From contig OX457037.1 in NCBI GenBank assembly GCA_949752735.1, forward strand, positions 41,201,496 to 41,265,495: a DNA stretch of 64,000 nucleotides, given 5' to 3'. This DNA is from Lumbricus terrestris. Its lineage: Eukaryota; Annelida; Clitellata; Crassiclitellata; Lumbricidae. The notes beneath the pieces are model-generated. The model worked only from the letters and a program-made list of their open reading frames with translations, did not search any database and was not told the DNA's origin. This document shows positions 1 to 64,000 of this stretch, piece after piece. The translations under genes and the position numbers were made by a program. Each line of letters opens with the position of its first letter. Position 1 is the stretch's first letter.

Positions 1-760
1 ACATAGCAATGAAGATATAAATACCGGGCACTTCAGGTAGCATCACAGCCAATGCTATTTCTGTATATTGTGTCCAATAAGCAGAACTTTCTGCAGGACC
101 ACTTTAATGACCACTAAGAATTACTTTGCTTCTGTTTCATCTGACACTCATTCTCAGCTGGTGTTACTGAGATGCTTAACAACAAGATAGTCAACTAAAA
201 ATGATGTGGAAAGCAATGCACATAAATCATTGTATTATTTATAACAATTGATTAAAATTAATTTCGTAAACAAGTTTTGCAATTTTAAAATGCAGTACAA
301 GATGCAACAGAGTCAAATTAATTTCTTTTTCCATTTTTGACCTCCCTTTTTCAGGTTTTTAAAAAATATGACGATGCTTTCAGTTTCTATACTTGGCTTT
401 TACCATTTTTTAACATCCGTGCTAAGAATAAATCAGACCTAACCTACATTTCCTGATTTATAGAAAAGCAAGAAACCGCATTCTTAGTGTGCTCACAGCA
501 GCAATCTGGCACATCTAATCACACACACACTATGAATAATCTGCAGAAAGTTCTGCCAATTCGAATGGCTACAACACGGGTCCATCAATATTTCAGTGGA
601 CCATACGAACATTTTCATGGCTGTACAAATCCATCAACTGCAGGTGGTGGATCATGGTACAACCACCGCTGAAAAATGCTTAATCACTGAAGGATGCGAT
701 GCTCCACAACTTTTGAGTGGAATAGTATATATATAACGGAGAAGATGCAATGCTCCACTC
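1..760. other. unassigned AT-rich DNA
   Basis: No repeat family or coding signal was recognised. The short open frames here lack splice context and protein similarity. Confidence 0.4.
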
Positions 761-765
761 ACGAA

Positions 766-1035
766 TTACAAGCGGAAATTTACAACAAATATTGGAGCTG
801 GCAGAAGAAATGGATAGGACACATCTTAAGGAGCACCCTACTAAGAGACATCATTGAGGGAAGAATGGAGGGGAAAAGGATGCGAGGTAGACCAAGAATA
901 ATGTTGCTGGACTGGATGCTGACAGAGGATCGATGATACAGTGGACTGAAGAGAGAAGCACAGAACAGAGAAAAATGGCGTCATTGGACATACGAACTTG
1001 CCTGAGGGCAGAGAACGTGAAGAAGAATTGGGGAT
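766..1035 (+). pseudogene. LINE C-terminal coding remnant (family 1)
   Basis: The plus strand reads [10 protein letters not shown], then EGRMEGKRMRGRPRIM and LLDWMLTED, followed after a frame break by REAQNREKWRH. The WIGHILR...EGR.EGKR.RGRPR pattern is typical of the C-terminal end of non-LTR retrotransposon ORF2 proteins. A better preserved minus-strand copy of the same family lies at 31150-31385 and a fragment at 26170-26230. The remnant is truncated at its 5' side and has an internal frame break, so it is dead. Confidence 0.75.
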
Positions 1036-2137
1036 GGTAAGAATATTTCTGCCATTTTTATACGATGAATTGCACTTGTCCATCCATCTGGAAAGGTGGC
1101 TCACATCAACCAAGAGAAGACTCATGTTTACACAGATTCCAGGTTGACTGCTCCACTAGTTATGGGAGGGAACTTCAACCAAATAAAAGGTGGAATGGTC
1201 CATCACTTAAATGTGGAATGCTCCAGCAGGATATCTGTAGAAATGCATGGAAGTTTATTTACAAAGTTCACTTGCAAGCATAAAGATTTGCAGTATCGCA
1301 TTAGCTTACCGTTCCAATAGGACAGGATCGGATTATTGACTTTTATCAAACAGCTATGGTCAGATTACTGTTGCAGTGTATTTTGTGTAAGAAAACTCAA
1401 ACTCTCATTTAATGCTTTCATACATGACCCTTTTGTTCTCGTACTATTTGCCAGATGGCCTGTTGGTATAAGTGCAAAGATTGGTAGCTAAATAAAGCAT
1501 TGTTTGTGTTGAATTATCCGCCCTGATATCTCGTTTCATTTTTCAAGTGTACAGGCACACACAAGAACATTCAGTTCATGCTATTAAGTAGTCATGATCT
1601 CTCTGATTTCTTCAACAAGTAATGTCATATTGACATCTATTTAGGGATTTTGGAAGGAAGATGAAATACCAGAGTTTTCAAAACACATACTAGTTAACGG
1701 CATATCTGATTTCTTTCCTTCAAAATGATCTATACAGATTTGAATTTCTCCTAAAGTTTTTAAAAGATGTTACTAAGACACTGCCTACAGGATGCATACA
1801 AAGTTTTTCGCCAGAATAACGACACCTCGGTGTAGGAAAAATTGTCAAGAACTTACTTAGCAATAGCAGTTCTACGAAGCAATAACGCTACTTAATGAAA
1901 CAATAGCCATAAAAGGAAGAATGACAAAGCAAGCTAGTCATCTCAAGCAGCAAACAGGAGATGGCTACAAGTTGTAGAACATCCTGAGGTGGCATCAGCG
2001 CCTGCCCTTCCCCTCCCTAGAAGTATCGACTAATGTAATGACCATCGATTGACTCAAACGAGTTACTGACCCCACTGCTGCTGCTGCTGCTGCTGCCCAG
2101 ACGATGAGGCCAACGAAAGAATCCAATAAGAATGGAT
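1036..2137. other. no gene seen
   Basis: Low-complexity AT-rich sequence. An AATAAA at about 1490 has no recognisable gene upstream apart from the LINE remnant. A short CTG run lies at about 2080-2096. Confidence 0.4.
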
Positions 2138-2141
2138 TACA

Positions 2142-2172
<31 letters not shown>

Positions 2173-2222
2173 AAGACAGACAGAGACAGACAGAGAGAGA
2201 TAGAGAAAGAGAGAGAGAAACA
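2138..2222. repeat. GA/GACA microsatellite
   Basis: Interrupted GAGA and CAGACAGA runs. They make the Ser/Leu-rich minus-strand open frame in this region, which is not a gene. Confidence 0.9.
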
Positions 2223-2282
2223 GTCGACATCGATGACGACAAAGCATCAATTCTATTTCCTTCACATTCCCAACCAGTGTGA

Positions 2283-2590
2283 TTGCGGCTGTAGCGGCGC
2301 ATCATCCGCCACCATGACCACCACGACCACCACCACCGACTAGGAGAGCCCGTCCAACGTCCCTTCTATTAGCCGTTTCACTCGGCCTTAATTCCCAGCG
2401 GCCGCAAACGAAATGAGCTTTTTGTGCGTGGCTTAGCACTTGTCATTGTGGCGCTGGTGCTTTATAGATGCACTGAATCGTCGTTTACGAATGGAAGAAG
2501 AAACGAAAGCTAATGTTGTTGCGTCCGTTGGATGACAGTTCGTCCGTCCGACGATCCAAACTCAACAGAGATCGGAGACGTATACATGGA
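2283..2590. promoter_or_regulatory. CpG-dense patch
   Basis: About 30 CpG dinucleotides fall in roughly 300 bp, including GCGGCCGC-like sequence, against a strongly CpG-poor surrounding. It could be an unmethylated promoter or first exon. No linked coding exon was found. Confidence 0.3.
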
Positions 2591-3380
2591 GGACTGCAGC
2601 AAGAGCTGTCCATAAAACGGATAATCAAAAGCTGTCTGCTTCAATCCTTTAATGATCAGAGCTGCTTTGGTGTCCAAGTCACATTAACCGTCTACCGACT
2701 GAGGGAATAGGATGTCCCATAGCATTTACTACATTTCGGTTTGTAAAGGGTTAAGTAGATGCTCGTTGCTAAAGGGTAAATCATTTACGAAGAAATTTTA
2801 AAAACCTATTAAAATCTGGTGAAATGCAATAGTCTCACTCTTTAAAAGTATATTGTTTCTTAGGGTTTTTCGATACAAGACAGAAGAGTTCCTCAAACTA
2901 ATAATCTGTTCACTGATAGCAGATGATCATATTAGATGAGATTAGATGAGATCACTGAATAAACAAAACACAGAAACCTTTCCAAAAACGAAGAGGAAAT
3001 TACAAATATCTGAGACTTAAGTTTCATATTTGAATCCGCTCAGAAGAATATCCATGCAGAGTTGAAATTGTAAAAGCACCATTCAGAGATTCAGTGGCAC
3101 TCCCTCCCAACGCACGTGACTGCTGTCATTGACAAATAGGAGTCTTCACGCATTTCCAAAACAAGGGAAGAGGAAGGCTGAGAAGCTGAAGCGTCAGTTC
3201 CTCAGAAGATGATGACTCCAGCAAGTATAGAGGTCGTTTGGTCCAATGTTCAAGTAAACAAATTATCACAATCACAAGTACTGTATACGAGCAAAGGTCT
3301 TCGAAAGAACTGTAAAATCAACTCTCCATTCCTACTCCAATTAAAATTGAATTAATAAAATAATATAGCCGTTGGATCTG
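2591..3380. other. no gene seen
   Basis: AT-rich. It contains a direct ATTAGATGAG pair near 2934 and nothing else recognised. Confidence 0.4.
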
Positions 3381-3466
3381 TCAAAATGACTGCAAAATAT
3401 GACCACCACATTCTTTTCCTTCTTCAAAATGACTGCAAAATATGACCACCACATTCTTTTCCTTCT
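3381..3466. repeat. 43-bp tandem duplication
   Basis: Two essentially identical 43-bp copies in a row, each beginning TCAAAATGACTGC and ending TTTTCCTTCT. Confidence 0.9.
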
Positions 3467-3916
3467 TGTCCTCCTGATGACAGGTGACAGGGCCATTTCA
3501 GCTATCAACAAAGTGGCATTGACACCTTCAATCCTTCCTACCATGTAACATAATAATTGTATACCTCTATTTTTACTTAGAACAACAACATCAATTACAG
3601 AACATTGGCAATATATCACAGGACCCCCATCACCTGCACAAGGGAAGGGCACCATTACATCTCTGACCTGGGACTAAATCACGAGGCACCCCAGACGCCC
3701 TCTGGTATGCAGATAATATGGTAATACATTCCAGAAATTTAATTGAAACAAATGGAGTGTCGACAGCGAAACAATAGGCCACAATTTGGGAGGAGAATCG
3801 CGCTATAATGACATAGAAAATAGCCACTGAATTAATAAAAGACTGTCAAAAAGGTAATAACAACGGGTAATAAAAAGCGCAGGCTGATCATATTTTCACA
3901 GGACTCAAGTCTAACG

Positions 3917-3917
<1 letters not shown>

Positions 3918-3953
<36 letters not shown>
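3918..3953. repeat. (CAG)12 microsatellite
   Basis: Twelve uninterrupted CAG triplets. No supported coding frame runs through them. Confidence 0.95.
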
Positions 3954-3954
<1 letters not shown>

Positions 3955-5310
3955 CAGCTGTAGTCAAATGACGACATGATCAAGCCCCAGATTGCAGACG
4001 ACATATTGTGAGGGCACGACAAACACTGGTATGACTAATAGAAATCAAAAGATGTTGTCCAACGGCAAACTCTCTTTTATAGCTCCTATCCATATATTAT
4101 ATGATAAGAGCAATCACAGCAGCTCTCCACTACACACAGTTGCTCTGACTAGCATCATCATCAATAACACACAGTGATTGATAGACTAGACATTTACTTT
4201 GAACAGTGAGCATTTTCTAGTGGCTGCCACTAGAGGACATTACTTTTAGAAGATACTAAATGACACGCGCATAAATCATAAATGAATTCTAATATTAGAC
4301 TGCAAGTTTGCGAACTTGCATCATAAAAAATTAATTATATACAACGAATAATTATATATAATAAAGCTGCCAAACTATAAGAAACTGACTTTGCTTGTAC
4401 TGAGATTACTTGTTAAAGGATTGAGAATGTTCTCAGATTCCTTGGAACATACAGGCTGACAAACGATGTTCTCAACAAGCTTAAAAATGATGAGGTAAAT
4501 CAGCATATGACTATGAAATCAGCTACTACCCCGTAATACAGTCTAAATTTACATTGGGTCGTCCATCAAACTGCCAAAAATTTAAGGACTTAAGCAAATA
4601 AACTTACAGACAAAAACAGGTTATTTTAAATTTCCTCTAAATTGTTAAGCAACAATCTAACTTTTATTTAACTTTAAGAATGCTGCATGGATGAATCTAA
4701 AAGTTGATCAAATGTTGCCATGCAGTGCAATCGAATAGCACAGCTTGTAGTAACTGCTAGTCTTTGAATTCTCCATGGTTGTAACATTCATGTTTAATTT
4801 TTGAGAATAATCCAAGGAATGCTAGTAAATTACATTAGACACTGTCTTTGAGAACAAATAGTTTTACCTGAAAAGGTCATAAATAACTGGGTCATCCCCA
4901 CATTGATTATGTGATGATCCATGGACTATAAAGTGACAACATTGTAGTCCATGCAAACAGTTCACAGATGCTCGTGTGGAATTAATGACTCACAACCCAG
5001 GTATCTCCCTAACTAAGAGAGTCTGCCTTGCTGTGGACTAATCATTTTGTGCGATGGTAAAGAAGCACTACATGCAGGAAGGATTCAAAGTGAAAAGAAG
5101 CAAAGTCAGACCAAGACTAAGCTGGTTAGATATATAATATAAACCAGGACAGAACATTAAAAAATGACAGAGAAGAACCCCTCCCATCCCATGTGCCACT
5201 TACAAAAGGCATGTTGGAATATAAGGATGGTGAAAGCTGAAACCTATTAAAATCACCTGACAAATATTGAAGTCGTTCCTCATGTTTCCAATATTGTTGC
5301 TCTGCATGCT
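3954..5310. other. no gene seen
   Basis: AT-rich sequence with short TATATA runs near 4340. Open frames are short and unsupported. Confidence 0.4.
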
Positions 5311-5442
5311 GAAACTCAATACACCCTTGCTTTTTGCTTCTATTTTCAGTGTAGTGAAAAGTTGTGTCAAAAGCAAGTTGAAATTCAATACACCCTAGGT
5401 TTTTGTTTCTATTTTCAGTGTAGTGAAAAGTTGTGTCAAAAC
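5311..5442. repeat. 69-bp tandem duplication
   Basis: Two copies about 69 bp apart share TCAATACACCC and TTCAGTGTAGTGAAAAGTTG. The duplication produces the internal peptide repeat in the minus-strand open frame here. Confidence 0.85.
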
Positions 5443-6212
5443 ACAATGATGCCATGATGCATGGAAAACTTTAGATTGACCAGAGCACAAACTTTGTATT
5501 TGAACAAGAGAATGAACAGAAATGACTTAAAGTAAGAGGCTTGTCAAACAAATTCAAGACCATACCTTTTAGAAACAAACTCTCCAGTTTCTCGAGGACA
5601 ACACGACTGGGATCAGCAGAGCAGACAACATTTTGAAGTATGACCCAACACAATCATAAACCATTTTAACAGACCTAGTGCATTATGTAGTCACAGTACT
5701 GTTCTGAAGCCAATTTATCTCCCCTCCCCACCCCACCATCTCCAGCGCCTAAATAAACATGAGTAGAAACATGGCTCCTGGCAGACGCAAAAAAACAAGT
5801 ACGTTCACCTTTCAGCTTCGCTTTTAATTAGGCAGAGATTATAACATCAGTGCCGCCAGAAATGTCCGCCCAGCAGATGCCAAATTACTAGGAAAACAAT
5901 GTTCACAATCCATCAAAACCGCTACGCCAGTTCCTTCAAGGCAGGAAATGCATTGAGCGAAGGACGAGGAGGAGGACAAGGAGGAGGAGACGGAATGTGG
6001 TTGGGCAGCACACACAAAAAGATAGATCGAAAGTGGCAGATGAGGAGAAATAGAAGAAATGGAAACGGATGGAAATTGGAAGAACGAAAGCCGAGGAGGA
6101 AATAATGAGAAAGAGGCTGCAGAGCTTTTATCCAGTCAAAATAAAAAGGCCAGAAATAATAAATGCCCAAGTTCCTCTCTTGACCACGGCTCTCCCTTCC
6201 AGCCCATCTCAT
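5443..6212. other. no gene seen; purine-rich tract
   Basis: A GGA/GAA-rich tract spans about 5958-6120. Overlapping open frames on both strands are low-complexity and not supported. Confidence 0.4.
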
Positions 6213-6252
6213 CTTTTACTCCTCCTCCTCCTCCTCCTCCTCCTCCTCCTCA
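6213..6252. repeat. (TCC)n microsatellite
   Basis: About twelve CTC/TCC triplets, giving poly-Pro or poly-Glu in the local open frames. Confidence 0.95.
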
Positions 6253-6854
6253 TCCTTCTCTGCTAAGATAGTATCTAGTGAACTTAGCACAACACAGACT
6301 TTGGAATTCCTATCTTGGAGAGATAAATCTCCTGGGATTCTGGGTGATAGATGCAGTCTCACCAACCTCACCAGCCCTTGGAAAGCTGTCCATTCCGGGT
6401 GAGCTGTAGATAATGCTCTTATGAAACAATGGCTCTCCAGAAAATTGGTTTTAATTCCTTCGAGAAAATATAAATGGAAACATAAAACTAAAAAAGACTG
6501 ATCCCTGCTAATACTTCTAAACTTACGTGGCACCAGTATGTAAAAAGCACAGAGGCAACCGTTAATAGCACTAAAGATTGAAGTGACTTCAGTGCCATCC
6601 ATCCAGCTGTTTACAAGCACATTCCAAGCTAGAGCACATTTCTAGTTTACAGTTTGTTAACTGCTTGAAAAACTATCACAGTTACACTGAAGGGCAGGCA
6701 CATCCTGGGCAATCTGTGAATGGCTCAAAATTGATTCGAGGCCATGCCATTAAGTAGCCACAGCTCGTTTTTTAGACTTAGCTGCTAAAAAATTGCATAA
6801 AAATTGTGGGCAATTGAAAAAAGGTGTTAGGTAAGCGAATAGTCGTGAAAAAAG

Positions 6855-7372
6855 CATGACATCTGATGCATGACAATAACATCTGATGCTGCGATGCATG
6901 ACATCCGATGCATGACATCCGATGCATGACATCCGATGCACGACATCTGATGCATGACATCTGATGCATGACATCTGATGCATGACATCTGACATCTGAT
7001 GCATGACATCTGATGCATGACATCCGATGCATGACATCTGCTGCATGACATCCAATGCATGACATCCGATGCATGACATCCAATGCATGACATCTGATGC
7101 ATGACATCCGATGCATGACATCCGATGCATGACATCTGATGCATGACATCTGATGCATGACATCTGATGCATGACATCTGATGCATGACATCTGATGCAA
7201 TGCATCTGATGCATGACATCCGATGCATGACATCTGCTGCATGACATCCGATGCATGACATCCGATGCATGACATCCGATGCATGACATCCAATGCATGA
7301 CATCTGATGCATGACATCCGATGCATGACATCCGATGCATGACATCTGACGCATGACATCTGATGCAATGCA
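6855..7372. repeat. 14-bp minisatellite array
   Basis: About 36 copies of a 14-bp unit, TGACATCCGATGCA, around a palindromic TGCATGCA join. The main variants differ at one CpG: CCGATG, CTGATG or CCAATG. Because 14 is not a multiple of three and the minus-strand unit has no stop, all three minus frames stay open for over 200 codons. These are not genes. Confidence 0.97.
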
Positions 7373-7879
7373 AAAGACAGAAGAGAGTTGGTAAAATAGT
7401 AATGGATCACATATTGACAAAAATGCCTGCAGACAAACGACAACAAGACATCCCCCAAAAATGGTTCCCAAGCACAGACAACAACAAAGCAGCAAAACGT
7501 TGATCAATAAGCAAACATGCATGACAAACCTTTTTTCAAAAAATTTTCCTTAAAAAGATTCATCAGGTAGATTCATTGCACTTAGCGATGTCCCATTTAC
7601 CACCCCAGACATTCTTATCAAAGCAAATAGATATTGTTACAATGCTAAGCTACAGCAAGGCCTTTAAGGTGCTAGTAGCTAGAAATAATTAATTAATGCT
7701 TGTATTCATATCTACTAATAACTTAACATCTGAATACGTTAGGGAATAAAAATTAGATTAAGTTAGGGATAATAACTGCCATATCTGATTTGCTGACATT
7801 GTTCGCTTGACCGCTGAAAGACCCCACAATAAAAGTGTAGCACTGATACCAATCTGTCTCTTATGGACCTGATTTTAAT
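7373..7879. other. no gene seen
   Basis: AT-rich flank with no recognised element. Confidence 0.4.
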
Positions 7880-7963
7880 TCATTCACTCATTGACTCACT
7901 CCCTCACTCCCTCACTCCCTCATTCACTTACTCATTGACTCAGTGACTCATCCATTCATTCAT
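7880..7963. repeat. degenerate CTCA/CATT tandem repeat
   Basis: Alternating CATTCACT, GACTCACTC and CCTCACTC blocks. Confidence 0.8.
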
Positions 7964-8431
7964 TCTAAGGACATATGCAGCATCCCTTAAAGAATTGTAC
8001 ACTCAACAATTTGTAAAAATATATCACATGCCACCCTCCTTTAATTTTCAAAGTGGGAACAATCCCCGTAGCGATGAAATCGATACAAGAGATAGACAGA
8101 TGTGCAATGGCACTCCATGCTTTCTTTATCTTGGCATATAATATAATGTCCTATCTTCCTCGGAATCTATGCCATGCATTTTTCCTTTGCTTATCTTTCT
8201 CAGTTGGCAGAACTACTCTTTACCTAAGTTCTAGATTTCTGCCAGATCTGCTTAGATGGCTGAACATTGCCATGCAACAGCTTTGATTCAAAGCAACCAC
8301 TTCCTGTCTGTTACAACAACAACAGCCACAGGGTCTACAGATTAGATCAGATTAGATTGGATAAAGCTTTGTGTCAACTAAATGGGTGACAAGGACTACA
8401 TATTTACCCACTTGGGGGTTTGAGGCCAGAC

Positions 8432-9359
8432 TAGTGATGTAGCTTTTCCGGAAAAGTATTTTGCCGGAAACTTTCCGGAAACTTTCCGGAAACTTTCCGG
8501 AAACTTTCCGGAAACTTTCCGAAGAACCAGAAAAATACATTTAACTCAGAAAATATCAGAATTTCACTCTCAGAAATTTTTATTATTGTTTAAACTTCTT
8601 TTATTTACAGTACTTCTGTCATTGCAAGCAATGTTAACTTAAAAATAATCAATATGAGCAATAAACACTGTTCATTAGCATTTCAGACTACAGTAGCCTA
8701 AAGAAAATTAGTTGTAGCTTGCATGTCTGCAGTCGGCTGTGTTGCAGGAAACATGTTAAAAAAACTGATATAAACATGTAGCAATGCTGCATCAATTGCT
8801 GTTTCTGTCTTATATTTTCATAACTCACAAATATGAAGATGACTGAATGATAAAAAATATTTTCTCTAAATTTACAGCGAAGTTTAATTGCATTTAATTC
8901 CTAAATGTATTTTTGGGCCGTGTGAACAATCTGAACAATTATCACTAGCACAATGTATTCAATAAACTATCAGTTATAACCACCTAAGACTGCTTATAGT
9001 GATTTATGTATTTAGTAACATTATATTTGAAAGAAAATTCGGACTCCTTAGAATTGAGTACTATGTATTTAATAATATTTTATTGGTGGAAAAATACGTC
9101 GGAAAGTTTCCAGAAAAATATGAGACTATCCGGACAATTTTTCCACCTCACAACACTAACAGCTGATAGTGATTGATGTATTTAGTAACATTATATTGAA
9201 AGAAAATTTCGGACTCGTTAGAATTGAGTATGTATTTAATAATATTTTATTGGTGGAAAAATATGTCGGAAAGTTTCCGGAAAGATACGTCGGAAAGTTT
9301 CCGAAACTTTCCGGAAAGATATGAAACTTTCCGCGGAAAGTTTCCGCCTCACAACACTA
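8432..9359. mobile_element. hAT-like non-autonomous DNA transposon (928 bp)
   Basis: Ends TAGTGATGTAG and CACAACACTA are inverted relatives and are flanked by a perfect 8-bp duplication, GGCCAGAC (8424-8431 and 9360-9367), the size produced by hAT transposases. Clusters of the near-palindrome GGAAACTTTCC occur just inside both ends (five at 8467-8520, several at 9290-9350), resembling subterminal binding sites. The right end is internally duplicated (about 8991-9158 and 9160-9359). No transposase frame is present. Confidence 0.88.
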
Positions 9360-9367
9360 GGCCAGAC

Positions 9368-10095
9368 AAAGCTAAAATGAATAACAGATCCTTGCTTTGA
9401 CTGCCTAAAATTACGAGTCAAAATCTTAAGTTTTTATTCAATAAACCATATGCAGCAATCTTTTAAAGTAGGTTTAACGTCATGGAGACTGCAAATCTTT
9501 ATGTCACCAAAAATCTTCATAATTTAATTGTCTGGTAATAAAGAACAATGTCTGATCTCCAATAAGTAGCCCTATAGTAGTAGGAAACAAGTGTCTGTTG
9601 TAAAACAAGGCCAGCCTGCTTATGCTCTTTAAGCAAGGAGCAATAACAACAACATTCATTGTGACTTGCAGCCAGACATCAATCACTGACCATGAAAAAA
9701 GAGTCACGCCAATTACAAATAGGCATTTTATTGTCTGACCTTTCATGATCCAGCAACATTTTAAAGAGATTCTTTTTCAAGACCGTCATCCAAATATATT
9801 TAACTCCAGTAATTAGCTACATTATTTAAGTCCACCCACGGAATTTTATTTGCGGAAAATTTATTAGTTTTTGGAAACTCACCAAGTAAACGTGATTTCT
9901 TAACAGATAAACGCTTAGCTGAAAGACATAGAGAATGACTGGAAAAGAAGACATAGAATGATTAAAAAATGCCCTGATACAAGCACATGGACAGACCACA
10001 GAGAGCCACAATGACATAGTGTGGGAAAATCACAGATCTAAATATCACATGAAACACCTGAAACAAGGAAGTTGTGGACATCAAACATGGCAACT

Positions 10096-10096
<1 letters not shown>
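9368..10096. other. no gene seen
   Basis: AT-rich, with no recognised element. Confidence 0.4.

Positions 10097-10129
<33 letters not shown>
10097..10129. repeat. (CAG)11 microsatellite
   Basis: Eleven CAG triplets following CAACTG. Confidence 0.95.
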
Positions 10130-10132
<3 letters not shown>

Positions 10133-10167
10133 GTGGAGCTGATGAGCAATCACTGAACGCTTATGAT

Positions 10168-10310
10168 GCCAGAGGTGGTCCAAGGACGTCTCCCAAGCTG
10201 GACTGATGATTTCTCCAGAGGTTGCAAGAAACTGACCTGTGCTTGGGCCACGTCAGCCAACAGATGTGGCCCTTAATTGCTGGCCCAAATTAGTGGACAG
10301 AAACCATGAC
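10168..10310 (+). pseudogene. possible LINE C-terminal fragment
   Basis: The plus frame reads GRLPSWTDDFSRGCKKL, then CAWATSANRCGP and a stop. This resembles the GRP..RW.DD...AG..W...A.DR..W pattern at the C-terminus of several invertebrate LINE polyproteins. The match is weak and the frame is short. Confidence 0.35.
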
Positions 10311-10379
10311 CTTTCTTCCTCCCCAATCCACAATCCATGCACCCCATCCACAACCGGCACACCCAGCTCATGGCTCTAG

Positions 10380-10746
10380 TGCCAGACCAATTGCACAGAT
10401 TCCGGACCAATGACACCAATACCCAACCAATGGCACCGATGCGAAACCAATGACACCAATACCATACCAATGACACCAATACCAGACCAATGACACCAAT
10501 ACCAGACCAATGACACCAATACCAGACCAATGGCACCAATACCAGACCAATGACACCAATACCAGACCAATGACACCAATACCAGACCAATGACACCAAT
10601 ACCAGACCAATGACACCAATACCAGACCAATGACACCAATACCAGACCAATGACACCAATACCAGACCAATGACACCAATACCAGACCAATGGCACCAAC
10701 GCCAGAGCAACGGCACCGACGCCAGAGCAACGGCACCGACGCCAGA
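10380..10746. repeat. 20-bp minisatellite array
   Basis: About 18 copies of a 20-bp unit, ACCAGACCAATGACACCAAT, with diverged CG-containing units at the right end (10690-10746). All three minus frames are open through the array, giving the same 20-residue peptide repeat in each; none has support as a gene. Confidence 0.97.
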
Positions 10747-10794
10747 ATGATGCCACAGCCATTGACCAATGGGTGATTGTATTGATAGGATGAT

Positions 10795-11060
10795 GCTGCT
10801 GCTGCGGATCTTTGGAGGCAGCTGATGCTGGCGATGTCAGCGGACAAGGAGGAGGAAGAGGAGGAGGCGAGGATGATACACCACAACGACTTACATATTC
10901 AGCACTGCAGGGAAGAAAACTCCGCAATTCCCGACGGAGAAGAAACGACTCCTCGAGCAAATTGCAAAATATGAAGATGACGACGACGTCAGCTCAAATA
11001 TGATTCAATCACAGACGACGGAGACTTGTGCAACGACGGAGACGTCGTCGTTGTTGTTGT
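10795..11060. promoter_or_regulatory. CpG-containing CTG/GAC-rich patch
   Basis: GCTGCTGCTGCGG, GACGACGACGTC and ACGACGGAGACGTCGTCG blocks concentrate CpG against a CpG-poor background. A promoter is possible but equally this may be only trinucleotide-rich DNA. Confidence 0.25.
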
Positions 11061-11660
11061 TAAGGCAAACGAATCTTTAGCGGAGAATCCGACTGAAGGA
11101 CTTCGGAGAGGATGAGACATTGAGAAGTGGGAGTGGCGAGAAGATTGAGTGAAGAGAAGGAAGGAAGGATTGGTAAAGGAAATGAAGATGAAGAGGAGGA
11201 CGCATACCAAATGAAACGGAGATGGAAACGGAGGAGGAGGAGGAGGAAGAAAGTCCTGAAGAAGACGAAGAGAAGCTTTTATCGTTCATTGGTTGAAAAT
11301 AGTTGAGTCCATGGTCGTATGAAGACAAAGGTTAAAAGACCTTGAAGGTGGAGAACAAAGATAAATTCATGTGGGAAGATATATACTCGGAAATGGATAA
11401 GGACATTGTGAAGGGGAAGAACAAAAGATAGATGCCAAGATTGAAAAAAGGGAAACTATGGGTGGGGATGAATTAATATAGAAGTGCTTTCCACACACCA
11501 TCTACACATAGAATCACTCACGATTTTCAATTTTAACATGATCAACACACAATCAACTGTGTAGTTCTCCACACAACCTCTCATCACGCAATCAATCAAG
11601 CAATTCTCTTCACAAGATTAATCTTCATTCGTCATGATCATCAGCGGCCTTTGCATGCAA
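11061..11660. other. purine-rich tract, no gene seen
   Basis: Strongly purine-biased plus strand (GGA/GAA) at about 11090-11290, which makes the Ser/Leu-rich minus open frames. Confidence 0.4.
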
Positions 11661-11787
11661 TCCCTTCACAGAATCATGCAATCCGTGGGCCACATAATAT
11701 AAAAGTATAAAACCACAAGTTCAGCTCAAATATAGAAAAGGAATCCCTTCACAGAATCATGCAATCCGTGGGCCACATAATATAAAA
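11661..11787. repeat. 83-bp tandem duplication
   Basis: TCCCTTCACAGAATCATGCA followed by ATCCGTGGGCCACATAATAT recurs exactly 83 bp later (11661 and 11744). Confidence 0.9.
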
Positions 11788-12593
11788 CCACAAGTTCTGC
11801 TCTCTGGAATCTCAAGATGTGGCTTCTAATGACCAAAGATATATGGCTACTGTTTCAAAGGTGTAGTACTATTGAAAGAGAACTTAGACCAAAAACACAC
11901 TTTGAAAACCAATGCATAGCTTACAGCCAAACTGCAACAGACCATAATAATTATTATCCAGGTAAACTGCTAATTTCAGAGTCCAACTGCTCCTTTTTTA
12001 TCAGCTGAGCATTTCATCTTCAAACACCTGATGACCTATCGTATTTCAAAGCGCAGCAGGAGGCTGAATAACTTATCCATACTTCCACCATATATACATA
12101 CCTATACAGTATACACACACTGTATACACATGTACATGTACAATTGTATATATTAAACACTAAATCAATGTAAGAGGTTGCAAGACGAATATAGGAAGGC
12201 ATGATACATAAAGTTCACCTGCAAGACATACAGGAAAATATGATACATGAGAATGAACCAGGGGAAGAAAGACGAGCCTAGGGCCAAGAAAAGAAAAAAC
12301 AGCATGGAGGTGATGAATGACCCAGGGGAGTAACGCAGTGCAAGTCAGATGAGTGGAAGATGACCTGATGAGTTCCCTCAACCTCCACCTTCATACTATG
12401 TCCATCCATCCATCCCTTTTCCCCTCCCATCCATCACATCCAGATAACATTCACTTCTAAAGACCGGTCTTATATGTTTTGGCGGCTTCCGCAAATTACT
12501 CTTTCCAGGTGATCCAGTGCAGCTTTAAAGTGCGTCCATATTTCACTGCAATCATTTAGTACTCTACAGTAAAGCGCCAAAAGTTATTCAACA
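11788..12593. other. no gene seen
   Basis: Nothing recognised. TATACACAC-type runs occur at 12100-12140. Confidence 0.35.
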
Positions 12594-12647
12594 AACACAC
12601 ACATACACACATACACGCGCGCGTGCGCACACACACACACACACAAC
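12594..12647. repeat. alternating CA/CG tract
   Basis: (CA)n with an embedded CGCGCGCGTGCGC block: an alternating purine-pyrimidine run able to form Z-DNA. Confidence 0.9.
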
Positions 12648-12784
12648 ACTATGCAAACAACTTATTTATTTATTTAAATATTTTATTTCATTATGTGAAT
12701 AAGTACAAGCTTTAAATGCACCACCAAAAATGATAACCGGGCACCATAGTTTTAAAAAAAACATTTACATCGAGAGGCAGAAAC

Positions 12785-12978
12785 CTAGATGATGAAGACT
12801 TAGATGATGAAGACTGAGATAATGAAAACTTAGATGATGAAGACTTGGATGATGAAGACTTAAATGATGAAGACTTAGATGATGAAGACTTAGATGATGA
12901 AGACTTAGATGATGAAGACTTAGATGATGAAGACTTAGATGATGAAGACTTAGATGATGAAGACTTGGATGATGAAGA
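12785..12978. repeat. 15-bp minisatellite array
   Basis: About 13 copies of GATGATGAAGACTTA. The unit encodes DDEDL on the plus strand and KSSSS on the minus strand. The 92-residue minus open frame is mostly this repeat and has no other support. Confidence 0.95.
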
Positions 12979-13194
12979 CAGCAAACACACCAGAAATTAA
13001 TGAGACCAAGAGAGAATGAAATAAAAGAGCAGACTGGATTGTAACCTGTAAAAATAATGTTAAGAAGGAGATCAGAAAGGGGGTCATTATTAAGAAGAGA
13101 GAGAGAGAGTGGCTCAGCAATAAAAGTGATGCATCAAAATTAATTCCAAGGATGGATCAATCATAGGAAGACACATAGTTGTACTGTTTACAAT

Positions 13195-13312
13195 GTGTAT
13201 GTATTATATGTGTGTATATGTGCTATAAATATATGCACATATATATGTACATTTTCACACACACACACACACATATATACATATATTACAATATATATAT
13301 ATATATATATAT
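13195..13312. repeat. TATG/CA/TA microsatellites
   Basis: ATATGTGTGTATAT, (CA)n and (TA)n runs in succession. Confidence 0.9.
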
Positions 13313-13997
13313 AATAAGATTTCCATAAATTCCAGTTAAAAAGTGGTGCTCAGGTATATTATATTCAGTTAAACTAAGTCTGTCTTAACATTGTTGGACA
13401 TCCTGTAAGTATTGTTTATAATTATATTTGCCTATTACCATTTATAAGCTACACAACTTTACCCAAATAGGCCAACTAGATCAATAGTTGTTATTGTTTA
13501 GACTGAAGTCACTTTGGCTTGTAGAAAGCCGAAAAACTCCCATTGTATTTACTCCTATGCAGAAATACACGCTTCACAACAAGCTTTCCATTGGTCCTAA
13601 TTCTCTCTATGCAAGATCTCACACTGTGGAACAAGCAAGAATATATTAAGCCTGTCACTACTGAAAAGTCTATGATAATTATATTAGCCATGTTAGCTAA
13701 CTGGTGCCATGTTGGTAGCATAAAGAAGTTGAATAAAAGAATTTGAAACCCTGATCAAAACATCGCAAACTCTATCAGATGTCTTATGTCCTATAACTGT
13801 CCTCTTGGTGTAATTTGCCTTTCACATTCCAAACCAATGACAATTACACTGAGTGCAACTCAAAACACCTGGCAGCCAACCAAACGTTTCACTAAAACAC
13901 CTGGCCATTTACCAAACTGCTGATGTAACTCACCATTAGACAATCACATAGACAGCATGAAGCACCAAAGCAAATCTCTCAGCATCCAACTGAGTGC
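13313..13997. other. no gene seen
   Basis: AT-rich. The complementary open frames at 13509-13746 shadow one another and show no protein similarity. Confidence 0.35.
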
Positions 13998-14232
13998 GTC
14001 ATCATCACCATCATCATCACCAACATCACCACCATCATCATCATCACCACCATCATCATTACCACCACCACCACCATCACACCACCACCACCACCACCAC
14101 CACCACCACCACCACCACCACCACCACCACCACCACCACCACCACCACTACCATTACAACTACCACCACTATCACCACTATCACCACCACTACCACCACC
14201 ACCACCATCACCGCCACCACTATCACCACATC
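13998..14232. repeat. (ATC/CAC)n trinucleotide array
   Basis: About 78 ATC, ACC and CAC triplets, with an almost pure CAC core at 14082-14148. Poly-His, poly-Thr and poly-Gly frames arise from it. Confidence 0.95.
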
Positions 14233-14240
14233 TGATGAAC

Positions 14241-15670
14241 TGCAGTTCGTTGTCATTCAGACATTGTTGCATCATCCCCAGCAAATGCCAGCGACCACAG
14301 ACCAGACAACAAGAACTCATCCACTGCATACAATCCTCCTTCAATGATATGACATACAGGAACTGGATGGATGGACAGAGGCAGAGCCCCAAACCCCACC
14401 CAACCCCACCCCTATGGTGACCGAATCTCGTCTATGCAACGTTGAGATCACTCGCTAAGATTACCAAGCGGTGAGGGCAAAACCCCAAGTGCAGACCCAA
14501 AGCAGAGATGACCAATGAATAATAATCAAAACATCTATTTGTTTTCAGCCCAGTGGCATCACGGACGCAACGTAAAACGTGATACCCTATGAATAACAAA
14601 CCCTAAACATAACTTCAGTTTTTGCTTTTTCGCTCAGCAATATTCCTAGCATGGTCCTGAATTCAAACAAGTCCTTTCCAAATGTCAGACGGCACCTACG
14701 TGTTTGAAACTGCAATCAACTTGACGAAATTTAAGTTAGATTGCAAAGTTGGCCATTATTATTGTTGTTCGGCAGTGCAGCAATTTTCAGAGTTATTTGA
14801 TACATGCAGACACAGTTTTAGTACATGCGTAAAATTGCATATACATAGGAACTGGTCTTTGATCTAGAGACAAAGAGAAATTAAGAGATCATTCTGATAA
14901 CTCTTGATGATCCTCAAAAATTAAATTTATAAAAACTTATTGGAATTTTTATTCTATTAAAAACGACTAACCAGTTTTCAGAATATATTTCAAACTTCAT
15001 TAACACAAAAGACCCATTAATCAAGAAGAGCCTGCTTCATCCACAGTCATATCATCCCCCTTCGGCCACACTCATATCCTCTTAATACGTAACAGCTGAT
15101 ATCCTCTTAGACATTTTGGCAGTCAAAAGGAGCAGCTAGACAAGACTGCCCTCACTTATAGGAATCCTTTGATAATTTCAGTTGCTTTCCATCTCCTCTT
15201 CTTTCCTCACCAACTCTTGACCTTAACAACACAAAGACTGGACAGCTGCCGTCCCTCCTTCCCTCCCTTCTACACCCCCCCCCCCAGTTGGACCCTGGAG
15301 ATGCAGGCCTATCAGGAATATGCCTTGTATCAGTCAGTCCCTGCCTAGTCTTCTGCAGGTGGGAAGGGCGCAAGGATAGAAGCCTGCCGTGCTCCAGGAC
15401 ACTGCACCAGTTGGTTGATTGATGAGCCTGGAACACTAAATCACTTTTACACCCTATCGTATGCCTAGGCCACACTCTGAAGGATCTTCCCTTCTGTCTT
15501 CCGCTCAACAACCACCAACCACCAACCAACCCAGCAGTTACTACTCACATTAACAAACCCCATGAGCCTGAACTATCCAAGCTGAAGGATCCTGCATACA
15601 AGATCCTCTATGAAAGGTCCCTGGTGATGTAACCTGCAGATAACTAAGCTAATCGAAACATATCATATCC
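14241..15670. other. no gene seen
   Basis: Mixed sequence with a C-run at 15276-15285. The 125-residue minus open frame at 15152-15529 has no recognisable similarity. Confidence 0.35.
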
Positions 15671-15679
15671 TTCCTTCCA

Positions 15680-15822
15680 TCATTCGTTCCATCCATTCAT
15701 CCTGCCTTCCATCTTTCCTTCCATCCATCCATTCATCCATCCATCCATCCATCCATCCATCCATCCATCCATCCATCCATCCATCCATCCATCCATCCAT
15801 CCATCCATCCTTCCACCCATCC
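15680..15822. repeat. (ATCC)n tetranucleotide array
   Basis: About 25 near-perfect CATC/ATCC units between 15715 and 15810, with degenerate flanks. Confidence 0.95.
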
Positions 15823-15914
15823 AGACATCCACCCAACCAATCAGGCAAATCAGCTATGATCATCATCCAAAATCTGTCACAACAAGTTCCAGTCTTCCAT
15901 CACTGTTACTTCCC

Positions 15915-16098
15915 TGTTCCAGGACCCACTGCATGGAACAGTCTTCCTGATCATGTAAAGAATGCACCACCTCTGAAGATATCGGCTTTTTAAACAATCA
16001 CGTGACTGCAATTGTTTGTTGAAGTCAGGCACAGCATCCATTTCTTCTGTCTTGGCTGTGCTAAGGCACGTTTATGGTTTTATTATTATTACTATTAT
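15915..16098 (+). pseudogene. LINE 3'-end fragment with (TTA)n tail
   Basis: The plus frame reads [19 protein letters not shown], then PPLKISAF and a stop. GP.AWNSLP.H.KNA is the usual C-terminal signature of L2/CR1/Jockey-type reverse transcriptase proteins. A noncoding stretch and a TTATTATTATTACTATTATTA tail follow, as expected of a 5'-truncated LINE copy. Confidence 0.75.
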
Positions 16099-16251
16099 TA
16101 AAAAAATACTAGAATTATTATCCAGCCATCCGCACAACCATCCATCTATCCATGTAATATAATAAATCATTTAGCAGTTTATAAGCAGAATTCATAATTA
16201 TTTTTTATAACATTGAAGGGCTGTGCTGGTGATAAAGGTGACTAGAGTCAG

Positions 16252-17371
16252 GGCGCGGACATTCCCCCCAACAAAAACACTCCTGGACAAAAAAACCTGG
16301 ACAAAACCCACCCAGGGTAGGAAACAAAACCTGGAAGAACATATTGCGTGTAAGTGGTATTACTCTAAAACGGTGGTCCTAAGTACGCACTACGCAAGTT
16401 GGATTGATGAAAAGATTTCTCCCTAAATAGAAGCCGGATTGATACAAAATAACTTTCACTTAAGTGAAAGCTGGATTGATGAAAATATTCTTGTTTAAAT
16501 TGGAGCTGGATTGATGAAAGTGTTAAGATTGCTTAAATTGGAGCAGGATTGCTGAAAATATTTTTGCTTAAATTGGAGCTGGATTGATGAAAATAATTCT
16601 TATTTAAATAGAAGTTGGATGAAACGAATTTCTGTCCAAATGGAAGCTGGATTGATGACAAGGATTCATGCTGTCCGAAATTACACCAGCAGGTATTAGT
16701 GAGTGACTGAGGGACACTAACAAGCTATAAGTTCCCGAAAGCCAGGGACAGAGTGTTTACCCATATGACATTATGACACTAACTAGTTGACACCATAGAT
16801 GTAAAAAACGATGGAAACGGAATAAAAAACGGTAAAAAACGTCGTTTTTTTCGAAAAAATAAAAAACGACAAAAAAACGATAAAAAACGGAAACGGTAAA
16901 TAATTTGACTTTTTTGACCGCATTTTAACCTTGAAAACATTCATTAGGAACCTACTACACGCAGGCTATCTCTTAAATTATGATGTTAAACGTTGAAATA
17001 ATGACTTTAGTTAGCTGAATTCTTGAGCGTTGGCGGAAAACATAAGGAATATCAGAGAAAAATTAAAATTAAGGAAAATAATAACCGAAAGTAAGTGAAT
17101 AAATAAAGATAAAGAACAAATAAAAAACGATAAAAAACGATGGGAAAAATAAAAAACGAAAAAACGACGTTTTTTGAGAGAGAATAAAAAACGGAAAAAT
17201 ACGTTTTTTACATCTATGGTTGACACAGCATGGGGAACTGGATAATTAGTCCAAGTTTGAGCAAATAATACCTACATAAATAGGCTATGCGCAGCAAAGG
17301 GTGGAATTGTCTGGAGGGGAGGTTTGTCTGGGGGGGGGGGTTTGTCCAGGAGGGGAAATGTCCTACACTCC
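16252..17371. mobile_element. foldback-like element, copy C (1120 bp, carries nested hAT)
   Basis: The left end starts GGCGCGGACATTCCCCCC. The right end, read inverted, starts GGAGTGTAGGACATTTCCCC; both continue into repeated GGACAAA plus C-run blocks. Flanks TAGAGTCAG (16243-16251) and TAGAGCCAA (17372-17380) form a 9-bp target duplication with two transitions. The interior (16410-16660) is a tandem repeat of about 34 bp containing GGAGCTGGATTGATGAAAA. A 425-bp hAT element is nested at 16794-17218. No transposase frame was seen. The design matches foldback/MULE-like elements. Confidence 0.75.
16794..17218. mobile_element. hAT-like MITE nested in foldback element (425 bp)
   Basis: Perfect 17-bp inverted ends, CATAGATGTAAAAAACG, with an exact 8-bp target duplication, GTTGACAC (16786-16793 and 17219-17226). 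The interior is dominated by TAAAAAACGG-type repeats. The minus open frame at 17011-17226 is low-complexity and is not a transposase. Confidence 0.93.
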
Positions 17372-17380
17372 TAGAGCCAA

Positions 17381-19579
17381 GAGGAGCATAACAATGATAA
17401 CCACACAATAATGTCTGCTATAATGTCTGTCCAACCGCCCGCTCCTCCTGATTATCATCATCATCATCAGCAGCAGCAGCATTATGAGACCCACAGACTG
17501 TTTAAACAATAATTCTCAACATCTCAGCCTCTGGCGATAATTGCACTTTTTGTTCCCTCGTCCAATTCTCCAGTAGCCGTTCTTCCACCAAAACCTTTTC
17601 CCACATAATATGTCACTGTCCAATGTTCCACTGCCTTATCCCTCATTGCCCTCAGACTCTTTCCACTCGGTTCAACTCTTTCCATGTCATTCTCCAACCG
17701 CTCTCCACACCACCTACCACTTCTCCAATTCCAAGTGGACAATAAATAAATCCTTTAGGGTGAGTTGTGCACTCAACTGCAACCCGGATTTAGGTGCTGC
17801 CCAGAGGGACGCAGCGCCTAAGCAGCCCGTCCTACACAGACAGGTCCTAGTCGTATAAATGAGACTACAACGGCCAATGGCTTAGGGCTAAAGGGAATCT
17901 TATCTCTGACAAGCTCAACTTATCCATGACAAATGGCTCCACTTTCATGATTTTCCTTAGACCAGACAACACAGAATAAACAGAAAAGCCATGCAGAGCT
18001 CAGATCAGAGCAGCCACAAGGGAAAAACGGTCATGCTAACGTCAGCTTTGCTTTGACTTATTCCCAAGCCATCTCTCCCCCCCCCCAACACATCCTTGAT
18101 AAATGATCCAGTCACGGACTCAAAATTCTCCAATTTCAGTGGCTGTCAAACCTGATTACTGCATCACTGTGACAACGTCTTCCACAGCCATCTAATAACC
18201 AGTAGAGCAACTATACTCAGTCTAGACAGCAGCTGCATCAACAACCAACAGCACATCACACACACACTTGTCTTGACCACAATCATGGCAGATTAATTAA
18301 TATCTGTCACTGCCTGTGAGTTTTGTATCTCCACTACTCAGTAATTTTAAAATCTAATACTAATATAATAACGACAATTTTTACGGTGTCATAACACAGC
18401 TATGCCATAAAGAGGGCTGGAGACGTGTTGAAATAACACTTTGGTATAAATTTCCAGCCAGCATCTTAAAAATCGCAAGTGGCTTGAGCCAAAGAATTCA
18501 TTTGACACAATTATCAACAAACAATTTCACATACAACTTTATCAGTTAACAAAAGTATAGATGCAATAGAAAGCTAATAAAGCAAAGTAAACTGGGCCTA
18601 CAGCTGGACACTTCTGTTCTATGACCACCCAAAAGAATGACCGCTAAACTGACCACTTTATCAGTCATAACTTTGACTATGATGGCAGCCACTTTAGAAC
18701 ACAAGTGCACTAATGGAAACTCCAGGTAGCACACAGAACCCTGGGATCCTCTGAACTAAAGGAAGGCCTTCCCCATGGAATACTGGATCAATGGGGTCAA
18801 GATATATGATCACTGGCAACTTACCGTTATTATGTATAACTGAATTAACCATGCATAAACTTGTTATTATGTTAAGTGGTCATGTCTTGTACATTGTTGG
18901 AAACAACAATTTGATTTGATTTACCTTTCACGAGCGTCAACAAAATGATTAATCCACAGATTTCAGAGCATAATCCTGTCTCACATCAAGATCAAAGTTC
19001 AGACGAAGAGACCTGAAAATCAACGACAAACAAAATCCCGTATACAGATGATAAAATAAACTTCTTAACTAATTAAGACAAAGTAAGAAAAAATGAAACA
19101 GCTCAGTGGCAAAAGTTAACCATTAAATAACTTAAGTATCTTTTCATCTGAAAGAGATGTACGACATATAAGATTTTGAAATATCAAACACCATATGTTA
19201 TCGTGCTTTAGCGAACATATCTATATACCATAAATGTCTGAAAGTCAAGGCTGCATACATGTTATGTATAGTTGTATATATTGTCTCACTAAAAACTTGA
19301 AAATGCAACACTGTAGCATTGATATGAAACTTTTAATAGAATGTTCTCGCATGAATTTCTAAGTCAACACACCCATTTTCTCATCAATATTGCCCCAATT
19401 CAGAAATATGGACATTTGAAATTTAAAAAAAAAATCAAATTCTTTGGAATTTATGCTTGGCATTAGGAGCGGTCAACAAAAATAAATTCTACACAACGGA
19501 CACAAATCCTCTGTAGCCAGTGAGTACAAAGATTGTATATCATCCAAAAAGGGAGCTAACTAGGCAAATAGAGCAGAAA
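17381..19579. other. no gene seen
   Basis: A short ATC/CAG run lies at 17455-17482 and a C-run at 18078-18087. TTTGATTTGATTTA at about 18910 resembles a LINE tail. No supported coding exon. Confidence 0.35.
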
Positions 19580-19582
19580 TGT

Positions 19583-19616
<34 letters not shown>

Positions 19617-19738
19617 TTACATATATATGTATATAAAGTAGAGGTAACTTGGGCAAAGCCAGGTATGAAGATCTAGTTTAGAAATTATACAGATTTAGAA
19701 ACTAGCAGCAACATATATATATATATATATATATAGAT
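19580..19738. repeat. two (TA)n microsatellites
   Basis: TA runs at about 19583-19610 and 19713-19736. Confidence 0.9.
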
Positions 19739-19740
19739 AT

Positions 19741-21639
19741 AAATGTACACTGTACAGACGGCAAGTTATCTTAATTAAATCTTAGGATCCTGTGAGGCAC
19801 ACTAACTATAGCTATATTATGTCGAAGGGTTGTGGTGGTTGGCACAGACTTTTCTAATAAGGTCATCATCACACACTGTGTGTGCATTAATTCAATGATG
19901 ATGTCATTTCTCTCTTGTGACCAGCAGGTGCTCGCCACACAGATGTCCAGTGACACATGAAGCATGAACACATGCAGCAGTTCTTGGTTCATAGGTCAGT
20001 GCTCAGCATTGCAGGAATCGGCCAATGATGATGCACGTAGGAATGCCTTCAGCGTGGCGTTGAAAATGCAAATCAAAACGTGAACTGTGACTGCAATCTG
20101 TGATGCAAATCCTTGCAAGCAGAGAACGAACGGAGAGCGTTAACGAACAAAACAGGTCTCTTATGGTCTTTACCTGTTTACCTGTACGCTGCCAACAAAA
20201 TAGGTGCGGAGCCACGCTTGTATACTGTAATCGACACGAATGGAAATGCACAGGTAAGGCATCCATGTACTACGACGGTTGGATCAGGTAATTTACGAGG
20301 AGTGGAGCGTTCGTTAATGGAAAAATCGTTAAGTCATGTCACCTGGAAAAGAAGAACAGACCGGAAATATCGGCTGCGCACGAAGGACCTGGAATGGACG
20401 ACGAGGAAGTCTGCTAATGAATGCCGCTTGAAACCTCCTCGAGATTAGTCGTCGTTATGCCAGACCTGCACCTGAAGACGAGTGACGACTAAAAATGATA
20501 ACAACCGACTGAATAGTAATTGCCTCGCATAGGTAAAAAATAACTGGTGGACTTATGTATATTCCTTAGCCTTGCGATATGCGTTTCATTGTGAGGAATG
20601 CTTAGGTTGTAATAGAAGCGATCACCCACCTTGGTTGCCAGCAGCCGCATGTGGTCTTGTATAATTAATAATTAACTATAATGAGATCAGCATCTCTAAC
20701 CAGGTATACATGCATGATAATTCATGCTGTGTTTAAATCGATATCCCTTTGGGCAAATCCAAATGGAACATGGTCTAATGCAATCTCTGCCATTATCCCG
20801 TCTGATTCAGTTAAGTATTTGTTTGTTAATCAAGGCCCAGTTCAGATTGAATTTAATCAGCAGTTACAACTGCATTTTACTCTGAATGAACAAGTTTCCT
20901 TGTGCAGGAAACAAAGTCTGCAGAGCAAAGCAAATTAGCAAATTGTCCAAGTGTCCAGAGAGGGCAAGTAATAATATCCCTGGAGGAAATAATTGTGGCT
21001 GTCAGATATGGGGACAGCTCAGGAGAACTGACAGGAAACGACAAGGAAGAGGATAAAAGTCATTAGGAGACAGATTACCAGACTCAAAGGTGATACATCT
21101 AATTGCAAAGAACATTGTCTACGCCAATAAACAACAAAGTGAACATCATCAGTGCTCTTGAACCACTATAACTTACAACCACAGAACAGTATGCTAATCA
21201 GGAAGAGAAATTACCAGACCTGTGCAAACGTAGGGCAAAGAACATTTTCTCAGCAGCGGACCAAATTAGATAAAGGAAAGGAGAAAATAACAAGGGAATA
21301 TTGGGACTGGAATTCCAAACTAACAAACTACAATATCCTAAATATTTAGATCAAATTCCAGCAAATGCATACACGACCCTATGTTAATTGAAACATAGTC
21401 AAAAGTGCTTCACGGTCACCAGGCACCAATAAGCCATGGATTTGTAAATATTAACCCTAATATAAAGGGGTTCATGGCTGAGCCCATTGTGTCATATCAC
21501 CTCAGGCACAAGTCACACTGAACAATGAACAAGGAGTTCCTTCTTTATACACAGCATCTCTTCTCTGCACAATGTTCAACAAAAGCACGAGCGCCAATCA
21601 CTCAGTGTATGTGTGTATATATGCCATTTGTATAAATGT
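19741..21639. other. no gene established; modest CpG rise at 20040-20480
   Basis: The region 20040-20480 has more CpG than its surroundings (ACGACGAGG, AGTCGTCG) and overlapping open frames on both strands, none with recognisable similarity. The rest is AT-rich. Confidence 0.3.
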
Positions 21640-21800
21640 GCATTTGTTATAGCTCCCCTTCAAGCACACTACTCAGAGGCGTTCCCGACTGCAGAGCGGA
21701 CACTGCATTGGAATTTCACGCCAAAGCGCTGAGCAATTGCGAGTGAAGGACTTGCCCAAGGTCCATACGCGGGGACTTGATAGTGCATCTACTGCACCAG
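21640..21800 (-). mobile_element. SINE family 1, 3' part
   Basis: Shares CAGAGGCGTTCCCGACT, AGCGGACACTGCAT, GAGCAATTGCGAGTGAAGGA and CTTGCCCAAGGTCC with the other copies at 23725, 44228, 46045 and 51550. The tRNA-like head is missing or degraded. Confidence 0.8.
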
Positions 21801-22439
21801 AATAGCACAATAACATAGTCCCAACGAACTCAAAAACTAAAGTAAAAGTCATTCTACAGCCTGTTCATATGGGCCTGCTGAGTGCAGATAAAGGATTGGC
21901 AGAAAAAGGATTGCCAGATAAGGGATTGGTTTGTTCCAGGAGGCTGGATAATATTTGGCAACAGCATAAAGTATAAAACTAAAATGCAATGTACAAATAT
22001 TTAAAAAAAACTAAAATGAACTAAACATGACTGATAGTTTGACTCTTAATAACAAAGATCAAAAGGTTTAAAGTCATTAGGAAGATTATTCCACATCGAA
22101 GTGCCAGGACATTTTAATCATCACGTTCATCAAAACTAATTTCATTCAAGGGTGTACTTTATCAGTGTAGCAAGGGGTCTAGTGTAAAGCTTATGTACAG
22201 CAGTTTCCTGATGGAAATAACTGCCAAATGAATCAGGAAACATTCTGTGATAACATTGACATTAGAAACTTATTCATATCTGTTTGGCGAAGTGTATCAT
22301 AGGATTAAACAACAGTTTGGTACCTTGTCACACCATAAAGTCCTATATGAAGTCCCCCCTCCCCCGAAACTATCATACACTCCTGTATGATTTACAGACA
22401 CGTTCATTGGACATTAGGCCAGTTGTCGTCTTAGCTTTC
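21801..22439. other. no gene seen
   Basis: AT-rich. A C-rich patch lies at 22353-22366, next to the repeat remnant that follows. Confidence 0.35.
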
Positions 22440-22640
22440 TAAGTTATTTTCCCATTGTAATTCTTGCCTAAATGGAAGATAGATTAGTGAAAATAATTCT
22501 TTATTAAAAGAAGTTGGATTGATAAAAATAATCCTTGCTAAAAAGAATTTAGAACAATAAAAATAATTCCTGCTCAAATGAAAGTTGGAATTATGAAAAT
22601 AATTCCTGCTCAAATAGAAGCCAGATTGATGAAAACAAAA
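22440..22640. repeat. remnant of the foldback-type internal repeat
   Basis: Five degenerate units of roughly 36 bp carry GAAGTTGGATTGATAAAAAT and AATAATTCCTGCTCAAAT. They match the interior of the foldback-like elements at 16410-16660 and 49145-49700. Clear inverted ends were not found. Confidence 0.65.
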
Positions 22641-23074
22641 TGCCATGCATATAAAATGAAGAAACAAAAATAATGCGCAAATAATAAAGAGCGCAAAGCA
22701 ATAAATTACGGAACAGTACATCAATCAAATTAGATATCTCCTTTGAAATAAGCTTTCTAATTAAATTGCTGTGCTGATGATTGCTATTATGTCCACTCAC
22801 TGCGTTTTTAACAATTGCTGCTTTGTGACAGCGGTTTTTAACATAGACCATATTCTTTATTAACTACTTGATAATCAACTTTGGCATACAGACATCTAAT
22901 AAACGGACCAATAAAATTATTTGATTTTATTTGAATAAAAAGTTAAAAAGCATAAATTAAGAAGTATAAATTGAGGTTCTACAAATGTCGCACAACGCTT
23001 CATATTTCAAGTACCTAACCACTCAGTATTAAAACTGAACTCTTGCAACATCCTACATTAAACCATTAAACATT
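22641..23074. other. no gene seen
   Basis: AT-rich, nothing recognised. Confidence 0.35.
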
Positions 23075-23262
23075 ACACTTCCTCTTGCTATTCAATCAGT
23101 CGGCTCAGTGGACTCTTTTAAATCCATGCTAAAATCATACTTGTTTGTTAGGGTTCATCCCGTGTAGCTGCTTTGTAAGGCTCCCTAGTAACGGCATGGC
23201 TGTGTTACAGTGCCAGTGCCATATAAATTGTTGTAATTATTATTATATTATTATTATTGAAC
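23075..23262 (+). pseudogene. LINE 3'-end fragment with (ATT)n tail
   Basis: The plus frame TLPLAIQSVGSVDSFKSML, KSYLFVRVHPV, stop matches the C-terminus of L2/CR1-like LINE proteins (LPL.I....S..SFKS.LK.YLF). The tail reads GCCATATAAATTGTTGTAAT and then (ATT)n. The copy is 5'-truncated. Confidence 0.8.
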
Positions 23263-23724
23263 CAGCAGCTTGGTAATATATGAAATTTCAAAACACTAGT
23301 TATCGTGCTAAACCATTATTAAACAAATGTCCTTAGTTACTTCTGTGTTACATTTCTTTATTTCAAGTCATCCACTTCGCAAACCATGCAGCGATTATGA
23401 TAGTCAGCAGATAAGTAGCACAGCTGTAGAACTGCACTCGTCTAAGGCCACTGAAATAATAATTGTCTACCGTTTTGCCATCCTTATTCTTTTAATATCT
23501 ACTGTTATTTTAACAAATTTCACCAGAGGGAACAGCTTAGCAGGCAATTGTACTCCAACAGAAATAATTATCACACACTAAACTATGGTGCACTGGTCAA
23601 AAATCGACTTTGTCTACACGGATTTACCAGTAAAACCTCACAATCCAATGGACCTAATACCTGCTCAAATTTCAATGAAAGTAGGCTACAATACAATACT
23701 TGCTGCCATGGGACAATTTATGTA

Positions 23725-23942
23725 TGTGCACTTGTGTATAGCGCCCTTTCAAGATGCTACTCAGAAGCACTCTCGGTTACAGCACAAACACTAAATCAGA
23801 GTTTCACGCCAAAGCACATGAGCAATTGTGAGTGAAGGATTTGCCCAAGGTCCCTATAAGGCGCCTTGAAGTGGATTCGAAAATGCAGCCCTTTGGCTGC
23901 AAGGCAAAGAACATACCAACTACACCACTGCGCCCCACAATA
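23725..23942 (-). mobile_element. SINE family 1 copy
   Basis: Read on the minus strand it starts TGTGGGGCGCAGTGGTGTAG (A-box-like head), has a degraded B box in ATTTTCGAATCCAC, and continues with CTTGGGCAAATCCTTCACTC and the SINE 1 body to a 3' GGGCGCTATACACAAGTGCA. Confidence 0.85.
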
Positions 23943-24394
23943 CAGTGTCTACACTTTCATATATGCCGTCTTGAGAGTGGCGTCCACGGTCCACTGCAGA
24001 AAGAAACATTGTTTGGCATGCAACCAACTGACCAGCTACTGCATGGTGGATGAAGAATGTCTGTCCTTCTCGGAGTCACTGTGGCATAATGGAAAATAAT
24101 CAGAGGTTGTGCAATAAAAACAACCAATGGGGGAATAATCAATCAGTCCACAGTGGGTCGTCGGTCCTTTAATTGACCAGTGCAACACCAATCAGAGTGA
24201 AACTCTGTATCTGCTGAACGCTTTGAACTTCTGAAAACACTGTTTGTGGTCAACACTGGATGTTACATGGATTTCAAGGATGATGTAAAGACTCCCACAG
24301 GTTTTCTAGCAATGGACTATGCTTGTGTATGGAGAAAGCATGTCCAAACAACTTATAAAATCATTCACACCCATGCCTACACAGTAGTACACAT
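23943..24394. other. no gene seen
   Basis: Short unsupported open frames only. Confidence 0.35.
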
Positions 24395-24476
24395 GCATAC
24401 ACACACACACACCCAAGTATGTGTCTCTGTGTAGCCCCGCCCCTTGAACAGGCGCTATATAAATGCATCTAATGAC
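24395..24476 (+). repeat. (CA)n run and SINE/LINE tail fragment
   Basis: A short ACACACAC run is followed by CTTGAACAGGCGCTATATAA ATGCATCTAATGA, which matches the 3' tail shared by SINE 1 and the L2-like LINE at 52030-52355. Confidence 0.6.
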
Positions 24477-24769
24477 TATACTAAAGTGCACATCAATTTT
24501 AACATCAGCCCCAGTGGCACAGTAGCTCCCTCAATAAAAATACATTTAGTTTCCATTCACAACATCTCTTTTAGTATTTCTAATACGAAATTGCATTTAC
24601 AATTTCTTGGAAGGATGACAAAAACCCATCGATAGAAAATCTGGCGAAAAGGGAATCCCACTTGAGACATCATCCACCGAGATCTTGTGTATAGGTCCAT
24701 CCCATTTCCACCTAACCCATGGCATCTTAATCTGTTCAAATATTGAATATCAACTGCTAAACATCACGG

Positions 24770-25250
24770 CTCCTCCGCTGTAGGCTTTCCCCCATCTGTC
24801 AAATACGCTTCCAGATACAAATCCCACGAATCCCGGCCCATCCGATCTGATCCGAGTGAATCCGTCTCTGATCATCTCATCCAATTCCATCGTCTTAACA
24901 TCCCGCCCGTCTCCATAGGATGCACGACTCGAATTCTTCATCTGATTACTTTAAAAGCCGACGATCGACAAGGACGGGCAGCCTCCCCCCTACTGCCCCC
25001 CTCCGCCTTTCTGCATTAGAACACTTCTAGACGTAGCCATTTATTTAGAGTACCTCCAACCGAACAGAACCCCCCACCCCTATCCGTCCGTCCTTCCGTC
25101 TAGGGCACATCCGCTCCAACTGCCGATATCGCAGTCGACTTAGTTCCAGCGGAGTTCGGAAAACAGTCGACAACAAATCACGCGATCCAGACATTGTGTA
25201 TACTTCGGGGGAAAAAAGATACCAGCCAAGATATTTGTTGATAATCCGAA
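24770..25250. promoter_or_regulatory. CpG-enriched patch
   Basis: CpG-rich segments (GCCGACGATCGACAAGGACG, CCGTCCGTCCTTCCGTC, GATATCGCAGTCGAC) alternate with C-runs. A promoter is possible; no exon is attached. Confidence 0.25.
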
Positions 25251-25597
25251 GCCTTAAAAAGTGGAATTCATTGTCCGACGACCACAGAGGTTAAATTCCG
25301 CTAATTATTTACCCAACGGCTTCCTTCTGTCTGTGGTCACGGATGGAGGTTTTTTTAAACGGTTAGCAAATGTTTACAGACGGGAGGCTGGAGGCGGCAT
25401 ACTACTTAACCGGAAATTGTGCATTTCTCAGTCTTCTGTTCTGCAATCAACAATTTTTTTACGAAATGGTTCTGAGGTTCATAAAGCTTTGTTCCAGTAC
25501 AACCATTGTCATGACAATACCAGTCGGTTGTCCACCAAGTCTTTTAGCTTCTTGCAAGGAAGGTTCTTAAACGCAAGAGCCATTAAAAACCAGATAA

Positions 25598-25598
<1 letters not shown>

Positions 25599-25641
<43 letters not shown>
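25599..25641. repeat. (TA)n microsatellite
   Basis: About 20 TA units. Confidence 0.95.
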
Positions 25642-25642
<1 letters not shown>

Positions 25643-25880
25643 CATACGCATCTGGGCTATATGTGGCTCCACTGGTTTGATAAAAGGATATGAACTAAAG
25701 ACACAAAGAGAATAAAGGCAAATCTACTAGAAACCTAACATACAGCCTTGCTTAATTGGTAGATGACAGTCTTGACAGAGAGACATTTTCACCCTGACAC
25801 CAGTTGATCATCAATATATGGCACAAATCGGACAAGGTCTTTTCTTAGATTAAGCTTAATATGAATGACACATGGATATA

Positions 25881-25923
<43 letters not shown>

Positions 25924-26169
25924 ACGAAACAATGTAACATTGTCTTCAAGGATGTATGGTATCTAAGATTTCTAACATGAATGGCTACATCATTAAATTG
26001 CACTGCATCAGTCAATATGCACACAAGTTTCTTTGAGCAATTACATGATTTCCCCATATTTAAACACATGTTTGTTTGGGTGCGTGTGTCTCTACGCAAG
26101 TATGTGTGCAATGTTGTGCATGTATATGTCTATGTATATATATATGAGCGTATCTGACTATTTATATAC
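25642..26169. repeat. AT-rich DNA with a second (TA)n array at 25881-25919
   Basis: A TA run of about 19 units; the remainder shows no recognised element. Confidence 0.8.
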
Positions 26170-26230
26170 TTCTGCTTTCGTTCTCTGCCCTCAGGCAGAT
26201 TCGTTTGTCCAATGATGCCACTCATCTCTC
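26170..26230 (-). pseudogene. LINE family 1 terminal fragment
   Basis: The minus strand reads TGGCATCATTGGACAAACGA followed by TGCCTGAGGGCAGAGAACG, nearly identical to the end of the plus-strand copy at 975-1020. Only the extreme 3' coding end remains. Confidence 0.7.
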
Positions 26231-26955
26231 ATTTGTGCCTATGATCTATTTACACAGCACCTTAAAAGAATGTAACTTTCAACAGAAAACAAATAAATGT
26301 CTGAAAAGAATATAAATAAATACAGAATGCTTATTTTGCATTACATCAGCTTAAAAATATTCTGACCAGCTACAGATATCAGAGATATCAGAGTCTGATT
26401 TCAGTGATCAAACAGCTGCAACATTCCAGCCAAGCTTATGTCCAAGAAATAAACTTGTGAATCAAAATGCAAAAGTTTCCCTTTTAAGAGATAGGCAAAA
26501 TTAATGATTGGTTATTTTTACAAGGTAGGCTACTCAGAAGAATTTTCAGTCGAACCACGGCTAAATAGGACAGCTTTGCGACTATTCAAGAGCAGAGTGC
26601 ATGGAGTGGCCCCTAGGCACTAAGTGCAGTGTAACAGGAAGGCCATTCCTGTTTTTAGGACCAACGACCAAGAATCAATGGCGCTGTTGGATAGCATTAG
26701 CAAGCAATCCATGAGTGGGGAACCAGAAGGTCAGCTTGGTCCATCGACTGAAGGGTGGATCGATGCTGGACACCCAAGGTGGAACAAGGTTTTTCAAGGA
26801 AATCAATGGAATCAGAAAGGGAGAGGAGTCCGTAGAAGAATTAGTCTTCAGAGGCTAAGGGCCGAATATCCTAGAACGAGGTGCCATTGTGCCAGCAATG
26901 ATCACTGAAAACTCAGATGCAAGAAAAAATTGAAGAAAAATTATGTCTGCGTCCT
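26231..26955. other. no gene established
   Basis: A 94-residue plus open frame at 26624-26908 has ordinary-looking composition but no recognised domain and no clear splice context. Confidence 0.3.
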
Positions 26956-26956
26956 C

Positions 26957-26989
<33 letters not shown>

Positions 26990-27085
26990 GTAATAATAGT
27001 AATAATAATAACAATAATAGTAATAATAATAATAGTAGTAGTAATAATAATAATAATAACAATAATAGTAATAATAATAATAATT
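26956..27085. repeat. (TAA/TAG)n microsatellite
   Basis: About 43 TAA triplets with TAG and CAA interruptions. Confidence 0.95.
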
Positions 27086-27225
27086 AATGACCTTTGCACA
27101 ATCGACCAGTGACGAGGATCACTAACTCCAAAACAACACAGCTTTTAATATTTATTGTTTTTAAAGCCTAAGGGGATCATAGATACCTCGGGTGCTAAAA
27201 AAAATCATAATAACACCAACAAGAA
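27086..27225 (+). mobile_element. LINE family 2 tail fragment
   Basis: CCTTTGCACAATCGACCAGTG and AGCCTAAGGGGATCATAGAT ACCTCGGGTGCTAAAAAAAA match the 3' tails of the copies at 32290-32540 and 62865-63110. Confidence 0.7.
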
Positions 27226-27259
27226 AAAGAAGATCTTGGTAGTTCGTAAGAAGCCGAAT

Positions 27260-27520
27260 AAAGAATAAGATAAGTACACGGATGATAACAAGAGCTGCGA
27301 ATGACGCAACGGACGCCGGCCATGGACTCACTCGTCATCATTGGTGACGATGAATAGAATATTTATATGGAAAAGGTTTTGTATTCAGGAGTGACCATCT
27401 CTCATCGGACGAACTCAGTGCCGCCACCGTAAATAACTAATTTGTTCTTCGCAGAGACGATGACGACGACGCCACGAACTTCGCGTATAGGTGCTACTGA
27501 AGTCATTTAACATGCAATGT
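27260..27520. promoter_or_regulatory. CpG-enriched patch
   Basis: ACGCAACGGACGCCGGCC and GATGACGACGACGCCACG cluster CpG here. A 67-residue acidic open frame (27517-27720, MSSDEEIITSSSAAS) follows immediately. It could be a first exon, but nothing confirms it. Confidence 0.25.
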
Positions 27521-28289
27521 CATCAGATGAGGAGATCATAACATCATCCTCAGCCGCCTCAAATCCCCATGCAACCAACGACGATGACAGAGGAAGTCAC
27601 GAAACAGAAGATAATTACACGGCTGCACTGAAAGACGGGGCACTAGCTGCTGTCCGGAGTCATTTCAGTCGCACGTCTAACGTACAGCCGTGTCCAGCAT
27701 ATACTCATGAAGCAATGTGACCCTACACCTCTCCTTTTTATAATAAATGTCTACAAATGTGCGAAATTTGAATATATTTTATTTTTGACCGTAATGGCAA
27801 ACAATTTTTTAAGTCATGGATGGCCTCATTGGATATATGACGAAAAAGAATGACATCGTATGTAAACTACCTATATACTATGACTGTGTTCAGTGATTGA
27901 ACGGTCAAACATTGACAAATACTCAAGGCAATAGAAAAAACAAGATTATAGCGTATGTTTATCACTTAAGTTATGGATCCATGCACACAAACACACAGAT
28001 AAATAAATATATATATATGTAATATTGTACATGCATGTGTATATATATATGTAATATATATACACATGCATGTATAATGTATAGATATGTATATGCATCC
28101 TTTGCTAAATGCACCTTTATGCAATAAGACTTACAAGGCACTCTCTACACAACAGCCACATCTGCTGTACATTCCATTCTTGCAGCTCACTGTTTCGGAA
28201 AATCTAGTCTTCCCCACTCAAAAAAACCCACAAAAACACTTGCAGACAATTCAGGATGCTTCCGTCCATATTGCAACTGAAAATCCCAG

Positions 28290-28294
<5 letters not shown>
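27521..28294. other. no gene established
   Basis: Contains the short acidic open frame ending at 27720, then AT-rich DNA with (TA)n and TATGTA runs at 28000-28080. Confidence 0.3.

Positions 28295-28384
<90 letters not shown>
28295..28384. repeat. (TA)45 microsatellite
   Basis: About 90 bp of uninterrupted TA, the longest pure dinucleotide run in the window. Confidence 0.97.
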
Positions 28385-28386
<2 letters not shown>

Positions 28387-29198
28387 TCCAAATGTTCAGA
28401 AATCCCTACATTGGTTGAATGTTTCCTAGAAGCAACCAGTTCACAGATAATATGCATGAATCACTTACACTTTCCACATAAATTTTTTTAGCCTTCTTAC
28501 ATTTACAGGCAATGCACTAGATGCAAACCGTTCAAACTCTATTATCTTAAAACATTTTTTTATTTCATCGTCCAGTCAGTTCCTTACTCAAACCCCTTTC
28601 TCAAAATCAGTGACTAAGTCTCTTTATTCTAGATAAGCCAAGATTCTGGGCTGCACCAATTCCAGAACATGACCCTCCCTTCAACAGTCCAACAGTTTCA
28701 CCATCCGCAACCTTTCTACCATCCCCCGCTTGCACTTTCTATTGATGCAATTCACAATATGAAATCCAAACAAGTTAAACCACCTTACCCTGGTCACCTT
28801 ACATCAACCATCATCCTGTCAAAACCTTCAAAATTTATGTAGACCTAGCTCTGACCCAGCAACTCTAAGGCTCTAAGTCTCTAATTAGGCCTCGGATTTT
28901 TCTTGAATCGGCACCATCACATACAAACTGGACATTCCAGCACATCTTTTATGCAGCAATAAGAAATTCTGACACAGCATCTGCCCACAGAAATAGACAA
29001 GCAGTTGCCATCTACAACCGAGATCAGACAACTATTATCTCCCTCTACAAAGGACAACTGTCTGAAACTTTATCCATCGCCTCTTATACAAGCATTTAAG
29101 TTAATAATCCAAAGCTCTGTCCCCATACACTAATTAAAATGAAAAGTATTTTTTACAAACCTTCATCAACTGCTCACAGCTTGATAGACACTAAAGAA
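28385..29198. other. no gene seen
   Basis: Mixed AT-rich sequence, nothing recognised. Confidence 0.35.
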
Positions 29199-29694
29199 CA
29201 GTGGCTCCCAACCCGTGGCCCCAGTGGCGTAACTAGAAACTCGGGGGCCCCTAGACAAAATGTGAATATTGAAATGTATTATCACTTACAGTGGCATAAC
29301 TATAGGAACTCGGGGGCCCCTCTGGGGCCTCTACACTCGGGGGCCCCTAGACTTTGTCTACTCAGTCTACCCTATTGTTACGCCACTGCGTGGCCCGCCA
29401 GGCCTCCAAAAATGGCCCTCATCTCTCAAAGAATTAACAAAAACATAAAAAAAATTGACAATTTGGACAGGATATAGCATATAATTATTTTCTAATACAA
29501 GTTATTTTATTTTGACGTCTATAAATAACATAAAGCATTATAATTTGATTCAATTATAACCATTTTATAGGCTTTTAATTAATTATATTCTTGCCTTGTG
29601 GCCCCCTAATATCCTTCAATTAAGAAAAAGTGGCCCTCGTGTCCTTCAACTTAGAAAAGGTGGCCTGAAAGTAAAAAAAGGTTGGGAAGCACAG
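29199..29694. mobile_element. older hAT-like element (host of a nested one)
   Basis: Ends CAGTGGCTCCCAACC and GGTTGGGAAGCACAG are inverted relatives, of the CAGTGGTTCCCAACC type common in hAT elements. Flanks CTAAAGAA and CTATAGAT agree at 6 of 8 positions. The interior repeats GTGGCCC/GTGGCCCTC. The element is split by the 167-bp element at 29222. Confidence 0.7.
29222..29388. mobile_element. hAT-like MITE nested in 29199 element (167 bp)
   Basis: Ends CAGTGGCGTAACTAG and GTTACGCCACTG with an exact 8-bp duplication, CGTGGCCC (29214-29221 and 29389-29396). A further CAGTGGCATAACTATAGG start at 29295 and repeated CTCGGGGGCCCCT blocks inside suggest an internal duplication or second insertion of the same family. 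Confidence 0.9.
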
Positions 29695-29994
29695 CTATAG
29701 ATTAATTGTTTCATCTATGACAACCTTAATGCTGAAAAACAGAATACGAATTGATTGACAAGCACATACAGTAATGTAATAGGCCTAATGAACTGTAATT
29801 AGAACTATGAAGGACTGAAACAATAAATTTTGGAAGCTCTGGCACCGCCTGGTGCCTCAACCACAAACAAGTAATTCCCTGTAACGAAGTAATCGTAAAA
29901 CATACCCAACGTGAAGCTACACTGCAAAGCGGCTGAGCGCAAAGCAGCAAATCCCAAAAGCGTGTCCGGCAAAGTTCCAGAGAATGAAAACTCG

Positions 29995-30540
29995 TCACAA
30001 TGGAAACTTCTCGGGGACAATAAGTACCCCGAGTACTCGTGCTTTCATTGAATCAGTCGAGGCCCAGCATCAGCACAACAGCAGCAGCAGCTGACAGGAG
30101 TTGGATGAGAAGAGGCAGGCCGCTTCAAAGAAGGTATTGATCATCTTGCGGAGATTTGTTCAAATTAACTTTAGGCAAACATTGGCAGAACTGAAGCAGC
30201 AGCAGAAACGCGGCCGTGGCGACGATGGCGGCGGCCTTCGTCTGCGTTCAACTAATCCTGTTTCCCGGTCGAAGGATCATCGGCTGTTCCGGCGGCGGCG
30301 GCTGTTCCGTCTTTGTCGTTAGACACAACGAACGCGCAGCAGACGACTATCATGCTACGCAATGCATGGATCGAGGAGGAGACGGTAACAACGGAGTCGT
30401 CGCCGGCCAATGAATAGCATCACGAAGACCAGCAGCGGCTACAACAACACTGAACGGCCAAGGACCGACGAGTCAGCCGATGGAGGGACGGACAGAGGAG
30501 TCAGCCGATGGAGGGACGGACAGAGGAGGGATGGACGGGC
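29995..30540. promoter_or_regulatory. CpG-dense patch
   Basis: High CpG density includes CGCGGCCGTGGCGACGATGG and GGCGGCGGCGGC. It is one of the two best promoter-like patches here. Open frames on the plus strand (for example 30101-30322, Arg-rich) show no known domain. A 28-bp tandem duplication, GTCAGCCGATGGAGGGACGG ACAGAGGA, lies at 30471-30526. Confidence 0.35.
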
Positions 30541-30560
30541 CTTCAACAGGCAGCAGCGCA

Positions 30561-31149
30561 CTCTATCGCGCCTTTCAGAATCATTTCCTGCACAGCCGTC
30601 ACCACAGGGGACCATTACTTACAGTTGCCATGGATACATGCACCCATCCCCCTCGTTCTCCCTCTTCTTTCGGTGGTCGGTCGGGGCCCCATCACATTCT
30701 TACCATCTAAGGACGAGGAGGAGGTAGTATCTTTGGAGGCCTGCCTCTCTCCCTCACCCGCCCACACATAGGGATAGTCATCGGTGGCTGGGCTCAAAAC
30801 CGGTTGCCTGGAGGCCAGCAGCAACAAAGGTCTCCAGAGGCAGAGATAGATGGAAAGAAATGGACACCTACCCCCACCAGCCGAAGCCGCCAAGATCGAG
30901 ATACCAGGGAGTCTAAAGCTCCATGCCCAAACACACAGCTCTTTGTTCTCCGGTCTTTCCCATTAAATACCACACACAATACATAGACATAGCTGTATAC
31001 ACATCCTACAGTGCACATGTGCAAATGTGTATGTATGCATACATCTATGTATGCACCCATGTTGTTTATGTAAACGTATGTATGCATGTCTCTGTTTTTA
31101 ATGTAATAAACTAATGACCTTCCAGAATCATACAATGCAATTAGTCTAC
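30561..31149. other. no gene seen
   Basis: TATGTATGCATACA-type runs at 31015-31090. Overlapping open frames on both strands without support. Confidence 0.35.
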
Positions 31150-31385
31150 TTCAATCTTTCTTCTTCATGTTCTCTGCCCCACGGCAGGTTCGAACTTCGA
31201 ACGGCGCCACTCTTCCCGGTGTTGAGCCTCTTCTTTCAGTTTCCCATAACCTTCAACCAGCATCCAGTCCAGTAGTTTCTGTCTTTGTCTTCCTCTTTTT
31301 CTTTTTCCCTCAGTTCTTCCTTCAATGATCACTTTCAGAAGGGATTCTCCTCTCAGGATGTGTCCTATCCATTTTTTAATTCAAT
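31150..31385 (-). pseudogene. LINE family 1 C-terminal coding fragment
   Basis: The minus frame reads [70 protein letters not shown], stop. It is uninterrupted to the stop and clearly homologous to the degraded copy at 766-1035. The pattern is the C-terminus of a non-LTR retrotransposon ORF2. Truncated upstream. Confidence 0.85.
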
Positions 31386-31737
31386 CTTTAATTAAGTACT
31401 AATAATGAGGAAACCATTACTTTTTGTCTCAAACTATTTATGGATTTATTGAGTAGACTGTCAACACTGAAACTGGTTTCAATTAATGACTGGTTTCAAC
31501 TAAATTCGTAATCTTAAAATTTACACAAAACAAATCTCGAACTACTTCGATGCATAACAGGGCTGTGTGCATGAGAATTCCTTCAAGTCTCTTGGAAATT
31601 TCTGTGATAAAAGAAAGAGAAAAGAAACAAGAGCAAAAGCAAGTGAGTCAGTAGACAAAGACCTCCATTCCTCCATCAATTCTATTTTAAACAAACGCAC
31701 ATACACACAGATTACATGGATGATATTATGTTCAGTG

Positions 31738-31915
31738 GATGGAGGGACGGACAGAGGAGAACAGGCAGCCCATAGAACTGTTGGTGGGAAGATGAGATGG
31801 CAAGGGAGAGGTATGGCCACTCGCCCACATATGCTGAGACTAAGAAAACTAATTTGCCAACACTTCACAGCACAGGCTGCCTCTAAGGCCAGTTCAGTGG
31901 ACTGCCCTTGGACTA
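31738..31915 (+). repeat. dispersed repeat, copy 1
   Basis: GAAGATGAGATGG, CATATGCTGAGACTAAGAAA and CTAACACTTCA-like blocks recur in the same order at 38285-38415. Its start, GGATGGAGGGACGGACAGAG, also matches 30485-30530. Class unknown. Confidence 0.6.
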
Positions 31916-31934
31916 GAGGCTACGAGTGCAAAAA

Positions 31935-31941
31935 TAATAAT

Positions 31942-31972
<31 letters not shown>

Positions 31973-31983
31973 CAACAACACAC
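31935..31983. repeat. (TAA)n/(CAA)n microsatellite
   Basis: TAATAATAA run passing into ACAACAACA. Confidence 0.9.
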
Positions 31984-32289
31984 TTCTGTTGTTTGTTTAG
32001 TTTTTAGCAAGACGTGACTTTTTACCCTGGACGCCAAACAAACAATATTGAAAAATAATAACAATAGAAGTAGCAATAATAATAATAAATATATAATTTT
32101 TGAATGTCACCAGCGTACACACGTGTGCATACTCATATATAAACCTTACTTCCATAACTCCTGGGTCAGCAGCAGAGATAATAACCACTAGAAAGCTCAC
32201 TAAGTATGCTGAATCCCCACTGCCCATGATTTTTATTCCAGTGGCACTGAAAACCCTTGGTCCCATCAACATTCAATTCAGGGTCAGGA

Positions 32290-32545
32290 GTTCTTGTCAG
32301 AACTTGGTTGGCGTCTGACCATTGTTTCTGGGGACCAGCAGGAGACAGCATGCTTGTTTCAGCGTCTTTCAATTTGCACGCAGAAGTTTAATGCTGTCGC
32401 ACTTCGACTCTTCGAGGCACGTTTGCACAATTGACCAATGAGTATGACCGTTAACTCCAGAACAAAAAAGCACTTTTTATTGTTTATTAAAGCCTGAGAA
32501 ATCATAAATACCTTGGGTGCTAAAAAAATAATAATAAAAGCAATA
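32290..32545 (+). pseudogene. LINE family 2 C-terminal fragment and tail
   Basis: The plus frame LGWRLTIVSGDQQETACLFQ, RLSICTQKFNAVALRLF, EARLHN, stop matches the copy at 62865 and the LGRR.TE..G..RE...LFQR.S...QRFN..... pattern common in invertebrate LINE ORFs. A noncoding tail ending ACCTTGGGTGCTAAAAAAAT and (AAT)n follows. Confidence 0.8.
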
Positions 32546-33621
32546 TTAACAATTTAATAATACAGCTGGCACAGCTACTTGTATAATATATGCAATATAA
32601 ACATGTATATATACATACACACAAATTTATGCCAATGCAAACAAACTATATATAGCAATAAATTATAAATAATATACCGGTAGTAATATATATTCATATA
32701 TAAAATTGCAAATTTTAATATTCATATATAAAATTGCAAATTTTAATATATATCCATTTTCGGTCCCTTGTGAAGAGCAAACACTGGACAAGATAGAGAC
32801 TACTCGCATAGGCCAAGAAAATAAGCTGCATCAAAAAACAATTTCATCTGGGGAAGGGGGTCAGGTCAGAACAAAAAATCCCCTTGACCAATGGTACATT
32901 GCCTTTTGAATACTCTCCAGATTTCAGCACATTAGAGCACTTTATTATATATCTATAGGTCAATGCTAAAAGGGATAGGTAAAATTTAAACAATTGCCCA
33001 GTTCTTGTATTGCCCAGTTGGTGAATTGCTGGGTGTTAGATTAAGTAAGTAAGCAAGCAAGCACATTCAATTGGTAATATTGGTCTACACCCAATCTAGT
33101 AAACACACTTGCAGTCTAAGCAGCATAATTATATCATCTGAACAATAAATGCTTTGTCCATCAAGCTGTGGATAGAGGAGAGAGGAGGGACCAGGGGAAT
33201 ATGCCCTGGGGTGAGGTTTGTTTGGAGGTAGTGGATGGTTGAGGAGGAGGTCAGGGCACCAGCATCAATTTTATGACAGAGTCGTTCAATGGTTTGGAAG
33301 TGGCTCAGGGTAGCAATGAAAGACTATCAGTTATCCACTTATCTTCCAGTCATCAGTTAACTGCCCATTTGTGTGACTGTCCGGACAGTCCCATCCCTTT
33401 GTTGTTGAATTGTCCAGCTTATGGATTGCCAAATTCTATTGCAGCTAAAAACGATCCTTTAGTTGTGGGGTGTCTCCAAGGGCTTTCATGACAAGGAATT
33501 TTACTAAGTGCCTTCTCATTGCAGCATCCCTTCCTTGCCTGATATCAATGAGAAAAACTGTTCCCTGAATTCATAAAAACTATAAGCCATTCACCTAGCA
33601 ACATTGCACGTGTGCGCGCAT

Positions 33622-33622
<1 letters not shown>
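32546..33622. other. no gene seen
   Basis: A short direct repeat of ATTCATATATAAAATTGCAA lies at 32692-32745; otherwise AT-rich. Confidence 0.35.

Positions 33623-33670
<48 letters not shown>
33623..33670. repeat. (CA)n microsatellite
   Basis: About 23 CA units preceded by TGTGCGCGCATG. Confidence 0.95.
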
Positions 33671-33675
<5 letters not shown>

Positions 33676-34989
33676 ACTAAAATAGGCTAAATATGACATA
33701 TGTCAAATGTCAGTTTCTGCCATATCCTGCCACAGATCTGCTTCAAACTAATTTTTACAGTTAATGAAAACACCTTTTTTCTAATTAGAGCCATACCCGT
33801 TTGATTCTTTCATTAGGTTGGAGTGAGAAAATCAAGTAAAAATTTTAATAATATTCAGGTCATCAAAGTCCTCATAAACCAAATGTTACTTGATTATTCT
33901 GCAACTTTGCTGGGCAAGAAAGGGGTGTATTCTGTATCAAATAAAACAAACACAATCAAAATTTGGTTGGCACTTTGGAAAATTATGGCAAATTCATATA
34001 GGCAACTGCCGAATTGAAGAACATTTTTTTCTGTTTGACCCATTTTTCCTATAGTAGAACCTAAAGAATAAGAAGAAGACGACCAAGGAAGAAAAAAAAA
34101 CCTATATTAGCTTCTAGCACAATACCTAGGAAGCAGCAACAAGTAATGGGTTTTGAGCCTCCCAGCATCACAACTATAAGATCCGGTATGACAATAGTAT
34201 AGTGAAATGCATTATGATAACACAACAGAGGTCATTAAATTCATGAATATATTAGTGTAATATATATTATTGTTATTATTATTATATATTTATTATATCC
34301 GACGACAATGCATAGATTCAAACATGCCACAATAAATTAATCAGAAAATTCTGGAGAAATTCTGCTGTAAGGTATTTCAATCTGACGGGCACATTTAAAG
34401 CTGCATGTTGTTACAAGCCAGAACTATGACGACCACCACAAACACTATCACCACCTCTACCACTTGCAGCCACGCCCGGGATTTCAACACCACCACCCCA
34501 CCTTCACCATGATGATGGTCGGTTGTGAGCAGCAGTCGATTTATTGGTAACGGCATGCCTCTCCTCACTGTCCTCAGCCACACCAACAACAACAGCAACC
34601 AACTCAGACTGGAAAATTGCTTCAATAGAAAACAAACTGTGGGCAATAGAACCACTTCCATGCCCTCCCCATCCTCCAGTCTCGAGCCAATTAACACCAG
34701 CAAAACCAAACCAAAAACCAGGCAGCGCCCACTTGCAAAGTCTGTGCAAAGCAGAAGCTGGTTCCATTTAGGAAAAACTACTCTCGCAACAAAACAGATA
34801 AAAACTAAACGATCAGCAGCACAACAAACATCAAAACAACTTGAACAGTGATGATAACGATGATGATAAAACCATAAAACAACAGATATGTAAATATGGG
34901 CTTAGGGCTAATTGTGACATCCACATTGGCCTATTTATAACTCTGTATTATCCTATAGTCATCTGATAGTATTTGACTACATCAAAATT
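33671..34989. other. no gene established
   Basis: Overlapping open frames on both strands at 34395-34851 lack recognised domains. The rest is AT-rich. Confidence 0.3.
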
Positions 34990-35190
34990 CATCATATCTG
35001 CATGCTAAAATTTGGTATGTTGACTGCGATGGTTTACTGTTTAGACCTGAACAGAATATAACTTTAATAATAATAATAATAATGAAAATTATTATTATTA
35101 TTATTATTATTATTAAAATTATATTCTTTTCAGATCTAAACAGTAAACCATCGCAGTCAACAAAACAAATTTTAGCATGCAGATATGATG
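34990..35190. mobile_element. 201-bp palindromic MITE-like hairpin
   Basis: Left arm CATCATATCTGCATGCTAAA through GACTGCGATGGTTTACTG mirrors the right arm TTTAGCATGCAGATATGATG, giving arms of about 75 bp with few mismatches around a (AAT)n/(ATT)n centre. The fold would be an almost complete hairpin. A clear target duplication was not found. Confidence 0.8.
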
Positions 35191-37149
35191 TTTAACAAAA
35201 ATAAATAGTAGCCTATTGTAAAATATATGTTACATAGACGACTTCAGCTAAATAGCCTTTGTAATGGGAGGTGGGATAGATAAGCTTAATTGTACGCATC
35301 ACAGAGGTTCAACAAACTGTATGGGTGCATACGGGTACGAGGGTCGAAAATACGATTTTTCTGCGTATGTAATCTATCGATGGCATTTAACAATATAATA
35401 AAGTGATTGGAATAAAGTGGCATGATGCCAACTATGGTACAATAATCTACAATTGCGATAGCAAGTACAGCAATTGTGATGATCAGAGTCACTGATAAAC
35501 AAAGGAATTGATGCAAAATCACTAGCAACATGACTAGCGAACAACAGTCTGAGTGCAGAGTCTGATATTTCATCGGCCTTGGAAAGACAAGTTGGGGTCA
35601 ATTCTCATCTTCCGGTAACAGTGAATGATTGATGTGCGTCAATTTCATAGTATAAACCATAAACCACTTTCCACCATGTCAGGATATGAACCCCAACTTC
35701 CAGTTTAAATACAGTCGAGCCCATATTAACTACCAAACCATCAATCACCCCATAATAATAATTAACCCTCGGATGGCCAATACACAATGCACAAGAATCG
35801 ATTGAAAGAAAATGTCCTTAGGCATTGAAGCATACAAAAGGTCATTAGAAGAACCCTGTACATTGAGCTTACATCTTGAAATTCTACCCAGATAACCCCC
35901 TCCCCCAAATGAGACCCTCCCTCCTCTCAGCACACTTCGTTGTACTACGACTACGTCGTAAGAGCGGCACGGATGGGAATTCTAAATTTAGTTTATCTCC
36001 GCAACATGGATCGATTGAATGCACAGAGCGTTGTTCTAGCATTCGTCTTGATATGGCTCCCAGACGTATAATTGCAACGAAGATGATGCCATGCATGGGA
36101 TGATGAGGCAGAATATTATGGCTGCTGCTGCTGCTGGTGATGGTGGCGCGGCTGTTGTGGCATCATCTGGTCTGACAATCATTCTCATCAGCTGCCAGTC
36201 TCACTGGCATGGCAACAATAAATCGGAGACAAAGTTATGAGCGGAATCTAATTGGTGTGCGTTCATGTGTCCGTCGGAGCATACAAGTTTCCTAGGTGCC
36301 TAACTCATTTCAGATATTCACAGCTCAAGAGAGCGCCACTTGTTCTCATCAATATCATCTCACATTGTAATGGTCTAGTAGCGAGTATGTTTGCTGCCAA
36401 TGCAGAGCTTGTCAGTTGCCAGATGAATATGGCATTCTCCTGTCTGTCAGGACCACTGTGGAACAAACTTCTAATCGAAATGATCATTGCGCCATTTCTG
36501 AAGTGAATGAAGATATACTCGCTTCATTTGTGGCCAGTTACCTTCTCTCATTTCGATGCCAGTGACCACGGCTAGAAATTGGTAAAATCACATGAAGGTC
36601 GTACATTAAAAGCCACAGTAATCAACCGACATTACAGCATTGCAAGGGCAGCCTTCAACACTTCTATCGGTGTGCGTGTGTGTGTATGTGTGTATTTGAA
36701 AGAGTTGAACTACCGGTACTACACCAGCTACATCAGATGCACACAGTCACACACATCATAAAATATAATTCTATGTTTTCCAACTTCAATGCTGCCTTTA
36801 TGGGGAGGACAAGATAATGATAGGTTGAGATCAGACGTGAAGAATTGGAAGCCTTATAATTATGCGCTTTCCTTATGTCCTCGTATTCCAATGGAAACAC
36901 TATATTACAGCTCAAGGATATGCACAGCATAAAAATACGGATTGAAGGCTAAACAATTGAAATCATTCACATCTCATACTTGCGGCTATGGTCCCCTCCT
37001 TTCTGCAGCGGCAGCACTACAGCAGGGTAGACCAGGGCAAAAAGGACTCCTATATCTTTAGCGGCAATGTATCTAGATGTCTATGACCAGGGCAAATGCC
37101 CATGTGGTTGCTGCTTAGCCAGAATTTTTTTATATGGGGCATTAATTGC
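35191..37149. other. no gene established
   Basis: A GCT run lies at 36121-36136. The plus frame at 36252-36506 ends CLSGPLWNKLLIEMI, which faintly resembles a LINE C-terminus but is too weak to call. Nothing else recognised. Confidence 0.3.
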
Positions 37150-37157
37150 ACGTGCAC

Positions 37158-37321
37158 CAGTGGCTAGGCAAGGGGGGGTTTCGGGGGTTAAAACCCCCCC
37201 ATTGGCTCCGGGAAAAGGTTTTTTAGGGTTATTTTCCATTTAAGTAAGAAAAATAGTAAAAAAAACAGGGTTTCCGGCCATAAACCCCCCCCCCCATCAA
37301 AAATTCCTGGCTACGCCACTG
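37158..37321. mobile_element. hAT-like MITE (164 bp)
   Basis: Ends CAGTGGCTAGGCAAGG and CCTGGCTACGCCACTG with an exact 8-bp target duplication, ACGTGCAC (37150-37157 and 37322-37329). The interior has G- and C-runs. Same end type as the element at 51735. Confidence 0.95.
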
Positions 37322-37423
37322 ACGTGCACCGGTTTCGTGTATAACAGCCTTGGCTATGCCCTGCTTAAAAGAAATCTCTGGCACCATATCTGCCTTTCTG
37401 TCTGCCTGATCTTTTCTCATGCC

Positions 37424-37458
37424 TACCACTTGACTAACACCACGTTAGTCAAGTGGTA
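37424..37458. other. perfect 15-bp stem hairpin
   Basis: TACCACTTGACTAAC, a 5-nt spacer ACCAC, then GTTAGTCAAGTGGTA. No T-run follows and no gene context is known. Confidence 0.7.
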
Positions 37459-37895
37459 AGTATGCTGTACTCTCATTCATCTTACAGTTGGAACACAATG
37501 ACATGGAGAGCTGAGTTAATGCTTCCAGTGCACTGCAGGTAAAAACACAAACGTCTACACTCGGTCCTAATTTATCACTGACATGCAAGGTTTCAAGCAA
37601 GTCATCGTTCACTCATAGAAATCTCCGGAGGAAAATACCTGACTAAGTAGCTTCTCAGCAGAGTAGTACATTAGACATTATAAACGGACAGGCAGGCAGC
37701 TGAGGCAGGGACTGAGAGAAACAAAAAGAAGGGCATTAACACACACCAACACAAACAGACATTGCGCTGACAGACCAGCAAATACAGAGACCTGAATGGG
37801 CCAAAAATAGATAGAGCAACAGAATGCCACTGAACAAAACATAGACACAGACTGACATACAGACAGACTGACACAAGAGCACACTAGATCATTGA

Positions 37896-38197
37896 CAGTG
37901 GCGGCGCCAAAATTTCAGTTTTGGGGAGGAGGCTGAATTTGAGGGAGAAAATTTTCCATTTCGGCCGCCAAAATTTCTGACGACCTTTTTTTGTCATTGG
38001 GTCGAAATCTGGAAATGTGGTCCTTTTTTCGTATCCGCCAAACTGACTGCCAAACCTCGTGCGTGCCTTTACGGTTATTTGGGAGGGGCTAAAAGGGTTA
38101 AATCGTCCAAATATTTCATTTTTACATGGGAAAAAAATGGATCGACTTTTTTAGGAGGCTTAGCTCCCCCTAGCCCTTCCCTCTAACGCCGCTACTG
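37896..38197. mobile_element. hAT-like element (302 bp)
   Basis: Ends CAGTGGCGGCGCCAAAATTT and TAACGCCGCTACTG are inverted relatives. Flanks ATCATTGA and GTCATCGA agree at 6 of 8. The interior carries paired GGAGGAGGCTGAATTT and GGAGGCTTAGCTCC sequences. Confidence 0.75.
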
Positions 38198-38284
38198 GTC
38201 ATCGAATGAGACATTACGCTGATCAAGACACAGGTCTACGACGAGTCTAGCCAACTCAGCTATGATGAGTACATCGACAACACA

Positions 38285-38415
38285 CTGTCAGTGTGAAGAT
38301 GAGACGGTGAGGGAGAGGACTGACCACACACCCCTCATATGCTGAGGCTAAGAAAATGAAGTCGCTAACACTTCATACCCATTGCTGCCTCAGGGTACTT
38401 AAGAGAATGCCCATC
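38285..38415 (+). repeat. dispersed repeat, copy 2
   Basis: Matches 31780-31910 over GAAGATGAGACGG, CTCATATGCTGAGGCTAAGA and CTGCCTC. Class unknown. Confidence 0.6.
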
Positions 38416-39189
38416 TTCTCCTCTTCCTCCTCCACCAACCCCTTCCTCCCTCCCTCTCCATGGGCGGACACTTAGAGGGGGACAAGGGGTGGCCCCCTCA
38501 ATGTTTGTGGTCGGGGACCGTCCATGCATTTGTCCCCCCAAATACTTAAGTGTTAAGACCGCTGTAAGAAGATATTTCAGAGCAGATGACTAAAAAAGGT
38601 CATCAGCTATTTTGGCAGGGGGAAAATGGTATTTTTTCAGCGAATTTCAACAAAATGACTAAAAAAGTCGTCAGAAACTTTTATCGCCGAAAATGGAAAA
38701 TGACGTCGGTCTGCGACTCAGCCACCGCCGAAAATGTTGTGCCTCTTGTCCTTTGGCAACTCATTCATCCCACCCAACTTCTAGACCAAGTCTCCGCCTA
38801 TGCCCGCCTCCTTCTTCTTCTCTACATAATAGAATTCTCCAGGAGGCTGACGATCGAATGTGACAAACGTTTCTTATTCGAATGCTATATTCCGATAATT
38901 CTCGTCATTGAATGTACACGCTTATAATGTGTACTGTCGTTTGTAACTCAGAATGCGGTCTGCAACTGAGAATCAAATTGAATACTTTACTTACTTACTT
39001 CCTTCTTCTTATAAGACAAGGGAGTGATTCATGAAGTCTTGAGTCTTGAAGCCATGCGATGGCAGCACAGAAATTAACTGCACGCATCCGAGAACAACAC
39101 ACATAAGTTCTAATAAATTCTGGAACGAATGAATGAATAAGGCATTGGACATACGGGATCCAATCAACCATCCACCAATAGAAAGGAGG
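38416..39189. other. no gene seen
   Basis: GGCGGACACTTAGAGGGGGA at 38463 resembles a hAT-type end (CAGTGGCGGAC...) without a visible partner. CTTACTTACTTAC lies at 38989. Confidence 0.35.
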
Positions 39190-39226
39190 ATTGCCCTGCC
39201 CCCCCCTGCCCCCCCCCCCCCCCCGC
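39190..39226. repeat. poly-C tract
   Basis: Two C-runs separated by TG, the longer about 17 bases. Confidence 0.95.
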
Positions 39227-39269
39227 GAAGAGGCTCCCGGGGACCAAAGTTATGACACCTGAAATATTC

Positions 39270-39620
39270 TCCTTCTTCACGACGAGTCGAGACTACTAAA
39301 CATCGACGACATCAAATCCTGATAAACAGAGGAGATTTTCCGCCTGGGAAATATCGGAACACGTTTTCCGAGAAGCACGAGAAGAAGAGATGCGACATCC
39401 GAAGTCGCCGCCGCCGCGGCCGCTGCTGCACTGCACACTGCACCGACGACGTCGATCGTCCGTTTTATCTGGCACGGCTAGGCAGACGTCAGCGGTCTCC
39501 GAGGAATTTAGGTTATGGATCTTGCGATCCGACGACCGCACGGCTGGCATTATCTCATCCTTCGACCATCCCTGCATAGCAAGACGAGGAGGAGGAGCAC
39601 ATTTGGCCGACTTCTTCCAC
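39270..39620. promoter_or_regulatory. CpG-dense patch (best promoter candidate)
   Basis: About 40 CpG in 350 bp, including GTCGCCGCCGCCGCGGCCGC and ACCGACGACGTCGATCGTCC. Open frames cross it on both strands (39296-39712 minus, 39390-39707 plus) with no known domain, so it may be a promoter or 5' exon of an unseen gene. Confidence 0.4.
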
Positions 39621-40423
39621 TCTTCAGCCACAATGACAAGAAGCAATTCATGCTCCACAGAATTTAAGCAATATTCGTGGAAATGCAATTTTCGAATGAC
39701 AACTTGACGCAAGAAAAGCTGACGCTCCTCGTTTCAAAGCCGAATAATGAGATGGAAAATGTGAAGCAACGAACGGGAAAAAACAAAAGCCGAAATTCTT
39801 TTCACCTCACTCAAACAGAATTACAAACCAGTGGATAAGAAGGATACACTCAATAAGTGACAGGACGGTGTTCATATTTTAAAATAAGTGCATGGACGCC
39901 GTCCATGATCGTCCAGCCACACTTTACGCCCTGCAGCCACTTACAAAGAATCTGGAAACCGAATCACCTCGATTAATTTTCATAAAGGCAGACACTAACA
40001 TAGACTTCAATGTCAACAGATGACCGGTGTGGCACACAGCTAGACACTAGAGTAATGTAATGTAATGTAGAGTACAGCTTATGCCGTCATTATGTTCTTC
40101 TATCGTAACAAATGTAGTTCAAAGCATTTTCAAAATTTGAAATTCAGCAAGTCCTGTTAAACGTGGCACAGCAGCCAGCCCAGCACCATGATAAGAAAAC
40201 TTGTTCATTCCATTCACCATCAACGACAACTTGTTCTCGTTTTTTCTTCGCATTTAGCCAACGTCATCACTTTTTTCATTCCATATAAAGACAACAACGA
40301 AACTACAATCCACAAGAACTATATTAGAAATAAAACAATGCACTCTTCAAGACTATGGGCATACAAATCATATACATGTAGAGAGGTAATGTCATATGTA
40401 TAAAATCATATAATCATATCATG
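39621..40423. other. no gene seen; partial copy of the 587-bp unit at 39930-39981
   Basis: CCACTTACAAAGAATCTGG and GAATCACCTCGATTAATTTTCA are shared with the tandem units at 41815 and 42402. TAATG repeats lie at 40054-40071. Confidence 0.6.
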
Positions 40424-40540
40424 TCATATATATATATATATATATATCCAATAATAATCCAAGTTCTCACAAATATATTTTTATACATATGTGTATATAT
40501 AATATATATATACATAAAATTAATTTTATATATATACTAG
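40424..40540. repeat. (TA)n-rich tract
   Basis: Several TATATA runs immediately beside the following element. Confidence 0.85.
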
Positions 40541-41477
40541 CTGTACCCGGCCACGCGTTGCTGTGGCTGAAAAGACCGTCCATCCCTCCCTACCTCCCTT
40601 CCCCTACCTCCCTCCATCCGTCCCCCCTCCCTCCCACCGTCCCTCCCTCCATCCCGACCGCTTGAATGAATTAAAATTTAAATATCTCCGATGTGTAATC
40701 TGCGACTTAATGCTGGTTTAGGTGTGTGAGAAATGGCGCTATAAAAACGCGCGCAACGAATGCAAGGTTGTGTGAGTTAAGATTTAGCGCATTGCGTTTT
40801 TTGCCAAAAAGCATAAGACTTATACAAACCCGCTCGTATGTAAGGTTTGAAAGTAAACGGTGAAGAAGGATCACGCTATTCGAATGAAGCCCACTCTGAA
40901 AGCAATCGGTGAAGACGCTTTGAAAGAAGAAACCGTTTATTTGAAAGGGATTTGAATTGTGTACGCGCGCCTTGGAATGGAACGTGCAAAAGATGGCGCT
41001 AGATACGAATGAAAATTGTTGGTGAAAACGGCCGCACTCGGGTGAAAAATTGAATTCGGAATTAGAAATTGTGTTTTTTGGTTTGAACCCGCTCGTATTT
41101 TTGTGTGAAAAGGAAATAAATAGACACGAAACTAATATTTCATTGCTTGATATCGAATGGAACGGTTTGCGAAAATTTTAAAAAGAAAGAAAGAAATAGA
41201 TACGAAACTAATAATACGAAACTAAATGCGAGTGATGAAGAGCACTACGCTGTGAAGAAATAAATAAAATGGCAGACTGCGTGAAAGTTGAAATCGGATT
41301 GGAATTTAAAGTTGTTTTTTGGTCGAAAAAATTGCGCTTTTCCCCAAAAGGCATTATAACAACACGCTTATGTTCGAATGGAACGGTTTGCGAAAAATTT
41401 GAAAAGAATCGGTGAAGAACTTATCGAGTTCTGAGGCCACAAAAACTAGCGTTTTACATTTTTATTTATAAAGATAT
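40541..41477. mobile_element. dispersed element starting CTAGCTGTACCCGGCCACGC
   Basis: The sequence CTAGCTGTACCCGGCCACGC followed by GTTGCTGTGG, sitting next to a TA-run, resembles a high-copy element start I associate with several invertebrate genomes, but I cannot name its class. The other end reads AAACTAGCGTTTTACATTTT then TTATTTATAAAGAT. The interior is more CpG-rich than its surroundings and repeats AACGGTGAAGAAG and CCCGCTCGTAT motifs. Confidence 0.55.
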
Positions 41478-41624
41478 ATGTGTACATACATAATATAGAT
41501 GTAGACAACTAGACACAGACTATAGCATAGCACCTTTCAAGTACTCTACAAAAGTGTTTTAATTGCCTATATATCAGACAGAAGTATCACTTACATATGT
41601 GCTGACTTGTTCTAGCAATTTCAA

Positions 41625-42777
41625 GTATACATTTAGAAAACAATATACCTATATATACACACGTAAAAATGCATAAAAGATATATGCAAATAGCCATAAA
41701 GTTAGATAGCTTCTTATTCAGACAAATGCTATAATGATAGAGGACAAGCTACAAAGTTCTTCCTAATGAAATAAAAATACACTAGTCAAGCTTCCCAAAG
41801 ATCATTTCTAATCCAGCCACTTACAAAGAATCTGGAAAACAGAATCACCTCGATTAATTTTCAAACAAAGGTCGATTTGCCAAAGGCAAGAACAATTATC
41901 ATTGTCCAACAAACATAGTGCAAAAAAGCATCATGCAGCTTTTAGAAATTGCACAATGTTTACACGAAAACAAGCTCAATTTTGAAGCCCTAAATGCTGC
42001 AGCTTCAAAAGCACCTTACCACAACAAATATCATGCCAGCACATCAGATGCATGACACGTTGCATGCAAATAGAAGATAAACCAAATAAATTTGTATCAA
42101 TGCAAGCTTAGAATGCCTTGCTTCATCATCGTTAGCCGCTGTTCGAGTTTCGCACCATCGCTAATTAATTATAATAAGAAAACACCACATTTTGTATACA
42201 TTTAGAAAACAATATACATTTAGAAAACAATATACCTATATATACACACGTAAAAATGCATAAAAGATATATGCAAATAGCCATAAAGTTAGATAGCTTC
42301 TTATTCAGACAAATGCTATAATGATAGAGGACAAGCTACAAAGTTCTTCCTAATGAAATAAAAATACACTAGTCAAGCTTCCCAAAGATCATTTCTAATC
42401 CAGCCACTTACAAAGAATCTGGAAAACAGAATCACCTCGATTAATTTTCAAACAAAGGTCGATTTGCCAAAGGCAAGAACAATTATCATTGTCCAACAAA
42501 CATAGTGCAAAAAAGCATCATGCAGCTTTTAGAAATTGCACAATGTTTACACGAAAACAAGCTCAATTTTGAAGCCCTAAATGCTGCAGCTTCAAAAGCA
42601 CCTTACCACAACAAATATCATGCCAGCACATCAGATGCATGACACGTTGCATGCAAATAGAAGATAAACCAAATAAATTTGTATCAATGCAAGCTTAGAA
42701 TGCCTTGCTTCATCATCGTTAGCCGCTGTTCGAGTTTCGCACCATCGCTAATTAATTATAATAAGAAAACACTGCAT
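41625..42777. repeat. 587-bp tandem duplication, nearly identical copies
   Basis: Copy 1 (about 41625-42193) and copy 2 (about 42194-42780) match almost perfectly. Copy 2 begins with an extra 18-bp microduplication of ATTTAGAAAACAATATAC. Few differences mean a recent event, unless this is an assembly artefact. Confidence 0.95.
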
Positions 42778-43370
42778 TTTGAAATGCATTAATACGAGTT
42801 ATACGAACAACATCTGTTTGAAGACTCAGCATCAAATGAAGGATGCCATTACACACATAACGTCTGCTGGATGGAATATATCCAGTGATCACAAAAAATG
42901 GTTATAGCTCACAATCACCAGATAAGACAACGAGGGACTAATAATCCCGTTAAACGATCACCATCAAAGGAAGCATGGTAGGGGGTAGTAAAAAGAATAT
43001 GGAGTGCTGAGAGGGCATCACTGGTATGCTGTCCAAGATGATGAAACAGCAAACACAAGGAGGAGGAGGAGCAGGAGGAGGAGGAGAGGCATTTTTATTG
43101 CAAATAGGAACTTACACATGTATAGTAAAGACCAAAGTGGAATCATATAAGTTACCAATTATGTTACCTCACATCACTAATTACATTACACTGTAGAACA
43201 TTACAGATAGCAACTGGTTGTAAAGCATGATGACCATACCAAGAATGACATGCGTGTCCAGCAAGTTAAACTGTGATATCCTATAGATGAGAAGGACTTG
43301 CCATTTGCATTTCAATTCTTTCGCCAATAAAAGAAACCGACAAATGAACCCAAGTTCTGACCATATTGGT
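42778..43370. other. no gene seen; GGA run at 43060-43092
   Basis: (GGA)n interrupted by GCA; otherwise unremarkable. Confidence 0.5.
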
Positions 43371-44211
43371 TAGGGCCCCCAGAAATTCGCGATCTTGCGC
43401 AGCGCAAGTTTTGCGCAAATTTCCAGGTTTAGCGCAACAGCGCAAATATTGGCAATCCGCGCAATTTTAGCGCAATTTTTTACAAAATCTTGCTAATTTA
43501 TCTAAATTGGGCTTTGATTGACTTAAAATCACCGCAGCCCATGACAGTTCAACGTAGCAACAACGACCGATGTACGATAATCAAAATGGCGGCCGCCGAA
43601 TGGGATGAAATTATAGATGAATTCTTAATTAAAGATCGATATTCTTGGTAGTAACGCACAAACTTGTAGTATAAAAAATTCCACACAATAAAATGAGTTA
43701 GACGAAGTTTCTCAAAGCGGTCACACAGCAGCGTCGCTTGCTGTCCCGGCTTATGACAGAATTAACGCATTTAATCTATAGGCGTCAGGCGTGCACACAC
43801 AGACGGAAGACTAGTAGGCCTACTCAGCACGTTGTGTAACTTGGTGATTCATTCTAATATAGGCATATGCATGTAAAATACTATTTTGAAGTTACATTTG
43901 TAGTGAGCGTAGATTTCGGTGGGCGCAAATTTTTGCAAAATTAGAATTATATTGCGATCGTCTGAAACTCTGAATACATTTTTCTTATGGTTGTAGGAAC
44001 TTTATAACTGCATTTTTTGCTTGATTGTACAATTTCTAGAGCGCCAAAGCTTTACACTAAATGACAAAAACACTGTTAGATACCTTGGTACACTGATTCA
44101 GTGAAACAACCGAACATTTTGATTTTTTTAACTTGCGCAAAATTCGCGCAAATTTTTCGTTTTGGGTGCGCAATTTTTTCAATTTTTTGGCGCAAATTTC
44201 TGGGGGCCCTA
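43371..44211. mobile_element. TIR element rich in GCGCAA motifs (841 bp)
   Basis: Perfect 17-bp ends, TAGGGCCCCCAGAAATT, inverted at 44195-44211. A direct ATTGGT (43365-43370 and 44212-44217) is the best target duplication. Many GCGCAA/TTGCGC copies lie within about 120 bp of each end. No transposase frame. The superfamily is uncertain; the duplication looks like 6 bp, not the 8 bp of hAT. Confidence 0.8.
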
Positions 44212-44227
44212 ATTGGTAGCAGTAACT

Positions 44228-44456
44228 GTAGTATGTATGTATGCGCACTTGTTATAGCGCCCCTTCAAGCTCTCTACTCAGAGGCGCTCCCGACTACAGA
44301 GCGGACACTGCATCGGAGTTTCACGCCGAAGCGCTGAGCAATTGCGAGTGAAGGACTTGCCCAAGGTCCCTACGCGGCGACGTGAGGTGGATTCGAACCT
44401 CGAACCTTCCGGCTTCAAGGCAGCGACGCCACCACCACACCACCGCGCCCCACAAA
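44228..44456 (-). mobile_element. SINE family 1 copy, best preserved
   Basis: On the minus strand: TGGGGCGCGGTGGTGTGGTG (A-box region), a perfect B box in GAGGTTCGAATCCACC, then CTTGGGCAAGTCCTTCACTC, GCAATTGCTCAGCGC, and a 3' end GGGAGCGCCTCTGAGTAGAG AGCTTGAAGGGGCGCTATAA. The head is tRNA-derived. It lies directly beside the TIR element at 43371. Confidence 0.92.
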
Positions 44457-45121
44457 TGTAGTATTATATAATAAATTAAAATTATTTCTGTAGATAAAGT
44501 AAGCCTTCGAAGCTAAGCATATGTACAGCAATAAAAGATAAACAGCTCCAGATAGCCACATTCAAACATCACCTAACAGTCATCACAAAGCTACCAGGCC
44601 AAGTGCAACAGCCATCTGCCACTGAAATTGACCGATTCTCTGAAAAATTGTATCAATAATTAGCATAAGATTTTTTTTAAATTGCAACAGAAGCACATTT
44701 GAAAAACTCATGATGAGGAAAGGCACCTAAACCAAAGCAGAAATGGATTCTGATCGATTTGAGACTCTAAATATATCAGATGTTAATCCCGGAGTCATGC
44801 ACTCCTCTGACCAATGTGACCATGTTTATAGAGATTCATTATCAGCGATAAGCAGGTAGTCAGGACCGGCCAAGTCAGGTGATCAAGCGTGCCAGCAATC
44901 TCAGCGAATCGATAGAATACGGCCACAGGATGTCCAGTTTATTTTGACCTACGACCAGCTGCAGGCATTGTCGCCGAGTAGGAGACTGTAATGAAACGAT
45001 GAGGCTGCAGCTGATGGGAGCCAGCCATCCGGAAGCAAAAAGGAGAGAAACAAATAGAAAACGAACGCACGAGGAAATAGATGAGCCCGACGGACGAGAG
45101 AAGCAAGTCGAATGACACGAG
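44457..45121. other. no gene seen
   Basis: AT-rich. The ORFs reaching in from the right belong to the 38-bp array. Confidence 0.35.
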
Positions 45122-45512
45122 AAACAAACGCACGGATGCTGCAATTGAACGCACAGAAACAATAAACGCAAGGATGCTGCAATTGAATGCACAGAAACAA
45201 TAAACGCAAGGATGCTGCAATTGAATGCACAGAAACGATAAACGCACGGATGCTGCAATTGAACGCACAGAAACGATAAACGCACGGATGCTGCAACTGA
45301 ACGCACAGAAACAATAAACGCACGGATGCTGCAATTGAACGCACAGAAACAATAAACGCACGAATGCTGCAATTGAACACACAGAAACAATAAACGCACG
45401 AATGCTGCAATTGAAGGCACAGAAGCAATAAACGCACGAATGCTGCAACTGATCGCACAGAAACAATAAACGCACGGATGCTGCAATTGAACGCACAGAA
45501 ACAATAAACGCT
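45122..45512. repeat. 38-bp minisatellite array
   Basis: About ten 38-bp units carry GATGCTGCAATTGAACGC and ACAGAAACAATAAACGCAC. All three minus frames stay open, giving Cys/Phe/Val-rich repeats and open frames of 185-241 codons. The period is not a multiple of three, so a conserved coding role is unlikely. Confidence 0.96.
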
Positions 45513-46044
45513 GATGCATAGAAATAAAAAGGGAAGAAATATCTCGAAAATGAAATTCTTGAAATTGAAGCTCATATGGCTCCAACGAAACTAAAGGCAA
45601 AGACTCGAATAAGCTATTAGAAAATGATGGAAATTATGCACAGAAGAGATTTATGAATGGAACGAATGATGGTGGCATGAGAGTAAATGAGAAATCTCTG
45701 AAACAAAGCTAAATATAGACACATAACAAACGTATGCGAAACATAGAAGAACGTATACTTATGATAATGATATGACAATGACAATTCCAAATAAGCAGAA
45801 AATACTCGAGACAATAAAAGCAACGGAGACAATGCAAAGTAAAAATGCAGAAAAAGAAAATCATTGCACATGTATATTTAAACTAAGTTTTTGTCTGTGT
45901 AGACATGCATTGTTATTTGACGCATAACAATAATATGGAATTGTGAAGTAGGATCACTAAATATAACAGTCAATAAACTGTTGTCAGTGAATGGAAGGAG
46001 AGTGTCAGCGGTGACAGCACTGACAGCAGTCAGTTTATTTATTT
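45513..46044. other. no gene seen
   Basis: AT-rich, nothing recognised. Confidence 0.35.
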
Positions 46045-46257
46045 TATTTCGCATTTGCTATAGCACTCTTCAAGCTCTCTACTCAGAGGCGCTACTGACT
46101 ACGCATAAACCGAATCAGAGTTTCACACTGAAATGCACGAGCAATTGCAAGTGAGGGACTTGCTCAAGGTTCCTACACGGTGGCTTGAGGTGGATTCGAA
46201 CCTGCAACCCTCCGGCTCCTAGGCGCCGAACCCACCACAACACCATCGCACCCCACT
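46045..46257 (-). mobile_element. SINE family 1 copy
   Basis: The minus strand begins TGGGGTGCGATGGTGTTGTG, has a B box in AGGTTCGAATCCACC and ends with the shared CGCCTCTGAGTAGAGAGCTT. Confidence 0.88.
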
Positions 46258-47204
46258 TGCTACATAACAAGGAGATCTGTGTAACCTTAGTTGATCATAG
46301 GAGTGATGATCTGTTGCATGGTGGCTCCTTAGCATGGTGTTTAGATTTGATGTTTAGATCATTGACTTTGCACTTTCATTGAACTATTTGCTTTAAATTA
46401 TAAGATGCCAAAGCCTGGACACTCACTGCCTGGCTTTAAGTTGTGCCAAGCTAATGTTAAGGCAAGTAGGCAATGTGAAGTCCGATTATAAAAGAATTTG
46501 AAAAGCTGTCTCATAGTTACTGACATGGCAAATCCATTTCAAAAACAATCATCTACCTGACAACATAAGTTTAAACTTCCTTTACATTTCCCTGTAGTGC
46601 TGATAGCCCCAGTAACAGTGCTGCATCTGAGCTCTTTGGAAAAACTCCCAAAAGATCTTCAAAGTTTCCTCATCCTCCAACCTGGAGTCCTGCTAATCTC
46701 TCCTCTCCTCCCTTTCACTATGTAACTCCAGTATTGCACTCAGCACTGAAAACTGAACTCTTCAAGCTATCCCATCCTGCTCCTACTCCTGTGCCACCAC
46801 ATGAACACCATCAACATCTCCACCATAGCACCATACTTTTCCCCTTGGTTCAGTCTCCCTGGATTCCAACTTACCAACCAAATGGACAAAGCAAAGTGGT
46901 TTTTGAAGACTTGCTTTAAACAACCCCAATGAATAAATAACTGGTCTTCCTTTGTGCACAGCTGAAAAATATCCGAGATTCACATTACATTACACTGAAA
47001 AATCGCACAACATTGAGAAGAGTGCATCGACAAGAGATCGCTTCCCGCTACCCTTCCAAAGGTCATGACGCTGGTATTAAGGTACTTAGTAGGATGTGAT
47101 GTTTGCCAAAGAGTCAAATTCGACGTCTGTAAAAACTTATTATCATGAATTGCTTGTCGTTTGTCAGTTTGAAATTAAACAAAGACATTATTACGTTATA
47201 TTAT
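46258..47204. other. no gene established
   Basis: Pro/His-rich plus open frame at 46734-46919 without a recognised domain. Confidence 0.3.
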
Positions 47205-47490
47205 ATTAGTGCGACTTGTTGGCCTATAATGGTAATGCACTTGCTCATGGAGAATGCGGTTGTGGGTTCGACTCCGGGTAACGATCTTGGGCAAGTTGTT
47301 TGTGCAAACGTGCCTGTGTCACCAAGCAGTATAATTTGGTACTGACGTAAGCAGGGTAGTAAATGGCAAGTCCTGCAATACACTGGCCTCGTATCCAGGA
47401 CCTTGGGATTCGTCCATTGCTGGCTCAAGAAATTAAAAAGGAGATGAGTGCCTCCCTGCGTTCCACATGGAACTGGGTGGACTTTACTTT
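47205..47490 (+). mobile_element. SINE family 2 (tRNA-derived)
   Basis: The head ACTTGTTGGCCTATAATGG resembles an A box region, and GTGGGTTCGACTCCGGGTAA contains a perfect B box. The body has CTTGGGCAAGTTGTTTGTGC and ends near CCACATGGAACTGGG. It differs from SINE 1 beyond the tRNA-like head. No terminal duplication was identified. Confidence 0.75.
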
Positions 47491-48169
47491 TTTTATATTA
47501 TACTATATTATATCACATTACATTACACCCCAGCAGAAATCACAATGGTCAAATACAAGTCTTAAACACCATATTTACTTCAGTGCCATCAACTTCATCA
47601 CTTGCAAAAGGCATTAGATACTTAAAAAATGAAACAAAAGCCAAGTAGAGATGTGTGCAGATCCATTTATCAAGGCCACTTGCACTGGAACTGAACTGCA
47701 TCCAGCATTATCTATTATAATAAGCCACCATGTAACCGGTCATTGATAAGCAAATTCGCCTGTAAACTGTTCGCACCTATATGGGTCTCCACTATACAAT
47801 TTTTAACCGGGTAGAACAACCTTTAGGAGTGAAAAAATCAAATAAATCTAATATAATACTTTCTCGCAATTTTCACTGAGCTATACTTTTCATCATAATT
47901 AAGTAATCATGTTCCACTAGTCTGCACCAGTGAGACTTGTAGATTACTTGAGTAGCCACACCACTAACACTTTGCTAATTACACATAACACCAAACATTA
48001 CTTTCATGTTGAATAACTAATCTTAGACAGATTCCCTATATCGAATGCATACTGGTACCCAAACTGTCATTAAAAACATGTGCTAGAATTTTTTTTAAAT
48101 TTATACTTTTTGTCTTGCTATGAATGCAGTTTAAGCCTAGTTTAAACCAAAGTCGTAAATTCAAATCAA
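47491..48169. other. no gene seen
   Basis: AT-rich, nothing recognised. Confidence 0.35.
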
Positions 48170-48530
48170 TCAATCAATCAGAATTTATATAACGAACTTT
48201 CAAGATAGCCACTCAGAAAGCGCTCCCGACCAAGATACAAGTGAAAAAGTCATCAGCAGTCTGTGAAATTGAGAACAGTTTGAGGTGTCGCATAGTGAAG
48301 GGAAGCCCAATCCATATTGTTGGACCAACTACAGAGTAGGAATGGTTCTGAGTGAGTGAAAGGAACCATTAATTAAGTCACCATGGACAGCAGAGCACAA
48401 ACAGAAAGACCAGTATTATGCTACATTCCATCAACTGCATTGCTTTTGAATATTCATTCTAAGAATTTACATAGCACCCTATCAAGAAATTCTATACAGG
48501 GGCACTCCCAGCCCAGCCATTGCAAAAGAA
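48170..48530 (-). repeat. two SINE/L2 tail fragments
   Basis: ATTTATATAACGAACTTTCA with CTCAGAAAGCGCTCCCGAC (48187-48232), and ACATAGCACCCTATCAAGAA with GGCACTCCCAGCCCAGCC (48470-48520), are diverged inverted versions of the tail shared by SINE 1 and the L2-like LINE. Confidence 0.6.
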
Positions 48531-48609
48531 AAAAGACTTTTAGATTTAAATGAAACAAAGTTTGACTGGTCAGATGAAATAAATGCAGCTTTGAACGGAG
48601 GTCATTCCA

Positions 48610-48987
48610 GGATACTTGTTTTTTTATCCGACCACCAAGGACTAACATTGCAGCATTGTTATCTTCAATAAATCCAACTTCTAGTTTGTCGAGAATCCTT
48701 TTAATCGATCCAGCTTCTGTTTAGGCAAGAATTTGTTCGATAAATCCCGCTTCTATTTCGTCAGCAAATATTTTTCATCAATTTTTCATTGAAAATTATT
48801 GTTCATAAGTCCAGCTTCAATTTCAGCATGATGACTGCATTAACCCTAAAACTGACTATAACCGACCCTCAAGACGCCTAACCTGAGCCCTAACCGACCC
48901 TCACGCGATAAAACCCGCTTCTATTTCGCCAGGAATTATTTTTCATCGAATTTATAAAGTTTGGTGGTCGGATAAAAAACAAGAACC
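48610..48987. mobile_element. TIR element A, relative of the foldback-like family (378 bp)
   Basis: Left end GGATACTTGTTTTTTTATCC then GACCACCAA. The right end inverted reads GGTTCTTGTTTTTTATCCGA then CCACCAA. Both sides are flanked by CATTCCA (48603-48609, 48988-48994), extendable to 9 bp with one mismatch. The interior holds the same ATCCAGCTTCTATTT...TTTTTCATCAAT repeat as element B. Confidence 0.75.
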
Positions 48988-49014
48988 CATTCCAGATAAC
49001 ATAATCCGCTGTGG

Positions 49015-49839
49015 GGATGGCGGACATTTCCCCCCCCTGGACATTTCCCCCCCGGACATTTCCCCCCCGGACATTTCCCCCCCTGGACGTTTCCCCCCCC
49101 GATTTCGACTAGGACATTTCCCCCCCCCGGACATTTTCCCCCCCCTTAAGTCAATCCAGCTTCTATTTCAGATCTATAAATACCTTCATCCAGCTTCTAT
49201 TTAACTTGCATTTTTTCATCAATAAAGCGTCTATTTAAGATCAACAAATACTTTCATCCAGCTTCTATTTAACCTGTATTTTTCATCAATCCAGCTTCTA
49301 TTTCAGATCTAAAAATACCTTCATCCAGCTTCTATTTAACTTGCATTTTTTCATCAATCCAGCTTCTATTTCAGATCTAAAAATACCTTCATCCAGCTTC
49401 TATTTAACTTGCATTTTTTCATCAATAAAGCGTCTAATTAAGATCAAAAAATACCTTCATCCAGCTTCTATTTAACTTGCATTTTTTCATCAATCCAGCT
49501 TCTATTTCAGATCTAAAAATACCTTCATCCAGCTTCTATTTAACTTGCATTTTTTCATCAATCCAGCTTCTATTTCAGATCTAAAAATATCTTCATCCAG
49601 CTTCTATTTAACTTGCATTTTTTCATCAATCCAGCTTCTATTTCACATGTAAAAGGTCTTCATCCAGCTTCCATTTCTCAAGCGCTTTTTCATATGTTGA
49701 AGACCATAAAAACAATGGTTTCCGCATACGGGGGGGGGGAAATGTCCTAGGGTAGGGGGGGAAACGTCCGGGGGGGGGAATGTCCGGGGGGGAATTGTCC
49801 GGGGGGGGAAATGTCCAGGGGGGGAAATGTCCGTTTACC
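49015..49839. mobile_element. foldback-like TIR element B (825 bp)
   Basis: An exact 9-bp target duplication, CCGCTGTGG, lies at 49006-49014 and 49840-49848. Ends of about 120 bp are inverted copies made of five to seven GGACATTTCCCCCC blocks (GGATGGCGGACATTTCCC at left, GGTAAACGGACATTTCCC at right, inverted). The centre (49145-49700) is about eight copies of a 68-bp unit with CATCCAGCTTCTATTTAACT and TTTTTCATCAATCCAGCTTC. No transposase frame was found. Long inverted ends of short tandem blocks plus a 9-bp duplication are hallmarks of foldback/MULE-like elements. Confidence 0.88.
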
Positions 49840-49848
49840 CCGCTGTGG

Positions 49849-51549
49849 ATAATGGAGAAAATTCAATACATACACAGCTCTTCGTCCACAATCAAACAGA
49901 GTTCTCCAGCTTACGATCAATAACTGCAAAATCTGAGCATTTTGGGTTCGTTCACCCAACGACCAAAGTGACAAACAACTCAATATGATTTAACATTACA
50001 CCCTTTCAAATCTCCTTACCTGTCAAACGGTGAAAAATTCACAAATACAACACAGAACCTTCCTATACCATTTCATCTGGATAGCATCAGAGTAGCGTAA
50101 TGCAACACTGTTTCCGCCATAAGCAGAGGTAGCAGCACAGTACATTTATACATGGTAGCAGTCTGCTTTAAATTTCACCAGTCTGCTATTATTATGTCAG
50201 CTGACGAGTTACATATTTATTACGACTAATAACAGTCAAAGACCCAGGCACGAAACGAACACGCTGTCAGCCTACAAAACCTCCATTTATCAATACTTTA
50301 TTTCCAGAGTCCTCTGCAAGAACGCTTACAACCATTAAATCATTCAATCTCATTAACAATGATCTTTTTAGTAAGACGTTTTAATTTCATTTTATGATGT
50401 TTGTCTCTCTTGATGTCACCATGTAACCAGGCTGCGGTGTGTCAGCCTGGACGTTTTTCACGAATTAAACGAATATCTATATATAATACATCACCCACCT
50501 TGGCGGCGGCATTTAATTCTTAGCATGACACCTTTTACGCAAACATTTCACTATTTCACTGCATCCTCAGCAAAGCCAATAAGTTCAATTAGGTCTAAAT
50601 CAAAACCGAAATACCAACCTGACAAACTTTGCTCCGTAGAGTATTAGGTCAGACTAAACTTTTGTTCTTTTTTCTATTTAAAATCAAGTTAATCCATCAG
50701 CACAACCCAGGCACCTGCACACGACAAAGGTAACCAACTAACCATCCCTGCATTCTCTCATATGTAGTATCACAGACTACATATTATTGCATAGAACTGC
50801 AACGATCGATTGCGTAAAACTTGGATTGGCTCTACAAATGATATAACGTCGTAAGAAACAGCACCGCGATTAGAAATCTTAATTAATTAAATAATTACTT
50901 GCCGCTGTAGTTGACAAACGTTCTAAATTAGTTATCTTCGTACATTTATTAAGATTATCAAGCGAGCTTAATTATACGTTTTTTTTGTCATACTGCGTAA
51001 CGCATTGGATAGCACGCTGAGAGAGGCTAAGAATGGTGAGAGGTAAAGACATATTTTGTAGGCTGCTATTAGCGCCGTGTATTGCAGGCTGTCTGTCCTG
51101 TTAGTAGTTAAGATTTATGTCTTCTGTTATTTGCGTTCTTGTGAATTGTTTTAATTGCATAAACATGGAGGCACCCTTGTGATCCAGGTCCCAGTCATTA
51201 TAATAACAAAGGTGGACCAAAGTATACCAACATCACACATAATTATGATGATTGGAGACCTTAAGTTCTACACTGTGTTGGCATCATCCAAGTTGAAGCA
51301 AATATATGTTACACAAATATAGCATGAACGTGGGACCAGCGCAAGATGCTAGCCAGAACATCAATGATGGGTCAAAGTAATTTATCCAGGGTCACAAAAC
51401 CTAAACATTGACCCTATGTTGAATGCTAAATTTGTGCAATGCAGGTTCTGACTCACAGTACATTTTTAATGGCTTAAAAAACATAGTCCATATGTTCTAA
51501 CTTTATTCTGTTTATGCCTAAATTATGTTTACCAAACGCCCAATGCTGC
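49849..51549. other. no gene seen
   Basis: AT-rich, long and featureless, with no recognised element. Confidence 0.35.
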
Positions 51550-52030
51550 CGTGGGGCGCGGTGGTGTAGTGGGTATGTTCGTCGCCTTGCAGCCGAAGGG
51601 TTGCAAGTTCGAATCCACCTAAAGTCACCCCGAAGGGACCCTGGACAAGTCATTCAATCGCAATTGCTCAACGTGAAACTCCAATGTAGTGTCCGCTCTG
51701 TAGTCGGTAGCACCTCTGAGTAGGGAATTTGAAGCAGTGGCATAGACAAGAGAGGGTTTCAGGGGGGGGGGTTAAAACGCCCCATTGGCCTAAGGGAAAA
51801 AATTTTGAAGGTTATTTATCCACTTAAATAAGAAAAAACAAAACAATTGCTTGTAGTAACAATTGTTTTTCTTACTTTATTCCCTTTGTTACTTTAGTCC
51901 CTTTTTATTTACTGTAATGCTGTTGGGTTGGTGTCAGAAAGGGCATCCGGCCAGGCCATAAAACTCCCCAATCCCCAATCATAAATTCCTGGCTATTCCA
52001 CTGACTTGAAGGGGCGCTATATCCTTAGTT
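51550..52030 (+). mobile_element. SINE family 1 copy, interrupted by hAT element
   Basis: Head GTGGGGCGCGGTGGTGTAGT, B box in CAAGTTCGAATCCACC (GTTCGAATCC), body GCAATTGCTCAACGTGAAAC and CCTCTGAGTAGGGAATTTGA. The sequence resumes after the inserted element as TTGAAGGGGCGCTATATCCT at about 52006. Confidence 0.88.
51735..52003. mobile_element. hAT-like MITE inserted in SINE 1 (269 bp)
   Basis: Ends CAGTGGCATAGACAAG and CCTGGCTATTCCACTG; target duplication ATTTGAAG/ACTTGAAG (7 of 8). Closely resembles the 164-bp element at 37158, including GGGTTTC, TTAAAAC, CCCCATTGGC and TCCACTTAAATAAGAAAAA. Confidence 0.9.
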
Positions 52031-52355
52031 GTGCTCCATCCTACTTGTGGTCTGCGAGTTCTCTGTCGTCCAGTCTCTGACATTGAAGCGTGTCGGGCGC
52101 GAAGGGACAACTGCTTGTTCCACGGGCTCGCTTAGCTACCAGACAGCGCCGAGCCTGAAGTCTCGGTTGTGGGGCCGTCAATCTGGAATGACCTCCCCCC
52201 TAACCTCCATCCCCTTCACCTGACCAGTCAATCCTTATTCCTTAAGTCCCTTAAATCTTTTTTCTTTTGCCGTGGCTGGGCTGGGAGCGCCTCTGAGTAG
52301 TTTCTTGAAGGGGCGCTATATAAATGCTAATAATGAATGAATGAATGAATGAACA
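52031..52355 (+). pseudogene. L2-like LINE 3' end sharing its tail with SINE 1
   Basis: The frame PEVSVVGPSIWNDLPPNLHP, LHLTSQSLFLKSLKSFFFC, RGWAGSASE, stop has the G P .. WN.LP .... S...FK..LK signature of L2/CR1-type reverse transcriptase C-termini. The stop lies inside GGAGCGCCTCTGAGTAG. The tail TTGAAGGGGCGCTATATAAA TGCTAATAATGAATGAATG is the SINE 1 3' end. A stop just upstream (in the SLAYQ region) shows the copy is dead. Confidence 0.85.
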
Positions 52356-52693
52356 AATGTACATACAAAAACAAATAATGCTGGTATTCTAGATGATTTT
52401 ATACTGGCCCACACCAGAACCTGGTGCAACAGCTTCACAAAGTGGTTCCTACTATGCCTTGTAGGTGTACCGAGGGTTTTATCTGAATCATGTGGCCAAA
52501 AGTTAAATATAGTCGCAATAAAAGTCACCCTGGGTTGGTTTTACTCGCTCTACAGCAAAGTCCATTAATTTTACTTTTGGTCAAACGGCTGAGCCAATAA
52601 AACATGGATAAAAGGCTTAACGGTGAATTTCCAAGCAGCTGATGATACATTAATCAGAATTATCCATTGTTTTTATTTTGGTTGCAGCATTAC

Positions 52694-52822
52694 CTTGCAC
52701 AGGCTGCCACAATCAATTTATAGTCCTGTAAGTTTGCTAACTCCATTTCACTACCTAGGTTAGAGGTTGAAGGCATATTTAAATGCAGCTCTGCATGCTG
52801 TTCACCTTGGGAATCTTCAAAC
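52694..52822 (-). CDS. candidate internal exon, gene unknown
   Basis: On the minus strand, acceptor TTAATTTTTTATAG is followed by an open 129-nt segment and donor GCAAG/GTAATG. It is symmetric phase 2/2. It reads FEDSQGEQHAELHLNMPS, TSNLGSEMELANLQ, DYKLIVAACA. It lies on the KDM4 strand, about 5.5 kb beyond the giant exon, but cannot join it directly because the giant exon exits in phase 0. No similarity to KDM4 PHD or Tudor sequence was seen. It could be a KDM4 exon requiring an intermediate one, another gene, or chance. Confidence 0.25.
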
Positions 52823-54392
52823 CTATAAAAAATTAATGCAATGGGTCCCTTTAACTGCCTAACAAATCCCAATCTTTCATGCATAAATTAGCATACACTT
52901 CCAGCATCATCCGTGGTCGATTCACAATTTTAATAATTAAGCACTGTTGAACTTTTACTGAAACCTGATCCACTGTTCACTCTCTGTCTTCAGATCCAAC
53001 TGCAGAATCATATATTGTACACTTGTCATATAATGGCTCTACAGAAGTTACCAGCTACCATTAGCATAATTTGCATGGTACAATGGGTACTTGTTGTACC
53101 CCACTTGTTGAACTGAAGGATAGAGTAACCCCCTTTCCTAGTTCTTACCCATTGTTTTGTCCATTGTATTTTCTCAGAGGAAGCTCACAACTCGAAACAG
53201 TCAACAAGCATCATCATCATCATCATTGTGATCACCATTGTCTTCATTGTTATTATTACTATCATTATGCCTATAGTTATCATCATCATACATGTATGGG
53301 ACATAAAGGATGCCATTATAATAATAATAATTAAACAGCCACGAAAGATAAAATAATGTGAAATTTATCACTCTCCACTTTCCGAAGCAAAGTTATCAAA
53401 GTTATGCCCATGGTGTCCTCAGTCGATCAAAAAATTCTGGTAATCTGAGAGTCAAGTGTATGTAATAAAATAGGTAATGGCTTGCCAAAGTTGATTGAAA
53501 TTGCATAAGTTAACTGTGAGAAAATTTTCAGATATTATAATTAATAAATGATCATGACAACGAAACAGCAAATGCCTGGTTGTTAAAACTGTAATTGCGA
53601 GTTGCACGACAGATCAAGTGAACAAAGGAGTCATATTTGATCACACTTGTACAATGTATGCCATACCAAATTCTGCATACAAACATAAAATCCATATAAA
53701 ATGAACCTCTTCATAATGCAACCTTTATGAATTATATAAATTACCGTTTTACAGTGAGCACTGAATCTGCAATAGTATTAAGCGATGTTGTTAAACAGAT
53801 TTAATTTTTGGAATCCATGTTCCGTCCCAACATGACCTGTAAGCACAATGTATGTAGCAGTCATTCAGACAGGAAAGTACATTCTAAAAATCAATTAGCA
53901 ATAATTTACTAAAACAATAGCAGGCCATTAGAAAACACTTGGCTGTCATGTTCTCTGGCCTAAACTCTTGTGTGCCCACATGTAAAATTACACTTATGGC
54001 AGGTATACAATGGTCAAGAATAAAGGCTGCAAGCCCTGCATTTAGCATTAATAGTCGGTCATAACCATTCCAGTTTAATGGTCTAAGAAGTGTCTTCACG
54101 TCGATATGAAATTCGTCTGAATTCCATTTACGGTTTTTGACATAAAACCATTCCATTTATTTCAGTGACAAGCTTTTATTTTCTATTATTTTTTCTATTA
54201 TAGTTTCAGAAACGGCTTCTAACAGTCAGCTTAACAAATATGAAACGAGTATTTAACAAATGAAAATATTAAAGAAATCCTTGTTCAAAATATTCACACA
54301 ACAGCTACTTTAGAACAGAAGCAGAGACAATGGCAAATTTATAGCCTGTGCACTTGGTGAATTTTTATTGGAGAAAAGGTCGCATTCAATAA
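52823..54392. other. no gene established
   Basis: An ATC/ATT-rich run lies at 53208-53335. A 90-residue minus open frame at 53884-54156 has a protein-like composition but no recognised domain. Confidence 0.3.
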
Positions 54393-55335
54393 CAGTGATG
54401 GGCAAATTTTGTTTAGTCAAACTAGAACTATTTCTCAACTAAAATAAAGAAGCTTAACTAAAAGTTGCCAACTGATTTTTATAAACAAGTTAACTAAAAT
54501 AAAAAAATACTTAAATAAAAGTTAAACTAGTCAAACTTTTCCAACTTAAAAAAACTTTTTTGACAAACTTGAAACATATTCACAATAAGAGAGGCTAAGT
54601 GTCCTGTAACAATGCAGAGAGGGTCAATGACAGTTTCATTTTAAGCTCAGTAAATCTGTACTAGAATAAATTTAAAAAAAACAAAAAGATTATTAATAGA
54701 CCTACTACAGTTCTATGAGGATATAATGAAGATATTTGCTAATGCAAGCAATGATGCATCATGCAATGCGATGCAGTTCAATTGACTTAATAATAAAACC
54801 AGTTATTCTTATAACTAACACATCGTGACAATAATGATCCACAACAGCCGCAGCAAGACTATCAAATTTGTATATGGATCATAAGACCTTTTTAAAAGAA
54901 GGTGATCAAAAGTAGTCAGACTTTCGTCATTGGCTTTCATTTTAACATGAAGAAAGTAGCGACTAAAAAACTACTCATTTTTAAAGTCTACCACAGACTT
55001 AACTCATAAAAAGCAATGAATTATGCTCTTTTTTTACAATCACTGCACTTTTATTCATATCCATTCAGAGGCAACACCATTGTTAATAAGTAAGTAAAAT
55101 GTTACGTTGAGTTTCCGACAGTGTTCACTGTTCATTGCGGAAGATGGTTGCGTAGTTCCCGAGTTTGTTACTGTCACTTACTTAGCTAATAATTAAAGAA
55201 ATTTGGTTAAACTCTTTAGTTATAAACCAAAAATATTAGTCAAACTTCCATTTTAGCACTCAGTTAAACTTGTGCGTTAACTAAAAATATTAACCAAAAG
55301 TTCGCAGCTTTTTATTTAACTTTTGCCCATCACTG
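54393..55335. mobile_element. probable hAT-like element (943 bp)
   Basis: Inverted ends CAGTGATGGGCAAA and TTTTGCCCATCACTG; the interior near each end repeats TTAACTAAAA/AGTTAAACT-type motifs. Flanks TTCAATAA and GTTAATGA agree at only 5 of 8, so the duplication is decayed or absent. No transposase frame. Confidence 0.7.
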
Positions 55336-57423
55336 GTTAATGAGCAGAAGAGCAAACGTCACACTAGCCAACGTTGCTGTTCAGCTCTCACACCCAACTT
55401 TACCACAAAACTGTCATTTGGATTTAAACCTGAGACAAAACAGTAGACACCCTAAGAATCTCCACTGGGCCGGGAAGTGGCAGCAAAGTCAAAAATATCG
55501 CAAACCAATCAGAAACGCGGGAATTTAAGATGAGGACAACAGACCAAAAGTGGAAAGCGCACAACTTGGATAAAACAGCAGAAAACTTAACAGTCATCAG
55601 GACAATCCACAACGCAAAATACACTCGGATCCAGTTTGTTCGGAACTCAAATTTCCGATCGTATCAAAACTATCACACAGGATAAAAGCAAAATACAAGC
55701 ACCTGCAACACACCATAGCCAATCTGGCAAATTGAGAGTCTAACCATAGAAAGAATAGCCTTTACTTCTAAATTGACATGCAGAATTCCTTTTATGGTCT
55801 ATGTCAAAGCTGGCAACATAACAGTTGCCATTAGAATCCCTTCTAGAACTACACCAAAAGAAGTAAAATAACATCTTCATTTTAACATAACTTTAACCAA
55901 TCAACTAATCCTGCATAATAATTAAATATGTAAAAACTTACAAGAACCTGCCAAGTCAATTATTATTGTTCTTAAATTATAGTAAAACAACAGTGGAAAG
56001 GAACAGTGCAAACGTCTGGCCGATACTATAATTAAACCTACTGCATACGTTTCAAAAGTTACCTTAATTTATTTACAGAATTACTATAATTAATTGCAAA
56101 GCATTTAGAAACAGTTCTTATCCGATGATTCAGTCTGTATCAATTATTGTTATCAAAGACACATCAAATAGTCAAATGCTGCAAAAGCAAAACTCTCTGA
56201 AAAAACAATAACCTCGAATAATATACATATATATATAATATATAAATAGCAATAATAATCATAAAAGAAATAGTATTAAACTTTAAACTCTTATTCAACA
56301 ATATATTTTTTATCTCTGTCCAGTCCCTCTCAACGAGAATTGAGTTGTGATTTACAGGAGATTTTCTTCAGTTGCAAGTCTATTTCTGTCGTTACTGAAG
56401 GAGCAGTTCCATCATGATTAACAATAGCAAAAATACTTCACAGTACTACTAAAAATGCATTTATTTGCTTTTCATAAAGTAAATAGTCAAACGAAAAGCA
56501 AACACACAAATAGAATATCAGTCTGGATTTGAATTGAGCTGTGCACATCAAAAACAAGAAGCTGAAACAGTCCTTGAATTCGCGTGCAGATGGTTCTGAT
56601 TGTTTCCATTGAAATCGATCATTCAGTCAAACCAAGTTACACCAACTCCAGCTCTGATTTGCACATTCACTGCATACACTGTCCATGGCAAATGTTCCAG
56701 CAACTTCATTCCTTTTGCATTTGCTTATCTGAATGCGCCGCACAGATGTGTACAGAAGACATTGCCACTTTCCTGTTCCTCGACATAGCTCAACAATATA
56801 CTGATTTTTGCACCGAAGTTTGTCGCCTGAGGAATGTTATGAGGGTTTATTCAGCGTCGTCTGACCAGATCCAGGCAGAAGACCTGATGCATCCACGACT
56901 GAATTCAAACTCTATTAAAGTCACAAACAAAACAAGCATGAAGGTTATACAAAATTCATCGCTACAGACGTTTTGAGCATTTCATGCAGTAATACTATTT
57001 AAATTCTATAAGTTTCTGGGCATGGGTAGTACTTTTGTAATTTGCAAGCTCAGATGTAGAGCATTTCTTCACATACTGAGCATGGAGGCCGAAAGTGACT
57101 AGTTTCTCTCAGTCAGTACATCATTCTCAAGTCAACAAGTTACAAATACTTCTTTCAGATACTGATAGTCGACGCAGAAGGACTAGTTTCCTGAGTAAAT
57201 AGGATACGAGTATGTGTCTTAAGATGATTTTAATTGAGACATAAGGTGACCTAGCTTCTCTCAACGAACAGAGAGGTGTTTTACGCTCTCCATGAGATCA
57301 CACGAAGACAATGATTGTTATATAAAGTTGCATGTTTCTTCACATATAGACATTGGCATGTACACTGACTCTGTAGGTCTATCCATAACTGAGTATTTCA
57401 CCATTGTCTTACCATACCTCTCC
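55336..57423. other. no gene established
   Basis: AT-rich. A 130-residue plus open frame at 56584-56976 has no recognised domain. Degenerate direct repeats at 57060-57290 share GACTAGTTTC and similar blocks. Confidence 0.3.
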
Positions 57424-57431
57424 ATCTATGA

Positions 57432-58254
57432 CAGGGGTTCTCAAACTTTATTTTTATTGTACCCCAAAATAATAAAATCGAATGATGGCGTACCCCGGGT
57501 CACAGAAAAGTCAGATCAGAAACAAAATACCATTGCAATTTGCGAAGTTCCTCTTGCAGTGACAACTGAAAGTCCACTTAATTATTGATGACATCGTTTA
57601 TTAGAGTCTATAGCCTGTAGGGAGCAAAAAAAATTGAATCATATAATTTTATCAACAAATTTAAAGGGGAAAATTGGTCTACAACCTCTGTATTATAAGA
57701 AATAGCCAACCTATTAGTGCTGTGGGGCTTGTTCAGACTAGCACAGATTTTAAAAAATATGGTTTAACATTTGTCAATTTCAAACGCAAATTACCTCATG
57801 TTTGTTTTTGATAGCAAGCATAGTTTAAAAACCAGTTTCAACCAGATATGACGTGCTGGAGCGAATCGCAAAATTGAAAGCTAGACCAGGAAATTATTCC
57901 TTATGCCAATTCAGCTATCCGTTATTTCATTTCTATAATATATAGGCCTATAGGCTAAGAATTTCTGGCTTTGGTACTTTCAACCATTTATACAGTATCT
58001 GTTTCAACATTTTGGTGGTAGGCCTCAAAACATAAATAGCCTATGTTGCATGCATTGTATAATAAATTATGTGAGTATAATTATATGATGTGAAAGAAAT
58101 AAATGACGATGCTGTTATATGTTGCTAATCAAAGAAAGATGGACACAAACTCCATAAACTCAAAATAATTTATATTTCTGGAATTTTTCGCGTACCCATA
58201 ACCTGCGCTTGGCGTACCCCCAGGGGTACGCGTACCACAGTTTGAGAACCCCTG
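57432..58254. mobile_element. hAT-like element in KDM4 intron (823 bp)
   Basis: Ends CAGGGGTTCTCAAACTTT and CAGTTTGAGAACCCCTG, flanked by an exact 8-bp duplication, ATCTATGA (57424-57431 and 58255-58262). Subterminal GTACCCC/GCGTACCCC motifs occur near both ends. If the gene continues leftwards, it sits in the intron, starting about 95 bp downstream of the giant exon's donor. No transposase frame. Confidence 0.95.
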
Positions 58255-58354
58255 ATCTATGATCAACCTACTTTGCAATAATAAGACCTTGGCAAGTGCT
58301 TCTGAGTAGCCTACCTTCTGAGTAGCCTACCTTAGTCAAAACAAGTTTCCTTAC

Positions 58355-64000
<5,646 letters not shown>

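Follow-up and report, generated by a model that had tools for sequence, protein, structure and literature searches.

The TU foldbacks of sea urchin are modular in structure, with 15-bp repeats in their outer domain and 8-bp target duplications. By this description they resemble the element considered here, E1, in the 15-bp repeat outer domain, the duplications being of 8 bp versus 9 bp in E1. In root-knot nematodes (Meloidogyne), the Mutator/foldback family Tm1 presents 9-bp duplications and two unlike 7-bp termini with an adjoining GGA, its arms contain varying numbers of a unit of about 14 bp, and its transposase combines FLYWCH and MULE domains (PMC3169594). Muta1 and Muta5 of Aedes aegypti feature 8-9-bp duplications and a terminal motif with nine 12- or 15-bp subterminal repeats; over 200-300 non-autonomous derivatives with varied centres have been reported, and Muta1 was termed a type 2 foldback (PMC5225508). 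The name Phantom has been proposed for the group of such animal MULEs, which show 8-10-bp duplications and, in some members, FLYWCH (PMC6446971). Tetris of Drosophila virilis is a foldback with 8-10-bp duplications, for which no autonomous copy was found there (PMC4079207).

E1 was identified in a stretch of 64,000 nucleotides from Lumbricus terrestris, hereafter the window. It shares with Tm1 the 9-bp duplications, the two 7-bp termini lying outside the inverted repeat, the adjoining GGA and the arms of short units; however, the arm unit and the terminal sequences are different, Tm1 includes a motif D and differs in its centres, and the 34-bp core unit of E1 finds no mention for Tm1 in the accessible text of that report (PMC3169594). 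In particular, the E1 unit GGACATTTCCCCCC, compared by eye with motif C of Tm1 (CGATTCAGTATCCGC), indicates that E1 is not Tm1 itself. The resemblance to Muta1 and Muta5 concerns the duplications, the terminal motif with short subterminal repeats and the existence of non-autonomous derivatives but, different from E1, the ends of Muta1 consist of a 10-bp imperfect palindromic motif, and full Muta elements measure 3.2-3.5 kb, with no inner arrays mentioned in the accessible text (PMC5225508). Phantom MULEs are likened to E1 by their features (PMC6446971), whereas Tetris departs from E1 in its arms of up to 1,735 bp and in having no transposase assigned (PMC4079207). Literature searches, none of them by sequence, returned no published report of E1. 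With a probability of roughly 0.9, we consider E1 a non-autonomous Mutator-like (MULE) foldback-type DNA transposon, closest in layout to Tm1 and Muta of the Phantom group.

E1 and neighbouring elements in the window

The positions of E1, of its parts and of the related elements are collected in Table 1. The first-pass annotation of the window had described an exact 9-bp duplication around E1, inverted ends of about 120 bp made of repeated blocks and a centre of about eight 68-bp repeats, and all three hold. In the window, searched on both strands, CCGCTGTGG is found only at the two sites flanking E1, and an exact 9-mer common to the 20-bp flanks at the E1 spacing occurred in 45 of 20,000 random placements. 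The two arms, 84% identical over 130 bp, correspond position by position, including the fifth unit from either end and the spacer that follows it. With up to 2 mismatches, GGACATTTCCCCCC has 15 matches in the window (0.18 expected), 13 of which fall in E1 and 2 in the element E2. Compared with 20 shuffled sequences, the folding of the E1 strand is better by 12.5 sd (z -12.5). The centre amounts to 7.8 copies of 68 bp, which resolve into 34-bp units paired alternately, and no coding content was found. E1 thus presents both inverted terminal repeats, a feature of the MULE superfamily, and inverted arms of short tandem repeats, a feature of the foldback class. The asymmetric 7-bp termini, and a centre that may originate from another family, are points absent from the first-pass annotation.

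Table 1. Positions of E1, its parts and related elements (window coordinates, except for the last line)
Feature	Position	Strand	Remarks
E1, whole element, 825 bp, non-autonomous foldback-type	49015..49839	+	ends backed by genomic copies
Target duplication, left copy, 9 bp, CCGCTGTGG	49006..49014	+	exact
E1 left 7-bp terminus, GGATGGC	49015..49021	+	terminus types in 40 copies
E1 left arm, seven GGACATTTCCCCCC units	49022..49145	+	unit 5 is GGACGTTT, then spacer ending in CTA
E1 centre, tandem 34-bp units in alternating 68-bp pairs, head ATCCAGCTTCTATTT	49151..49676	+	unit common to inner arms of 11.9-kb MULE element
E1 right arm, six units in left-arm order	49730..49832	-	unit 5 again GGACGTTT
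E1 right 7-bp terminus, GGTAAAC, read inward	49833..49839	-	terminus types in 40 copies
Target duplication, right copy, 9 bp, CCGCTGTGG	49840..49848	+	exact
E2, diverged cousin of E1 with core unit	16251..17370	-	termini GAGTGTA / GGGCGC, GGACAAA-type arms
Separate 425-bp element inserted in E2, AAAAAACG-rich	16794..17218	.	8-bp repeat GTTGACAC, ends CATAGATGTAAAAAACG
E3, other inverted end CTTGTTTTTTATCCGACCACCAA, diverged core units	48611..48987	+	8-bp duplication CATTCCAG
E4, core units only	22458..22635	-	no ends recognised
11.9-kb FLYWCH-MULE element (L253, L257, L258)	G000:C8:45154775-45166635, approximately		in stretch C8:45154000-45167000

A repetition of E1 had also been claimed at 16252-17371. 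This proved to be the diverged cousin E2 and no second copy, with degenerate arms, a target match at 8 of 9 positions (CTAGAGtCA / CTAGAGcCA, equalled or exceeded in 435 of 20,000 random placements) and a further element inserted in it. E3 lies 18 bp away from the target duplication of E1, and its own duplication can be read as 8 bp or as 9 bp with one mismatch. It is inserted into one copy of a repeat pair (48452-48610 and 52181-52338) with 77% identity; CATTCCAG occurs once in the paralogue at 52181-52338, and the match continues for two bases past it before the similarity ends, so that the left side only of the E3 insertion is supported. For E2, E3 and E4, a model built from the other loci with the examined one held out recovered the core unit with scores from 5.8 to 18.8 bits. 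Scores of 5.9 to 8.0 bits are reached in a few other places of the window, and therefore the weakest held-out core units are no better than those, while the reversed window gave none.

Other features of the window were recorded. An 11-bp near-palindromic unit (CCGGAAACTTT) forms two arrays within 8464-9318, partly mutually inverted and about 800 bp apart, which are possibly a further foldback-like structure. Inverted-repeat elements occur at 29222-29388 and 57432-58254, with ends CAGTGGCGTAAC and CAGGGGTTCTCAAAC and 8-bp repeats CGTGGCCC and ATCTATGA; we take their ends to be hAT-like. An interspersed repeat family of about 110-230 bp has five copies with 73-90% identity, at 21629, 23716, 44234, 46050 and 51551. 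The longest open frame (58271-60961, 897 aa) has four relatives, three with 67-73% identity and one with 26%, and no Pfam match; ten further frames gave only matches below the cut-off, and neither a tRNA nor an Rfam family at gathering score was found in the window.

Copies of E1 in the genome

The genome (1,056,305,194 bases in 331 contigs) was searched with E1 as the query, and the best 40 of 4,821 candidates, which include the window copy and are not a random sample, were scored. Duplications were sought in 30 of these loci with no assumption about the terminus sequence other than a 7-bp spacer; 25 exact duplications were obtained, all of 9 bp, together with one carrying a single mismatch, and four loci were without. 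A second scan with the learned termini, in which 2 substitutions were allowed, gave 45 terminus pairs. Five were set aside, being either pairings across neighbouring elements or the ends of other elements; exact 9-bp repeats were seen in two of the five, in one case within a simple repeat. One of the set-aside pairs is a separate element at L189 (GAATGTA and GGGGCGC) with an exact 9-bp duplication, the end type of E2 and a core inverted relative to its ends.

The terminus pair was present in all 40 scored copies, with a copy at each scored locus, and in every one of them the two different 7-bp termini lie outside the inverted repeat, as in Tm1. In 32 of the 40 the duplication is exact, 9 bp long and in register with that of E1, within the 8-11 bp typical of the MULE superfamily. 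E1 is present as many dispersed copies with fixed ends, which mostly have a 9-bp duplication of their own. The first-pass annotation had stated that copies lacking 9-bp duplications, or with ends other than those given, would count against its reading, and the reading withstood this check in the figures above. Among the remaining eight copies, L207 shows one mismatch, L215 has 8 bp and L185 a repeat displaced by 4 bp, and five (L187, L197, L211, L218 and L219) have no duplication, which could be an outcome of recombination between copies. Three of the exact cases (L208, L217 and L221) are located in short-period repeats, so that the length of their duplication is less certain. The exact duplications tend to begin with G (16 of 32) and to end with C (18 of 32).

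Two subfamilies can be recognized by their ends. The pair GRATGGC and GGTAAAC occurs in 28 copies and the pair G[AG][AG]TGTA and GGGGAAC in 11, and one mixed copy combines ends of both; counted singly, GRATGGC is found in 29 of the 40 copies and G[AG][AG]TGTA in 11, opposite GGTAAAC or GGGGAAC. The two unlike termini hold their orientation relative to the centre across the 40 copies. The order of the arm units, judged by eye, is nearly constant as well, with base changes in a few units and one or two units fewer in L193, L197 and L198. The 18 copies shorter than 860 bp show a mean pairwise difference of 5%. In the most similar pair, L190 and L191, the difference is 0.12%; these two copies lie 107 kb apart on one chromosome with unlike duplications, and their near-identity at differently duplicated sites indicates recent movement. 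Contig C16 holds 10 of the 40 copies (p 5e-6), the 40 being the best-scoring ones and not a random sample.

The same copies bear on whether E1 is a transposon at all. A dispersed satellite or a segmental duplication would be consistent with a centre that is a tandem array, the unit number of which ranges from 11 to 49 across the 40 copies. However, the fixed ends and the different 9-bp duplications from site to site leave hardly any room for such a reading, and the dispersed satellite was rejected on the fixed ends. Helentrons and pearl elements with central tandem repeats are not known to produce a target duplication, and a Helitron/Helentron with central repeats was rejected in view of the 9-bp duplications in 32 of 40 copies. 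Formation of G-quadruplexes by the G runs, also proposed at first pass, received little support. With loops up to 7, the canonical motif is confined to a single strand in E1, and none of the 40 copies has it on both; related families have shorter G runs or none, and a G-quadruplex function was rejected.

Scans of sequence collections with a two-unit arm pattern gave no match in viral contigs and none in genome contigs. A single 14- or 15-base pattern gave one match per contig, in 61 and at least 120 contigs, which we regard as chance.

Transposase-bearing relatives and the E1 centre

Matches to the MULE domain PF10551 number 143 in the genome, and 34 of them were examined: 30 loci with 1.5-kb flanks, four of them read also as 6-kb stretches and one of these extended further, and four additional 4-kb stretches. 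At L255, 3,452 bp are enclosed by exact 9-bp duplications (GTCTTCTAC), with the termini GAGTCTA and GGGAGCA, arms of GGACAAAACCCCC units and a frame of 260 aa matching the MULE domain at E 1.7e-14; no FLYWCH match was seen in this 260-aa frame. L223 has the same termini and arms and is 91% identical to L255 over 1,910 bp, with proteins about 83% identical over the part compared. Its MULE match (E 2e-14) runs through a stop, and in our reading its flanks are duplication-like at only 7 of 9 positions. A MULE transposase domain, absent from E1 itself, is encoded by elements whose arms and one terminus are related to those of E1. GAGTCTA differs by one base from GAGTGTA of the E1 family. Otherwise the termini are unlike (GAGTGTA or GGATGGC versus GAGTCTA, and GGGGAAC or GGTAAAC versus GGGAGCA), the arm units also differ from those of E1, and neither L255 nor L223 has core units between its arms. 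The first-pass annotation had called for an autonomous copy of Mutator type, and the search for a relative with such a transposase succeeded: L255 and L223 combine related arms, 7-bp termini and a MULE frame, but a transposase-bearing copy with GGACATTT arms was not among the 34 of 143 matches examined, most of them with 1.5-kb flanks. At two further MULE loci, L259 and L260, core units are present and no 9-bp ends were found.

We assign E1 to the non-autonomous MULEs because elements with GGACA..CCCCC arms and GAGTCTA enclose a MULE frame and because its layout is that of Tm1. The kind of element proposed at first pass is in this way supported, by the 32 of 40 exact 9-bp duplications and by the MULE frames in related elements. 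Since E1 is without any gene, we infer its transposase from these relatives, and the enzyme that moves it is very probably of the Mutator family. A foldback moved by a transposase of another kind, such as the P/Galileo type, with a merely coincidental likeness to MULEs, appears very improbable. Foldback architecture does exist outside MULEs, as in Galileo, and E1 itself is geneless, but GGACA-armed elements with the same terminal layout enclose MULE frames and the duplications are of 9 bp in 32 of 40 copies. It is possible to hypothesize that the MULE transposase produced by another copy would recognise the termini and the repeated arm units of E1 and would move it in trans, joining it to staggered 9-bp cuts in the target.

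The 34-bp unit of the E1 centre occurs also in a second lineage. A FLYWCH-MULE element measures 11,860 bp between exact 9-bp duplications (ATCGCTCAC), with the termini GGTTCCA and GGTGTCA and outer arms of nine 14-15-bp CGACAACTSGTCTA(C) units each. In its inner arms there are about 100 repeats of the E1 core unit on one side and 131 inverted ones on the other (up to 3 mismatches; with one stray unit that lies in the second arm, the first orientation reaches 101). Its frame of 510 aa matches FLYWCH (1.4e-6) and MULE (1e-15), so that a transposase with both domains, a Phantom feature, is present in an element sharing the E1 core. A protein search in which 7,999 candidates were scored gave 44 relatives, 30 with both domains; the named ones among these 30 are from a caddisfly, a rotifer, a prawn and a mite. 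Among the matches listed, one frame of the lineage of the 11.9-kb transposase is full-length and uninterrupted. Small derivatives of 601 and 612 bp have the outer arm unit of the 11.9-kb element, exact 9-bp duplications and core arrays. With its roughly 100 and 131 units of 34 bp, the 11.9-kb element was the most unusual object encountered in this study.

The E1 core shares 82% identity with that of the 612-bp derivative, right boundary included, 74-76% with the arms of the 11.9-kb element and 69-73% with E2-E4. The 34-bp centre of E1 shares homology with the inner arm arrays of the 11.9-kb element as well as with the centre of its small derivatives. E1 has the look of a chimera between two MULE lineages, or of a relative with changed arms. 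We lean somewhat towards a chimera in which a core of the 11.9-kb type would have come between GGACA-type arms and would now be a passenger, the arms deciding mobility. A different account, less probable though to be taken seriously, requires no chimera: E1 and the 11.9-kb family would descend from one ancestor already provided with arm units and core alike, the outer 15-bp unit having diverged and been homogenised into GGACATTTCCCCCC in one line. Consistent with this are GACA in both arm units, the GGACAATT variants in both families, the common layout and E2, which joins GGACAAA arms to a more distant form of the core. Against it, the transposase of the 11.9-kb element shares no more than 33-39% identity with the L255 type (L255 and L223, with GGACA..CCCCC arms), whereas the cores are 74-82% identical, and L255 and L223 are without core units between their arms. 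Extending the chimera reading, we suggest tentatively, at slightly less than even chances, that distinct MULE lineages trade parts, GGACA-type arms, 15-bp CGACAACTSGTCTAC arms and the 34-bp inner-arm satellite combining freely, so that the inner array (100 units or more per arm in the 11.9-kb element) would represent a shared cassette.

Meaning for foldback MULEs

E1 is a well-supported addition to the known foldback-MULE type, with an unusual centre that is either borrowed or shared. It extends the foldback MULE of Tm1/Muta style, with asymmetric 7-bp termini, to another host, in a family with near-identical copies located at different sites and with relatives that encode a transposase domain. 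A core common to families with unlike arms and transposases allows the recognised part of a foldback end to be sought directly, and its sharing also bears on the spread of satellite-like arrays inside transposons. If the trading of parts is true, the arms and not the centre would define the mobilising transposase, and this genome would provide a natural series for mapping arm recognition.
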